NCBI RefSeq assembly: GCF_947498175.1
Contig: NZ_CANMJB010000006.1
Location: forward strand, 1 to 64,000
DNA from: an uncultured Algimonas sp.
GTDB taxonomy: Bacteria; Pseudomonadota; Alphaproteobacteria; Caulobacterales; Maricaulaceae
Length of the DNA: 64,000 nucleotides
Reading direction: 5' to 3'
Positions within the stretch are counted from its first letter, which is position 1. Every line of letters starts with the position of its first letter. Positions 1 to 64,000 of this stretch are shown here, one piece after another. The translations under genes were made by a program, and so were the position numbers. The notes under the pieces are model-generated. The model did no database searches. It saw nothing but the letters and a program-made list of their open reading frames with translations, and was not told where the DNA came from.

Positions 1-99
1 CTGATCGTGCCGATCGCCATGGAAGAGAAGCTGCGCTTCGCCATCCGCGAAGGCGGCCGCACCGTCGGCGCCGGCGTCGTGTCCAAAATCACGGAGTAG
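1..99 (+). CDS. tuf: Elongation factor Tu, C-terminal end (partial)
   Basis: The window opens inside a reading frame whose last 32 residues read [19 protein letters not shown] and then [13 protein letters not shown] before a TAG stop. This matches the C-terminal beta-barrel (domain 3) end of EF-Tu, the GTPase that delivers aminoacyl-tRNA to the ribosome. It is directly followed by tRNA-Trp, secE and nusG, the usual order around tuf in proteobacteria, which supports the call. The start and GTPase domain lie outside the window. Confidence 0.95.
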
Positions 100-104
100 T
101 CTTT

Positions 105-180
105 AGGGGTATAGCTCAGTTGGTAGAGCACTGGATTCCAAATCCAGGTGTCGAGGGTTCAAGTCCTTCTGCCCCTGCCA
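105..180 (+). tRNA. tRNA-Trp (anticodon CCA)
   Basis: A complete 76-nt cloverleaf can be drawn. The 7-bp acceptor pairs AGGGGTA with TGCCCCT, the D arm contains TAGCTCAGTTGGTAGAGC, the anticodon stem CTGGA/TCCAG encloses loop TTCCAAA with CCA at 138-140, and the T arm contains GGTTCAAGT. The gene encodes its own 3' CCA (178-180). It lies six bases after tuf and probably belongs to the same transcript as secE-nusG. A short inverted repeat (about 195-215) follows and may help processing. Confidence 0.98.
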
Positions 181-283
181 CTATCTGACACGTTCCGGAT
201 CCGTTAGGGGTCCGGGCTCCAGGTGTCGCGGGGGTCCGTCTCGGACTTCCGCGTTTCGCCGTTCAAGCAAGGGAATGCCTGCG

Positions 284-535
284 ATGGCGAAAGGCAAGTC
301 AGCCAATCCGTCCAAGAAGGGCGCCGACATGGCACCGAAAGTGTCACCGGCGACCTATCTGGCCCAGGTTCAGCAGGAAGGCCGCAAGGTCGTCTGGCCG
401 AGCTGGAAGGAAACGCGTCAGACGACGATCCTCGTCATGATCTGCGTGATCCTGTTCGGCCTGTTCTTCTTCGCCGTGGATTTCCTGATCGGCATCGTGG
501 TGCCGTGGGTACTAAGTTTTGGGAGCGCCTCCTAA
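284..535 (+). CDS. secE: Preprotein translocase subunit SecE
   Basis: A small inner-membrane subunit of the SecYEG translocon. The conserved pre-membrane stretch EGRKVVWPSWKETRQ is followed by one hydrophobic segment (about 22 residues, starting TTILVMICVILFG), which is the single-TM architecture of short SecE proteins. Three in-frame ATGs are possible, at 275, 284 and 329. I chose 284 because the AGGGA at 270-274 is badly spaced for 275 but suits 284; the ATG at 329 also has an upstream AAGGG and cannot be excluded. The TAA stop overlaps the nusG start (TAATG), so the two genes are translationally linked. Confidence 0.93.
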   Translation: MAKGKSANPSKKGADMAPKVSPATYLAQVQQEGRKVVWPSWKETRQTTILVMICVILFGLFFFAVDFLIGIVVPWVLSFGSAS

Positions 536-1077
536 TGGCTGCACAGTGGTACATCGTTCAGGCCTACTCGAATTTCGAGAAGCGCGTGAAGGAAACGCTC
601 GAGCGCGACGCCGAAGAGAAGGGCCTGGCCCATCTGTTCGAAGAAGTGCTGGTGCCGACCGAAACGGTGGTGGAGGTGCGCCGCGGCCGCAAGGTCGAGA
701 GCGAGCGCAAGTTCTTCCCCGGCTATGTCCTCGTCAAGGTGGACCTGACCGACGAGGCCTATCACCTGATCGCCAATTCGCCGAAGGTCACGGGTTTCCT
801 CGGAGCCAGCAGTGCATCCAAGAAGCCGCGCCCGGTTCCGGAAAAGGAAGTCGCGCGCATCATCGGGTCTTCGGAAGAGGGGGCCGCGCCGGTGCGTCCG
901 ACGATCAGCTTCGAGATCGGAGAGATCATCAAGGTCGTCGACGGTCCGTTCCAGAGTTTCTCCGGTTCGGTCGAAAGCGTTGACGAAGAGGCCGCGCGCC
1001 TCAAAGTGCTCATTAACATCTTCGGGCAGGGCACGCCCGTCGAACTGGATTATTCGCAAGTGGAGAAGGAGAGCTAG
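535..1077 (+). CDS. nusG: Transcription termination/antitermination protein NusG
   Basis: A 180-aa protein beginning MAAQWYIVQAYSNFEKRVKE, the typical NGN domain start, with the NGN core motif FFPGYVLVKV near residue 65 and a C-terminal KOW domain (IGEIIKVVDGPFQSFSG) from about residue 125. NusG binds RNA polymerase and couples it to Rho or the ribosome. A longer in-frame reading extends upstream to 223, but it would overlap secE and has no family support, so the ATG at 535 that overlaps the secE stop is chosen. It sits between secE and the rplKA ribosomal genes, as in most bacteria. Confidence 0.97.
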   Translation: MAAQWYIVQAYSNFEKRVKETLERDAEEKGLAHLFEEVLVPTETVVEVRRGRKVESERKFFPGYVLVKVDLTDEAYHLIANSPKVTGFLGASSASKKPRPVPEKEVARIIGSSEEGAAPVRPTISFEIGEIIKVVDGPFQSFSGSVESVDEEAARLKVLINIFGQGTPVELDYSQVEKES

Positions 1078-1198
1078 GCTCTCGCGCATTTGCACACACC
1101 GACTGTGGAAGGGGCGGCTAAGTCCAGTCGTTCCCGCACCACGGTCACCACACGCGCGACGGCAATAATGTCATGCGCAACCGCCATAGGAGTGGACA

Positions 1199-1627
1199 AT
1201 GGCAAAGAAGATTGACGGCTACATCAAGCTGACGATCCCGGCGGGTTCCGCGAACCCGTCCCCGCCGCTGGGCCCCGCATTGGGTCAGCGCGGCGTCAAC
1301 ATCATGGAATTCGCCAAGGCGTTCAACGCCAAGACCGAAGAGCTCGAAAAGGGCATTCCGACACCGACCATCATCACCGTCTATGGTGACAAGTCGTTCT
1401 CGTTCGTCACCAAGACGGCGCCGGCCAGCTATTACCTGAAAAAGGCCGCCGGCAAGAAATCCGGGTCGAACAATCCAGGCAGCGAAGTCGGTGGCACGGT
1501 GACCAAGGCCCAGTGCCGCGAAATCGCCGAAGCCAAAATGGTCGACCTGTCCGCCAACGATCTGGATCAGGCCACCAAGATCATCGAGGGCTCCGCCCGT
1601 TCGATGGGTTACGAGGTCACGGAGTAG
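1199..1627 (+). CDS. rplK: 50S ribosomal protein L11
   Basis: A 142-aa protein with full-length L11 architecture. The N-terminal domain ([20 protein letters not shown], then [20 protein letters not shown]) includes the proline-rich region targeted by thiostrepton, and the C-terminal domain that binds 23S rRNA ends [16 protein letters not shown] ribosome-binding site precedes the ATG. It is separated from nusG by a 121-nt gap with no obvious gene and is followed 4 nt later by rplA. L11 sits at the GTPase-associated centre. Confidence 0.98.
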
Positions 1628-1631
1628 GACC

Positions 1632-2336
1632 ATGGCACAAGACAAACTCAAAGGCGGAAAACGCTACAAGGCCGCGATGGCCACGTTCGACCGCGAGACG
1701 GAATACAGCGTCAAGGATGCTGTCGAACTGGTCAAGAAGAACGCCACGGCCAAGTTCGACGAAACGATCGAGCTGGCCCTGAACCTCGGTGTCGATCCGC
1801 GTCACGCCGACCAGATGGTCCGCGGCGTCGCCAATCTGCCCAACGGCACGGGCCGTTCGGTCCGCGTCGCCGTTTTCGCCAAGGATGCGAAGGCGGACGA
1901 GGCGCGTGAAGCCGGGGCCGACATTGTCGGTGCGGACGATCTGGCCGAGCAGATCCAGAACGGCGACATGCCGTTCGACCGGGTCATCGCGACGCCGGAC
2001 ATGATGCCGCTAGTCGGTCGCCTGGGCAAGGTGCTGGGTCCAAAAGGCCTGATGCCGAACCCGAAGGTCGGGACGGTCACGCCGAATGTCGGTCAGGCGG
2101 TCAAGGATTCCAAGGGCGGCGCCGTGGAGTACCGGGCCGAGAAGTCGGGCATCGTTCATGCCGGTGTCGGCAAGGCGAGCTTCGACGCGGACAAGCTGGC
2201 GGAAAACGTCAACTTCGTGCTGGAGAAGATCCAACGCGAGCGTCCGTCCGGCGCCAAGGGCACTTTCATCCAGAAGGTGACGCTCAGCTCGACCATGGGT
2301 CCGGGCGTGAAGATCGATACGGCCGATATCGGCTAG
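1632..2336 (+). CDS. rplA: 50S ribosomal protein L1
   Basis: A 234-aa protein, the normal bacterial L1 length. The family signature region around residues 118-140 ([20 protein letters not shown], then PKVGTVT) and [20 protein letters not shown] are intact. L1 forms the mobile stalk near the E site and in other bacteria represses its own rplKA mRNA by binding a leader that mimics its rRNA site. It starts four bases after rplK, so it is co-transcribed and probably coupled. A G+C-rich hairpin (2345-2364, GGCGGG/CCCGCC) follows the stop codon and could separate rplKA from rplJL transcription. Confidence 0.98.
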
Positions 2337-2640
2337 AGAATGTCGGCGGGGCTTTCGTCCCGCCGGATGGCCCGCTTGTCTTTCGAGGCTGGCGGGCAAG
2401 CTGTCCGAGACCGTCGGTGAAGCCGCTTGGCTTCGTAATTCCGGCGCAGACAGAGCGACAGACCAAATTCGCGCGGCGCTTTTCGCGTCGCAACGGTTCG
2501 GTTCGAGCTTTGGGACAGACAACCGTTCGTTGCCTCGTCCCATCATGTGTGACGGTGCAGCGGGCACCCCAAGTGGGTCTTAGGGCCCAAACAGAGGATG
2601 CCGGCAATGGTGCTGGTGTCCGCTACAACGGAGACCGCAA
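2337..2640 (+). promoter_or_regulatory. rplJL leader region (probable L10 autoregulatory leader)
   Basis: This 304-nt gap has no convincing gene. It begins with a hairpin at 2345-2364 immediately after rplA, then continues with several short GC-rich inverted repeats up to the rplJ start. In most bacteria the L10-(L7/L12) complex binds a kink-turn leader at exactly this place, and the length and position fit. I did not fold it or match it base by base to the Rfam L10 leader, so the assignment rests mainly on context. Confidence 0.5.
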
Positions 2641-3156
2641 ATGGATCGCACTCAAAAAGCGGAAGCCGTCGAAGAGCTGAAGAGCATCTTCGCGGAAGCC
2701 GGATCCGTGGTGATGGCCGAATATTCGGGCATGACCGTTGCGGAAATGACGGACCTGCGTGCCAAGCTCAGAGAGCGCGGCGCGACGATTCGCGTTGTGA
2801 AGAACCGTCTGGCGAAGATCGCCATGAAGGACCAGCCTTTCGAAGGTGCTGGAGCCATGTTCAAGGGACCCGTGGCGATCGCCTGGGCCGACGACATGAT
2901 CAGCGCCCCGAAAGTCGCCGTCGAATTCCAAAAGGAATCCGATGCCTTCAAGATCATCGGCGGATTCATGGGTGACGAAGTGTTCGATTCCTCCGGAATC
3001 GACTCTCTGTCGAAACTGCCAAGCCGCGAGGAGCTGATCTCCATGGCCGCACAGCGTCTGCTGAGCCAAGCCACGAATGTCGCTTCCGCCCTCATGTCGC
3101 CCGCCCGGAGCCTTTCTGGCGCGATCGCGACCATCGAGGAAAAGGCAGACGCCTAG
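2641..3156 (+). CDS. rplJ: 50S ribosomal protein L10
   Basis: A 171-aa protein starting MDRTQKAEAVEELKSIFAEA, with the conserved N-terminal rRNA-binding half (GMTVAEMTDLRAKLRERGA, VVKNRLAKIA) and a C-terminal helix that in the family anchors L7/L12 dimers. It forms the base of the ribosomal stalk. The upstream leader probably carries its autoregulatory site, and rplL follows after an 81-nt spacer. Confidence 0.97.
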   Translation: MDRTQKAEAVEELKSIFAEAGSVVMAEYSGMTVAEMTDLRAKLRERGATIRVVKNRLAKIAMKDQPFEGAGAMFKGPVAIAWADDMISAPKVAVEFQKESDAFKIIGGFMGDEVFDSSGIDSLSKLPSREELISMAAQRLLSQATNVASALMSPARSLSGAIATIEEKADA

Positions 3157-3237
3157 TTCGCAACATCATTCTCGCAAAACTCGAACCAAACCGCCTGACA
3201 GTGTTGCACTTGAAGGCAAACCAAAAGGAACTACATC

Positions 3238-3612
<375 letters not shown>

Positions 3613-3627
3613 GGCTCAACCCTATCA

Positions 3628-3656
3628 GTCCGTGGGCGCTTGCCGCGCCCGCGGAC
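3628..3656 (+). terminator. Hairpin in the rplL-rpoB spacer (possible attenuator)
   Basis: The sequence pairs GTCCG with CGGAC and, inside, GGGCGC with GCGCCC, giving a compact 29-nt GC-rich hairpin just after the rplL stop. There is no T-tract. In other bacteria a partial terminator between rplJL and rpoBC lowers polymerase-subunit synthesis relative to L7/L12, and this element is well placed for that role. The function is inferred from position only. Confidence 0.5.
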
Positions 3657-3798
3657 ACCTCCGATGGTCTGGGGAGGAAAAACACCCGTCCGAACTGGCG
3701 CCCGGTCGCCAGTCTAATCTTCAACCGGACCCAATTTGACCGGCGGGCGGGGGCTGCAGCCCCGTTCGTCAGGCCGCGACCGACAAAGGGTGTCTTTG

Positions 3799-7881
<4,083 letters not shown>

Positions 7882-7897
7882 GCCGACCAAGACTGCC

Positions 7898-7988
7898 CTC
7901 ATCCCGGGCCCGACCCGGGAGCCATCTCCCAAACGTGTCATGCAGAGTGACGGTTGGGTGATGGACCCCGGATCAAGTCCGGGGTGAG
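7898..7988. repeat. Family A palindromic intergenic repeat (between rpoB and rpoC)
   Basis: Two arms of about 34 nt form an imperfect inverted repeat. The left arm contains CATCCCGGGCCCGACCCGGG and the right arm CCCCGGATCAAGTCCGGGG; each arm is itself palindromic around a CCGG core. Related copies lie at 22446, 45130, 47505 and 51769. As RNA it would form a long stem or two tandem hairpins inside the rpoBC transcript. Confidence 0.85.
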
Positions 7989-8074
7989 GAATATCGGAAG
8001 AGGTCCTTTCTTCTTCCGAACTCTTTTCTCGGACCAAGCCGGACGCGGTGCGGTCCAACATAAAAGGAAATGAC

Positions 8075-12247
<4,173 letters not shown>

Positions 12248-12263
12248 CATCCCGCTCCATTCG

Positions 12264-12301
12264 ACATTCAAAGGCCGCTCCCCGGAGCGGCCTTTGAATG
12301 T
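12264..12301 (+). terminator. Strong hairpin downstream of rpoC
   Basis: An 18-bp perfect inverted repeat (ACATTCAAAGGCCGCTCC and its complement) with a nominal 2-nt loop starts 16 nt after the rpoC stop. The central part is GC-rich. The stem is followed by no T-run on either strand, so it may terminate poorly on its own or act as an mRNA 3'-end stabiliser. It marks the end of the rpoBC operon before a monocistronic-looking hydrolase gene. Confidence 0.75.
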
Positions 12302-12348
12302 CCGACTGAGCCGTTTGCGCCGGGGGTCCGGCCGCCTATAGGGACAGA

Positions 12349-13692
12349 ATGAAACGCGGTCTGCTGATAGTATCCCTGGGCTTGCTGATCGCATCGGTCT
12401 TCCTGGCCGTCCTGATCGCCGATCCGTATGCGCGGTCCGCAACCCATTACAAAGCCAAGTCCGTCTGCTCGGAAGTCTTCGTCGCCGGTCGCGATCCGGA
12501 CGACGTCCTGGCGCGCGACTTCGACCGCATCCATCCGGCCGTATCCCGCACGTCGGTCGAGCTGGACGAAGCGGCCGGTATCGTCCGCGGCAGCCTGCTC
12601 GGCGTTTTGGGCCGGGCCGAGGCGGTCCACCGCCCAGGCTATGGCTGCGCGCTGGCGATCGACGGCCGACCGGTCGGCGATGTCAGGGACCGCCCCGAAG
12701 TCACGCCGTCGTCGTGGCCGGTCGCAATCGATCCGGACATCCAGGCACTGGCGGAGCGGTTCCGCACAAGCGCGAACGCCGACGTGACGGCCGACATTCG
12801 CGCCGTGCTCGTCGTCCAGTACGGGCGCATCATTGCGGAAGACTATGCCGACGGGTTCGGCCCGGATATGCCGATGCAGAGCTGGTCCATGGCCAAATCG
12901 GTGACTCAGGCCCTGACGGCGATCGCCTTGGACCGGGGCCTGCTGTCGTTGAGCGACAGCGACCTCATGCCCGGATGGACGGGCGATGACCCGCGTGCGG
13001 ACATCACGGTCGCCGACCTCCTGCACATGGCCGACGGACTCGACTTCGGGGAAGATTACGGCGATCCGGCCTCGGACGTCACGCGCATGCTGTTCGGCAG
13101 CCGTCACATGGGCCTGTCGGCTGCCCAAAGCCCATCGGCCCATGCGCCCGGAACGCATTGGGCCTATTCCAGCGGGACCACGAACATCCTGTCTGCCGTG
13201 CTGCGCCGGGCCGTCGAAGCGTCGGGCGAAGATTATCACGACTGGCCTTACGAAGTCCTGTTCGGTCCTCTCGGCATGACGACGCCGGTCTTCGAAACAG
13301 ATGCGGGCGGGACGTTCATCGGGTCGAGCTATCTCTATGCCAGCCCGCGCGACTGGGCGCGTCTGGGGCAGCTCTACCTGAATGACGGAACGTGGAACGG
13401 ACGCCGCATCCTGCCGGAAAGCGCTGTCGATTTCGCGGTGACGCCGTTGCTTCCGGACGAAGCGCCGTTCTACGGCGCCCATTGGTGGTTGAACGCAGCG
13501 CTGCCCGATGGGCGGCCACGCTTGCCGGGACTGCCTGACGACGCCTATTTCATGGGTGGCCACGACGTTCAGCGGGTCATCGTCATACCGTCGAAGAATG
13601 CGGTCATCGTGCGCCTTGGCATGACCCGTCCACCAGTCGATGATGACCGGGATGTGATGCCGGGTCTCGCCGCAATCGTGGATGCCCTGTAG
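12349..13692 (+). CDS. Exported serine hydrolase, beta-lactamase/CubicO family
   Basis: A 447-aa protein with a hydrophobic N-terminus (residues 4-24), suggesting a membrane anchor or signal peptide. After an N-terminal extension with two cysteines (C40, C100) comes the beta-lactamase-like serine hydrolase fold: nucleophile motif SMAK (S180, K183), second motif YSS (Y273), and the C-terminal half with the family phrase DWARLGQLYLNDGTWNGRRI. Substrates could be D-peptides, esters or beta-lactams; the family does not predict which. A paralogue with the same architecture, including the cysteine pair, is encoded at 20133-21569. Translation starts at ATG 12349 behind AGGGACAG. Confidence 0.88.
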   Translation: MKRGLLIVSLGLLIASVFLAVLIADPYARSATHYKAKSVCSEVFVAGRDPDDVLARDFDRIHPAVSRTSVELDEAAGIVRGSLLGVLGRAEAVHRPGYGCALAIDGRPVGDVRDRPEVTPSSWPVAIDPDIQALAERFRTSANADVTADIRAVLVVQYGRIIAEDYADGFGPDMPMQSWSMAKSVTQALTAIALDRGLLSLSDSDLMPGWTGDDPRADITVADLLHMADGLDFGEDYGDPASDVTRMLFGSRHMGLSAAQSPSAHAPGTHWAYSSGTTNILSAVLRRAVEASGEDYHDWPYEVLFGPLGMTTPVFETDAGGTFIGSSYLYASPRDWARLGQLYLNDGTWNGRRILPESAVDFAVTPLLPDEAPFYGAHWWLNAALPDGRPRLPGLPDDAYFMGGHDVQRVIVIPSKNAVIVRLGMTRPPVDDDRDVMPGLAAIVDAL

Positions 13693-13856
13693 GCGTCGGT
13701 AACGGATCCCTGCGACATGGTGGGACCGCTGGAGAATGTCATGACCTGCAACAACGAGACGACCGTCAGTCAGTTTGGAAGTCCGGGTTCCGAGCGCTTT
13801 TTTATGTCGCGCTATGGCCTGGCTGGGTCTACCGAGCTGAACACAGATCCATCAAC

Positions 13857-14765
13857 ATGAGCCGCCCCATCGAAATCCTCGACGCCACGGCGCGCGACGG
13901 CCTGCAGAACGAATCCCGGATCTTCTCGACGGGCGAGAAGCTCGATCTGATCGGCCGGGCGGTGGCGGCCGGGGCGAGGCGCATCGAGGTCGCCAGCTTC
14001 GCCCATCCGAAATACGTGCCGCAGATGGCGGACGCCGAAGCCGTGATCGCCGGTCTGCCGGACCGGCCCGACGTGACCTATACGGGCCTCGTCATGAACG
14101 AACGCGGCATGGACCGGGCGCTGAAGACGACAGTGGACGAGATCGGCCTCGTCGCCTGCGCCAGCGATACGTTCGCGACGAAGAACCAGAACCAGACGCG
14201 CGAAAGCTCCGTCGAGATGTCCATCGCCATGGCGGAGAAGGCGAGGGCGGCCGGGCTGACCTACAACGTCACCATCGCCACGGGGTTCGGTTGCCCGTTC
14301 GAGGGCGAGGTGCCCGAAGACATCGTCATCGGCATGATCGACCGGTTCGCGCGGGCGGGGTTTCGCGAAGTCGCCGTGGCCGACACGATCGGCGTCGCCA
14401 ATCCGTGGCAGGTCGCCTCGATGTTCGAGCGCATCGCCCGCGACTTTCCGCAGCTCTCCGTACGCGCCCATTTCCACAACACGCGAAACACCGGCCTCGC
14501 CAACGTCCATGCCGCCTTGCAGTCGGGCGTCGCGACCATCGACGCCTCCATCGGCGGCATCGGCGGCTGCCCGTTCGCGCCCAACGCAACCGGCAACGTG
14601 CCGAGCGAAGACGTGATCTACATGCTGGAACGCGGCGGTTATGACACGGGCTACGATCTGGACGCCGTGATCGACACGGTGCAATGGTTGTCCGAGGTGA
14701 TGGAGAAGACGTTGCCCGGCATGGTCAGCAAGGCGGGCGGGTTTCCCACGGGAGACCTCGCATGA
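13857..14765 (+). CDS. Hydroxymethylglutaryl-CoA lyase
   Basis: A 302-aa TIM-barrel protein of the HMGL-like family. The opening ILDATARDGLQNESRIF, then EVASFAHPKYVPQMAD, corresponds to the HMG-CoA lyase N-terminus with the catalytic Arg and metal-site Asp. GGIGGCPFAPNATGN near residue 238 carries the signature catalytic cysteine (C238). The enzyme splits HMG-CoA into acetoacetate and acetyl-CoA, the last step of leucine catabolism. The remaining leucine-pathway genes are not adjacent. The stop overlaps the start of the following gene (ATGA). A close relative acting on another 3-hydroxyacyl-CoA is possible. Confidence 0.87.
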   Translation: MSRPIEILDATARDGLQNESRIFSTGEKLDLIGRAVAAGARRIEVASFAHPKYVPQMADAEAVIAGLPDRPDVTYTGLVMNERGMDRALKTTVDEIGLVACASDTFATKNQNQTRESSVEMSIAMAEKARAAGLTYNVTIATGFGCPFEGEVPEDIVIGMIDRFARAGFREVAVADTIGVANPWQVASMFERIARDFPQLSVRAHFHNTRNTGLANVHAALQSGVATIDASIGGIGGCPFAPNATGNVPSEDVIYMLERGGYDTGYDLDAVIDTVQWLSEVMEKTLPGMVSKAGGFPTGDLA

Positions 14766-15403
14766 TCCGCTTTGCCGCTCTCCTGCTACTCGTCCTGTTC
14801 ATGCTGGCGGTTCCGGCGAAAGCCGAGGATTTGCGCGACTGGGAGCGCATCAGTTCCGCCGACAGATACTATCTCATCCATGAAAGCCTGTCCTTGCGAC
14901 GGCCCATAGAGCGTTATCTGGTCCTCGAATATTGGGGGCGTGATGGTTTCGCGCGCGCAGACGGCTGGACGATTCGTGGTGTGACTTTCCGCAAAGACGA
15001 CCGGATGAACCGCGCCATCTCGCTGCGGCAATTGCTGCACGCCGAGGGCGAGGCCGAAACTGTCAGGAAGATCTTGGCGCGTCTGGAGAATTTCGATTGG
15101 TCTTCCCTTGATGCGATCGACGACTACGGCAACCCTTCGGGCATCGAAAAAGGCAAGGCGGAGACCTTCATCGTCTGCGGGGACGGATCCATGTTGCGAC
15201 TCATTCACCGTGACGGGGACTCCATGCAGCAAGTCAGGCGCCACAGTTGCGCCGGCCGCACGGCATTGGACGAGCTGATCGGCGAACTGGCGCCTCTATT
15301 GGCGGCGATCGACGGTCCGTTCGGTCGGGATTTCATCAAGCCGCTCACGTCTCTTCCCGATTATCGCCCTGAGGCTGTGTCTGACGACTCGCGCCGCCCG
15401 TGA
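14762..15403 (+). CDS. Secreted protein of unknown function
   Basis: A 213-aa protein beginning MIRFAALLLLVLFMLAVPAKA, a clear Sec signal peptide with an Ala-Lys-Ala cleavage site near residue 21. The mature part is predicted soluble, with two cysteines (in FIVCGDGSM and RRHSCAGRT) that could pair in the periplasm. I recognise no domain. The start at 14762 overlaps the upstream HMG-CoA lyase stop by ATGA, so the two are probably co-translated. The gap to dnaG is 20 nt. Confidence 0.75.
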   Translation: MIRFAALLLLVLFMLAVPAKAEDLRDWERISSADRYYLIHESLSLRRPIERYLVLEYWGRDGFARADGWTIRGVTFRKDDRMNRAISLRQLLHAEGEAETVRKILARLENFDWSSLDAIDDYGNPSGIEKGKAETFIVCGDGSMLRLIHRDGDSMQQVRRHSCAGRTALDELIGELAPLLAAIDGPFGRDFIKPLTSLPDYRPEAVSDDSRRP

Positions 15404-15423
15404 TTCGCGGGTAGGATCGCCGC

Positions 15424-17235
15424 GTGCGTTTCGGCGAAGCCTTTCTCGAAGAGTTGAAATCCCGCGTCCGGCCTTCGGACGTGATCGGCAAGCATGTGAA
15501 GCTGCGCCGGCAGGGGCGGGAATTCGCCGGGCTTTCGCCGTTCACCAACGAAAAGACGCCGTCCTTCTTCGTCAACGACCAGAAGGGGTTTTATCACTGT
15601 TTTTCGTCCGGCAAGCATGGCGACGCGATCAGCTTCCTGATGGAGGTGCAGGGGTTGAGCTTCCCCGAAGCGGTCGAGGCGCTGGCGCAGATGGCGGGGA
15701 TGGAGCTGCCGCGCGAAGACCCGAAAGCCGAACAGCGCGCGAAGGAACGCAAGGCGGCCATCAGCTGGATGGAGCGTGCGCAAGATCACTTTGAAAAGAC
15801 GCTCTACCGCGCGCCGGGCGAGGCGGCGCGGGACTATCTGAAAGGACGCGGCCTGACCAAGACGGCGGCGAAACAGTTCGGACTCGGCTTTGCCGAGAAC
15901 AGCTTTTCGGCATTGAAAGACAATCTGATCCGGGAAGGCGCGGAGGAGCGGCAGCTGATCGAGGCGGGGCTCCTGATCGATCCCGACGATAGCAGCCGGG
16001 GCAGTTGGGACCGGTTCCGCAACCGCATCATGTTTCCGATACACGATACGCGCGGTCGGCTGGTGGGCTTTGGCGGGCGGGCGATGGACCCGGAGGCCAA
16101 GGCGAAATATCTCAACTCGCCGGAAACGCGGCTCTTCTCCAAGGGGCAGCTGCTCTACAACTATCACCGCGCCCGCGCCGCGCTGTCGGACCCCAAGAAC
16201 CCGGCACGCGGCCTGATCGTGGTCGAAGGCTATATGGACGTGATCGCCCTGTCGCGGGCGGGCTTCGCCCATGCCGTCGCGCCGATGGGCACGGCCCTAA
16301 CGGAAGAACAGCTGGCCCTGCTGTGGCGCGCCGGGCCGGACGGATATCTCTGCTTCGACGGGGATGCGGCGGGGCTCCGCGCCGCCTACCGCTCCATCGA
16401 ACGGGCCCTGCCGCTGCTACGGCCCGGGCAGAGCTTACGTTTCGTCATCATGCCGGAAAGGCAGGATCCGGACGATCTGATCCGCGACAAGGGCGCCCCG
16501 GCTTTCGCCGCGCTGCTGGACCGTTCTGTCCCGCTCGTGGACATGCTGTGGCGACGGGAGATCGAGCGCGAAGCGCTGAACACCCCCGAAGCCAAGGCGG
16601 GGCTGAAATCGCGGCTCTACGAGGCGCTGAACGAGATCGCCGACCCTACGGTGCGCGAACAATACAAGACCGCACTGTTGGACCGGTTCGACAAGCAATT
16701 CGGCCGCCAGTGGACACCGGGCCGCCGAAAGCCGACCGAAAGGAAAGCCGACAAGACGGCGATCGCCGCGGGTGCGGCCAAGCTGGCCCGTAACAGCCGC
16801 CAAGCCCAGACGCTGATCGGCGGAATCGTGCTCTTTCCGGAGCTGTTGTCGGAGGTGGACGAGACCTTTTTCGCCCTCGATTTCGACGATCCCGGCCATG
16901 CCGCTTTGCAGCGTTCGACCTTGCGGCATTGGCGACAGACGAAAGCTGTTGATATCCCGGGGCTTCATGCTCATATGTCTGAAGACGGATTGGAGGAGGC
17001 GCTTCGCACCATCCTGTCACGGCGGTCGCTGATCACGGCCGCCTTGGGCGGTGCGGATGCGGAAACGGGCGATCGCGCGGCTATCTGGATGAGTGAAGCC
17101 GGCACCTTTATGGACCACGCCCAGGACGACGCAGCCTCTCCCGACGCCAGATCGCGGATGGTCGATACCATCCGCAAGGACAATGCCGAGGCGATGCACC
17201 GCCTCATGCGGGCGCGTTCGCGCACTCGCGATTGA
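15424..17235 (+). CDS. dnaG: DNA primase
   Basis: A 603-aa DnaG with a GTG start. The N-terminal CHC2-type domain, the TOPRIM catalytic domain ([16 protein letters not shown] with the catalytic Glu; [13 protein letters not shown]) and a C-terminal DnaB-interaction region are in the usual order. The zinc ligands are largely missing: where the classical CHC2 motif has C-x2-H and C-x2-C, this protein has S38-P-F-T41 and C59-F-S-S62. As I recall, alphaproteobacterial DnaGs often show this. The gene lies directly upstream of rpoD, an arrangement reminiscent of the rpsU-dnaG-rpoD macromolecular synthesis operon, although rpsU is not here. Confidence 0.97.
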
Positions 17236-17341
17236 AACGACGGCCCTGGTTTTTCCGAAAAGGGAAGGCGAGGGCTCTTTGAGTTTGTGCGGCCCGCGGC
17301 GTGAGAACGCCTCCGCGAGCCGTCGAAGGAGACGGACACAT

Positions 17342-19363
<2,022 letters not shown>

Positions 19364-19370
19364 TCCACGC

Positions 19371-20136
19371 TTGAACGGCCTGGATTTGTGGCAGGCCGCG
19401 CTGCCGCGACCCAGAAGCGGTGACCATAAATATGATCGCGGCTATCTGACGGTTTTCGGTGCCTCGTCCCTGACCGGGGCGATGCGGTTGGCGAGCGAGG
19501 CCGCGTTGCGGTCCGGGGCCGGGCTTGTCACGGTGCAGTGTGCGGAGCGAGGGGATGTCTACCGCGCCCCCCCTGAGCCCGGAAATCATGGTGCAGGATG
19601 CAGGCGAGCCGACACCCGCAAAGACCACGGCGCTGCTGGCCGGGCCGGGCGGCCTCGCCGACATGCACCGCCGGCCCGTCCGGGAACGCACCGATCTGGC
19701 CAGAGTGCTGGATAGCGCCGCGCTGCCGGACGATCCCGACGCGATGGACGGCAATGACGATACGATACTGACCCCGCATCGCGGCGAGTTCGAACGCCTG
19801 TTCGGCGCTGTGTCGAGCAACGCCATCGACGGTGCCGTCGATGCGGCCCGGCGCTGCGGGTGCATCGTCGTGTTGAAAGGCCCGATGACCGTGATCGCCT
19901 CTCCGCAGGACGATCCCATCATCAACGACCGTCCCAACCCCGCCTTGGCCACGGCCGGAACCGGAGACGTGCTGGCCGGGATCATCGCCGGTCTGGTCGC
20001 GCAGGGCATGGTGCCGCGTCTGGCGGCCGCAGCGGGCGTCTGGCTCCACTTGGAAGCGGCCGACGCCGTCGGCCCCGGCTTGATCGCATCGGACCTCGGA
20101 CGCGCCGTCGGGTCTTCGCTCGCGGCCTTTCGCTAG
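19371..20136 (+). pseudogene. nnrD: ADP/ATP-dependent NAD(P)H-hydrate dehydratase domain, frameshifted
   Basis: Two overlapping reading frames together make one NnrD/CARKD-like domain. Frame one starts at TTG 19371 (NGLDLWQAALPRP, then RGYLTVFGASSLTGAMRLAS and LRSGAGLVTVQ); frame two continues from about 19567 (LSPEIMVQDAG) through ATAGTGDVLAGIIAGL to the stop at 20136. The join falls in a run of seven C (19567-19573); removing one C restores a single frame reading VYRAPLSPEIM. It could be a real inactivating mutation, a slippery site or a sequencing/assembly error. The NnrE epimerase domain often fused at the N-terminus is absent. The stop overlaps that of the convergent serine hydrolase. 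Confidence 0.8.
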
Positions 20137-21569
20137 TCCGGGCCCGCCAAAGCGTCCAGCACCGCCGCCGTGAACCCCGGCCCGTCGAAATAGTTGCCGC
20201 GATAGTCGTAGCCCCTGCGCACGATGACGATGTTGCGGCTCGGCACGATGATCAGGAACTGGCCGCGATTGCCGAGGGCGGCATAGGTGTCGTTCGGAAC
20301 GCCGGGATAGTCCAGATAGCGCCAGAACTGCGCGCCGTAGCCCCTGTACCCTTCATCGGCATCATTGTCTTCCGGCCTCTCACCCTTGCCCCAGGGCTGG
20401 ACAGGCGCGGGCGCGGATACATAGTCGCTCCAGCCAACGGGCAGGATGCGTTCGCCGTTCCAGACGCCGTCGTTCAGATAGAGCAGGCCGAGCCGCCCGA
20501 GGTCTCGCGCGGTCGTCCAGACCTGGCTCGACAGGATGAAATCACCGTCCCAATCGGTTTCCGGCACCGTATCCAGCATGCCGATGCGGTGGAACAGGGC
20601 CGTGAACGGATAGGTCAGCGAACGCTCCCGACCGATCCTTTCCCGCAAGGCACGCAGAGCCAGCATCGTGTCGTTATTGGCATAGCGCCAGCGTGTGCCT
20701 GGCGCGGCATCCAGACCGGCGCTCACGGCATGTTGCGCCACCAACCCGCCGCCCAGATAGACGTCGTCCGTGCGGTTCCCGGCCGGATCCGAATTCAGGC
20801 CGGACGCCATGTGCAGCAGATGCTCGACCGTGATGGCGCCGCGCGGATCGCCGGGCCGCGACCAGGCATCCAGTCCCGCCGGTTCGTCCAGCGCGATCAG
20901 CTCGTCCTGCACGGCTGCTCCGATCACACTGGCTGCGATCGATTTCGCGACGGACCAGGTGCGCTGGGACGTGTCCTGAGCGAAACCGTCGCGGTAGCGT
21001 TCGCCGACGATCTGCCCGTCTGAGACGATGAGCACGGCGCTCGTCCGGCCGTCGAACGCGCCGTCGAACGCCTGCCCAATCGTCGCGTCGAGCGCGGCCT
21101 TCCGGCCCGCTCCGATCGACAGGGCATTGGGCAGGCGGTCCCCCATTGGCCAAGGAGCGGCGTCGTCGCGCAGGGGGGCGTCCAGATCGATGCGCGGCAA
21201 ATGCCGCGCCGCATCCGCCTTTGCGCCCACGGGCAGGGCGGCGCAGCCCAGGAAAGGGCGGTGAACGGCCAGGCGCGGCGGCATGCCGGAAGCATAGGTC
21301 ACCGACACAGTCCGCCTGGCCGCGTCGATCCGCGCCGCGCCGACATCGTCGAACAGCGACTCATAGACGGGATAGGTGTGTCGCAACTCGTCATCCGCGA
21401 TCTGCTCGACCGATTTGCCGGCGTTGAATGTCGCCGAGCACGTGAACATAGCCTTGTAACCCGCTGCAAAGGCAAGGTTCTGTATCGTGGGTTTTACTGT
21501 TTCGTCCTGCGCGAGGGCCGGAGCGGACACGAGCGCCAGAGGGGCGAGAAGTGAGAGCCATCGCGTCAT
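20133..21569 (-). CDS. Secreted serine hydrolase, beta-lactamase/CubicO family (paralogue)
   Basis: A 478-aa protein starting MTRWLSLLAPLALVSAPALA, a textbook signal peptide cleaved after ALA at residue 20. The nucleophile motif is SVAK (S206, K209) and the second motif YAN (Y297). The C-terminal phrase DLGRLGLLYLNDGVWNGERI matches the protein at 12349-13692, as does the N-terminal extension with paired cysteines (C44, C109). The ATG at 21569 has AGGAG seven bases upstream; in-frame extension beyond it runs through xth and is rejected. The gene starts 10 nt after the xth stop, so it is probably in the same transcript. Substrate unknown. Confidence 0.88.
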   Translation of the reverse strand: MTRWLSLLAPLALVSAPALAQDETVKPTIQNLAFAAGYKAMFTCSATFNAGKSVEQIADDELRHTYPVYESLFDDVGAARIDAARRTVSVTYASGMPPRLAVHRPFLGCAALPVGAKADAARHLPRIDLDAPLRDDAAPWPMGDRLPNALSIGAGRKAALDATIGQAFDGAFDGRTSAVLIVSDGQIVGERYRDGFAQDTSQRTWSVAKSIAASVIGAAVQDELIALDEPAGLDAWSRPGDPRGAITVEHLLHMASGLNSDPAGNRTDDVYLGGGLVAQHAVSAGLDAAPGTRWRYANNDTMLALRALRERIGRERSLTYPFTALFHRIGMLDTVPETDWDGDFILSSQVWTTARDLGRLGLLYLNDGVWNGERILPVGWSDYVSAPAPVQPWGKGERPEDNDADEGYRGYGAQFWRYLDYPGVPNDTYAALGNRGQFLIIVPSRNIVIVRRGYDYRGNYFDGPGFTAAVLDALAGPD

Positions 21570-21579
21570 CGCAAATCTC

Positions 21580-22374
21580 CTAGAAGTCGAACCGTCCGAC
21601 GATCGGCACATGGTCGCTGGGCTTCGCGCCGTCGCGCACGAACTTGTCGATCGACACGTCCACCAAACGGTCCATCGCGCTGGCCGAGCAGAGCAGATGG
21701 TCGATGCGGATGCCCAGATTGTTCTGCCAGGCCCCGCCCTGATAATCCCAGAAGCTGTATTGTCCGTCGCGCCCGTCCAACATTTCGAACGCATCGTAGA
21801 GACCCAGATGCTTGATCGCGCGGAAAGCCGCCAGCGTTTCCGGACGATAGAGCGCGTCGCCCCACCATGCTTTCGGATCGTGGCAATCGCCCGCGCGCGG
21901 GATGACATTGTAGTCCCCGGCCAGGATCAACGGCTCTTCATGGGTCAACAGCTTTGCCGCATGGGTCTTCAGCCGCGCCATCCAGTCCAGCTTGTAGCGG
22001 TATTTCTCGCTGTCGGCCGTCTCGCCCACCGGATTGCCGTTGGGCAGGTAGATCCCGCCGACGCGCACCACGCCGCGACCCGCCGGAATGACGGCTTCGA
22101 TGTAGCGCGCCTGATCGTCGCCATCGTCGCCCGGCAAGCCGATCGTGACCTCGTCCGGGCTTTGGCGGCTGAGGAGGGCGACCCCGTTATAGCTCTTCTG
22201 GCCGTGGACGCTGACATGATAGCCCAGCGCCTCGATTTCCAGGCGCGGAAAACCCTCATCGACCGTCTTGATCTCCTGCAGGCACAGCACGTCCGGTTTG
22301 GCGGCCTCCAGCCATTCCGTAAGCGCCGGCATCCGCGCCTTGACCGAATTGATGTTCCAGGACGCAATCTTCAT
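21580..22374 (-). CDS. xth: Exodeoxyribonuclease III / AP endonuclease
   Basis: A 264-aa protein with all EEP-family motifs: N7 in MKIASWNINSVKAR, metal-binding E34 in LCLQEIKTVDE, GDYNVIPRAGD, and the terminal SDHVPIVGRFDF with the catalytic Asp-His pair. It cleaves DNA 5' of abasic sites and degrades duplex DNA 3' to 5' in base-excision repair. The start at 22374 was chosen because MKIASWN is the family N-terminus; the 16-residue in-frame extension is not conserved. A serine hydrolase gene follows 10 nt downstream, a pairing with no evident functional link. Confidence 0.96.
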   Translation of the reverse strand: MKIASWNINSVKARMPALTEWLEAAKPDVLCLQEIKTVDEGFPRLEIEALGYHVSVHGQKSYNGVALLSRQSPDEVTIGLPGDDGDDQARYIEAVIPAGRGVVRVGGIYLPNGNPVGETADSEKYRYKLDWMARLKTHAAKLLTHEEPLILAGDYNVIPRAGDCHDPKAWWGDALYRPETLAAFRAIKHLGLYDAFEMLDGRDGQYSFWDYQGGAWQNNLGIRIDHLLCSASAMDRLVDVSIDKFVRDGAKPSDHVPIVGRFDF

Positions 22375-22445
22375 GAACGCCCGCGTCGGAACTTTGCGCA
22401 TCCCTGTCAAGCATTCCCGCAACGGACCGCCCCTCTCCCCACCCC

Positions 22446-22552
22446 CTCATCCCGGGCTCGACCCGGGATCCATCTCCCCACCGTTCCGCCCAGCCCAGCC
22501 GCCCCGGATGGACCCCACGAGACCGTGCGAGCGCGTCCCTGTCCGGGGTGAG
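22446..22552. repeat. Family A palindromic intergenic repeat, interrupted copy
   Basis: The left arm (CATCCCGGGCTCGACCCGGG region, 22446-22479) matches the copies at 7898 and 45130. The right arm keeps ATGGACCCC and GTCCGGGGTGAG, but the central GGATCAA is replaced by about 24 other bases (22517-22540). The copy lies upstream of xth. Confidence 0.75.
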
Positions 22553-22566
22553 TGGTATAGGAGACG

Positions 22567-22595
22567 CCATCCCCGGCATTCATAGCCGGGGATGG
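22567..22595. repeat. Perfect 11-bp hairpin upstream of xth
   Basis: CCATCCCCGGC and GCCGGGGATGG flank a 7-nt loop. No T-run follows on either strand, so it is not a classical terminator. It sits next to the family A repeat and may be part of the same element or an independent stem in the xth upstream region. Confidence 0.6.
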
Positions 22596-22731
22596 AAGAC
22601 ATCGGAATAGTGGGCTCCATTCAGGCCCGAAGATCCGCCTCGAAGCTTGCCTGGAATGGCTGACCGGGAAACCTATCCGCATTTATCGACCTTAGCGGAT
22701 GGGCGCATCCTCTTGCTTTCCTTAATTTTCT

Positions 22732-23400
22732 AAAAAAACTTCACGAAACTAATCCTGATCATCCCCGTATGGGGATAGTTTCATACCCGTTCGCTGCAAG
22801 ACACGAGGAGGGGCGTAACCCTCGGTGCAGCGGGCAGGAGCGAGGGCTCGGTGGTGCGAGCGGGGATCCTCCCGCCGCACAAGGACTGTGAAGAGCAGTC
22901 CGCGGGTCCTCTTTCGGGAGAGCCGACGCCGGGGTCTGACACCCCCGGTGCAATCGTAGCCCCGGAGAGGACCGCGCACCGCCGGGTGGAGTCGCCAGCC
23001 GATCTACGCAGCGGCTGGCGTCCTTCCGACGTAACGCTCCGACGTGTGGCTGGTCCCTGGGCTCCGCGCGCGCTTGAGATCCCCGCCTCGCCAGGGTCGG
23101 CGGACGGGGGGAGGCCGTGGAGCGCAGAGGGTGGGCCCCACGCCGGGCGGCGATGTCGGGCTTAGCTTCTCGCGCGGGCTTTCGCCCTCGTAAATAGGTG
23201 TGTCTTCGCTTTCAATCCTTCGGGAGCGAAAGCCCGCGCCTCGTGTCGCCAATAGGCGGCGCAGAACGACCCCGCCGTGGCCCCGATGCCCGGTTGTACG
23301 GAGGGGCATGTCCGAATGTCATGGAAACCCGACTTGAAAAATCCGGCGCCAACGAACATATGCGCTTCAAGACATGCGCCGCTTCCGGCACGCGCTTCTC
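22732..23400 (-). ncRNA. Candidate large structured RNA of unknown type
   Basis: About 670 nt between xth and ettA hold no believable protein gene but are dense in stems. Examples: a perfect 8-bp stem 22994-23019 (GCCAGCCG/CGGCTGGC), 22883-22901 (GGACTG/CAGTCC), 22929-22948 (CCGGGG/CCCCGG), 22854-22880, and a 14-bp long-range inverted repeat 23172-23185 with 23226-23239. Read on the minus strand the region ends in a hairpin (22745-22782; ATCCCC/GGGGAT inside GAAACT/AGTTTC) followed by seven T (22738-22732), which resembles an intrinsic terminator. I looked for the RNase P, SRP and tmRNA hallmark sequences and did not find them. Strand and 5' end are uncertain; it could instead be an ettA leader on the plus strand. 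Confidence 0.4.
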
Positions 23401-23445
23401 ACACGACAATCCAAGCCCCGATCCAAACTTATGGGAACGCCCGTC

Positions 23446-25104
23446 ATGGCACGCCAATTCGCCTATCACATGCAAGGTCTGACGAAGAAATTCGGCAACA
23501 AGACCATCTTGGACAATGTCCACCTGTCCTTCTATCCCGACGCCAAGATCGGCCTGGTCGGCGTCAACGGCGCGGGCAAATCGACCCTCATGAAGATCAT
23601 GGCGGGCGAGGACACGGAAGTGACCGGCGAACATTGGGCGGCCGAAGGCGTCAAGGTCGGCTACCTGCCGCAGGAACCCAAGCTCGATCCGGACAAGGAT
23701 GTCTGGGGCAACGTCATCGCCGATTGCGAGGACAAGAAGATCTTCGACCAATACAACGAGGTCGCCATGAAGATGGCCGAGGATTATTCCGACGAGCTGA
23801 TGGAAGAGATGACGGCCTTGCAGGAGAAGGTCGATGCGCGCGATGCGTGGGACATCGACAGCAAGATCGAGATGGCCATGCAGGCGCTGCGCTGCCCGCC
23901 CAAGGACGCGGACGTGACCAACCTGTCGGGCGGGGAACGCCGCCGGGTCGCGATCTGCCAGCTGCTGCTGGCCAAGCCTGACCTGCTGCTGATGGACGAA
24001 CCGACCAACCATCTGGACGCCGAGACCGTCGCCTGGCTGGAAAACTATCTGATCAACTACAAAGGCGCGGTCATCCTGATCACGCACGACCGCTATTTCC
24101 TCGACAATATCACGAACTGGACGCTGGAAGTGGACCGGGGCCGGACCTATCCGCACGAAGGCAATTATTCGTCCTGGCTGGCGTCGAAGGCCGCGCGCAT
24201 GGATCAGGAAGGCCGCGAAGCCGACTCCAAGACCAAGGCGATGAAGCGCGAGCTGGAATGGATCCGCTCCAATCCGAAGGCGCGCCAGACCAAATCCAAG
24301 GCCCGGATCAGCGCCTATGAACAGCTGCGCGACTCGGCCGAGAACGAAGTCGTCGGCCATGCCGAAATCCGCATTCCGATGGGCGAGCGGCTCGGCAATA
24401 TCGTGGTGGAGGCCAATAACGTTTCTAAAGGGTTCGACGACAAACTTCTCATCAAGGATCTGTCCTTCAAGCTGCCGCGCGGCGGGATCGTCGGTGTGAT
24501 CGGCCCGAACGGCGCCGGCAAGACGACCCTGTTCAAGATGATCACGGGCGAGGAGCAGCCGGACGAGGGCAGCTTCAAGGTCGGCGAGACGGCGGAGCTC
24601 GGCTATGTCGATCAGAACCGCGACGCGCTGGACAACAGCAAGAACGTCTGGGAAGCGATCTCCGACGGTTTGGATATCCTCAAGCTCGGCAAAAGGGAAG
24701 TGCCGTCAAGGGCTTATGTCGGGGCCTTCAACTTCAAAGGCACGGACCAGTCCAAGAATGTGGGCCAGTTGTCGGGCGGTGAACGCAACCGCGTCAACCT
24801 GGCCAAGATGCTGACGCGCCCGGCTAACCTGCTGCTGCTCGATGAACCGACCAACGATCTGGACCGCGAAACGCTGGCCTCGCTCGAAGTCGCGCTGGAG
24901 AAGTTCCCCGGTTGCGCCGTGGTCATCTCGCACGACCGCTTCTTCCTCGACCGGGTCGCCACGCACATCCTGGCCTATGAGGGCGACAGCCACGTGGAAT
25001 GGTTCGAAGGCAACTTCGCGGACTATATCGAGGACAAGAAGCGTCGCCTCGGCGACGATGCCGACATCCCGAAAAAGCTGAAATTCGTGAAATTCGAACG
25101 GTGA
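23446..25104 (+). CDS. ettA: Energy-dependent translational throttle protein EttA (ABC-F)
   Basis: A 552-aa ABC-F protein with two nucleotide-binding domains and no membrane segments. Walker A motifs are GVNGAGKST and GPNGAGKTT, signatures LSGGERRR and LSGGERNR, Walker B LLLMDEPTNHLD and LLLLDEPTNDLD. Length and the ending KKLKFVKFER match EttA rather than other ABC-F members. In E. coli it binds the ribosomal E site and restrains the first peptide bond when ADP is high. The start MARQFAYHMQGLTKKFG at 23446 is the family N-terminus; 24 extra in-frame residues upstream are not conserved. Confidence 0.95.
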   Translation: MARQFAYHMQGLTKKFGNKTILDNVHLSFYPDAKIGLVGVNGAGKSTLMKIMAGEDTEVTGEHWAAEGVKVGYLPQEPKLDPDKDVWGNVIADCEDKKIFDQYNEVAMKMAEDYSDELMEEMTALQEKVDARDAWDIDSKIEMAMQALRCPPKDADVTNLSGGERRRVAICQLLLAKPDLLLMDEPTNHLDAETVAWLENYLINYKGAVILITHDRYFLDNITNWTLEVDRGRTYPHEGNYSSWLASKAARMDQEGREADSKTKAMKRELEWIRSNPKARQTKSKARISAYEQLRDSAENEVVGHAEIRIPMGERLGNIVVEANNVSKGFDDKLLIKDLSFKLPRGGIVGVIGPNGAGKTTLFKMITGEEQPDEGSFKVGETAELGYVDQNRDALDNSKNVWEAISDGLDILKLGKREVPSRAYVGAFNFKGTDQSKNVGQLSGGERNRVNLAKMLTRPANLLLLDEPTNDLDRETLASLEVALEKFPGCAVVISHDRFFLDRVATHILAYEGDSHVEWFEGNFADYIEDKKRRLGDDADIPKKLKFVKFER

Positions 25105-25238
25105 TTCCGGCGGTCGCGATCAAGCGGATAGTGGCGGCACGCAGCACTATCCTTTCGAAACCTGCGCATAAACCAAGGATTCGATTGTAAAAGCACATTA
25201 TTAATCCTCGCCGAACGGATCGGCGATAGACTGCGCTC

Positions 25239-27125
25239 ATGCGCGCTCTGCTTATTCTCCTGCTGATCCTTACCGCGCTGCCCGCGCGCGCGACCGAGCC
25301 TGCCCCGTTCATCCTGGTCGACCAATTCGGCTATGTGCCGTCGCTCGAAAAGCGTGCGGTGATCCGGGACCCGCAGATCGGCTTCGACGCCGCGCGGTCG
25401 TTCCAGCCCGGCGAGACCTATGCGGTCATCGACCTGCGCACTGGCGAGGCCGTCCATCGCGGCCATCCTGTCGCTTGGCAGGGCGGGCAGGTGGACGACG
25501 TCTCCGGCGACCGGGTCTGGTGGTTCGATTTTTCGTCCGTCACGCGCCCCGGCCTCTATGTCGTGCGCGATCTGGACCGCGGCGTGGACAGCGATCCGTT
25601 CGAGATTTCGCCGACCGTATACCGGCCCGTGCTGCGCGAAGCGTTCCGGGTCTTCTACTATCAGCGGGCGGGCTTCGAAAAGCGCGCGCCTTTCGCGCGC
25701 CGGGCCTATGCCGACGACGCCTCGCATATGGGCCGTGGACAGGACGGCGCGGCGCGGCGCTTCGACGCCGAGGATGACCCCGATACGGAACGAGACCTGC
25801 GCGGCGGCTGGTTCGATGCGGGCGATTACAATCAATATACGGGCTGGACGGCCAACTACGTCTCCGGGCTGCTGGCCGCCTATGCGGAGAATCCGGCCGT
25901 CTGGACGGACGATATGGGTATTCCGGAATCCGGCAACGGCGTGCCGGACGTGCTGGACGAGGTGCGCTGGGGGCTGGCCTGGCTGGCGCGGATGCAAAAC
26001 GCCGACGGCTCGATGCTGTCCGTGCTGGGCCGGGACAGCGCGTCGCCCCCGTCGAAAGCGCGCGGGCCGTCCTTTTACGGCCCGGCCAATACATCGGCGA
26101 CCGTGACGGCGGCCGGGGCGTTCGCGGTGGCAGCGGAAACCTTCGGCCGCGTGCCCGAACTGGCGGGTCTGTCGGACGACTATGCCGCGCGCGCCTTGCG
26201 GGCCTGGCGGTGGTCGCAGGCCAATCCGGACGTGCGGTTCGAAAACAACAGTGCCGTTTTCGGCTCCGAAGGACTGGCCGCCGGACAACAGGAGGTCGGC
26301 CGCGACCGGCTCGACCGCAAGCGGCTGATCGCGGCCGCGCAGTTGTTCGGCCTGACGGGGGAGCCGGCCTTTGCCGAGGAAGTCGGGCGGCTCTATCGTC
26401 GCACGGGCGGCATTGCGCCGGACACGGCGAACGGTTTCGAGGGCGACTTGGCGTTCACCCTGCTGAACTTCGCCAACCGTCCCGGAGTACCGCCGGCACT
26501 GTCACAGCGCATCAGGCGCGACTATGCGGCATCGCTGTCGGCGTGGAACGGCTTCGGCGCGGTGGACGCGCAGGGGGATGCCTACGGCGCCTATGTGGAC
26601 GGCTATTGGTGGGGCAGCAATGCCGTCAAGGCGCGCCGCGGATCGGTTTTCACGCAGGCCGTGGTCGGCGGAATCGATCCGAAGACGCACGGCCGGACGG
26701 TCAATTCGGCCTCGCATTACCTGCATTACCTTCACGGGGTGAACCCGATGGGCCTCGTCTATCTGTCGAACATGGACGAGGTGGGGGCGGAGCGGTCCGT
26801 CTCGACGCTCTATCACGCCTGGTTCCCGGACGGGTCGCGGGACTATGACAGCACGAAGACCTCCCGCCACGGCCCCGCGCCGGGCTTCCTCGTCGGCGGG
26901 CCGAACGATTCCTATTCGCGCGACGCCTGTTGCGAGACGCATTGCGGCGGTCATGGCGACAGGGTCTGCCGCCGTCCGGGCATCGTCCCGCCGACCGGGC
27001 AGCCGCCCGCCAAGTCCTACGGGGAGTTCAACGACGACTGGCCGCTCAATAGCTGGGAAGTGACGGAGCCGTCGCTCGCCTATCAGACGGATTATCTCAG
27101 GCTGCTGAGCAAGTTCGTGCGCTAG
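25239..27125 (+). CDS. Secreted glycoside hydrolase family 9 enzyme (cellulase-like)
   Basis: A 628-aa protein with a signal peptide (MRALLILLLILTALPARA). An N-terminal Ig-like domain (about 24-125) precedes the GH9 (alpha/alpha)6 barrel. The nucleophile-activating motif GGWFDAGDYNQYT is at residues 189-201 with Asp193 and Asp196, and the C-terminal motif NSWEVTEPSLAYQTDYL carries the catalytic acid (about E610). GH9 enzymes are inverting endoglucanases, cellobiohydrolases or exo-glucosaminidases, so the substrate is a beta-1,4-glucan or chitosan-type oligosaccharide. No carbohydrate-binding module or other polysaccharide gene is adjacent. Confidence 0.9.
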   Translation: MRALLILLLILTALPARATEPAPFILVDQFGYVPSLEKRAVIRDPQIGFDAARSFQPGETYAVIDLRTGEAVHRGHPVAWQGGQVDDVSGDRVWWFDFSSVTRPGLYVVRDLDRGVDSDPFEISPTVYRPVLREAFRVFYYQRAGFEKRAPFARRAYADDASHMGRGQDGAARRFDAEDDPDTERDLRGGWFDAGDYNQYTGWTANYVSGLLAAYAENPAVWTDDMGIPESGNGVPDVLDEVRWGLAWLARMQNADGSMLSVLGRDSASPPSKARGPSFYGPANTSATVTAAGAFAVAAETFGRVPELAGLSDDYAARALRAWRWSQANPDVRFENNSAVFGSEGLAAGQQEVGRDRLDRKRLIAAAQLFGLTGEPAFAEEVGRLYRRTGGIAPDTANGFEGDLAFTLLNFANRPGVPPALSQRIRRDYAASLSAWNGFGAVDAQGDAYGAYVDGYWWGSNAVKARRGSVFTQAVVGGIDPKTHGRTVNSASHYLHYLHGVNPMGLVYLSNMDEVGAERSVSTLYHAWFPDGSRDYDSTKTSRHGPAPGFLVGGPNDSYSRDACCETHCGGHGDRVCRRPGIVPPTGQPPAKSYGEFNDDWPLNSWEVTEPSLAYQTDYLRLLSKFVR

Positions 27126-27144
27126 CCGTTCATCTTCGGACAAT

Positions 27145-27166
27145 CATATAAAGAAAATCTTATATG
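27145..27166 (+). promoter_or_regulatory. AT-rich palindrome, candidate operator of the metF operon
   Basis: CATATAA and TTATATG form a 7-bp perfect inverted repeat separated by 8 nt, an AT-rich island in GC-rich DNA. It ends 31 nt before the GTG start of the ArsR-methyltransferase gene. From memory, sites of the form ATATAAAG...CTTTATAT upstream of methionine-cycle genes are recognised in proteobacteria by SahR, an ArsR-family S-adenosylhomocysteine sensor. The regulator encoded just downstream is a natural candidate to bind here and repress its own operon. Confidence 0.65.
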
Positions 27167-27197
27167 CGGCGCGGTCCGGCTATGCTAGGCCGAGATC

Positions 27198-28160
27198 GTG
27201 GAGACGACCGCCCGCATATTGAAACTGCTCGGCCATCCGGACCGGCTGCGCATTCTGGCGCTGTTGCGGCAGGAAGAGTTGACTGTGTCGGAACTGGTTT
27301 CCGTTCTGGAGCTGTCGCAACCGCGCGTGACCCAATATGTCCGCTCGCTGGAAGATGCGGCGATCATCGAGCGTTTGCGCGAAGGCTCCTGGGTCTTTTC
27401 ACGGCTGAAACCCGCATCGGATTCCGCGGCCGCCCGACTGGTGTCGGTCGTGCTGGAACATCTGCCGGACAACGATGCGGATCTGGGTGCGGACCGCGAA
27501 CGGCTCGCCCATGTCCGCGCGGCTCGGGCCGTCCGGGCGGAGCGGTTCTTTGCCGACGTGGCCAATAATCGCGGCCGCCTGAGCCACGAATTCCTGCCGC
27601 AGTCGCAGGTCGAGGCCGCGATCCTGGAACAGCTGGAGGGTCGCAGTTTCGGCATGATGGTCGACCTTGGAACCGGGTCGGGCCGAATGCTGGCGCTGCT
27701 GGCCGACCGGGTGGAGCGCGGCATCGGCGTCGATCTGTCGCCCGACATGTTGCGCGTCGCACGCTACACCCTGTCGGATGACCGGTTTTCCCATCTGTCC
27801 GTGCAACAGGACGATCTGCGCGATACGACCTTGCCAGACGGCGTCGCCGATCTGGTGACGCTGCACCAGGTGCTGCATCACCTCGACCGGCCATCGGACG
27901 CGCTGTCCGAGGCCGCCCGCCTGTTGCGTCCCGGCGGCACTTTGCTCGTCGTGGACTTCGCCGAGCACGAGCGCGAGGAATTCCGGGACGATTTCGCCCA
28001 CAGGCGTCTCGGTTTTTCGCGGGCCGAAATGGACCGGATGATCAGCGCGCAGTCCCTGTGCGATGTGGATGGCTGCCGCGTCAGCGTGGCCGATGCGTCC
28101 CATCCCGACCTCCTGATCTGGCAGGCGCGCCGCGCGCCCGCTTTGGAAACAGTCTCATGA
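27198..28160 (+). CDS. ArsR-family regulator fused to SAM-dependent methyltransferase
   Basis: A 320-aa protein with a GTG start. Residues 1-80 form an ArsR winged helix (LGHPDRLRILALLRQEELTV, then VLELSQPRVTQYVRSLEDA as recognition helix); there are no cysteines of the classical metal-sensing type there. Residues about 130-310 are a class I methyltransferase with motif I VDLGTGSGRML (from D156) and acidic GVDLSPDML. The stop overlaps the metF start (ATGA). Fusion of a SAM/SAH-binding domain to a DNA-binding domain in front of metF suggests a regulator that reads SAM or SAH levels; methyltransferase activity is not excluded. Confidence 0.88.
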   Translation: METTARILKLLGHPDRLRILALLRQEELTVSELVSVLELSQPRVTQYVRSLEDAAIIERLREGSWVFSRLKPASDSAAARLVSVVLEHLPDNDADLGADRERLAHVRAARAVRAERFFADVANNRGRLSHEFLPQSQVEAAILEQLEGRSFGMMVDLGTGSGRMLALLADRVERGIGVDLSPDMLRVARYTLSDDRFSHLSVQQDDLRDTTLPDGVADLVTLHQVLHHLDRPSDALSEAARLLRPGGTLLVVDFAEHEREEFRDDFAHRRLGFSRAEMDRMISAQSLCDVDGCRVSVADASHPDLLIWQARRAPALETVS

Positions 28161-29104
28161 CCTTGCCCCAACGCGACGCCAACGCCCCGGTCGGGACGAT
28201 CGCCCGGACATCGTCGGACGTGACGTCCAGTGCGTTCGGCCAGGACGTCGCCGTCAGCTTCGAGTTTTTCCCGCCCAAGACGAAAGCCGCGGAAGAGCGC
28301 CTCTGGTCGGCCATCGAAACGCTGGAGCCGCTGAACCCGGACTTCGTGTCCGTGACTTACGGCGCTGGGGGATCGACTCGCGAACGCACTCACCGCACCG
28401 TGCAGCGCATGGTCGATGAAACGCGTTTCGACCCGGCGGCGCACCTGACCTGCGTCGACGCCACGCGCGAGGACATTGACGAGATCGCGAAGGACTATTG
28501 GGATATCGGGGTTCGCCATATCGTGGCGTTGCGCGGCGATCCGCAGGACGGTATCGGCGAAAGCTACGCCCCGCATCCGGGCGGCTACGCCTATGCGTCG
28601 GACCTGGTGGCCGGGCTGAAGACCGTGGCCGATTTCGAAGTGTCCGTGTCGGCCTATCCGGAACGCCATCCCGAAAGCGCGGACTGGTCGGCGGAGATCG
28701 ACAATCTGAAGCGCAAGATCGATGCCGGCGCGACGCGCGCCATCACGCAGTTCTTCTTCTCGCCCGATATCTTCTGGCGGTTCCAGGACCGCGTCCTGGA
28801 CGCGGGCATCGACATTCCGATCGTGCCGGGCCTGATGCTGCAGCCCAACGTCAAGGGCCTGCAGCGCATGGCGTCCTTGTGCGGCGTGGCGGTGCCGGAC
28901 TGGTACGTCTCCCTGTTCGACGGTATCGACGACGATCCGGCCACGCGCGATATGCTGACGGCGACGCTGGCGGCGGAACTGGCGGCGGAACTGCATGACC
29001 GCGGGGTCCGGCACTATCATCTCTACACGTTGAACCGGGCGGAAATCGCAAGCGCCGTGGCGCGCGTGCTGGGAATGCACAAGCGGGTCCGTGCGAGGGG
29101 TTGA
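28157..29104 (+). CDS. metF: 5,10-methylenetetrahydrofolate reductase
   Basis: A 315-aa flavoprotein of the MetF family. The start of the barrel (VSFEFFPPKTKAAEERLW) contains the catalytic Glu, followed by FVSVTYGAGGSTRERTHRTV, IVALRGDPQDG and AITQFFFSPDIFWRF. It makes 5-methyl-THF for methionine synthase. The ATG at 28157 overlaps the stop of the upstream regulator and is preferred to an in-frame extension. A metH gene, often next in this operon, is absent here; a J-domain protein follows instead after 6 nt. Confidence 0.96.
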   Translation: MTLPQRDANAPVGTIARTSSDVTSSAFGQDVAVSFEFFPPKTKAAEERLWSAIETLEPLNPDFVSVTYGAGGSTRERTHRTVQRMVDETRFDPAAHLTCVDATREDIDEIAKDYWDIGVRHIVALRGDPQDGIGESYAPHPGGYAYASDLVAGLKTVADFEVSVSAYPERHPESADWSAEIDNLKRKIDAGATRAITQFFFSPDIFWRFQDRVLDAGIDIPIVPGLMLQPNVKGLQRMASLCGVAVPDWYVSLFDGIDDDPATRDMLTATLAAELAAELHDRGVRHYHLYTLNRAEIASAVARVLGMHKRVRARG

Positions 29105-29110
29105 CGCGCC

Positions 29111-29803
29111 GTGATACTGGCGCGACTCCTTTCTGCCGCGGCGCAGCTGTTCGGTCCGCAATCCGCGACCGACGGGCGGGGCGTGGCCGGTGACAATGAC
29201 GATGCGCCGGTCGTCGCCGCCTTGATCGCGCTGGGTGCGAAAATGGCCAAGGCGGACGGCGAAGTCCGCGCCGAGGACATCGCCGCATTCGACCAGGTCT
29301 TCCGCGCCGATGCGGCATCGCGCAGCATGGTCGAACGCTTCTTCGGTCTCGCGCGCCAGACCACGCTCGGTTTCGAACGCTATGCCCGTCGGGTCGCGCG
29401 CCACTTCCGCGCCCGTCCCGCCGCGCTGGAAGACGTGATGGACGGCCTGTTCCATATCGCATTGGCCGACGGCATCCTGACCGATGACGAAAACGAATAT
29501 CTGTCGCGCGTCGCCGACATATTCGGTTTCTCGGATGCGGAATATGCCCGCCTCAAGGCGACCCATGTCGGGCGCGATGCGGACGACCCCTATCTGATCT
29601 TGGGCATCGACGAGACGATCGGCGACGACGATCTGCGCAAGGCTTACCGCCGCGCGGCGGCGTCCAACCACCCCGACCGTCTGGTGGCGCGGGGATTGCC
29701 GCCTGAAATGACGGCTCTGGCGACGCACAAGATGGCGCTGATCAACCGGGCCTACGCCCAGATCCTGGCGCAACGCAAACAGGCCAAGGCCATCTGTCTG
29801 TGA
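29111..29803 (+). CDS. DjlA-like co-chaperone (TerB + J domain)
   Basis: A 230-aa protein with a GTG start. Residues about 30-145 form a TerB-like helical domain (LIALGAKMAKADGEVRAEDI, HIALADGILTDDENEYL) and residues 160-225 a J domain with the DnaK-stimulating motif HPD at 187-189. This order is that of DjlA, but the N-terminal hydrophobic anchor is short (ARLLSAAAQLF), so membrane attachment is doubtful. It starts 6 nt after metF, so it may ride on that transcript. Confidence 0.85.
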   Translation: MILARLLSAAAQLFGPQSATDGRGVAGDNDDAPVVAALIALGAKMAKADGEVRAEDIAAFDQVFRADAASRSMVERFFGLARQTTLGFERYARRVARHFRARPAALEDVMDGLFHIALADGILTDDENEYLSRVADIFGFSDAEYARLKATHVGRDADDPYLILGIDETIGDDDLRKAYRRAAASNHPDRLVARGLPPEMTALATHKMALINRAYAQILAQRKQAKAICL

Positions 29804-29918
29804 GCCTGAAAGGCTTGCTCCGGAGCATGTCTGACGTGGATGTGACGGCATGGCAATGCACCGACCCTTGACCCGGGCCGTAATTATACCGATCTAGGAC
29901 AGGTTAGGAGACCCAAGG

Positions 29919-30272
29919 ATGACTGGAACGCAACATCTGCAAGGCCCCGGCGCGGGACTGTTCGGCCAGATCGGCCGTTGGCTGACGCTGGCCATCATGT
30001 CCGTCGCGGCGGCTTTCATGCTGTTCTTCTCCGCCGCCTTCGCCCTGTTCCTGGTCGGCGCCGTTCTCGTACTGGCGATCGTCGCCGTCAGCATCTTCTG
30101 GATCCGTGCCAAACTGACAGGCCGCCCATTCGGTCCGAAAGCCCGCATGGACGCGCACATGGCCGAATTGCGTCGCCAGATGGGCGTGGACATGCGTGAT
30201 GAGCCGCGGCCCGCCGACGGGCCGGTCATCGACGCCCACGAAACGCCGGAAGGCTGGACGGTCGAACGCTAA
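29919..30272 (+). CDS. Small membrane protein of unknown function
   Basis: A 117-aa protein with one long hydrophobic stretch (about residues 22-62), enough for two closely spaced transmembrane helices, followed by a charged tail (LTGRPFGPKARMDAHMAELR) likely cytosolic. GGTTAGGAGACCCAAGG upstream of the ATG supplies a Shine-Dalgarno sequence. A separate promoter is possible in the 115-nt gap after the J-domain gene. No family recognised. Confidence 0.7.
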   Translation: MTGTQHLQGPGAGLFGQIGRWLTLAIMSVAAAFMLFFSAAFALFLVGAVLVLAIVAVSIFWIRAKLTGRPFGPKARMDAHMAELRRQMGVDMRDEPRPADGPVIDAHETPEGWTVER

Positions 30273-30290
30273 GCGCTTACGCGCCCCCGA

Positions 30291-31166
30291 ATGACGGGGC
30301 GCGATTTCATTCTATTGATGCTGTGCTGTCTCGGTTGGGGCGGCAACTTCGTCGTCAGCGCTTGGGTCGTCGGGTCCAATCCTGTTCCGCCTTTCATGCT
30401 GGCGCTGTTCCGGGCGGGCTTCGTGCTGCTCTTCATGGGCGTCTTCCTGTTCCGCCCGCTTCCGAAAGGCTTCGGGCGGCTGTTGATCGTCAGCCTCTGT
30501 GTCGGGCCCATCCATCTGGGCCTGCTCTATACCGGATTGCAGACGGCGCCGGCTTCGGCCGGATCGATCATCAGCCAATCGCTCATTCCGATGTCCACGA
30601 TGTTGTCCGTTCTGTTCCTGAAGGAACGGATCGGCTGGGTGCGCTCGTCGGCGATCGGCGTCTCCTTCGTCGGTGTCATGATCATGGTCTACGAGCCGGG
30701 CGCCTTGTCGCTCGATTACGGGCTGATCGTCCTGTTGGTGGCCTATGTCTCCCTCGCTATCGGCTCCGTCCTGATGCGGACCGTGCCGGATGTGGATTGG
30801 CGGCAATATGTGGCGTGGACGGCCTTGCTGCTCTTTGTGCTGTCCTTCGCCGCGACGAGCCTGTTCGAGACCGGACACCACGAGGTCTGGGACGTCGCCG
30901 GATGGAAACTGGTCGCCGTCGCGCTCTACGCCGCCTTGTTCGTCAGCATCTTCGCCCATGGCCAGTATTTCCGCCTGCTGCAGACCTACGAGGTCAATCA
31001 GGTCATTCCGCTGACGCTGATCACGACGCTCTGGGCCTGCCTGCTGGGCGTCATGCTGTTGAACGAGACGCTCTATCCGCGCTATCTGATCGGCGCGGCG
31101 CTCATCCTGCCTTGCGTCTGGATCATCGCGCGCCGCGGCGCCGTGCCGCCGGTTCAAGAGGATTAG
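30291..31166 (+). CDS. EamA-domain (DMT superfamily) transporter
   Basis: A 291-aa protein with about ten hydrophobic helices in two EamA repeats. The first begins LMLCCLGWGGNFVVSAWVVG and includes LLYTGLQTAPASAGSIISQS; the second includes the typical pre-helix-10 phrase LITTLWACLLGVMLLNETL. Members export amino acids, drugs or other metabolites; the substrate cannot be told. The ATG lies in the loop of a 7-bp stem (GCGCCCC/GGGGCGC, 30281-30302) and no good ribosome-binding site is visible, so start choice or translational control is uncertain. Confidence 0.87.
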   Translation: MTGRDFILLMLCCLGWGGNFVVSAWVVGSNPVPPFMLALFRAGFVLLFMGVFLFRPLPKGFGRLLIVSLCVGPIHLGLLYTGLQTAPASAGSIISQSLIPMSTMLSVLFLKERIGWVRSSAIGVSFVGVMIMVYEPGALSLDYGLIVLLVAYVSLAIGSVLMRTVPDVDWRQYVAWTALLLFVLSFAATSLFETGHHEVWDVAGWKLVAVALYAALFVSIFAHGQYFRLLQTYEVNQVIPLTLITTLWACLLGVMLLNETLYPRYLIGAALILPCVWIIARRGAVPPVQED

Positions 31167-31181
31167 GGCAGGAGGATCGAA

Positions 31182-31895
31182 ATGATCGACGCGCCGTCGC
31201 CGAACCACAATGCGCGCAAGCTGCCGGTCTCGATGCTGGTGCTGCATTATACGGGCATGGAAAGCGGGAAGGCGGCGCTGGACCGGATGCGCGATCCGGA
31301 AGCCGAAGTCAGCGCGCACTACATGGTCGAAGAGGATGGGCGCATCTTCCGGCTGGTCGGTGAGAGCGACCGAGCCTGGCATGCGGGCCGCTCGGACTGG
31401 AACGGCGTCACGGATGTCAATTCGGCCAGCATCGGGATCGAGATCGTCAATGGCGGACATGATTTCGGCCTGCCCGATTTCCCCAACGCGCAGATCAACG
31501 CCCTCATCCCTCTGTGCAAACGCATCCTGTCCGATCACGATATTCCAGCCCGCAATGTGGTCGGCCACTCCGATATCGCACCGGAGCGCAAGAACGATCC
31601 GGGCGAGAAGTTTCCATGGGCCGGGCTGGGCGCGGCCGGGATCGGCCTTTGGCCGGGCGAGGGGAATGGCGACCGTCGCGTCCTGCTCGAGCCGGGCGAG
31701 CGGGACCGGGGCGTGACGCTGCTGCAACGCGCGCTAGCCGGGGTCGGCTACGGCATCGCGTTGGACGGCGTGATGTCGGAGCGGATGGTCGCGGTCGTGC
31801 GCGCCTTCCAGCGCCGTTACCGGCCGGAGCAGGTGGACGGCGTCGTGGATATGGAAACCCTCGACCTAGCCGCGCGACTCGCCCGCATGATCTGA
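31182..31895 (+). CDS. N-acetylmuramoyl-L-alanine amidase, AmpD type, with peptidoglycan-binding domain
   Basis: A 237-aa zinc amidase. The amidase_2 domain shows the zinc ligands H22 (LVLHYTGM), H129 (GHSDIAPERK) and D139 (KNDPGEKFPW), and residues about 175-235 form a peptidoglycan_1 binding domain (LLQRALAGVGYGIALDGVMS). No signal peptide is present, so it probably acts in the cytoplasm on anhydro-muropeptides, as AmpD does in cell-wall recycling. AGGAGG precedes the ATG. Its 3' end overlaps the convergent RHH_4 gene by 30 nt. Confidence 0.9.
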   Translation: MIDAPSPNHNARKLPVSMLVLHYTGMESGKAALDRMRDPEAEVSAHYMVEEDGRIFRLVGESDRAWHAGRSDWNGVTDVNSASIGIEIVNGGHDFGLPDFPNAQINALIPLCKRILSDHDIPARNVVGHSDIAPERKNDPGEKFPWAGLGAAGIGLWPGEGNGDRRVLLEPGERDRGVTLLQRALAGVGYGIALDGVMSERMVAVVRAFQRRYRPEQVDGVVDMETLDLAARLARMI

Positions 31896-32102
31896 GCGCA
31901 GCTGCGCCAGCACCCAGACCCGGATGTAGCTGGCCAATCCCTGATCGGGAGCCTGGATGAGCCGGACATCGTCCAATTCCCGGATCAGTGCCGAGACGGA
32001 TCGCGACCGCGCGGCCGCACATCGGTCCACTTCGGCCCAGAACTCCGGCTCCAGTGCAACGGAGGTCGCGTGGCCATGAATGGAAATGGAGCGCTTTTTC
32101 AT
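31866..32102 (-). CDS. RHH_4-family ribbon-helix-helix protein
   Basis: A 78-aa protein starting MKKRSISIHGHATSVALEPE, which fits the RHH_4 family: a short beta strand, then helices with the phrase LEPEFWAEVDR and a C-terminal YIRVWVLAQLR. Such proteins are presumed DNA-binding dimers. The ATG overlaps the thioesterase stop (ATGA), and it is the last gene of the sspB-fumC operon. In other alphaproteobacteria RHH_4 and DUF4169 genes travel with fumC, so a role in regulating this operon is plausible but unproved. Confidence 0.82.
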   Translation of the reverse strand: MKKRSISIHGHATSVALEPEFWAEVDRCAAARSRSVSALIRELDDVRLIQAPDQGLASYIRVWVLAQLRSDHAGESRG

Positions 32103-32482
32103 GGGCTATCGGACTGGCTGAGCCCAGGTCCGCAGGGCAGGCGGGTCGGGCGGCCGTTGTCGTCGATGGCGACGAAGACCATGCGGTCGATCCGCACGAT
32201 ATCGCGTTTGGACCGCAGTTCCCGCACCGAGCACCGCAGCGTGATCGACACGCGGGTCGTGTTGGTGATCTCCATGCCGATCTCGACGACATCGCCGAGC
32301 ATGGCCGGAGCCTGGAAATCCATTTCGGATATGTACTTCGTCGCGACCAGCTCGGCCCCGCTTTCAACGGCGGCGTAAACGGAGGCCTCCTCGTCGATCC
32401 AGGCCAGCAGCCGCCCGCCGAAGAGCGTTCCGCGGCTGTTGAGGTCGGCAGGCATGACCAGGCGGCGGGACAGGAATTTCAC
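32099..32482 (-). CDS. Acyl-CoA thioesterase, hotdog fold (YciA-like)
   Basis: A 127-aa protein with a GTG start. MPADLNSRGTLFGGRLLAWI is the standard start of the hotdog helix in cytosolic acyl-CoA thioesterases, and KYISEMDFQAPAMLGDVVEI continues the fold. It hydrolyses acyl-CoA to free acid and CoA; chain-length preference is not predictable. It lies between DUF4169 (13 nt gap) and the RHH_4 gene (ATGA overlap) in the fumC operon. Confidence 0.88.
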   Translation of the reverse strand: MKFLSRRLVMPADLNSRGTLFGGRLLAWIDEEASVYAAVESGAELVATKYISEMDFQAPAMLGDVVEIGMEITNTTRVSITLRCSVRELRSKRDIVRIDRMVFVAIDDNGRPTRLPCGPGLSQSDSP

Positions 32483-32495
32483 TAACGCACCTCGC

Positions 32496-32671
32496 TTAAT
32501 CGACGGGCGGGATCCTATGCGCGTCCAGCTTGCGTGTCAGTGCGACTTTCGTCTGGTCGGCGGCCTTGCTGTGCGCCGCACCCATTCCGTGCGCGATGCG
32601 GTTGGCATCGGCGCGTTTTGCAGCGCCCGCCTTGGCCCTGCGTTTGCGCGCCGTCCTCAGATTGACGATTT

Positions 32672-32675
<4 letters not shown>
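32496..32675 (-). CDS. DUF4169 family small basic protein
   Basis: A 59-aa protein read by hand: it begins [20 protein letters not shown] and ends [14 protein letters not shown]. The N-terminal (I)VNLR.ARK..AR pattern and the ending LDxHR are those of DUF4169, a family of short, highly basic alphaproteobacterial proteins coded next to fumC. The GTG start overlaps the fumC stop (GTGA), so expression is coupled. The Arg/Lys/Ala richness suggests RNA or nucleoid contact, but no function is known to me. Confidence 0.85.
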
Positions 32676-34063
<1,388 letters not shown>

Positions 34064-34096
34064 GGCCGCACACCTAACAAGCCGCGGTCGAAATGG

Positions 34097-34591
34097 CTAG
34101 CGGGGGGACCAATCGACAGGCGTGAATTGGCAGCCCACACTGGGCTTCACCATTCCGTCAATTCGCTCCATGCAGACTTCGACCATGTCTTGGTTCGGGG
34201 CATTGCCATTCTCGTCCAGCGAGTCGGCGAAATCATCGCGCCAGAAAGCATCGTCGGAAGCCGGCGCTTTCTGGAAACCTATATAGGCCGCGATCGCTAC
34301 CATGCCGACATAGTTATAATACTGGCAGGTGAAACCGGGCCGTTCGTTAGCGTCGAAAAACTTGGCATGTGCGATCAGTTCGGTGTCGGGATGCTGCAAT
34401 TGAACGCGGATGCCGGACTGGAGCACCAAATTCGGCAGTTTGCCCACTGTCCCGTCTTGCAGATATTGGCTGAATTGGGCCGCCGAAGGGCATGAAACCC
34501 GGTCTTCGGCAATCGCAGGGGTGGCGAGCAGGATAATACAAGTCGTGATAGGCAAGCCGAGGGTTTTGAGGCGTTGCGCTGGAAGTTTCAT
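34097..34591 (-). CDS. Secreted protein of unknown function between sspB and fumC
   Basis: A 164-aa protein with a signal peptide (LGLPITTCIILLATPAIAED, cleavage near residue 28). The mature part has four cysteines (VSCPSAAQF, FTCQYYNYV, VEVCMERID, VGCQFTPVD), consistent with two periplasmic disulfides. The start overlaps the sspB stop (ATGA). Its place inside a cytosolic-protein operon is odd; I know no such insertion in related operons. No domain recognised. Confidence 0.75.
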   Translation of the reverse strand: MKLPAQRLKTLGLPITTCIILLATPAIAEDRVSCPSAAQFSQYLQDGTVGKLPNLVLQSGIRVQLQHPDTELIAHAKFFDANERPGFTCQYYNYVGMVAIAAYIGFQKAPASDDAFWRDDFADSLDENGNAPNQDMVEVCMERIDGMVKPSVGCQFTPVDWSPR

Positions 34592-35142
34592 TTTTTCCGG
34601 AAACTGTCCAGGCTGACGACTTTCGGACCATCATCGGTCGGCGTGTCTTCGGGGTCCGTCTCTTCGGTTGCGGGCACAAGCGCCGTATCGGCTGCTTTGT
34701 CCGGTATGCCGAGGCCCGTCGGGGCAGGGGCGCCAAGCGACGTGCTCGGTGTCAGGTCCAGCACCGGTCCGCCTTCCATTTCCGCGGGCGTTTCGAAAGC
34801 CAGCGAAAAGCCGACGCTCGGATCGTGGAAGCGGGTGATGGCGTGATAGGGAACGCGCAGATATTTCGGGATGCCGCCAAACTTCAAGGTGACTTCGAAA
34901 TCGTCGGAATTGGCTGCCAGATCCCAGAACTGGTGTTCCAGCACGATGGTGATCTCTTCCTTGTATTTGTCGGCCAGCGCATCGTCGATTTCCACCCCCG
35001 GATAGCGGGTCAGGAAGGTGATGTAGAAATGGTGCGCGCCGGGTAGCCCGTCTTCGCGGATCACGCGCCGGATCGCATCGCGCACGACTCCGCGCAGCGC
35101 CAGGCTCCGCATCTGTTCGTAGTTCATCAAGTCCTGGCTCAT
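34588..35142 (-). CDS. sspB: ClpXP adaptor protein SspB
   Basis: A 184-aa alpha-type SspB. The folded substrate-binding domain (NYEQMRSLALRGVVRDAIRR, HHFYITFLTRYPGVEIDDAL, FEVTLKFGGIPKYLRVPYHA) occupies residues about 5-125, followed by a flexible acidic linker and a C-terminal ClpX-binding tail (GPKVVSLDSFRKK). SspB delivers ssrA-tagged proteins to ClpXP; the tmRNA gene is encoded 2.7 kb away in this window, and its tag ends in the ClpX-type ALAA. Start 35142 chosen on family N-terminus MSQDLMNYEQ; 14 extra in-frame residues upstream rejected. Confidence 0.93.
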   Translation of the reverse strand: MSQDLMNYEQMRSLALRGVVRDAIRRVIREDGLPGAHHFYITFLTRYPGVEIDDALADKYKEEITIVLEHQFWDLAANSDDFEVTLKFGGIPKYLRVPYHAITRFHDPSVGFSLAFETPAEMEGGPVLDLTPSTSLGAPAPTGLGIPDKAADTALVPATEETDPEDTPTDDGPKVVSLDSFRKK

Positions 35143-35244
35143 GGCCTTCACCTTAGAGCGGCGGAAAAGCGGGTCAACCGCCAACGGGGTGCGAGATGAT
35201 GATGCACGTCAAGACAGACGGCATGCTGGTGCGTATGAAGGCGC

Positions 35245-36576
35245 ATGACCCCGCTGTTCCAGCCGCCCCACGCCCCGCCCCTGACCGGTGAGGAAAGCTT
35301 CGTCGAAGCGACGTGGAAGTTCTTGCGCAATCCAGTCGAAGGCTTCGGCCCGCTGGCCTATCGCCAGCCCATCGTTTCGGCAAAGACGATGGGGCGGACC
35401 CTGCATACGATTACCGATCCCGAAGGCATGACCGACATATTGGTGCGGCATGCCGACAAGTTCACCAAGACCGCCATCGATGCGCGCATTCTCGGCCCGG
35501 CGACGAAGGAAGGGCTGCTATCGGTCCATGGCGAGCAATGGAAGCGGCAGCGCCGGTCCGTCGCGCCGATCTTCCGAAAACGCCACATGGCCGATCTGGC
35601 GCCGCTCATCACCGCGGTGATCGAGGATTTCACGGCTCGCCTGGACGTGCGACCTCGGCTGGATCTGTCCACGGCGATGGCGGAGCTGACTTTCGATGTG
35701 CTGGCCAAGGCGTTGCTGGGCGATCCGCAAGGGCTCGACCGCGACCGGTTGAAGACGGCGACTCGCGCCGTGGTGACCGGGGCCGGAACATTGCGGCCGG
35801 ACGATCTGCTGCCCTGGCCGCGCTGGGTGCCGCGGCCGATGACGCCGCGCGGCTCGACCGCGCTGAAACGGCTCAAGCGCGCGGCGGACGACCTAATCGC
35901 GGAGCGGACGGATCATCCGGCCGACGATTTGGTCGGCTTGCTGATCGATGCGGAGAACCTGAACCGGCGCGAGCGGCGCGACAATCTGATCGGCTTTTTC
36001 ATCGCCGGACACGAAACGACCGCGCTGACCCTGACGTGGTCGCTCTATCTGCTGGGGCGGCACCGGCCGACGCTGGAGCGGGTCAGGAGCGAGGTGCGCC
36101 AAGTCTGCGGCGACGGACCGGTCGGTTATGACGATCTGGATGATCTTGCGTTCACGCGCGCCGTCATCGACGAAACGATGCGACTCTACCCGCCTGCGCC
36201 GATCCTGAACCGCGAGCCGCAAGCCGAGGTCGAAGTGCTGGGCCGGACGCTCGCGCCCGGGGATGCGGTGCTGCTCAACAACTACGTCATGCACCGGACG
36301 GAGCGTCTGTGGGACGACCCGCTCCTGTTCGATCCGGACCGGTTCATGCGCAATCCGTCGTTACGCGGCAAAGGTGCGCCCTACATGCCGTTCGGCGCCG
36401 GGCCGCGCATCTGCGTGGGCGCGGCCTTCGCGATCATGGAAGCGGTGATGGTGCTAGCCACGCTGGCGCGCGATTACGACATCATCGTTGCCGACGACGT
36501 CTATCCGCGCCCGCTCATGACGGTGACGCTGCGGCCCGAAGGCGGCGTGCCGGCGCGGCTGGAGCGGGTTGCCTAG
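35245..36576 (+). CDS. Cytochrome P450
   Basis: A 443-aa soluble P450. The I-helix oxygen-activation motif AGHETT is at residues 254-259, the K-helix ExxR as ETMR, and the heme-binding loop FGAGPRICVG places the axial thiolate at Cys390. No membrane anchor is present. Substrate unknown. No ferredoxin or reductase is adjacent, so the redox partners are elsewhere. The stop codon overlaps that of the convergent phosphatase gene by three bases. Confidence 0.93.
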   Translation: MTPLFQPPHAPPLTGEESFVEATWKFLRNPVEGFGPLAYRQPIVSAKTMGRTLHTITDPEGMTDILVRHADKFTKTAIDARILGPATKEGLLSVHGEQWKRQRRSVAPIFRKRHMADLAPLITAVIEDFTARLDVRPRLDLSTAMAELTFDVLAKALLGDPQGLDRDRLKTATRAVVTGAGTLRPDDLLPWPRWVPRPMTPRGSTALKRLKRAADDLIAERTDHPADDLVGLLIDAENLNRRERRDNLIGFFIAGHETTALTLTWSLYLLGRHRPTLERVRSEVRQVCGDGPVGYDDLDDLAFTRAVIDETMRLYPPAPILNREPQAEVEVLGRTLAPGDAVLLNNYVMHRTERLWDDPLLFDPDRFMRNPSLRGKGAPYMPFGAGPRICVGAAFAIMEAVMVLATLARDYDIIVADDVYPRPLMTVTLRPEGGVPARLERVA

Positions 36577-37565
36577 AAGCGGTTGTCCAGCAGTGGCTCG
36601 AACGTCTCGCCGGCGAAGATTTGAACGCCTTGCGCTTCGATCTCCTTGAGCGGCAGGCGGTCTTCCTCGCCGAGGCCCGGTCCGGGCGTGCGGATGAACA
36701 CGCCCTTGATGCGGCCCGGATGACGCAGGACGGCGTCGCGATAGACGACCGGATCATGCTGCCCGCTATCGCCGATCAGGTAGAAGGGCAGGTCGGGGTT
36801 GGCGGCCAGCACCGTGTCGACCGCGGCGCCCTTGTGGTTGCCATGCGTGCCCACGACCATCTTGGTCGGGTCGATGCCGAAGTCGCGCAGGAATTTCGGG
36901 CCGCGCACGACACCGTTCGCCACGAAGACCGCATCGAGGAAACCATGCAGGTTCCAGGACGAGGAGCTGACATAGAAGACGGGATTCTTGGTGCCTGACA
37001 TCGACCCGGCCATCTGCTTCAACAGCGTCGCCGTGTCGGGATAGACGTAACGGCTGCCGACGGACCCGGTGACGCTGGTCCAGAGGTTCTTGCGCGTGGA
37101 CCAGGCCTTGGTCTGCATGACCGTGTCGTCGATGTCGGAAATGACGCCGTATTCGGCGGTCGGCGACGTGATCAGGACGGGATGGTGAACCGTTTCCCCG
37201 GATCGTTCGGACTTCACCGTCGCTTCCGTCCAGCCGGGCGGCGGGTTCTTGCGGTCGAGTTCGAGCCGGTAATAGCCTTCGTCGTCCGAGACGGCCTGGT
37301 TGTTGCCGAGCGTCACGGTTTCGCCTTTGACTTCCTGCGTCATGAACAGGGCGGCCATGGCGGCGAGATTGTCCACCAGGGACGGCGTGTCGTTCGACGC
37401 GCGTGTCGTGTCCGCCGCGAGCGCCCGGCCGCGCACGATGATCTTGTCGGGAGTCGAATAGCCGAAATAGGGCTGGAGATGCAGATTCTCCGGCGGGGCA
37501 TCGTCTTGGAAAGTGTCGATCAGGTTTTCCGCCCTGACAGCGATCGAGTGCATGAATGATGTCAT
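36573..37565 (-). CDS. App1-family phosphatidate phosphatase-like protein
   Basis: A 330-aa protein of the DUF2183/App1 group. The HAD-type catalytic motif DIDDT lies at residues 144-148 (GVISDIDDTVMQTKAW), followed by VFYVSSSSWNLHGFL and FYLIGDSGQHDPVVY, which form the rest of the phosphatase site. In yeast App1 dephosphorylates phosphatidic acid; bacterial members are uncharacterised as far as I know. There is no signal peptide. It reads towards the P450 gene, and its upstream side faces the tmRNA region. Confidence 0.87.
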   Translation of the reverse strand: MTSFMHSIAVRAENLIDTFQDDAPPENLHLQPYFGYSTPDKIIVRGRALAADTTRASNDTPSLVDNLAAMAALFMTQEVKGETVTLGNNQAVSDDEGYYRLELDRKNPPPGWTEATVKSERSGETVHHPVLITSPTAEYGVISDIDDTVMQTKAWSTRKNLWTSVTGSVGSRYVYPDTATLLKQMAGSMSGTKNPVFYVSSSSWNLHGFLDAVFVANGVVRGPKFLRDFGIDPTKMVVGTHGNHKGAAVDTVLAANPDLPFYLIGDSGQHDPVVYRDAVLRHPGRIKGVFIRTPGPGLGEEDRLPLKEIEAQGVQIFAGETFEPLLDNRF

Positions 37566-37696
37566 CCCCGACGCAATGCAGGGCGGTTCCGATGGTTCCG
37601 GGAAATGTTAACGGCAGTTAGGGACTCAATCTGAAGCAAGAATATCAGAGTGGATGGTTTGCCGATAAAGGCTCGCGGCGAGAACGTTCTTTATTA

Positions 37697-37781
37697 TCCT
37701 TTGGGACGATCGTCCGGAGCGGCATTCGCAACGCTCGCTTCGCAAGTCTTGGGACCCGCAGGGCGGGACGCAAATCCCTGG
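37697..37781. repeat. Family C structured element, copy 1
   Basis: About 85 nt starting TCCTTTGGGACG, with the perfect palindrome GGACGATCGTCC and a CCCGC/GCGGG hairpin, and closing with GCAAATCCCTGG. The same order of blocks (TCCTTTGGGACG, TCTT, GACCCGCA, GCGGGA, GCAAA, CC, TGG) recurs at 45281-45369. It lies 3' of ssrA on that gene's strand. Bases 37566-37696, between the phosphatase gene and this element, show no gene. Confidence 0.6.
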
Positions 37782-37797
37782 AATTGGAACGAAGAAA

Positions 37798-38150
37798 GTG
37801 GTGGGTTTCTGTTGCCAGCTACCCACCGAAGCCCGCCTAGGGGTCTGAAACCCTAGGAGTTAAAAGTCGGAAAATATCCGGACTGCTTACGCAGCCAGGG
37901 CAAATTCCTCAGCAGAATTGTCATTAGCAATTACTGTTGTCGGACTTTTGACGGAGTCCACACGAACGAAAGCTAACGTCTTTAGGCGTCTGTCGATGCT
38001 GTTTCGGCCCCATCAGAAACCCACCGGTCCGGTGGATTTGTGGTGGAGCCGCCGGGTACTGCCCCCGGGTCCAGTCCGCTTATTGCACGCGCGTTTATCG
38101 TCATAGCTGGCAAGCCAGCCCGATCCATATAGGGCATGGGAGCCTGAATT
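37798..38150 (-). ncRNA. ssrA: tmRNA, circularly permuted two-piece form
   Basis: On the minus strand the acceptor piece comes first, ending GTACCCGGCGGCTCCACCA with its 3' end at 38041. A 29-nt spacer (38012-38040) with a CCACCG/CGGTGG hairpin follows, then the coding piece starting GGGGCCGAAACAGC at 38011. GGGGCCG pairs with CGGCTCC as the 7-bp acceptor stem, and CCGGG/CCCGG forms the T stem. The tag frame at 37929-37888 reads ANDNSAEEFALAA then TAA. Hairpins 37800-37827 and around 38105-38118 (GCTGGC/GCCAGC) lie near the ends. Outer boundaries are approximate. tmRNA rescues stalled ribosomes and marks products for ClpXP, linking it to sspB in this window. Confidence 0.93.
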
Positions 38151-38195
38151 TCCAGCCCCAACCGATCAGCCGCGTGGTTCGCCGTTGAAACGCGC

Positions 38196-39299
38196 GTGAC
38201 AGACCGCCATAGCAGGATCATGGACGGAGCGCTCGCATATCTGCGCGACCTGGTCGCCTTCGATACGCGTAACGGCACCGGCGACGAGGTCGCCTGTGTC
38301 GAATGGTTGTCGGGTGAGCTATCCCGGCACGATCCGGACAGTCTGGTCACGGAAACGGTCGGGCGCTCCCGCGGCAAGCCCGACAGCGCTTTCGTGCTGG
38401 CGACATGGGGCACGCCGACGACGCTGCTGAACGTCCACATCGACACGGTGCCGAGCGGGGAAGGGTGGACAGCCGACCCGCTGGAGATGATCGTGCGCGA
38501 CGCACGCGCCTATGGTCTCGGCACGTCCGACATAAAGGGTGCGGCGGCTGCGATCCTTGGGGCCCTCGACACGACCGGACCGCGAAATGTCGCGGTCCTG
38601 TTCACAGGCGACGAAGAGCACGGCTCCGAAGTCATGCCGGCCGTCATCGCGGGCGGCCATGTCGCAGGCGTGCAGCGCGGCGTCGTCTGCGAACCGACCG
38701 CGTGCCGGGTCGGGCGGGCGCATCGGGGCATGCTGGCGGTAAGAGCGGATTTCCACGGTCCGGGCGGACATTCCAGCTTGGCGGACGAGATAGACGCCCC
38801 TTTGCTCAGGGCTGCCCGATTTGCGTCGCAATTGGGCGATTACAAGGCGGCGAATCGGGCATTCGGCCACGAACCTTTCAAGGGATTATGCGTGAATATC
38901 GGCGACCTCCGCTCCGACGGAGCCTATAATGTCATACCGACGACGGCGTCGGCTTGGGTTTCGATGCGGCCGCCGCCAGGCGACGATGTGGCGTCGCGCG
39001 AACGCGACGTCCGCGCCGCGGCCGACGCTCACGGCGCGAAAGCGGAAACCATCGTCGCGCTTCGGCCCTTCGCCAGCCGGGATCCATCCGCCTTTGCGCC
39101 CGTGTTCGGACCGGACGAGATCGTCGATCTGCCCTATTGGACGGAAGCCGCGCTGTTGGGCGAGGCGGGCGTGAACTGCATCGTCTACGGCCCGGGCAAC
39201 CTCGACCAGGCGCACCGGCCTGACGAATATGTCGAGCTGGCTCAACTGGCTGCGGCGCAGTCGCGCTACGCCGACGTCCTTGCGGGGGGCTTGTCGTGA
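38196..39299 (+). CDS. M20-family deacetylase/peptidase (ArgE-like)
   Basis: A 367-aa di-zinc hydrolase. H81 and D83 (LNVHIDTVP), bridging D112 (GTSDIKGA), general base E140 with E141 (TGDEEHGSE), and a late His (LDQAHRPDEYV) give the complete M20 set, with a lid domain starting near GMLAVRADFHGPGGHSS. The family includes acetylornithine and acetylcitrulline deacetylases. The GTG start at 38196 lies close to the divergent tmRNA gene; an ATG at 38220 is an alternative. Its stop overlaps the NAGS-like gene (GTGA), which favours an N-acetylated arginine-pathway substrate. Confidence 0.85.
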   Translation: MTDRHSRIMDGALAYLRDLVAFDTRNGTGDEVACVEWLSGELSRHDPDSLVTETVGRSRGKPDSAFVLATWGTPTTLLNVHIDTVPSGEGWTADPLEMIVRDARAYGLGTSDIKGAAAAILGALDTTGPRNVAVLFTGDEEHGSEVMPAVIAGGHVAGVQRGVVCEPTACRVGRAHRGMLAVRADFHGPGGHSSLADEIDAPLLRAARFASQLGDYKAANRAFGHEPFKGLCVNIGDLRSDGAYNVIPTTASAWVSMRPPPGDDVASRERDVRAAADAHGAKAETIVALRPFASRDPSAFAPVFGPDEIVDLPYWTEAALLGEAGVNCIVYGPGNLDQAHRPDEYVELAQLAAAQSRYADVLAGGLS

Positions 39300-40441
39300 G
39301 CGATATGCGCCAGACCGTGCTGAGCTCCCTGTCCGCCATCGGCGCGACGCAGGAAGCGGGTTTCTATGCCGACCTGTTCGCCAAGACCGATCCGGAACGC
39401 TTCGCGCTGATTCTGCTCGACCCGCGCGTGCTGAAAAATCCGTTGCTGGAGGTTCTGACGTCGAACCTCCAGTTTCTCGCCAGTCTCGGGCTGTCGCCCA
39501 CGCTCCTGATCGGGGCGTCGGACGACAACCGGACGTCCATCAAGTTCCAGTCGCAGCGCCTGATGCGCGCCTTGGACAGCTCGGGCGTCAAGTCGGCCAA
39601 GCTGAACACGCAGACCTATGCGCTGATCTCCGAAATCCGCCGCCGCGCCCAAGCGGGCATCATGCCGATCCTGGAAATGACGGAACGGCGCGGGCAGGGC
39701 GGGCTGACGAAACTCGTCAACGACCTGCGCCCCAGCAAGATCGTTTCGCTGCAACCCTCTGGCGGCCTCAGTCTGGACGGCCGCAGACGGCGCAACATGC
39801 GGCTGTCGGACATCGAACCGCTTCTGGGGACGACCGCGCTGACCGCCGGGCAGGACAGGTTCCTGCGCACGGTCCAACGCATCGAACAGGAGGCCGAGGA
39901 AGGGCGGCGCAGCTACGTTCTGGCGTCGCCGCTGAACCTGCTGTCGGAGCTGTTCACGACCAAGGGGTCGGGCACTCTGATCCGCCGCGGCGCGGAAATC
40001 GTGCATCACAAGACGCTCAGAACCCTCGATAAGGCCGCCTTGCGCAAGGCCATGGAAAGCGCGTTCGGCAAATCGCTCAGGGACAGCGCCTTGAAGGGCA
40101 AAATCCGCGCCGCCTATGTCGAACCGGATTTCAGGGCGGGCGCGATCTTCACGACGCTCGCCGATCAGCCTTACCTGTCCAAGTTCTGGGTCGTGCCCGA
40201 AGCCCAAGGCGAAGGCCTGGCGCGCGATGTCTGGGACAGGATGACTGAGGATCTTGGCGCGTTCTTCTGGCGCTCCCGCGCCGAAAATCCGTTCAATGAC
40301 TGGTATGTGTCGGCTTGCGACGGATTGCAGAAATGCGGGGATTGGCGCGTCTTCTGGAAAGGTCTAGACGCGGCCACCTTGCCGACGGCGATTCAGGCCG
40401 CGACTTCGGCAGCAGAGGATTTCGAACCGCACCTCCCATGA
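39296..40441 (+). CDS. N-acetylglutamate synthase-like protein with degenerate kinase domain
   Basis: A 381-aa protein with a GTG start. The C-terminal part (about 270-365) matches the DUF619-type acetyltransferase of vertebrate-like NAGS and bifunctional NAGS/K enzymes: PYLSKFWVVPEAQGEGLARD with the acetyl-CoA loop, FFWRSRAENPFNDWY, and GDWRVFWKGL. Residues 35-260 align with an amino-acid kinase fold, but the Lys and Gly-Gly of the nucleotide site appear as ALILLDPRVL and the second glycine loop as IGASDDNR, so kinase activity is unlikely. It probably makes or senses N-acetylglutamate. It overlaps its neighbours on both sides (GTGA, ATGA). Confidence 0.8.
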   Translation: MSDMRQTVLSSLSAIGATQEAGFYADLFAKTDPERFALILLDPRVLKNPLLEVLTSNLQFLASLGLSPTLLIGASDDNRTSIKFQSQRLMRALDSSGVKSAKLNTQTYALISEIRRRAQAGIMPILEMTERRGQGGLTKLVNDLRPSKIVSLQPSGGLSLDGRRRRNMRLSDIEPLLGTTALTAGQDRFLRTVQRIEQEAEEGRRSYVLASPLNLLSELFTTKGSGTLIRRGAEIVHHKTLRTLDKAALRKAMESAFGKSLRDSALKGKIRAAYVEPDFRAGAIFTTLADQPYLSKFWVVPEAQGEGLARDVWDRMTEDLGAFFWRSRAENPFNDWYVSACDGLQKCGDWRVFWKGLDAATLPTAIQAATSAAEDFEPHLP

Positions 40442-41559
40442 CAATCTCCATCAACGACGCTTTCGACTCCGGCAATATCGAGGTGATCGATGCGTCCGAC
40501 CCGCAAGACATCCGCCTCAACATCCGCACTGACAACAATAGCGACTTCTACCAGTGGTTCCACTTCCGCGTGGCCGGAGCCAAAGGCGTCCCGCTGCGCC
40601 TGGTGATCGAGAATGCAGGCACCGCCGCCTATCCAGACGGCTGGACCGATTACCACGCCTGCATGAGCGAGGACCGCGACGACTGGGTCCGCGTGCCGAC
40701 CCGCTATGAGAAGGGCCGCCTCGTCATCGAGCACACGCCCGGCCTCGACAGCGTCCATTACGCGTATTTCGCGCCCTATACGATGGAACGCCACCGCGAC
40801 CTGATCGCCGACGCGCTGTCGCATGACGGCGTGTCGCTCGACGTGCTGGGACAGACCCTGGACGGGCGCGACATGGACTGCCTCACCATCGGCGAGGGCG
40901 ACAAGACGATCTGGGTCATCGCCCGCCAGCATCCCGGCGAGAGCATGGCCGAATGGTGGATGGAGGGCTTCCTCGCCCGCCTGACCGATCCCGAAGACAA
41001 GGTTGCGCAGGACATCCGCCGCAAGGCCAGGTTCCGCATCGTACCGAACATGAACCCGGACGGCTCGTTCCGGGGGCATCTGCGCACCAATGCGGTCGGG
41101 TCGAACCTGAACCGCGAATGGGACACGCCGACCGCGGACAAGTCGCCGGAAGTTCTCGTCGTGCGCAATGCCATGGACGCGGACAGGCCCGGGCTCTGCC
41201 TGGACGTGCATGGCGACGAAGCGCTGCCTTACAATTTCATCGCCGGGGCCGAGGGCATTCCCGGTTACACGGACAAGCAGGCGGCGGATCTGAAGGCCTT
41301 CCTCGACGCCTATCTGGAGGCCAGCGCCGATTTCCAGACCAAGGTCGGCTACCCACTCACCGCGCCCGGCAAGGCGAACCTGTCGATCTGCACCAACGCG
41401 CTGGCCGCGCGCTTCGACTGCCTGGCCATGACGCTGGAAATGCCGTTCAAGGACAATGCGAACGCCCCGGACCGCATGCGCGGCTGGGACGGGAATCGGT
41501 CGGCACAACTGGGCAGCGACACGCTGGACGCAATGGCGGCGGTGATCGACCGGTTGTAG
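40438..41559 (+). CDS. M14-family metallocarboxypeptidase (cytosolic carboxypeptidase type)
   Basis: A 373-aa protein. An N-terminal beta-sandwich (about 1-115) typical of CCP-type M14 enzymes precedes the carboxypeptidase fold with zinc ligands H165 and E168 (RQHPGESMAEWW) and H258 (LDVHGDEALP), and catalytic E334 (TLEMPFKDN). No signal peptide. In eukaryotes relatives trim glutamates from tubulin; bacterial substrates are unclear, although removal of a C-terminal acidic residue is a fair guess. The start overlaps the NAGS-like stop by ATGA. Confidence 0.88.
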   Translation: MTISINDAFDSGNIEVIDASDPQDIRLNIRTDNNSDFYQWFHFRVAGAKGVPLRLVIENAGTAAYPDGWTDYHACMSEDRDDWVRVPTRYEKGRLVIEHTPGLDSVHYAYFAPYTMERHRDLIADALSHDGVSLDVLGQTLDGRDMDCLTIGEGDKTIWVIARQHPGESMAEWWMEGFLARLTDPEDKVAQDIRRKARFRIVPNMNPDGSFRGHLRTNAVGSNLNREWDTPTADKSPEVLVVRNAMDADRPGLCLDVHGDEALPYNFIAGAEGIPGYTDKQAADLKAFLDAYLEASADFQTKVGYPLTAPGKANLSICTNALAARFDCLAMTLEMPFKDNANAPDRMRGWDGNRSAQLGSDTLDAMAAVIDRL

Positions 41560-41590
41560 CGGACGCGCTGCGCGCGGCTCCATTATTATC

Positions 41591-41671
41591 GTCCCCCTCC
41601 GCCCCTTCGGGCCATCTCCCCCGCAAGGGGGAGGTGGCCGACGCGCGTAGCGCAAGGTCGGAAGGGGGCAC
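41591..41671. repeat. Family B palindromic intergenic repeat
   Basis: Nested inverted repeats around CTCCCCCGCAAGGGGGAG, flanked by GTCCCCCTCCG and GAAGGGGGCAC. Related copies are at 49824 and 51123. It lies between the convergent M14 and serA genes. Confidence 0.75.
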
Positions 41672-41697
41672 TCACATCAGTCGCGCGCAGCGCGCTC

Positions 41698-43272
41698 TTA
41701 CATCCGAACCCGGTCCACGATCTTCACCTGTTCGACGTCCTTGATCGCCTCGACGACGGCGTCGCTCACCTCGCCGTCTACCCCGATCAGGCAGACCGCT
41801 TCGCCGCCTTCGTCCATCCGGCCCAGATGGAAGTTGGCGATGTTGACCTTGGCGTCGCCAAGCAGGCGCCCGACCTCGCCGATGAAGCCCGGCTCGTCGT
41901 CGTTGCGGACGTAGATCATGCTGGGCTCGAATGCCGCGTCCATCGGCACGCCGAATAGCCGCACGATGCGCGGCTCGCCCCGGTAGATCGTGCCGACGAT
42001 GGCGAACTTGCGCTGGGCCGTTTCAACCGTCAGCCGGATCAGGCTGTCCGCCCGTTCGGCTTCGTCGATATAGCTCTCCGTCAGCTCGATCCCGCGTTCC
42101 TTGGCCAGCACGGGCGCGCTGACCATGTTGACCTCCGGCATGGCCGCCCTGAGCAATCCGGCCAGCGCGGCAGCGCTCATCGGATTGGTGTTCAGCTGCG
42201 TGATCTCGCCTTTGTAGGTGATCTGGATGCTCTGCGCCGGATCGTGCAGCAATTGCCCCATCATCGTGCCCAGCTTGTCGGCGAGATCCACCCAAGGCTT
42301 CAGGCGCGGCGCTTCTTCGGCGGTGATGGAGGGCGTGTTGATGGCGTTGCTGATCGCGCCGGTCAGCAGATAGTCGGCCATCTGCTCGGCCACCTGCACG
42401 GCGACGTTCTCCTGCGCCTCGTTGGTCGACGCGCCCAGATGCGGCGTCGCGACGAAGCCCGGCGTGCCGAACAGCGGATGGGCCTCGGCCGGTTCGACCG
42501 CGAACACGTCCAGTGCTGCAGCGCGCACATGGCCCGCTTCCATCGCATCCTTCAGCGCCTCTTCGTCCACCAGGCCGCCGCGCGCGCAGTTGACCAGGAT
42601 AACGCCCGGCTTGGTCATGCCGAGCCGGACACGGCTGACGATGTTGCGCGTGCTGGCGACCAGCGGCGTGTGCAGTGTGATCGCGTCGGCGCGCTGGAAC
42701 AGTTCGTCCAGTTCGACCTTGGTCACGCCCAGCTCCACGGCCCGCTCCTCGGTCAGGTAAGGATCGTAGGCGATCACCTTCATTTTGAGGCCCAGCGCTC
42801 GTTCGGCGACCAGCGCTCCGATGTTGCCGCAGCCGATCACGCCCAGCGTCTTGTTGAACAGCTCCGTGCCTTTGTAATCAGACTTCGGCCATTCGCCATT
42901 CTGCGTGCGCTCGGACGCTTTCGGGATCTGGCGGGCGGCGGCGAACAGCATGGCGATGGCGTGTTCGGCCGTCGTAATGGCATTGCCGAACGGCGTGTTC
43001 ATGACGACCACGCCCCGGTCGGTCGCCGCGCCGATGTCGATATTGTCCACCCCGATCCCGGCCCGTCCAATGACCTTGAGGTTGGTCGCCTGGCCGATGA
43101 TTTCGGCGTCGGGGCGCGTCGAGGACCGCACGGCGAGCCCGTCATAGTCTGCGATAATGTCCATCAGCTCGTCCTTGGACAGGCCGGTGATGACATCGAC
43201 ATCCACGCCGCGGGCCTTGAAGACCTCCATGGCGCGCGGGCTCATTTTGTCGCTGATGAGAACTTTAGGCAT
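41698..43272 (-). CDS. serA: D-3-phosphoglycerate dehydrogenase
   Basis: A 524-aa type I PGDH. The NAD-binding fold carries GVIGCGNIGALVAERALG, catalytic residues lie in VNCARGGLVDEEAL and TPHLGASTNEAQ, then comes an allosteric-substrate domain and a C-terminal ACT domain (IYVRNDDEPGFIGEVGRLL) that can bind serine for feedback inhibition. It catalyses the first step of serine synthesis. It is the third gene of serC-GNAT-serA; its start overlaps the GNAT gene by 8 nt. Confidence 0.97.
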   Translation of the reverse strand: MPKVLISDKMSPRAMEVFKARGVDVDVITGLSKDELMDIIADYDGLAVRSSTRPDAEIIGQATNLKVIGRAGIGVDNIDIGAATDRGVVVMNTPFGNAITTAEHAIAMLFAAARQIPKASERTQNGEWPKSDYKGTELFNKTLGVIGCGNIGALVAERALGLKMKVIAYDPYLTEERAVELGVTKVELDELFQRADAITLHTPLVASTRNIVSRVRLGMTKPGVILVNCARGGLVDEEALKDAMEAGHVRAAALDVFAVEPAEAHPLFGTPGFVATPHLGASTNEAQENVAVQVAEQMADYLLTGAISNAINTPSITAEEAPRLKPWVDLADKLGTMMGQLLHDPAQSIQITYKGEITQLNTNPMSAAALAGLLRAAMPEVNMVSAPVLAKERGIELTESYIDEAERADSLIRLTVETAQRKFAIVGTIYRGEPRIVRLFGVPMDAAFEPSMIYVRNDDEPGFIGEVGRLLGDAKVNIANFHLGRMDEGGEAVCLIGVDGEVSDAVVEAIKDVEQVKIVDRVRM

Positions 43273-43792
43273 TGTCGTTTCCTTTTCGCCAGGCGTAGCG
43301 CGTGATGGCGTAGACGTGGCAGTGATCCGGTCCGAACTGTCGCGGACCCGTGAATGTGAAGCCCATCGCGTCGTAGAAGCGGTGAGCGGATGTGTTGGAG
43401 GCGAGGGGATCGACGCGCACTTCGCCCACGCCGGGTCTGGCGAAGCAGAGGTCGAGCGCCTGGCGCATCATTTCCCGGCCATGGCCCTGGCCGATACAGT
43501 CCGGCTCGCCGATCCAGATGTCGATGGCCCAGACACTGTCTGCGACATCGCCCCAATAGTGGCTCTCCTCGCGCGCGGCGTCGATCATCTGGACCATGCC
43601 GATCTGACGCGCGCCGAGCATGGCGATGCGGTGATCCTGCCAGTCGGCGGTCCGGGCCAGCTCCGCGTCCCAGTCGGTCGCGTTGAAGTCCGGGTCGCCG
43701 CTGGCATCGGCCACATGGTCGCGTGCGTCCCAGCGGCGGAGCGTGTCCGCATCGCTGGGCAGAGCCGGACGCAGATGGAGGATCTCAGCCAT
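43265..43792 (-). CDS. GNAT-family acetyltransferase
   Basis: A 175-aa protein with a GNAT fold. The N-terminal LRPALPSDADTLRRWDARDH, acetyl-CoA loop GQGHGREMMRQALDL, and VDPLASNTSAHRFYDAMGF resemble AAC(6')-like and RimJ-like enzymes. An aminoglycoside, an amino acid or a protein N-terminus could be the acceptor. It is enclosed between serC (11 nt gap) and serA (8-nt overlap), which hints at a link with serine metabolism but does not show one. Confidence 0.85.
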   Translation of the reverse strand: MAEILHLRPALPSDADTLRRWDARDHVADASGDPDFNATDWDAELARTADWQDHRIAMLGARQIGMVQMIDAAREESHYWGDVADSVWAIDIWIGEPDCIGQGHGREMMRQALDLCFARPGVGEVRVDPLASNTSAHRFYDAMGFTFTGPRQFGPDHCHVYAITRYAWRKGNDNA

Positions 43793-43803
43793 GATGCGAG
43801 GCG

Positions 43804-44988
43804 CTAGGCGTGCCCCGTCTCCTTGGCGCGAAGCTCCTCGATCTGCTGCGCGAACGCCCAGTCGAGCCAGGGCAGGACGGCTTCGACGTCCGCGTGCTCA
43901 CACAGACCGGAGACCCAAAGGCGGAAGCCCGGCGGGGCGGTGCGGTAGGCGCCGAAGTCGAGCGCCACGCCTTCTTCGGCCAACCGTGCGACAATGCCCT
44001 TGGCGAAAGCGGCTTGGTCATCCAGCGGCAGGGCCGTAACGGTCGGATCCACGATCTTCAGGCACACGCCCGTGTTGGAACGCTTCTCGTCATCCTCGCA
44101 GAGATTGGCGATCCAGTCGCGCTCGGCCACCCAGTCCCAGATGGTCTGCGCGTTGCGGTCGGCGCGGTCATGCATTCCTTGCAGTCCGCCATTGGCCTTG
44201 ACCCATTTCAGCGCGTCGAGATGATCCTCGGCGCAGAGCAGGGACGGCGTGTTGATAGTCGCGCCTTCGAAAATGCCTTCGATCAGCTTGCCGCCTTTCG
44301 TTAAGCGGAAAATCTTCGGCAGCGGCCAGGGCGGGGTGTAGCTTTCCAGCCGTTCGACGGCGCGCGGGGACAGAATCATCATGCCGTGCTGCGCTTCGCC
44401 GCCCATGACCTTCTGCCAGGAATAGGTGACGACATCGAGCTTTTCCCACGGCAGGGGTTGCGCGTAGACGGCGGAAGTCGCGTCGCAGATCGTGATGCCG
44501 TCGCGGTCATCCGGGATGAAACCGTAATCGGCGACCTTCACGCCCGAGGTCGTGCCATTGGCCGTAAAGACGAGGTCTTGCGAACCGTCATAGGCGGAGA
44601 AGTCCGGCAGCTTGCCATAATCGGCGGTCAGCGTGGTCAGGTCGTCCAGCGGCAATTCGTTTTCCGCGTCCACCACCCAGGCCTGGCCGAAATTCTCCCA
44701 CGCCGCGACGATGACCGGGCGTTCGCCCAGCATCGTCCACATCGCCATCTCGACCGCGCCCGTGTCGGACGCCGGGACGATGCCGATGCGATAGTCGTCG
44801 GGAACCTGCAGCACCGCGCGTGTGAGATCGATGACCTCGCGGAGCTTGGCCTTGCCGAGGGCGGAACGGTGGGAGCGGCCGAGAGCCGCGTCGGAAAGCG
44901 CGTCGAGCGTCCAACCGGGACGTTTGCGCGTGGGACCCGCGGAAAAACGCGGATCGGCCGGCCGGGTAGCCGGGCGAGGAGTCGTCAT
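43804..44988 (-). CDS. serC: Phosphoserine aminotransferase
   Basis: A 394-aa PLP enzyme. The start TTPRPATRPADPRFSAGPTR is that of the long alphaproteobacterial SerC. The active-site lysine is in VVTYSWQKVMGGEAQHGMMI, and TANGTTSGVKVADY and CDATSAVYAQPLPW bind the cofactor. It converts phosphohydroxypyruvate to phosphoserine and in some organisms serves pyridoxal synthesis. The ATG at 44988 follows GGAG with 9-nt spacing; an in-frame TTG at 45021 is less likely. First gene of serC-GNAT-serA. Confidence 0.95.
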   Translation of the reverse strand: MTTPRPATRPADPRFSAGPTRKRPGWTLDALSDAALGRSHRSALGKAKLREVIDLTRAVLQVPDDYRIGIVPASDTGAVEMAMWTMLGERPVIVAAWENFGQAWVVDAENELPLDDLTTLTADYGKLPDFSAYDGSQDLVFTANGTTSGVKVADYGFIPDDRDGITICDATSAVYAQPLPWEKLDVVTYSWQKVMGGEAQHGMMILSPRAVERLESYTPPWPLPKIFRLTKGGKLIEGIFEGATINTPSLLCAEDHLDALKWVKANGGLQGMHDRADRNAQTIWDWVAERDWIANLCEDDEKRSNTGVCLKIVDPTVTALPLDDQAAFAKGIVARLAEEGVALDFGAYRTAPPGFRLWVSGLCEHADVEAVLPWLDWAFAQQIEELRAKETGHA

Positions 44989-45029
44989 AGCAATGTCTCC
45001 ATCGGCTGCGTTTTTGTACAACCATCGAA

Positions 45030-45070
45030 GTGCGCCTCAGTGGGGAGGCGTGGCCCACGTGCCGGGTAGG
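45030..45070 (-). promoter_or_regulatory. Hairpin upstream of serC (candidate serC leader)
   Basis: On the minus strand GCCTCCCCACTGAGGC forms a 5-bp stem (45034-45049), with a second short stem around GGCACGTGGGCC just 5' of it, about 45-80 nt ahead of the serC start. Alphaproteobacteria are known to carry a short conserved serC RNA motif at this position. I could not match the consensus exactly. Base 45071-45129 shows nothing further. Confidence 0.45.
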
Positions 45071-45129
45071 CGTGAAGGGCAGGGGAAGTCAAGACGCGGC
45101 GATGGAACGACGCTCCTTCCATTTCATCC

Positions 45130-45220
45130 TTCACCCCGGCTTGATCCGGGGTCCATCACAGGAAGGCGGGGCTGGCCGATAAGGGTTGGGAGATGGATCC
45201 CGGGTCGAGCCCGGGATGAG
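45130..45220. repeat. Family A palindromic intergenic repeat
   Basis: Left arm contains CCCCGGCTTGATCCGGGG, right arm CCCGGGTCGAGCCCGGG; together they form the imperfect inverted repeat also seen at 7898, with the outer words CATCAC and GAGATGGAT in the expected places. It lies between the serC upstream region and the end of the enoyl-CoA hydratase gene. Confidence 0.85.
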
Positions 45221-45280
45221 GGTGCGGAGAGACAAGCCGACAAGACGCCGTCTGGGCTTGCGGGGCGGTGTTCCCTTCGC

Positions 45281-45369
45281 GTCCTTTGGGACGCGTGTTC
45301 CTGCGGAACAAGGTTTGCGACGATTGCCGTTGGCAATCTTAGACCCGCACGCGGGAGGCAAACCTGTGG
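45281..45369. repeat. Family C structured element, copy 2
   Basis: Consecutive stems are GCGTCC/GGACGC (45279-45294) and GTTCC/GGAAC (45297-45309). A three-way junction follows: AGGTTTGC (45311-45318) pairs with GCAAACCT (45358-45365), enclosing GATTGCC/GGCAATC and CCCGC/GCGGG hairpins. A related sequence is at 37697-37781. It ends just before the enoyl-CoA hydratase stop codon. Confidence 0.65.
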
Positions 45370-45388
45370 GGGTTGGGATCGAGCGAGG

Positions 45389-46165
45389 CTAGCTCGACCA
45401 ATTCGGCTTTCTTTTCTCCAGAAAGCTCGCCACGCCCTCGCGGCCTTCTTCGCTGCGCAGACAGGCGGCGAAGCTGTCGGCGGCGCGGTCCAGCACGGCG
45501 TCGCGGGAGAGGCCTGTGCTGCCCAGGATCAACGCCTTGGTCGCAGCATTGGCGCCAGGGGCGCAGCGCAGAACGCCCTTTCGGACCTGCGCTTCCACGC
45601 CGTCCAGATCGTGCGTGACGTGGTCGGCCAGACCCAGCCGCCCCGCTTCGGTGCCGTCGAAACGGGCGCCGGTCAGCATGATGCGGCGCGCCGTGGACAG
45701 ACCGACCCGGGCGACGACGAAGGGGGCGATCTGTGCCGGCGGAATACCGATCATGGTCTCCGTCAGGCTGAACTTGGCGTCCGGCGTCGTCGCGATCACG
45801 TCGGCGCAGCACATCAGTCCGAGCCCGCCCGCGATCGCCGCGCCTTCGACCAGCACGACGGTGGGCATGGGCAGGTGGTTGAACGCGTCCAGCATGGTGC
45901 CGATGCGGCGGTTGAACGCCGCCGTTTCGGCTAGGGTCTTTTCGTCCGACTGGTAGACCTGGAACGCGTTGAGGTCGCCGCCGGCACAAAAGAAACCGCC
46001 GCGCCCGCGCATCGTCATACCGCGCACATCGGAGTCGGTGGCCAACGCCTCGAACGCAGACATCAATTCGTCGATCATCGCATCGTTCATGGCGTTGCGC
46101 TTGTCGGGCCGGTTCAGCCAGATCGTGGCCCAGCCGGTGTCGCGGATGATGTCGAGTGTCTGCAT
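45389..46165 (-). CDS. Enoyl-CoA hydratase/isomerase family protein
   Basis: A 258-aa crotonase-fold protein starting MQTLDIIRDTGWATIWLNRP. The oxyanion-hole segments are GRGGFFCAGGDLNAF and EGAAIAGGLGLMCCADVIAT; the residue normally Glu in the second catalytic position falls within FSLTETMIGIPPA. It hydrates or isomerises enoyl-CoA. It diverges from the thiolase gene (153-nt gap), so both may answer to one regulatory region. The in-frame extension to 46306 is rejected because it would run through the thiolase promoter. Confidence 0.9.
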   Translation of the reverse strand: MQTLDIIRDTGWATIWLNRPDKRNAMNDAMIDELMSAFEALATDSDVRGMTMRGRGGFFCAGGDLNAFQVYQSDEKTLAETAAFNRRIGTMLDAFNHLPMPTVVLVEGAAIAGGLGLMCCADVIATTPDAKFSLTETMIGIPPAQIAPFVVARVGLSTARRIMLTGARFDGTEAGRLGLADHVTHDLDGVEAQVRKGVLRCAPGANAATKALILGSTGLSRDAVLDRAADSFAACLRSEEGREGVASFLEKRKPNWSS

Positions 46166-46317
46166 GGGTCGGGCGTAATCCTTCGCAGATGGGCTTGCCA
46201 AGTCCGAAGCCGTGTCTTGCGCCGGATGACACCATCGCATGGCTGTTAACGTAAACGTCAACTTGCCAAACGGGGTCTCACCCCTCAGAAGGCAGATCGA
46301 ACCCATTGGAGATCCTC

Positions 46318-47493
46318 ATGCGCGAAGCCGTCCTCGTATCCACCGCCCGTACCCCCATCGGCCGAGCCTATCGCGGGGCGTTCAACGCGACGCCGTCGCC
46401 GAGCCTAGCCGGTCACTGTATCGATCACGCGGTCAAGCGCGCGGGCGTCGAGGGTGAGTTGATCGAGGACGTGGTCATGGGCTGCGCGCTGCAGCAGGGC
46501 GTGCAGGTCACGGTCGGCCGCAACGCCGTGCTGGCGTCGAGCCTGCCTGTCACCGTTCCGGCCATGAGCGTGGACCGTCAATGCTCCTCCGGCATGGTTG
46601 CCATCGGCATCGCCGCGCGCAAGATCATGTGCGGCGAAATGGATATCGCCATTGGCGGCGGTGTGGACAGTATCTCCATGGTTCAAACGCCCGAAATGCG
46701 GGTCGCGCCGGACCCGGCTGTGATCGCCAAGCACCCGGCCGCCTACATGCCCATGCTGCAGACGGCGGAAGTCGTCGCGGAGCGATACGGCGTGTCGCGC
46801 GACCGGATGGATGAGTATTCGCTGATGAGCCAGCAGCGCACCCACGCCGCGCAGGAAGCGGGCGCCTTCGATGACGAAATCGTGCCGCTCGAGTCCACCA
46901 TGAAGATGATGAACAAGGAAACGAAGGAAGTTTCTCAAAAGACCGTGACGCTGGAAAAGGACGAAGGAAACCGCCCGTCCACCACGCTGGAAGGGTTGCA
47001 AGGCCTGAAGCCCGTTCTGGGTCCGGACAAGACGATCACGGCGGGCAATGCCTCGCAGCTGTCCGACGGGGCGTCTGTGTCCGTTCTGATGGACGCCAAG
47101 ACAGCGGAAAAGCGTGGGCTGGAGCCGCTCGGCTATTATCGCGGCATGGCCGTCGCGGGGCTGGAGCCGGACGAGATGGGCATTGGTCCGATCTACGCCG
47201 TGCCGAAGCTGCTGGCGCAGGCTGGTCTGAAAATGGACGATATCGATTTGTGGGAGCTGAACGAGGCGTTCGCGGTTCAGGTTCTGTACTGCGCCGACAA
47301 GCTCGGCATTCCGATGGAAAAACTTAACGTCAATGGCGGCGCGATCTCGATCGGTCATCCCTACGGCATGAGCGGCGCGCGCATGAGCGCCCACGCTCTG
47401 ATCGAAGGCAAACGCCGCGGCGCGAAATATGTCGTCAGCACCATGTGCATCGGCGGCGGCATGGGCGCGGCTGGGTTGTTTGAAGTCGCTTAG
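46318..47493 (+). CDS. Acetyl-CoA acyltransferase (thiolase)
   Basis: A 391-aa thiolase. The acylated cysteine is C89 ([14 protein letters not shown]), the catalytic His is in [16 protein letters not shown], and the second Cys in [16 protein letters not shown]. Domain order and length are normal. It cleaves 3-ketoacyl-CoA with CoA, the last beta-oxidation step. The ATG at 46318 has TTGGAG upstream with 7-nt spacing; the in-frame TTG at 46306 is part of that site. Confidence 0.95.
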
Positions 47494-47504
47494 TTTCTTT
47501 TTGC

Positions 47505-47600
47505 CGCTCAGGCCGGCTTGACCGGCCTGCCCATCTCCTACTGTCTCGTCTAGCTGAGAGGTTTGGGTGATGGACCCGCCGATCAAGTCGGTAGGAGCGG
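47505..47600. repeat. Family A repeat, GGCCG-arm variant
   Basis: The left arm reads GGCCGGCTTGACCGGCC and the right arm CCGATCAAGTCGG, keeping the outer words CATCTCC and GGGTGATGGA of the family. It shares its core variant with the copy at 51769. Confidence 0.75.
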
Positions 47601-47698
47601 GAAAGCAAAAGAGCTAGATCACATACGCGACCCTATCACCCGCGCCCTTGAACCCGTTCATCCGCAACAATAGCTAACTTCCGAACACAGGACCCATC

Positions 47699-48613
47699 AT
47701 GGCCATCACCTTCGACAATCGCGTCGCCATCGTTACCGGAGCCGGAGGCGGCCTCGGACGCTCCCACGCGCTCGCGCTCGCCACGCGCGGCGTGAAGGTC
47801 GTCGTCAACGATCTCGGCGGATCGGTCGACGGGACGGGCGGCAGCGAGACCATGGCGCAGTCGGTCGTCAAAGAGATCGAGGCCATGGGCGGCGAAGCCA
47901 TCGCCAACGGCGCGAACGTCACGAAACAGGACGAGGTCGAGGCCATGGTTGCGGAAACCATCGACCGATTTGGCAAGGTCGACATCCTGGTCAACAATGC
48001 CGGGATCCTGCGCGACAAATCCTTCTCCAAAATGACGATGGACGATTGGAAGCTGGTCGTGGACGTGCATCTGCACGGCTCGGCCACCTGCACCAAGGCC
48101 GTCTGGAACCATATGAAGGAAAACCAGTATGGCCGCATCGTCATGACGACGAGTTCCTCCGGCATGTACGGCAATTTCGGCCAGACGAATTACGGCGCGG
48201 CAAAGGCGGGGCTGAGCGGCTTCATGCGCACGCTCTGCCTGGAAGGCGCGAAATACGACATTCGCGTCAATACGCTGGCCCCGACCGCGCGGTCCCGCAT
48301 GACCGAGGGGCTGATGCCCGAGGAGATCCTCGAGAAGCTTCAGCCGGAACCGGTCAGCCAGGGGCTGGTCTACCTCGTCTGCGACGACGCGCCGAACCGC
48401 ACCATCCTCGCCGCCGGAGCCGGGGGCTACGCCGTGACCAAGGTCGTGGAAACACAGGGCGTCAACTTCAGCGAGGGCGAGGCGACGGCTGAAAACGTCG
48501 CAGCCCATTGGGACGCGATTTCCTCCATGGAGGGCGCGGAAGAATATACGAATGGCGGCCAGCAGGGGGCGAAGTTCCTCGGCCGTATTGCCAAAGGAGA
48601 GTTTGCCAAATGA
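47699..48613 (+). CDS. SDR-family 3-hydroxyacyl-CoA dehydrogenase (HSD17B4-like)
   Basis: A 304-aa short-chain dehydrogenase. The cofactor motif is VTGAGGGLGRSHALALATRG, NNAGILRD follows, and the active site is S...YGAAKAG (TTSSSGMYGNFGQTNYGAAK). The long insert after NDLGGSVDGTGG is typical of the dehydrogenase part of peroxisomal multifunctional enzyme 2. It oxidises 3-hydroxyacyl-CoA. Its stop overlaps the following acyl-CoA dehydrogenase (ATGA). Confidence 0.93.
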   Translation: MAITFDNRVAIVTGAGGGLGRSHALALATRGVKVVVNDLGGSVDGTGGSETMAQSVVKEIEAMGGEAIANGANVTKQDEVEAMVAETIDRFGKVDILVNNAGILRDKSFSKMTMDDWKLVVDVHLHGSATCTKAVWNHMKENQYGRIVMTTSSSGMYGNFGQTNYGAAKAGLSGFMRTLCLEGAKYDIRVNTLAPTARSRMTEGLMPEEILEKLQPEPVSQGLVYLVCDDAPNRTILAAGAGGYAVTKVVETQGVNFSEGEATAENVAAHWDAISSMEGAEEYTNGGQQGAKFLGRIAKGEFAK

Positions 48614-49791
48614 CGGATATGAATCTGGACGAATTCCGCACCGAAGTTCGTGGCTGGCTAGCCGAGAACTGCCCAGAAGAAATGCGCACGCCCGTCGAAG
48701 GCGATCAGGATGTTTGTTGGGGCGGACGCAATTTCGAATTCCAGAGCGAGGCGCAAAAAGTCTGGCTGGAACGTATGGCCGCCAAGGGCTGGACCGTGCC
48801 GACCTGGCCAACCGAATATGGTGGAGCTGGCTTGTCCCGCGCCGAGGAGAAGGTGCTGCTGTCGGAGATGCGCAAGATCAACGCCCGGTCGCCCCTGACC
48901 AGCTTCGGCATCTGGATGCTCGGCCCGGCGCTGCTGAAGTTCGGCAATGACGAACAGAAGGCGGAGCACCTGCCCAAGATCGCGCGCGGCGAAATCCGTT
49001 GGTGCCAGGGCTATTCCGAGCCCAACGCCGGGTCCGATCTCGCCAGCCTCGCCACCAAGGCCGAGGACAAAGGCGATCACTGGATCGTCAACGGCCAGAA
49101 GGTGTGGACCTCCTACGCCGACAAAGCAGACTGGATTTTCTGCCTCGTTCGCACGGACAATACGAAGGGCAAGCATTACGGCATCTCCTTCGTCCTGTTC
49201 GACATGGAAACGCCGGGCGTGGAAGCGCGGCCGATCAAGCTGATCTCCGGCCGCTCACCCTTCTGCGAGACGTTCTTCGAGGACGTGAAAGTCCCGAAGG
49301 AGAACCTCGTCGGCGAAGAGAACAAAGGCTGGACCATCGCGAAATATCTGCTGACGCACGAGCGCGAAGGCATCGGCGCGGCCGCGCCCATGCGCCCGAT
49401 CCACGAGGTCGCGGCTATGAGCCTCGGCTTGGACGAGAGCGACCGACTCGCGGACCCCATGCTGCGCACCAAGATCGCGGAAGCCGAGATCGACGATTGG
49501 GCGTTCGGGCTGACGATGGCGCGCAAGCTGGCCGAGAGCAAAGCCGGACAGTCCATGGGTGCGGATAGCTCCATGCTGAAATATTACGGCACGGAGTTGA
49601 ACAAGCGGAAGTTCGAGCTGATGATGGACGCGGCCGGCCATGACGGGCTGGAGTGGGAATCCGAGCGGTCCCGCGACGGCAAGCTGGCGCGGAGCTGGCT
49701 GCGGACCAAGGCGAATTCGATCGAGGGCGGGACGTCGGAAATTCAGCTGAACATCATCAGCAAGCACATTCTCGAACTGCCTGGAGCTTAA
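48610..49791 (+). CDS. Acyl-CoA dehydrogenase, long subunit of pair 1
   Basis: A 393-aa flavoprotein with the family motifs WCQGYSEPNAGSDLASLATK (FAD/substrate binding), VKVPKENLVGEENKGW and IEGGTSEIQLNIISKHILEL at the C-terminus. It desaturates an acyl-CoA thioester and passes electrons to ETF. The ATG overlaps the SDR stop. It is followed, after a palindromic repeat, by a shorter acyl-CoA dehydrogenase gene, and the two may form a heteromeric enzyme. Confidence 0.93.
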   Translation: MTDMNLDEFRTEVRGWLAENCPEEMRTPVEGDQDVCWGGRNFEFQSEAQKVWLERMAAKGWTVPTWPTEYGGAGLSRAEEKVLLSEMRKINARSPLTSFGIWMLGPALLKFGNDEQKAEHLPKIARGEIRWCQGYSEPNAGSDLASLATKAEDKGDHWIVNGQKVWTSYADKADWIFCLVRTDNTKGKHYGISFVLFDMETPGVEARPIKLISGRSPFCETFFEDVKVPKENLVGEENKGWTIAKYLLTHEREGIGAAAPMRPIHEVAAMSLGLDESDRLADPMLRTKIAEAEIDDWAFGLTMARKLAESKAGQSMGADSSMLKYYGTELNKRKFELMMDAAGHDGLEWESERSRDGKLARSWLRTKANSIEGGTSEIQLNIISKHILELPGA

Positions 49792-49823
49792 GCCGTCGCG
49801 CCTTCGGCGCGGCAGACCAATTT

Positions 49824-49926
49824 GTCACCCTTCCGTCAGAGCTGCGCTCTGCCACCTTCCCTGTCAGGGAAGGAAAGAGTTTTCCTCCCCGGAAAGGGGA
49901 GGTGCCGCGAAGCGGCGGAGGGGTGA
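49824..49926. repeat. Family B palindromic intergenic repeat
   Basis: Begins GTCACCCTTCCGTC, contains CTCCCCGGAAAGGGGAG and CCGCGAAGCGG stems, and ends GAGGGGTGAC, giving nested inverted repeats. Lies between the two acyl-CoA dehydrogenase genes of pair 1. Confidence 0.75.
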
Positions 49927-49975
49927 CCGACAATCAAGACAGCGCGACGCGCTGACGACAATGGGAAACCGAATC

Positions 49976-51094
49976 ATGGCCCTGGTCCTGAACGAAGACG
50001 AAGTGATGCTCCGCGATACGGCGGAAGGGTTCTTCGCGGAAAAAGCGCCGGTCAAGGCGCTGCGCACCTTGCGCGACACGAATGACGAGACCGGGTTCGA
50101 CCGCGCGCTCTGGTCCGAAATGGCCGATATGGGCTTTGCCGGGATCGCCATCGGCGAAGATCATGGCGGTGTCGATATGGGCTTTCAGGCGGCGGGCCTG
50201 CTGGCCGAACAGATGGGCAAGAACCTGACGGCGTCGCCCTTCCTGTCGACGGCTATCCTGGCGGCGACGGCGCTGCGCGAAGCTGGGTCGGACGCACAGA
50301 AAAGCGAATGGCTGCCCAAGATCGCGTCGGGCGAGACGGTCATGGCGGTCGCGTTGGACGAAGGGCCGAAGCATAATCCTGCAGGCATTGAGACGACCGC
50401 CGAGAAATCCGGCAACGGCTTCAAGCTGAACGGGGCCAAGGCCATGGTCGTGGACGGCCACGTCGCGGATCAGCTGATCGTTGCCGCCAAGACCGATGAC
50501 GGTCTGGCCTTCTTCCTCGTCGATCCCAAGGCCAAAGGCGTCGAGATCGAACGCACCATCATGGTGGATGCGCACAATGCCGCGCGCATCGATCTGAACG
50601 ATGTCGAGGTGGATGGCGACGCGCTGATCGGCGAGACCAATGCCGAAGACGCGCTGCACAAAATGCTCGCGGCGGGTCGGGGTATCGTGGCTGCGGAACT
50701 TCTAGGGGCCGGGAGCGAAGCTTTTCGCTCCACAGTTGAGTATATCAAGGAACGCAAGCAATTCGGCGTGCCGGTCGGTTCTTTCCAGGCGCTGCAGCAC
50801 CGCTCCAGCCATCTCTATTCCGAGCTTGAAATCGCCCGCTCCGCCGTCCTCGGCGCGCTGACGGCGCTGGACGCAGGGGACGAGAACGCGAACCGCTACT
50901 GCTCCATGGCCAAGGCCAAGCTGGGCGAGGTCGCCAAGCTCGCCGCGCTAGAAGGCGTGCAGATGCATGGCGGCGTCGGCATGACGGACGAATATGATAT
51001 CGGCCTGTTCCTGAAGCGCGTGCGCGTGTTGCAGGAACTGCTGGGCGACGCGGCGTACCATCAGAACGATTATGCGAAGGCGAACAAGTTTTAG
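49976..51094 (+). CDS. Acyl-CoA dehydrogenase family protein, short subunit of pair 1
   Basis: A 372-aa acyl-CoA dehydrogenase-fold protein. It lacks the usual SEPNAGSD phrase (MAVALDEGPKHNPAGI in its place) but has YIKERKQFGVPVGSFQALQH and QMHGGVGMTDEYDIGLFLKR. Such divergence next to a canonical partner is typical of the second subunit of alpha2-beta2 acyl-CoA dehydrogenases. Start is ATG 49976 (MALVLNEDEVML, typical) or ATG 49961 five codons upstream. Confidence 0.88.
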   Translation: MALVLNEDEVMLRDTAEGFFAEKAPVKALRTLRDTNDETGFDRALWSEMADMGFAGIAIGEDHGGVDMGFQAAGLLAEQMGKNLTASPFLSTAILAATALREAGSDAQKSEWLPKIASGETVMAVALDEGPKHNPAGIETTAEKSGNGFKLNGAKAMVVDGHVADQLIVAAKTDDGLAFFLVDPKAKGVEIERTIMVDAHNAARIDLNDVEVDGDALIGETNAEDALHKMLAAGRGIVAAELLGAGSEAFRSTVEYIKERKQFGVPVGSFQALQHRSSHLYSELEIARSAVLGALTALDAGDENANRYCSMAKAKLGEVAKLAALEGVQMHGGVGMTDEYDIGLFLKRVRVLQELLGDAAYHQNDYAKANKF

Positions 51095-51122
51095 AAGACG
51101 GCCTGCGGGCCGACTTATTTTA

Positions 51123-51252
51123 GTCCCCCTCCGACTTCGCTAACGCTCAGCCACCTCCCCCTTGCGGGAGAGGAACTTAAAGAGGAAAACGATCCCACTC
51201 ACTTCCTCCCCCGCAAGGGGGAGGGGGACCGCCGAAGGCGGTGGAGGGGGAC
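51123..51252. repeat. Family B palindromic intergenic repeat, double copy
   Basis: Two related halves, CCACCTCCCCCTTGCGGGAG and CTCCCCCGCAAGGGGGAG, with flanks GTCCCCCTCCGACTTCG and CCGAAGGCGGTGGAGGGGGAC. The whole 130-nt tract can fold on itself. It precedes the MaoC gene. Confidence 0.8.
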
Positions 51253-51295
51253 ATAAAACAAGAGCCGCGAAGCGGCACCATATGGGAGAGTGACC

Positions 51296-51754
51296 ATGCC
51301 AGCATTTGCGGCGGACGAAATCGAGAGCAAGATCGGGGAGCAGATGGGGACGTCGGACTGGATCCACGTCACCCAGGACAAGATCAACACCTTTGCCGAA
51401 TGCACGGGCGATCATCAGTTCATTCACGTCAATCCCGACATGGCCAAGATGACGCCATTCGGCACGACGATCGCGCACGGCTTCCTGACACTCTCGCTTA
51501 TTCCAGAGATGAGCTATGGCGACGCGGCCGCCTCCATTAAGGGCGCGCGCATGGGCCTGAATTACGGGCTGAACAAGCTGCGCTTCCTCGCGCCGGTCAA
51601 GAACGGCAAGAAGGTGCGAGGCCACTTCAAGCTGACGGGCTATGACGAGAAGGCTCCGGGGCAGCACTTGCTGACGCAGGAAGTGACCGTGGAGATCGAA
51701 GGCGAGGACAAGCCTGCGCTCGTGGCCGAAACGCTGACGATGCTGTTTACTTAA
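51296..51754 (+). CDS. MaoC-type enoyl-CoA hydratase (hotdog fold)
   Basis: A 152-aa protein. The MaoC hydratase-2 motif is CTGDHQFIHVNPDMAK with catalytic Asp and His, then GTTIAHGFLTLSLIPEM. It hydrates trans-2-enoyl-CoA to the R-3-hydroxy product, which pairs with HSD17B4-type dehydrogenases such as the SDR encoded upstream. GGGAGAG sits 6 nt before ATG 51296; GTG 51290 is part of that site. Confidence 0.92.
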   Translation: MPAFAADEIESKIGEQMGTSDWIHVTQDKINTFAECTGDHQFIHVNPDMAKMTPFGTTIAHGFLTLSLIPEMSYGDAAASIKGARMGLNYGLNKLRFLAPVKNGKKVRGHFKLTGYDEKAPGQHLLTQEVTVEIEGEDKPALVAETLTMLFT

Positions 51755-51768
51755 GACGCTGGAAATAT

Positions 51769-51866
51769 CCGCTCTCGCCGACTTGATCGGCGAGCCCATC
51801 ACCCAACCCTATCGGCCAGCCGGAACAGCAGGAGATGGGCAGGCCGATCAAGTCGGCCTGAGCGGG
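51769..51866. repeat. Family A repeat, GGCCG-arm variant
   Basis: Left arm CGCCGACTTGATCGGCG, right arm GGCCGATCAAGTCGGCC, with the outer words GCCCATCACCCA and GGAGATGGGC. Between maoC and the second acyl-CoA dehydrogenase pair. Confidence 0.8.
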
Positions 51867-51896
51867 ATTATAGGGTGACGATTTAGGGAGAGCCGC

Positions 51897-53093
51897 ATGA
51901 TATCCGTCGAAGATTTCGCCGCTGGCGCAGACGCCTGGTTCGCCGAACACACGCCGCGCGACGTGCCCTTCATGATGCCGCTGACCTTCATGGAGGTCGG
52001 CACGGATGAACAGTTCGAGTTTCTCCGCGATTGGCAGAACACCGTCTACAAGGCGGGCTATCTCGGCGCGCACTGGCCGACGGACTATGGCGGTGGCGGG
52101 CTGACCCAGAAGCACCAGGACGCGGCGACGCGCGCCATGCGCAAGCACGGGGCGCCGATCATGCTGAACGCCATCGGCATCGGATGGGCCGGGCCGCTGA
52201 TCCTCGACACGGGCACGGAAGAAGAGAAGCGAAAATACCTGCCGGGCATTCTTTCGGCGGACGATATCTGGTGCCAGGGCTTTTCGGAGCCGGACAATGG
52301 CTCCGACCTCGGCAATGCGCAGCTCAAGGCGGTGCGTGACGGCGATGAATACGTGCTCAACGGCTCCAAGATCTGGACGACACAGGGCAATTACGCGAAA
52401 TATATGATCCTGCTGGCGCGGACCGACTTCGACGCGCCGAACAAATATGCAGGCCTGTCCTTCTTCCTCGCGCCGATGCGCATTCCCGGCGTGGAAACGA
52501 CGAAGATCCGCAAGCTGACCGGCGAATATGGCTTCACCCAAACCTTCTTCACCGATGCGCGCATTCCGGCGGACACGCTGATGGGCGAAGAAGGCGGGGG
52601 TTGGAAGGTCGCCATGCGGACGCTGGAATATGAACGCGGCGCACGAGGCGGACAGGCGGGCGGTTACACCATCAGCCAGACCGACCCGCTGGAGGTCGTG
52701 GGCCTCGCCAAACGCGCCATGCGCAACGGCAAACCCGCGCTGGAAGACCCGGTCATGCGTGACCGCCTCATGGCCCAGATGATCGAAGCGCAGGCCATGA
52801 TGGCCAACCGGGAACGGTCGAAGATCATGCCGCTGGTGCAGGAAAAACCCTTCGCTCTGCCCATGCTCAGCAAGCTGCAATTCACCGAATATGCGCGGGA
52901 GACCGGGGAGCTAGCGCTGGAATTGGAAGGCGCGCAGGGTGGCTATTATGTGGGCGACGAGGCCAGCCGCGAGGATGGCTATTGGCAGCGCTCCTACCTC
53001 AACGCCTTCTCCGCCACGATCGGCGGCGGCACCTCGCAGATTCAACGTAATATCGTGGGCGAACATGTTCTAGGACTTCCGAAAACACGATGA
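51897..53093 (+). CDS. Acyl-CoA dehydrogenase, long subunit of pair 2
   Basis: A 398-aa flavoprotein. WCQGFSEPDNGSDLGNAQLK, ARIPADTLMGEEGGGWKVAM and IGGGTSQIQRNIVGEHVLGL are the family motifs. Large actinobacterial relatives act on branched or steroid side-chain acyl-CoAs. The stop overlaps the next gene (ATGA), which fixes it as co-translated with the shorter partner. Confidence 0.93.
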   Translation: MISVEDFAAGADAWFAEHTPRDVPFMMPLTFMEVGTDEQFEFLRDWQNTVYKAGYLGAHWPTDYGGGGLTQKHQDAATRAMRKHGAPIMLNAIGIGWAGPLILDTGTEEEKRKYLPGILSADDIWCQGFSEPDNGSDLGNAQLKAVRDGDEYVLNGSKIWTTQGNYAKYMILLARTDFDAPNKYAGLSFFLAPMRIPGVETTKIRKLTGEYGFTQTFFTDARIPADTLMGEEGGGWKVAMRTLEYERGARGGQAGGYTISQTDPLEVVGLAKRAMRNGKPALEDPVMRDRLMAQMIEAQAMMANRERSKIMPLVQEKPFALPMLSKLQFTEYARETGELALELEGAQGGYYVGDEASREDGYWQRSYLNAFSATIGGGTSQIQRNIVGEHVLGLPKTR

Positions 53094-54163
53094 CCCATCA
53101 CCTCGCCAAAATCGCCCTGACCGAGATGCAGGCAGAGCTGCGCGATCAGGCCATGAAGTTTTGTGCGGATAAAAGCCCGATCGCCAAAGTCCGGGCTCTG
53201 CTGACGGATGAGCGCGGCTATGATCCCGACGTCTGGCAGGAGATGGCCGATCTCGGCTGGCTCGGCATTGCGATCCCCGAAACGCATGAGGGGCTGGGGT
53301 TGGAGTTAGCGGACATCGTTCCGGTCGCCGAAGCGATGGGCAAATATCTGATGGCATCGCCTTTCATTTCGACCACATTGGCCGCGCAGGCCATTCTGTT
53401 TGGCGGTTCAGATAGGCAGAAAGCGGAGTGGCTGCCGAAGCTGGCGTCCGGCACGGTCGCGACCGTCGCCCTGTTCGAACCGAGCGGCGCGTGGGACCTC
53501 GATACGGTGGAAGGCGAGACGAAGACGTTTGTCCTCAATGCGGACGCGGCTGAGATTATCGTCACCACGGTGCGCCATGACGGCCAGACACGGTTGGCGC
53601 TGATCCCGCGCGACCGAATCGAGGTAGAACGCGAAACGATCATCGACGAGACCAAGCGCAGCTACCGTTTCGATGTGCCGAAAGTGACGGAAGACGATCT
53701 CATGCCCGCCGACCTGACGGCTGCGGCGCTGGACCGGATCGAGCTGGTCGCCAACCTTATGCAAAGCGCGGAACTGTCCGGCGCGGCCATGGCCTGCGTG
53801 GACTATACGGTGGACTACCTCAAAACCCGCAAACAGTTCGGCAAGGTCATCGGCGCGTTCCAGGCGCTGAAGCACCCGACCGTCGATGCGTTTATCGATG
53901 CCGAAGGCGCGAGGTCGCTGCTCTACGCGGCGGCGACCCATGTCGAGAAGCAGGGCGACGGCGAGATTGCGGTGCGCATGGCCAATGCCAAGGCGCAAGG
54001 CGCGCTGTCCTACGCTGCCGACCGGTCGATCCAATTCCATGGCGGCTTCGGGTTTACGTATGATTGCGACGCGCAGCTCTATCGCCGGGTCGCCATGTTC
54101 GCCGCCTCACAGTTCGGGGACGCGGCCTTCCACCGGGCGCGCCTCGCGGAGCTGCTGCTGTAG
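53090..54163 (+). CDS. Acyl-CoA dehydrogenase family protein, short subunit of pair 2
   Basis: A 357-aa protein with the acyl-CoA dehydrogenase fold. YLKTRKQFGKVIGAFQALKH and IQFHGGFGFTYDCDAQLYRR are conserved, whereas the central FAD motif is replaced by VATVALFEPSGAWDL. It overlaps its long partner by ATGA and its 3' end overlaps the convergent transporter gene by 57 nt. Likely the non-canonical subunit of a heteromeric dehydrogenase. Confidence 0.9.
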   Translation: MTHHLAKIALTEMQAELRDQAMKFCADKSPIAKVRALLTDERGYDPDVWQEMADLGWLGIAIPETHEGLGLELADIVPVAEAMGKYLMASPFISTTLAAQAILFGGSDRQKAEWLPKLASGTVATVALFEPSGAWDLDTVEGETKTFVLNADAAEIIVTTVRHDGQTRLALIPRDRIEVERETIIDETKRSYRFDVPKVTEDDLMPADLTAAALDRIELVANLMQSAELSGAAMACVDYTVDYLKTRKQFGKVIGAFQALKHPTVDAFIDAEGARSLLYAAATHVEKQGDGEIAVRMANAKAQGALSYAADRSIQFHGGFGFTYDCDAQLYRRVAMFAASQFGDAAFHRARLAELLL

Positions 54164-55555
54164 GACCGCGTGCCGCTCGCGGCTGAGCGAATAGCGATGG
54201 TAGGCCCACCAGGCCGTCAGCGCCAAGGCCAGATTGACGATGATGGAATAGATCGCCAGTCCGCGCGTCGTGCTGTCGTCCACTTCGCTGGGCAGGGCGG
54301 CGTCCGGCAGGTCGATCAGCGTCAGGCCCAGCGTGGCGATGATGAGCCCGCCCGCAAAGGCCAGCTTGTTGGCGAAGGTGAAGGCCGCGAAGAGAAGCCC
54401 TTCGCGCTTTCGGCCCGTTTCCAGCGTCATCAGGTCCGACACATCTGCCATCATAGAATAGGACAGGATCAGCGCGCCGACCATCCCCGCATAGCCGAAC
54501 CCGCTCGAGACCGCGACGAGAACGAGTAGCTCCGTCGATCCGATGGGCGGCACGAATCCGACGAGATAGAGCGCGAAGGGCAGGGAGAAGGACAGGCCGA
54601 ACAGCCAGGTCAGCCAGAGCGCGGCTTCGCGCTTGTCCGCCCGTCGCGACCACCAGCCCGCCGCCAGCGCCGCCGGAATGATGACCGAAAACGGCACGAG
54701 CGAGGTGATCAGCTTTTCCGTCTGATCGAACCGCCAGACATAGGTTCCCACGAATAGGGAAAGCTGGCTGATGGTCGAATAGAGCATGACCAGCAGGGAG
54801 AAGCCAAGCGTCAGCGTGCGGAACTCCGTGAACCGCAGGGCCTCGCGCAGATTGGCGAAGGCGGAGTACCACGGTTTGCCCGGTGCCCAGTTACGAGGCT
54901 GGGTTGTATCCACCCGGTTCCACGTGCCCAAAACCATGAACAACGCCCCTGCGACCCCGATCAGGCCCAAAGTCAGGGCAAGCGGGGCATAGCCGGGCTC
55001 GTAGAGCATCCCGTCTTCCAATCCCTCGCGATCGGGCAAAAAGACGGTGAAGGCGAGGATGAAGACCAGGAGATTGAAGATGTTTTCGAAAATAGTCCGC
55101 GTGCCGACAATGGCGGTTCGCTCGTCATATTGATCGCTCATATCGGCGGCCAGGGCGAAATAGGGGACGGTGTAGCCGGTGATGAACACCCGCGTGCCGA
55201 TCATGAAGCCGGCCATCCAGAGAAACAGCGCGGTCTGGCTCATCCCTGCGGGCGGGCTGAACAGCAGGGCCATAGCGGCGGCTGTCGGCAGGCTGCTGGC
55301 GACGATCCAGCCGTGACGGCGACCCCAGCGGCGAGATCGTGTATTGTCGCTGATCTGACCCATGACCGGATCGGAAACCGCGTCGATCAGGATGGCCAGA
55401 ACGGTCGCCGCCATCACCTGCCATGCGGGCAGGCCGATGACATTGGCGAAATAGAACAGAAAGAAGAAGTGGAAGAGCATGTTCTTCGCACTGATCATGG
55501 CGTGACCCACGCCATAGGACACGCGGTTGCTCATCGTTGTCCGGTCTGTCCCCAT
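54107..55555 (-). CDS. GPH-type MFS transporter (glycoside/cation symporter family)
   Basis: A 482-aa membrane protein with about 12 transmembrane helices. SNRVSYGVGHAMISAKNMLF at the start, DAVSDPVMGQISDNTRSRRW between helices 2 and 3, and VPYFALAADMSDQYDERTAI are standard GPH-family landmarks. It probably imports a sugar or other small solute with H+ or Na+. Alternative start at ATG 55534. The last 19 codons lie antisense to the end of the acyl-CoA dehydrogenase gene. Confidence 0.9.
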   Translation of the reverse strand: MGTDRTTMSNRVSYGVGHAMISAKNMLFHFFFLFYFANVIGLPAWQVMAATVLAILIDAVSDPVMGQISDNTRSRRWGRRHGWIVASSLPTAAAMALLFSPPAGMSQTALFLWMAGFMIGTRVFITGYTVPYFALAADMSDQYDERTAIVGTRTIFENIFNLLVFILAFTVFLPDREGLEDGMLYEPGYAPLALTLGLIGVAGALFMVLGTWNRVDTTQPRNWAPGKPWYSAFANLREALRFTEFRTLTLGFSLLVMLYSTISQLSLFVGTYVWRFDQTEKLITSLVPFSVIIPAALAAGWWSRRADKREAALWLTWLFGLSFSLPFALYLVGFVPPIGSTELLVLVAVSSGFGYAGMVGALILSYSMMADVSDLMTLETGRKREGLLFAAFTFANKLAFAGGLIIATLGLTLIDLPDAALPSEVDDSTTRGLAIYSIIVNLALALTAWWAYHRYSLSRERHAVLQQQLREARPVEGRVPEL

Positions 55556-55654
55556 ACGACTTCATGACTGCCGCTAAAGTTGGTGTCCACTGTCGGGAAC
55601 GGCATGGACAATAAGACATTCCTAATGGGTTCGGGGAGCGTTACGGTCGGGTGA

Positions 55655-57430
55655 ATGCGATATTGTCTTGTCATTGCCGCCGTGATTCTCTGGCTTCTGG
55701 CCGGTGCCGGCCGGGCCGCGGCCTATCCCGTCAAGATCATCTATGAAGGCGACGTTCCCGAAGAGATCCGCGACAATATCGACAGCCGCCTGCCGGACGA
55801 GCCCGATGCGGAAAGTCCGCTCCATGCCCGGCGGCAGGCCCGTCGCGCCGAGAACATCGTGGAAGGCATTTTCAATGCGTTCGGTTACTATGACCCCACG
55901 ATCGAAACGGCCGTGGTCGGAGACGGCGAACAGGCCCGTCCGGAACTGACGGTCGATCCGGGAGCGCAGTTCTCGGTCCGGCGTCTGGAAATCCGGTATG
56001 ACGGGGAACCGCCGCGCGAGGCCGATCTGGAAGAGGCCCGCGCCGCGATCAGCCTTCAGCCCGGCATGCCGGCCGTCGCCGCCGAAGTGATCGATCAGGA
56101 ACGCCAGATCGGTGCGGCCTTGCGCGAACTCGGTTATCCTTATGCCCAAACGACCCAGCGCGACGTGATCGGCGATCGCGACGCCAAGACGATCAGCGTG
56201 CGATATACGGTCGATGCGGGTTCGCGCGTGCGCTTCGGTCGAATGATCTATCCGGACGACATCCGGACTCAGGACCGCTATCTCGACCGTATCAATCCCT
56301 TGGAAAAGGGCGAGCTTTACGATCCATCCGATCTGGCCCTCTTCAACTCGCGATTGGCCGAGACGCGGTTGTTCGACAGCTCGCTTGCCAAATTGACGGA
56401 CGAACCGGTCGGAATGGCCGAGGACGGAGCGGAAATCCGCGACGTCGAATTGCTGCTGAACGAACGCAAACGCAATACGCTGACGTTGGGTGCGGGCTTC
56501 GACACGTCGGAAGGGTTCGGCGTGGATGCGGAACTGTTACGCCGCAACCTGACGAGACGCGGCGACCTGCTCGTTGCGAATGCCCGCATCGCGCAGCGCG
56601 AGTTCGGGCTGAACCTTGTCTGGCGACGGCCGAACGAACTCGGATTCGGCAAGGGTTTGAGCATTTACGCCGGCGCGTCGGACGAGGACACGGACGCTTT
56701 CAACCAGCAAACCGGCACGCTGGGGGTCGGCGTCGAAGTGATCGAAGGTCCGATCTTTCAATATAGCTACGGCGCGGAAGCCCGCTACATCCGGCAGTCC
56801 GGCGAAAGCGACCGGCGCGATTTCCAAGTGATCGCCTTGAATGGTTCGGCTCGAATCGACAGGGCGGACTCGCTGCTCGATCCGCGCAAGGGCTGGCGTG
56901 CGGAAGGGCAGCTGAAACCGACCTATTCCTTTTCGCCCGACGGGCCCGATGTGCCCTATGTCCGGGCTGTCGCGCAGGGACGGCTCTACCTGCCGCTATC
57001 GGCGGAAGGGCGTTTTGTGGCTGCCGGGCGCCTACGGCTGGGAACCCTCGTCGGTACGACGGTTCGAAACGTTCCCGGCGACGATCGGTTCTATTCCGGC
57101 GGCGGTGGATCGGTGCGCGGTTATGCCTTCCAGGCGATCGGCCCGTTCGATGCCAACAACGTCCCGCTCGGCGGACGCAGCCTGGCCGAAGCCAGTATCG
57201 AAGGACGCGCCCGGATCACCGACCGGATCGGTGCGGTCGCCTTCCTCGATGCTGGCAATGTGTCCGATGCGGAATACCCGGCATTCGACAATCTGCGCGT
57301 CGGTCTGGGGGCGGGGGTGCGCTACATGACCCCGGCCGGGCCGCTGCGCCTGGATGTCGCGATCCCGCTTAATCCGTCGGATCGGGACGAAGCCTTCCAG
57401 ATCTACATCTCCATCGGGCAGGCTTTCTGA
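55655..57430 (+). CDS. tamA: Outer-membrane translocation and assembly protein TamA
   Basis: A 591-aa Omp85 protein. Signal peptide MRYCLVIAAVILWLLAGAGR plus AAA, POTRA domains from about 24 to 240, then a 16-strand barrel with the Omp85 motif region GDDRFYSGGGGSVRGYAFQA (VRGY) and terminal Phe (ISIGQAF). TamA works with TamB in moving proteins or lipids to the outer membrane. Its stop overlaps the tamB start (TGATG), so the pair is coupled. Confidence 0.95.
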   Translation: MRYCLVIAAVILWLLAGAGRAAAYPVKIIYEGDVPEEIRDNIDSRLPDEPDAESPLHARRQARRAENIVEGIFNAFGYYDPTIETAVVGDGEQARPELTVDPGAQFSVRRLEIRYDGEPPREADLEEARAAISLQPGMPAVAAEVIDQERQIGAALRELGYPYAQTTQRDVIGDRDAKTISVRYTVDAGSRVRFGRMIYPDDIRTQDRYLDRINPLEKGELYDPSDLALFNSRLAETRLFDSSLAKLTDEPVGMAEDGAEIRDVELLLNERKRNTLTLGAGFDTSEGFGVDAELLRRNLTRRGDLLVANARIAQREFGLNLVWRRPNELGFGKGLSIYAGASDEDTDAFNQQTGTLGVGVEVIEGPIFQYSYGAEARYIRQSGESDRRDFQVIALNGSARIDRADSLLDPRKGWRAEGQLKPTYSFSPDGPDVPYVRAVAQGRLYLPLSAEGRFVAAGRLRLGTLVGTTVRNVPGDDRFYSGGGGSVRGYAFQAIGPFDANNVPLGGRSLAEASIEGRARITDRIGAVAFLDAGNVSDAEYPAFDNLRVGLGAGVRYMTPAGPLRLDVAIPLNPSDRDEAFQIYISIGQAF

Positions 57431-60400
57431 TGAGTGATAGTGCAGCTTCCACATCCGCCGCATCGGCAAATCCCTGGATCAGACGACTGGTGCTCGGTCT
57501 GCTTGCGGCTTTCGTGCTCATATTCGTTTTCATTGGCGCGGTATGGCTGTGGTTGAACACCAACACTGGGCGCGCCTATGTCGAAAGCCGGGTCGAAGGC
57601 CTGGAAGTGGCTGGGCAGAGCGTCGAGATCGAAGGATTGAACGGCTCGTTGATCGGCGGATTTACGCTGGACCGACTACAAGTCTCCGACGCAGACGGTC
57701 CGTGGTTGATCGCTCGTGAGATAAATGTCGCTTGGAGTCCGGCAGCGCTCCTATCGAAGACATTGCAGGTCGATGCATTGCGGGTCGGCGATCTGGACGT
57801 GCTGAAACGGCCGGTATTCGTTTCCGACGGTTCCGACCGCGAACCGCGGATCGAAACATTCGTGGTGGAAGCGTTCGAGTTTCCCGACGTCGGTCTTTCG
57901 GAGGCCGTGATCGGACGGGCGATCGACCTCTCCGCATCCGGACAAGGCCGACACGGTCCTTTGGGCGGATCGCTCCAACTGACCGGTCAATCGGATCGGG
58001 GCGACCGTATCGAAGCCGACCTCGACTGGTCGCCGTCGATGGTTCTGAGCGGCAATGCCGAAATCGACGGGCCGTCCGACGGCCTGCTGGCCGGCATGTT
58101 GCGTCTGGGGCCGGATCAATCCTTCTCTGCAGACGTGACGACGGACGGCTCGCAGACGCGCATGCTTGCCGACATTGACGACGAACGCGTCGCCGACCTG
58201 CTCATCGAACGCAGCCAATCGCGTGTGTCGATTACCGGCATGGTCGAACCGGGCAGGCTTCCCCTGCCGGAGAACGTCTCGACCCTCCTGGGCGGACAGG
58301 CGGACATCGATGCGGTGCTGCCGCTCGACCAGGGCGCTCCGGCAACGCTTGTGCTACGCTCTCCCAAGGTCAGCCTGGATGCGCAAGGGTCCCGCCGGGA
58401 CGGGATCATCGAACTGGATCGCTTCACGCTGCTGGCCACGGACCCGCTGGCACCCTTCGATCTGGACGGGATCGCGATCGGCCGTCTGGATGCACAAGGC
58501 CGGGCAACGATCGGACAGGACTACAGTTTCGATGGCCGCATCGAAGTCGAGAACCTGACCTATGACGATTACCGTGTCGACGGCCTGTCGGGCCCAGCGG
58601 AGATTACGTATTCGAACGGCGTCGCCGCATTCGACACGGACCTGACCGGGCGTGCTAGCACGACGCTGGCCGCGCGGGCGGATGGAGCCTCGGTGGCAGC
58701 GACCGGCCGTTTCGACACCGATACGCGACGGATTACCTTGTCCCGCGCCGATATCGACCTTCCGGGCTTGGCGTTCAGCGGGCGCGGGTCGGTCGGCTTC
58801 GGCGACAGGGCGACGGCGCAGTTCTCCGGCCGCTACGATGTCGACACGTCTGTCCTCCGGCAGGACGATCCTCGCGCGCGACTTCGCGGAGAGGCCGACA
58901 TCCGGACGACGGCCGATGGCCCTGTAATAGAGCTGTCCGGTCGCGCAACGGACATCGAGGGTCTGGCCGGAGCCGTCGAGCCGCTGGCCGATGGCGGCCT
59001 GTCCTATACGGCGCGAGTGCGCCTGGATGACGGTCGCGTCGTTGTGCCGGAGTTCAGGGCTGGAAACGACCGGCTGGACGCGCAAGGGTCGGCGGTCTGG
59101 GAAGACGGCCAGATCTCGGCCGAAATCGATTACACAGTCTCCGACTACGAATTCTCGGCCTTGTCGGCATCCGACGTCACGGGGCAAGCGACGGTCACGG
59201 GACCGCCAGGCGATATCCGTTTCGAAACGACCTTGAAATCGGACAGTCTGGACACGGGCGGTCTGTCGGCGACCGGTGCCACGGCAACGGCCGAAGGCCG
59301 CTATGCCGATGGCCGGTTGTCTTTGAGCGGAACGGTCGAAGGTGACAGCGAACAGGGTCGCGTCTCTACGTCCGGCGATGTCACGTTTGAAGACGGCGCC
59401 TGGGATGTCGCCAATCTGAAAGGGTCACTGGGCGGGCTGAACGCGTCCGGAACCCTGTCCGGGCTCGGTGGAGACATTGCGGCGCTGCGGGGCGACCTGA
59501 CTGTGTCGGGCGCATCGCCTCTGCTGCCCGCCGAGTCGGTCGAAGGGACGGTCCGTCTTGGAGATGCCCGCGTCGATGTCGATCTGCTGATGAACGGCGT
59601 CGATTACTGGCGGTTGGAAAACGGCGCGGCACGCATCAAGGCCGTGGGCCCGCGCGACGCTGTGGCGTTTGATATCGGCGTAGAGGGTGACACACGCGTG
59701 CGGGACATCGAACGCCCTTTGGTCTTGACCGCCGTGGGCGTCGCGGATCTGCGCGAAACATCGCTGGGCGGCGAAAGCCGGTTTGATCTGTCCTTGGGAG
59801 GTCTGGAATTGGCCGGGGAGGCCGCTGCGCAGCGCAGCCCGCAAGGTTGGTCCGGAAGCCTTGACGCCAAAGGTCTGGACGGGACCATCATTGCGTCATT
59901 CGTGCCGGGGACAAGCGGAGGACTGACTTTCGATGTGAACGATCTCTCCGTGCCAAAGATCGCAAGCCTGCTCGCACGACCCGCAACCGAAGGATCCCTG
60001 TCCGGTGAAGGCGCGTTCCGAATTGTGCAGGACCGAATCGAAGGGGAGGCCGAGCTCGCTTTGAACGATCTGCGCAGTCCAATCAGCAAGGCGCAGGCGG
60101 TTTCCGTCATCGCGGAGATTACACTGCGCGATGACATGCTGCGCGCCGTTACCCGGGCCGAGGACGGCGGACTATCCGGCAACGCCGTCATCGAAGGTCG
60201 GATCGAGACTTTGCCGCAAGCCCCGTTCGTCGTCTATCCGCCCGGAACGCCTTTGCAGGGCCGGGCGGACCTGAGTGGCGAGATCGGTCCGGTCGTGGAA
60301 ATCTTCCTGCCACCGCAGACAGACGTCTCCGGACGGATCGACACCGATCTCCGGTTCACCCTGCCCAATACGCCGACGGGCCTGCAGGGACGCGTCGCCT

Positions 60401-61509
60401 TGACGAACGGCCGCTTCGAACAAGGCGCCATCGGTCTTGAACTCCAAGACATAGAAATGGTGGCTGAATTGTCAGGCGAAACCATCGCCGTGCCGACTTT
60501 CTCCGCGCGGGGTCCGCGTGGCGGTACGTTGCGCGGGTCGGGGCGCATGGGTTTGGGCGAAGGAAAGGGAACGGTCGATATCGTCGCCGACGAATTGCGC
60601 GCGGTCGATCGGCGCGAAGGATATGCGGAATTGAGCGGAGAACTCAATATCTCGCGGACCGCAGAACTGCTCCGCCTTGATGGCGATCTGCAAGTGACGG
60701 AAGCCGAAATCGACATATCGCGACTGCCGGAACCAGGACTGCCCACGCTCGAAGTCGATTTCGGCGACGGGACCGAAGAAGAGGAGACGATGGGTTTCGC
60801 CTCCGCCGCGACACGCATGGATCTGCGAATCGTGTCCGATGGCCGGATCAATGTCGAAGGACGCGGCCTGGATGCTGAAATGAGCCTGGACGCGCGGATC
60901 CGTGGGCCATTCAACGACCCAGTGGTCACAGGCGATATGGCGATCGAGCGAGGGCGGTTCGACTTTCTGAGCAAGCGTTTCGAATTCCGCGAGAGCTCGG
61001 TTATCCTGCGCGACCAGATCATGAAATCCATCGTGGCGCTGGAAGCAGTCCGGGTGACACCGGACCTTACCGCCGTCGCGAAGATCGGCGGCACGTTCGA
61101 CCGGCCGGAAATCACGCTAACGTCCGAACCGAACCTGCCCGAAGACGAAGTTTTGTCGCGCATCCTTTTCGGCCGCTCGCCGACGCAGCTATCCGCGATC
61201 GAGGCCGCCCGTCTCGCCGCGGCATTGAGCCAGCTTTCTGGCGGATCGGGCTTCGATCTGTTCGGGTCGCTCGAGGACGCGATCGGTCTGGACACGCTCG
61301 AACTCGGACAAAGCGATACGGGTCAAACGCAGCTAACAACGGGAAAATACCTTTCCGACGACGTCTATCTGGAAGTCTACACGGCCGCCGAAGGCTCGCC
61401 AGGCATTTCTGTCGAATGGCAGATCCGGGACAATATCGTGCTCGAAGCGGAAACCATCCCGAACGAGCGCGAGGGCCTGTCCGTGAAATGGAAGAAGGAC
61501 TTCGACTAA
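57430..61509 (+). CDS. tamB: Translocation and assembly module protein TamB
   Basis: A 1359-aa protein with one N-terminal transmembrane helix (RRLVLGLLAAFVLIFVFIGA, near 18-42), a long periplasmic beta-rich region of repeated short strands, and a C-terminal DUF490 domain (about 1050-1359) ending LEAETIPNEREGLSVKWKKD. AsmA-like bridge proteins of this sort span the periplasm and may carry phospholipid. It is encoded directly behind tamA. Confidence 0.95.
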   Translation: MSDSAASTSAASANPWIRRLVLGLLAAFVLIFVFIGAVWLWLNTNTGRAYVESRVEGLEVAGQSVEIEGLNGSLIGGFTLDRLQVSDADGPWLIAREINVAWSPAALLSKTLQVDALRVGDLDVLKRPVFVSDGSDREPRIETFVVEAFEFPDVGLSEAVIGRAIDLSASGQGRHGPLGGSLQLTGQSDRGDRIEADLDWSPSMVLSGNAEIDGPSDGLLAGMLRLGPDQSFSADVTTDGSQTRMLADIDDERVADLLIERSQSRVSITGMVEPGRLPLPENVSTLLGGQADIDAVLPLDQGAPATLVLRSPKVSLDAQGSRRDGIIELDRFTLLATDPLAPFDLDGIAIGRLDAQGRATIGQDYSFDGRIEVENLTYDDYRVDGLSGPAEITYSNGVAAFDTDLTGRASTTLAARADGASVAATGRFDTDTRRITLSRADIDLPGLAFSGRGSVGFGDRATAQFSGRYDVDTSVLRQDDPRARLRGEADIRTTADGPVIELSGRATDIEGLAGAVEPLADGGLSYTARVRLDDGRVVVPEFRAGNDRLDAQGSAVWEDGQISAEIDYTVSDYEFSALSASDVTGQATVTGPPGDIRFETTLKSDSLDTGGLSATGATATAEGRYADGRLSLSGTVEGDSEQGRVSTSGDVTFEDGAWDVANLKGSLGGLNASGTLSGLGGDIAALRGDLTVSGASPLLPAESVEGTVRLGDARVDVDLLMNGVDYWRLENGAARIKAVGPRDAVAFDIGVEGDTRVRDIERPLVLTAVGVADLRETSLGGESRFDLSLGGLELAGEAAAQRSPQGWSGSLDAKGLDGTIIASFVPGTSGGLTFDVNDLSVPKIASLLARPATEGSLSGEGAFRIVQDRIEGEAELALNDLRSPISKAQAVSVIAEITLRDDMLRAVTRAEDGGLSGNAVIEGRIETLPQAPFVVYPPGTPLQGRADLSGEIGPVVEIFLPPQTDVSGRIDTDLRFTLPNTPTGLQGRVALTNGRFEQGAIGLELQDIEMVAELSGETIAVPTFSARGPRGGTLRGSGRMGLGEGKGTVDIVADELRAVDRREGYAELSGELNISRTAELLRLDGDLQVTEAEIDISRLPEPGLPTLEVDFGDGTEEEETMGFASAATRMDLRIVSDGRINVEGRGLDAEMSLDARIRGPFNDPVVTGDMAIERGRFDFLSKRFEFRESSVILRDQIMKSIVALEAVRVTPDLTAVAKIGGTFDRPEITLTSEPNLPEDEVLSRILFGRSPTQLSAIEAARLAAALSQLSGGSGFDLFGSLEDAIGLDTLELGQSDTGQTQLTTGKYLSDDVYLEVYTAAEGSPGISVEWQIRDNIVLEAETIPNEREGLSVKWKKDFD

Positions 61510-61528
61510 GAGGAAAAGGCGCCACCTG

Positions 61529-61604
<76 letters not shown>

Positions 61605-61689
61605 TCACCACATGGGCGAGCGCGCTATATAACGCGCGCGTCACGGACCTCAAGCCGCTAAATCATATTATTCCTATGATCGCGAAGCC

Positions 61690-61713
61690 AAAAGAAAGGG
61701 CGCCGAAGCGCCC
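61690..61713 (-). terminator. Minus-strand intrinsic terminator-like hairpin
   Basis: On the minus strand GGGCGC-TTCG-GCGCCC is a perfect 6-bp stem with a stable tetraloop, followed by TTTCTTTT. It would end transcripts arriving from the right (pyrBC, 440 nt away, or an unseen small RNA). The rest of 61605-61832 holds no gene I can support. Confidence 0.6.
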
Positions 61714-61832
61714 GAAAGTGTTAGGTGAATGGTGGTGTCCTTGTGAGACGAAATCTTGGTAAACAGTCAGGGTAAACAAAGCGCTAACGGCTATTACTTT
61801 CCGGCCTGCCCAAGGTCTGTTAGACTGATGTC

Positions 61833-62177
61833 ATGAGAACGATCGATAGCTATGCAGAGTTCTGGCCCTACTATTTGCGTGAACATGCGCGCCCAGCGAC
61901 GCGTGCTTGGCATTATGCCGGCACGGTTATAGCGATCATGGTTCTTGTCGCGGTGATCGTTACCGGCAATTGGCTGTGGCTTCCCCTGGTGCTGGTGTCC
62001 GGCTATTTCTTCGCATGGATGAGCCACGGCTTCATCGAGCGCAACAAACCGGCGACATTCACCTATCCGCTCTGGTCGCTAGCCTCGGACTTCAAGATGC
62101 TGTTCCATTTTCTGACCGGCACGATGGGACGCGAACTGGAGAAAGCGGGAGTCGATCAGCCGCGGACAGCCGAATAG
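61833..62177 (+). CDS. DUF962/Mpo1-like membrane protein
   Basis: A 114-aa protein with the DUF962 pattern: YAEFWPYYLREHARPATRAW followed by HYAGT, then hydrophobic helices, and WMSHGFIERNKPATFTYPLW. The conserved histidines recall the yeast Mpo1 dioxygenase of sphingoid-base degradation, but bacterial roles are unknown. The 3' end overlaps the convergent pyrC gene by 22 nt. Confidence 0.87.
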   Translation: MRTIDSYAEFWPYYLREHARPATRAWHYAGTVIAIMVLVAVIVTGNWLWLPLVLVSGYFFAWMSHGFIERNKPATFTYPLWSLASDFKMLFHFLTGTMGRELEKAGVDQPRTAE

Positions 62178-63430
62178 GCGATCTCGCCGTTCTTGATCGT
62201 ATGTCGGACGCGACCGGTCATGCGACGGCCATCGAATGGTGTGTTCTTCGACCGTGACAACAGCTTGTCAGAATCCAAGACCCAAGGGTCCGTTTCGCTG
62301 AATACCACAATGTCGGCACGTTCTCCGACCGCCAACCGTCCGCCTTCCAGTCCGAGCAATTCGGCTGGCGCGCATGTTGCGGCCCTGAGGTACGGCATCA
62401 GGCCGATCTCGCCTTCGGCGGCGAGTTTGAGGCCTACGGCTAGCATCAGTTCCAATCCGACGGCGCCGTTCGCCGCTTCGTCATAGGGCAGACGCTTTCG
62501 GCCGGCGCTCTGCGGATCATGATCGGACACGACGATATCGATGCTGCCGTCCTCCACGGCCCGCAGAAGGGCTTGCCGGTCCCGTTCCTCGCGCAGCGGC
62601 GGGTCGAGCTTGGCGAAGGTCCGGTAATCGCCGATATCGAGTTCGTTCAGCGCCAGATGGTTGATCGATACGGATGCCGCGACATCGATATCGCGTTGTT
62701 TGGCGTTGCGAATGCTGTTCACCGTTTCGGCGCTGGAGACCAGATCGATCAGCAAACGGCCGCCGGTCAGTTCCGCCAGTGCCATGTCGCGTTCCGCCAT
62801 GATGCGTTCGGATATGGCCGGGGCGGCGGGCAGGCCGAGCCGGGCCGATACGTCGGATTCATGCGCGCATGTACCCGCCGACAGGGACGGGGTGACCGGG
62901 CTATTGCTGATCAACGCGTTGAACGTCGCCGAATAGGCCATCAGGCGCCGCATGATCTGAGCGTCCTCGATCGGGTCCGGGCCTGATGCAAACAGGACGG
63001 CGCCTGCATCGGACATGAGGCCGATTTCCGTCATGGTCCGACCGTCGAGATTCTTGGTCAAGGCCCCGGCGACATGCACATCGACAGGCAGGGCTTCCCC
63101 CTTGCGCAGAATGAAATCCACGAGCGAGAGATCGTCGATGACGGGTACGGTTTGAGGTTGGACCACGATCTGCGTCACGCCGCCGGCCAGCGCGGCGCGC
63201 GAAGCCGATGCCAGCGTCTCCAGGTTTTCCTGCCCGGGTTCGCCGGCCTTGACCCGTGCATCGATCAGTCCAGGTGCGCAGGTCAGGTCCCGTCCGTCGA
63301 TGACCTCGCCGCGCACGGGTGTCTCGCCTATCGCGGCGATCCGGCCATTCTCGATCAGGACATGGCCGGTTTCGTCGCGTCCGCTGGCGGGGTCCATGAT
63401 ACGGATGTCGGTGAGGGTCAGCATGCTCAT
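62156..63430 (-). CDS. pyrC: Dihydroorotase-like protein lacking the HxH zinc ligands
   Basis: A 424-aa amidohydrolase of the multifunctional-type dihydroorotase family. The normal metal motif D-x-H-x-H is changed to [13 protein letters not shown] (R59 and K61 in place of the two His), so this chain is probably non-catalytic or uses a different site. The rest of the fold is preserved ([39 protein letters not shown]). In other bacteria inactive PyrC partners form a dodecamer with ATCase. The ATG at 63430 overlaps the pyrB stop. ATG 63424 is an alternative. Confidence 0.88.
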
Positions 63431-64000
63431 CGAATGCCCTCCGCCAATCCGTGCAGGACCGCCATTCGCATGGCGACGCCTGCAGCGACCTGATGGGTGA
63501 TCAGGGATATCTCCGGATCGTCGGCCACGCCGGAACTGATTTCCACGCCGCGGTTCATCGGTCCCGGGTGCAGGACCACGGCTCCGTCCTTGGCGTGAGA
63601 CAGCTTTTCGCGGTCCAGACCGTAATAGTGGAAATATTCGCGTTTGGACGGGACGAAGGCGCCGCTCATCCGCTCCAGCTGCAATCGCAGCATCATCACC
63701 GCGTCGCAGCCTGCCAGACCCGCTTTCATGTCGTGGAAGACTTCGACGCCCCATTGGTCGGCATCGGTCGGGATCAAGGTCGGCGGACCGATGAAACGCA
63801 CCTCCGCCCCCAGCATATTGAGCAGTTGGACGTTGGAACGCGCGACCCGTGAATGCAGGATGTCGCCGCAGATCGCGAGACGGATCCCGCTGAAATCGCC
63901 GTCGAACGCCTGTCGCAGCGTCAGTGCATCCAGAAGCGCCTGCGTCGGATGGGCGTGCATGCCGTCGCCGGCATTGATGACGGAGCAGGACACTTTCTGC
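63427..64000 (-). CDS. pyrB: Aspartate carbamoyltransferase catalytic subunit (5' end cut by window)
   Basis: The C-terminal 190 residues of an ATCase. [20 protein letters not shown] is the segment after the first domain; [18 protein letters not shown] and [14 protein letters not shown] bind carbamoyl phosphate and aspartate. It makes carbamoyl-aspartate in pyrimidine synthesis. The frame continues past the window end, so the start is not seen. It is coupled to the dihydroorotase-like gene by an ATGA overlap. Confidence 0.95.

What the first reader, a model, noticed from the sequence alone, without database searches (positions are those of the whole stretch)
22732..23400. Unassigned 0.67-kb structured non-coding region between xth and ettA
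The stretch has no plausible ORF on either strand, yet carries many perfect stems (8 bp at 22994-23019, 14-bp long-range repeat 23172/23226, multi-branch pairing of GGTCCTCT with AGAGGACC around 22905-22970). On the minus strand it ends in a hairpin followed by T7. That combination suggests a large structured RNA, and I could not match it to RNase P RNA, SRP RNA, tmRNA or a ribosomal leader from memory. A long ettA 5' leader on the plus strand is the alternative.
Basis: partly seen in the sequence, partly recalled or inferred. Interest (0 to 1): 0.7.

Follow-up and report, generated by a model that had tools for sequence, protein, structure and literature searches.

The report
Multicopy pseudoknotted RNA family beside ettA
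This stretch is one copy of a large, intricately folded RNA gene that no RNA library we searched contains and that recurs at many places on the chromosome in related bacteria, so it looks like an undescribed RNA whose job is still to be found.

Summary
Window 22776-23300 is one of about 24 dispersed copies in its own genome of a roughly 350-500 nt non-coding RNA, most likely read from the + strand. Five of 18 searched genomes of the genus hold 82 sense-strand copies. More distant copies occur in at least two genera of another family of the order, 2 to 32 per genome in the six counted; a class-wide sample of 289 genomes gave hits only in the own order. Base changes compensate across copies in helices P4, P1, P0 and P3; P0 and P1 make a pseudoknot. 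A shared promoter-like box lies upstream. It does not look like the ettA leader: ettA has its own promoter-like hexamers downstream, also in genomes without the RNA. No Rfam family, phage, plasmid or viral-contig match was found. Copy numbers differ widely between related genomes, yet many positions are shared between species and copies have no fixed ends. Best reading: an independently transcribed, multicopy structured RNA, probably acting in trans; a mobile or selfish element is the main rival. Transcription and function are inferred, not shown.

The parts
22776..23300 (+). Unit shared with the other copies in the genome (RNA plus short flanks)
   Evidence: DNA matches of 84-92% over nearly the whole unit at five other places of the own genome and partial matches at four more; ends of homology in the alignment
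22752..22787 (+). Promoter-like region: ATCC boxes at 22752-22755 and 22761-22766, -10-like CATACC at 22782-22787
   Evidence: ATCC at -52..-38 of P1a in 47 of 59 distinct copies against a mean of 6.1 (maximum 13) in 500 mononucleotide shuffles; the -10 is read by eye; no sigma-70 consensus match
22789..22798 (+). P0 5' strand (pairs 22826-22835)
   Evidence: P0 pairing beats partner-shuffled copies, z 9.5, n 59; drawn for this copy
22800..22807 (+). P1 5' strand GACACGAG (pairs 23240-23247, about 430 nt away)
   Evidence: 37 of 59 copies exactly complementary; 2000 partner shuffles mean 16.3, maximum 24; pair I2
22808..22823 (+). P2 hairpin (22808-22812 with 22819-22823) between P1 5' strand and P0 3' strand
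   Evidence: read by eye in this copy and in copies listed; not tested statistically
22826..22835 (+). P0 3' strand; P0 and P1 together form a pseudoknot
22836..23170 (+). Central multibranched domain closed by P3 (within 22836-22853 and 23154-23170); holds AGGCCG at 23112-23117
   Evidence: P3 z 6.8 against partner shuffles, n 59 (which of two adjacent P3 segments pairs in this copy is not settled); AGRCCG present in 24 of 24 long copies
23172..23239 (+). P4 hairpin with loop motif GTAAATAGGT (23190-23199)
   Evidence: 76 distinct rows: 92% of cells paired, 249 cells changed on both sides against 81 (sd 10) in shuffles; motif of this type in 76 of 82 places
23240..23247 (+). P1 3' strand CTCGTGTC
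23333..23362 (+). ettA's own promoter-like CTTGAA (23333-23338) and CATATG (23357-23362), outside the RNA unit
   Evidence: comparable TTGA/TTGC and CATAT pair upstream of ettA in 15 of 15 genomes inspected (read by eye)

Best explanation
The region is an independent RNA gene, one of about 24 copies in this genome. RNA polymerase starts just upstream of P0 from a promoter with an ATCC box near the -35 position. The transcript folds into a pseudoknot: P0 encloses the 5' strand of P1, P1 closes the molecule about 430 nt later, and a variable multibranched domain (P3) and a strongly conserved hairpin (P4, loop like GUAAANNGGU in the own genus, GUCGAAACGGUA in the other family) lie inside. Shown by computation: the copies, the covarying helices, the shared box, the lack of a conserved + strand reading frame. 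Supported but not proved: the strand and the independence from ettA. Inferred: that the RNA is made, that it acts in trans as a stable RNA or RNA-protein particle with the P1/P4 end as the protein- or target-binding site, that the set is switched on together by a shared activator or sigma factor, and that copies are kept alike within a genome by gene conversion. The true 5' and 3' ends are unknown.
For: Copies and spread. Covariation: P4; P1; P0 and P3; other family (60 pairs, 14 with changes on both sides). Strand: (P4 157 G-U against 39 A-C cells; P1 14 against 2). ATCC box 47 of 59 against 6.1. Promoter-like hexamers of ettA beyond the RNA. No conserved + strand frame. No Rfam family; RNase P RNA is present separately in G000, G015 and G178, tmRNA separately in the window. 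Co-oriented with the neighbouring gene downstream in 58 of 77 and upstream in 43 of 58, a predicted gene overlapping the assumed 400-nt extent at 1 of 82 places (home-made gene finder). Shared positions: 25 cross-genome pairs of copies share a flanking gene, 22 of them on the same side and in the same orientation (no chance expectation computed, and some pairs rest on a small protein with paralogues).
Against: No transcript was seen; expression is inferred. Copy number swings from 0 to 32 between related genomes, odd for a housekeeping RNA. Thirteen of 18 genomes of the own genus gave no hit with R1, so it is dispensable there or too diverged to detect (one weak hit in G016). The looser P1 count (at least 7 of 8 pairs) does not separate from shuffles: 52 of 59 against mean 47.8, maximum 54. 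In one search the number of pairs with a change on both sides (13) was reached by 85 of 500 shuffles; that alignment was fitted to the model and holds one antisense row. Copies are related, so shuffles overstate significance. No partner protein stood out among shared neighbours, and none was sought genome-wide.
Confidence: 0.6

Rival explanations
1. A non-autonomous mobile or selfish element (SINE-, MITE- or HEARO-like): the fold serves its own copying or mobilisation in trans, and the host gains nothing.
For: Dispersed copies with recent subfamilies (for example G015 copies 94-96% alike over about 650-780 nt); 32 copies in one genome against 7 and 6 in two others of the same genus; patchy presence in the own genus; broken pieces exist (C16:29132; L011 has a 5' part, and no 3' motif).
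Against: No fixed ends: homology between copies stops at many different points on both sides. Positions shared between species. Copies carry a promoter-like box and compensate mutations after dispersal. No match on searched plasmids and phages or exact-pattern match in viral contigs. No transposase or reverse transcriptase recognised among the neighbour clusters printed (ORFs were not profile-annotated).
Confidence: 0.3
2. A cis-acting 5' leader or riboswitch-like regulator of the gene downstream (ettA here).
For: The downstream gene is co-directional in 58 of 77; ettA is the neighbour in G000 and G006.
Against: Promoter-like hexamers of ettA lie beyond the RNA, with a comparable pair in 15 of 15 genomes. 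The downstream gene points the other way in 19 of 77, and the upstream gene is co-directional about as often (43 of 58). Neighbours differ from copy to copy.
Confidence: 0.04
3. A minus-strand RNA ending at the T7 near 22732.
For: 7-bp inverted repeat 22745-22751/22776-22782 plus T7 at 22738-22732 (letters checked); minus-strand fold z -5.
Against: G-U to A-C ratio 157 to 39 favours the + strand (alignment fitted to a + strand model). The hairpin lies almost wholly outside the shared unit and is not seen in other copies. The shared box is on the + strand 5' side.
Confidence: 0.03
4. A known RNA class diverged beyond recognition (RNase P, group I or II intron, HEARO, HDV-like ribozyme).
For: The P0-P1-P2-P4 order resembles the HDV-like double pseudoknot (recalled); copy number resembles HEARO or ORF-less introns (recalled).
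Against: No match to the element at gathering thresholds in the window, 20 loci of the own genus or 11 of the other family, and only chance-level matches in permissive mode. RNase P RNA is present separately. No HDV-like J4/2 segment: by eye P4 abuts P1 with 0-2 nt between.
Confidence: 0.08

Closest known systems
HEARO / OMEGA RNA (IsrB- or IscB-associated)
   Same: A few hundred nt, structured; the known HEARO RNA binds a protein (passages of PMC12286853); multicopy occurrence (recalled)
   Different: No Rfam match here; no common neighbouring gene; promoter-like box; positions shared between species
OLE, GOLLD and ROOL large ornate RNAs
   Same: Large, elaborate non-coding RNA (start of abstract and passages of PMC12286853)
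   Different: No Rfam match; here many chromosomal copies, and no phage or plasmid match found
CIR, Caulobacter intergenic repeats with a methylation site
   Same: Multicopy intergenic repeats with predicted RNA structure in alphaproteobacteria
   Different: CIR are about 110 bp, two arms, with a conserved GANTC (passages of PMC2229807; the original paper was not held). Ours is 350-500 nt, closed by a long-range helix with a pseudoknot, and holds 0.51 GANTC per copy over 72 copies, although each of the six full copies of the own main subfamily has one
HDV-like ribozymes
   Same: Order of helices P0, P1, P2, P4 resembles HDV P1, P2, P3, P4 (recalled)
   Different: Domain of some 250 nt inserted; 0-2 nt where the catalytic J4/2 would be; self-cleavage not tested

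Membership tests
any Rfam 15 family | score above the family's gathering threshold | tested here: not met
   window, 20 loci of the own genus, 11 loci of the other family (the only hit is a cobalamin riboswitch elsewhere in L264); permissive mode gave chance-level matches
RNase P RNA | matches RF00010; one per genome | tested here: not met
   RF00010 is found once in each of G000, G015 and G178, at other places
CIR repeats | about 110 bp with a conserved GANTC in a terminal loop | tested here: not met
   unit of 350-500 nt; GANTC 0.51 per copy on average over 72 copies, one in each of six own-genome copies; CIR features taken from passages of a review
MITE / transposon-derived repeat | fixed ends with terminal inverted repeats and target duplication | tested here: inconclusive
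   ends of homology vary; P1 is an 8-9 nt inverted repeat but homology runs past it; no precise empty site was compared
HEARO / OMEGA | match to the Rfam HEARO model | tested here: not met
   no match
HEARO / OMEGA | IscB or IsrB gene beside autonomous copies | tested here: inconclusive
   511 neighbouring ORFs were clustered by blastp and the 25 widest clusters looked at by eye; none was annotated by profile
HDV-like ribozyme | J4/2 segment carrying the catalytic C | tested here: not met
   0-2 nt between P4 and P1, by eye
HDV-like ribozyme | self-cleavage | not testable with these tools
   needs in vitro transcription
cis-regulatory leader | directly upstream of, and co-transcribed with, its gene | tested here: not met
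   19 of 77 downstream genes point the other way; ettA promoter-like hexamers downstream; co-transcription itself not testable
protein-coding gene | conserved open frame with codon-position bias | tested here: not met
   + strand 104-aa frame only: substitutions spread over the three positions, frame-shifting gaps, early stop in 5 of 5 copies

The most novel reading that the evidence does not exclude
A new class of large pseudoknotted RNA, expressed as a set of many near-redundant genes from activator-driven promoters, working as an RNA-protein machine or ribozyme in this order of bacteria, and multiplying within chromosomes in a way that is neither classical transposition nor simple vertical inheritance.
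Probability: 0.45. Interest if true: 0.9.

Novelty: categorically new. Interest (0 to 1): 0.8.

Why it matters
Bacterial RNAs of this size and complexity are few, and several proved to have unexpected structures or roles (partly recalled). A family with up to 32 copies per chromosome, sharing a promoter-like box and a compensating fold, in an order that probably includes cell-cycle model bacteria (that the second family is Caulobacteraceae is inferred, not shown by a tool), could be tested quickly by RNA-seq reanalysis and deletion. If it is a selfish RNA element it would be a bacterial parallel of SINEs; if it serves the host, an undescribed RNA machine.

Tried and rejected
Exact-pattern scans of the named genome collection and of viral contigs with the own-genus 3' motif found nothing; the same pattern matched 16 of 21 loci held, so the pattern works. 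A scan of viral contigs with the other family's motif found nothing. An EttA search placed the host near Hellea (88% identity) and Robiginitomaculum (73-82%), but the 80 named loci gave no R3 match. A shared neighbouring protein was sought by blastp among 511 ORFs: of the 25 widest clusters printed, several are spurious frames inside the element itself, one is a small GIY-YIG-like protein at 4 loci, one an ABC ATPase family at 4 loci, the rest at 3 loci or fewer look like orthologous neighbours. Alignment A3 was discarded because antisense rows of the hairpin entered it. The motif-only location of P1 lost 42 of 73 copies and mislocated one; it is kept as a stricter side test (20 of 30 exact, shuffles mean 8.2, maximum 14 of 2000). 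The P0 finder stopped with an error after printing most rows. An HDV-like ribozyme, an ettA leader and a minus-strand RNA were considered and rejected as above. Literature: searches (open-licence PMC papers only) showed no description of such an RNA in their listings; of PMC2229807, PMC8632094, PMC6429828 and PMC12286853 only found passages were read, of the others only listings. Subscription papers could not be checked.

Full report
What was checked. Rfam gives nothing in the region, also in permissive mode apart from chance-level matches to snoRNA, microRNA and lncRNA families. The neighbours are exodeoxyribonuclease III (xth, - strand, about 21580-22401) and EttA (23446-25104, + strand), both over NCBIfam cut-offs (gene limits).

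It is a repeat. A DNA search of 60 genomes found ten matches in the own genome (one is the query itself), ten short ones in G015 of the same genus, and one of about 40 nt in G029 of the same family, whose surroundings show no element. Several own-genome copies sit at contig ends, as expected where repeats break an assembly. The shared unit is 22776-23300. Copies differ by many substitutions, small frame-shifting gaps and one insertion of about 24 nt, without codon-position bias; the only long + strand ORF stops after 2 to 10 codons in 5 of 5 other full copies. The minus-strand ORFs were not examined across copies.

How many. A covariance model of the 3' hairpin (R1, 12 sequences) searched in 139 genomes hit 5, all of the same genus, of which 18 genomes were in the set. 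A second model (R2, 82 rows, one of them antisense by oversight) on those five genomes gave 25, 32, 12, 6 and 11 matches in G000, G015, G006, G007 and G012; removing 4 antisense matches to the same hairpins leaves 24, 29, 12, 6 and 11, together 82, two of those in G000 being weak. All 82 were extracted (counts rechecked); 9 had under 300 nt upstream and were left out of the P1 test.

Wider spread. R2 in 398 genomes of the order added one hit in another family, G178, which on inspection carries the layout. Its DNA matches 62 of 149 genomes of that family at E at most 0.01; by my count of the printed table 38 have a best E below 1e-5, in genera g21, g28 and once g340, and many of the weak single matches may be chance. 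A model of both families (R3, 28 sequences) hits 25 of 200 genomes of the order, in three genera only (own g1, g21, g28), and 2 of 289 class-wide genomes, both of the own order (with R2 1 of 385, the own genome). These wide searches score only 12 to 34 candidates per genome and can miss diverged copies. Counted with 150 candidates, six genomes of the second family hold 32, 12, 7, 6, 2 and 2 copies, and one of seven further own-genus genomes a single weak hit. By EttA the host's nearest named relatives are Hellea and Robiginitomaculum.

Fold. P4: 76 distinct rows, 92% of cells paired, 249 cells changed on both sides against 81 (sd 10) in shuffles, covariation score 0.484 against 0.217; sliding the partner destroys it. 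One measure, the number of pairs with a change on both sides (13), is reached by 85 of 500 shuffles, and the alignment was fitted to the model. P1: located without using the 3' strand (the scoring window does include the 5' strand of P1), 61 of 73 copies passed, 59 distinct; 37 are exact 8-of-8 complements against a mean of 16.3 and maximum of 24 in 2000 partner shuffles. Variants include GACACGAG/CTCGTGTC, GGCACGGG/CCCGTGCC, GTCACGAG/CTCGTGAC, GACGCGGG/CCCGCGTC and GGCATGGG/CCCATGCC. The looser count of at least 7 pairs does not separate (52 against 47.8, maximum 54), since the sequence itself is conserved. P0 and P3, the best helix between the expected segments against 300 partner shuffles: z 9.5 and 6.8, n 59. 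None of these controls removes relatedness between copies. Because the 5' strand of P1 lies inside P0 and pairs beyond it, P0 and P1 form a pseudoknot. In the second family RNAalifold on 19 copies draws a P0 around a mostly unpaired GGAAAGGG or GGAGGGC strand, a P3-like closing helix and P4, 60 pairs, 14 with changes on both sides; reading the alignment by eye, GGAAAGGG faces CCCTTTCC in one genus and GGAGGGC faces GCCCTCC in the other. A motif AGRCCG in the central domain is present in 24 of 24 long copies of the own genus.

Strand and promoter. On the + strand G-U pairs (157 cells) exceed A-C mismatches (39 cells) in P4, and 14 exceed 2 in P1; the P4 alignment leans to the + strand, so this supports rather than proves. 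Upstream of P1, ATCC occurs at -52 to -38 in 47 of 59 copies against 6.1 in 500 mononucleotide shuffles (maximum 13). A sigma-70 consensus scan finds no promoter here.

Not the ettA leader. In 15 of 15 genomes inspected (16 had an EttA match; G004's was partial and left out), ettA is preceded within about 115 nt by a TTGA or TTGC hexamer and a CATAT hexamer (read by eye). In the window these lie beyond the RNA unit. G007 and G016 have a regulator-like and a membrane-protein-like ORF between xth and ettA instead of the RNA, and G015 has no copy directly upstream of ettA.

Genomic behaviour. Copies are intergenic (a predicted gene overlaps the assumed extent at 1 of 82) and co-oriented with the downstream gene in 58 of 77 and the upstream gene in 43 of 58 (home-made gene finder). 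Twenty-five pairs of copies from different genomes share a flanking gene at 60% identity or more; in 22 side and orientation agree, for example beside ettA (G000, G006) and a YaaA-like gene (name recalled; G000, G006, G015); in 3 they do not. Copies within a genome align over about 350-890 nt at 73-96% with varying ends and look mosaic. I read this as old positions homogenised by gene conversion plus gains and losses; precise insertion events were not examined.

Where it was not found. No plasmid or phage record matches either the second-family element or the window element in blastn 'distant' mode; no viral contig holds an exact match to either pattern. RNase P RNA is separate.

Judgement. 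That this is a real, undescribed, multicopy structured RNA family I hold at about 0.95 within the limits of Rfam 15 and open literature. That it works in trans for the host, rather than for itself, I hold at about 0.6. The label 'categorically new' means that no known family matches; large ornate RNAs as a general kind have precedents.

Noticed in passing
window 22451-22490 and 22567-22595: Palindromic repeats (ctcatcccgggctcgacccgggatcc; ccatccccggcattcatagccggggatgg) of a kind also seen beside other copies of the RNA, for example G000_C1_234427 and G000_C4_82268.
   Followed up: no
L051 and L052 (G007, G016), upstream of ettA: The xth-ettA spacer holds a small helix-turn-helix regulator-like ORF and a membrane-protein-like ORF instead of the RNA (read by eye).
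   Followed up: no
L073, L127, L131, L140: A roughly 95-aa GIY-YIG-like protein (name recalled from its sequence) lies near four copies of the RNA in three genomes.
   Followed up: no
L264:197-387 (-): A cobalamin riboswitch near one copy in the second family.
   Followed up: no
window 37797-38158 (-): Alphaproteobacterial tmRNA, score 248.8.
   Followed up: no
G000 C16:29132-29203: A diverged 5' fragment of the RNA lies about 300 nt upstream of a full copy, so truncated or tandem copies exist.
   Followed up: partly
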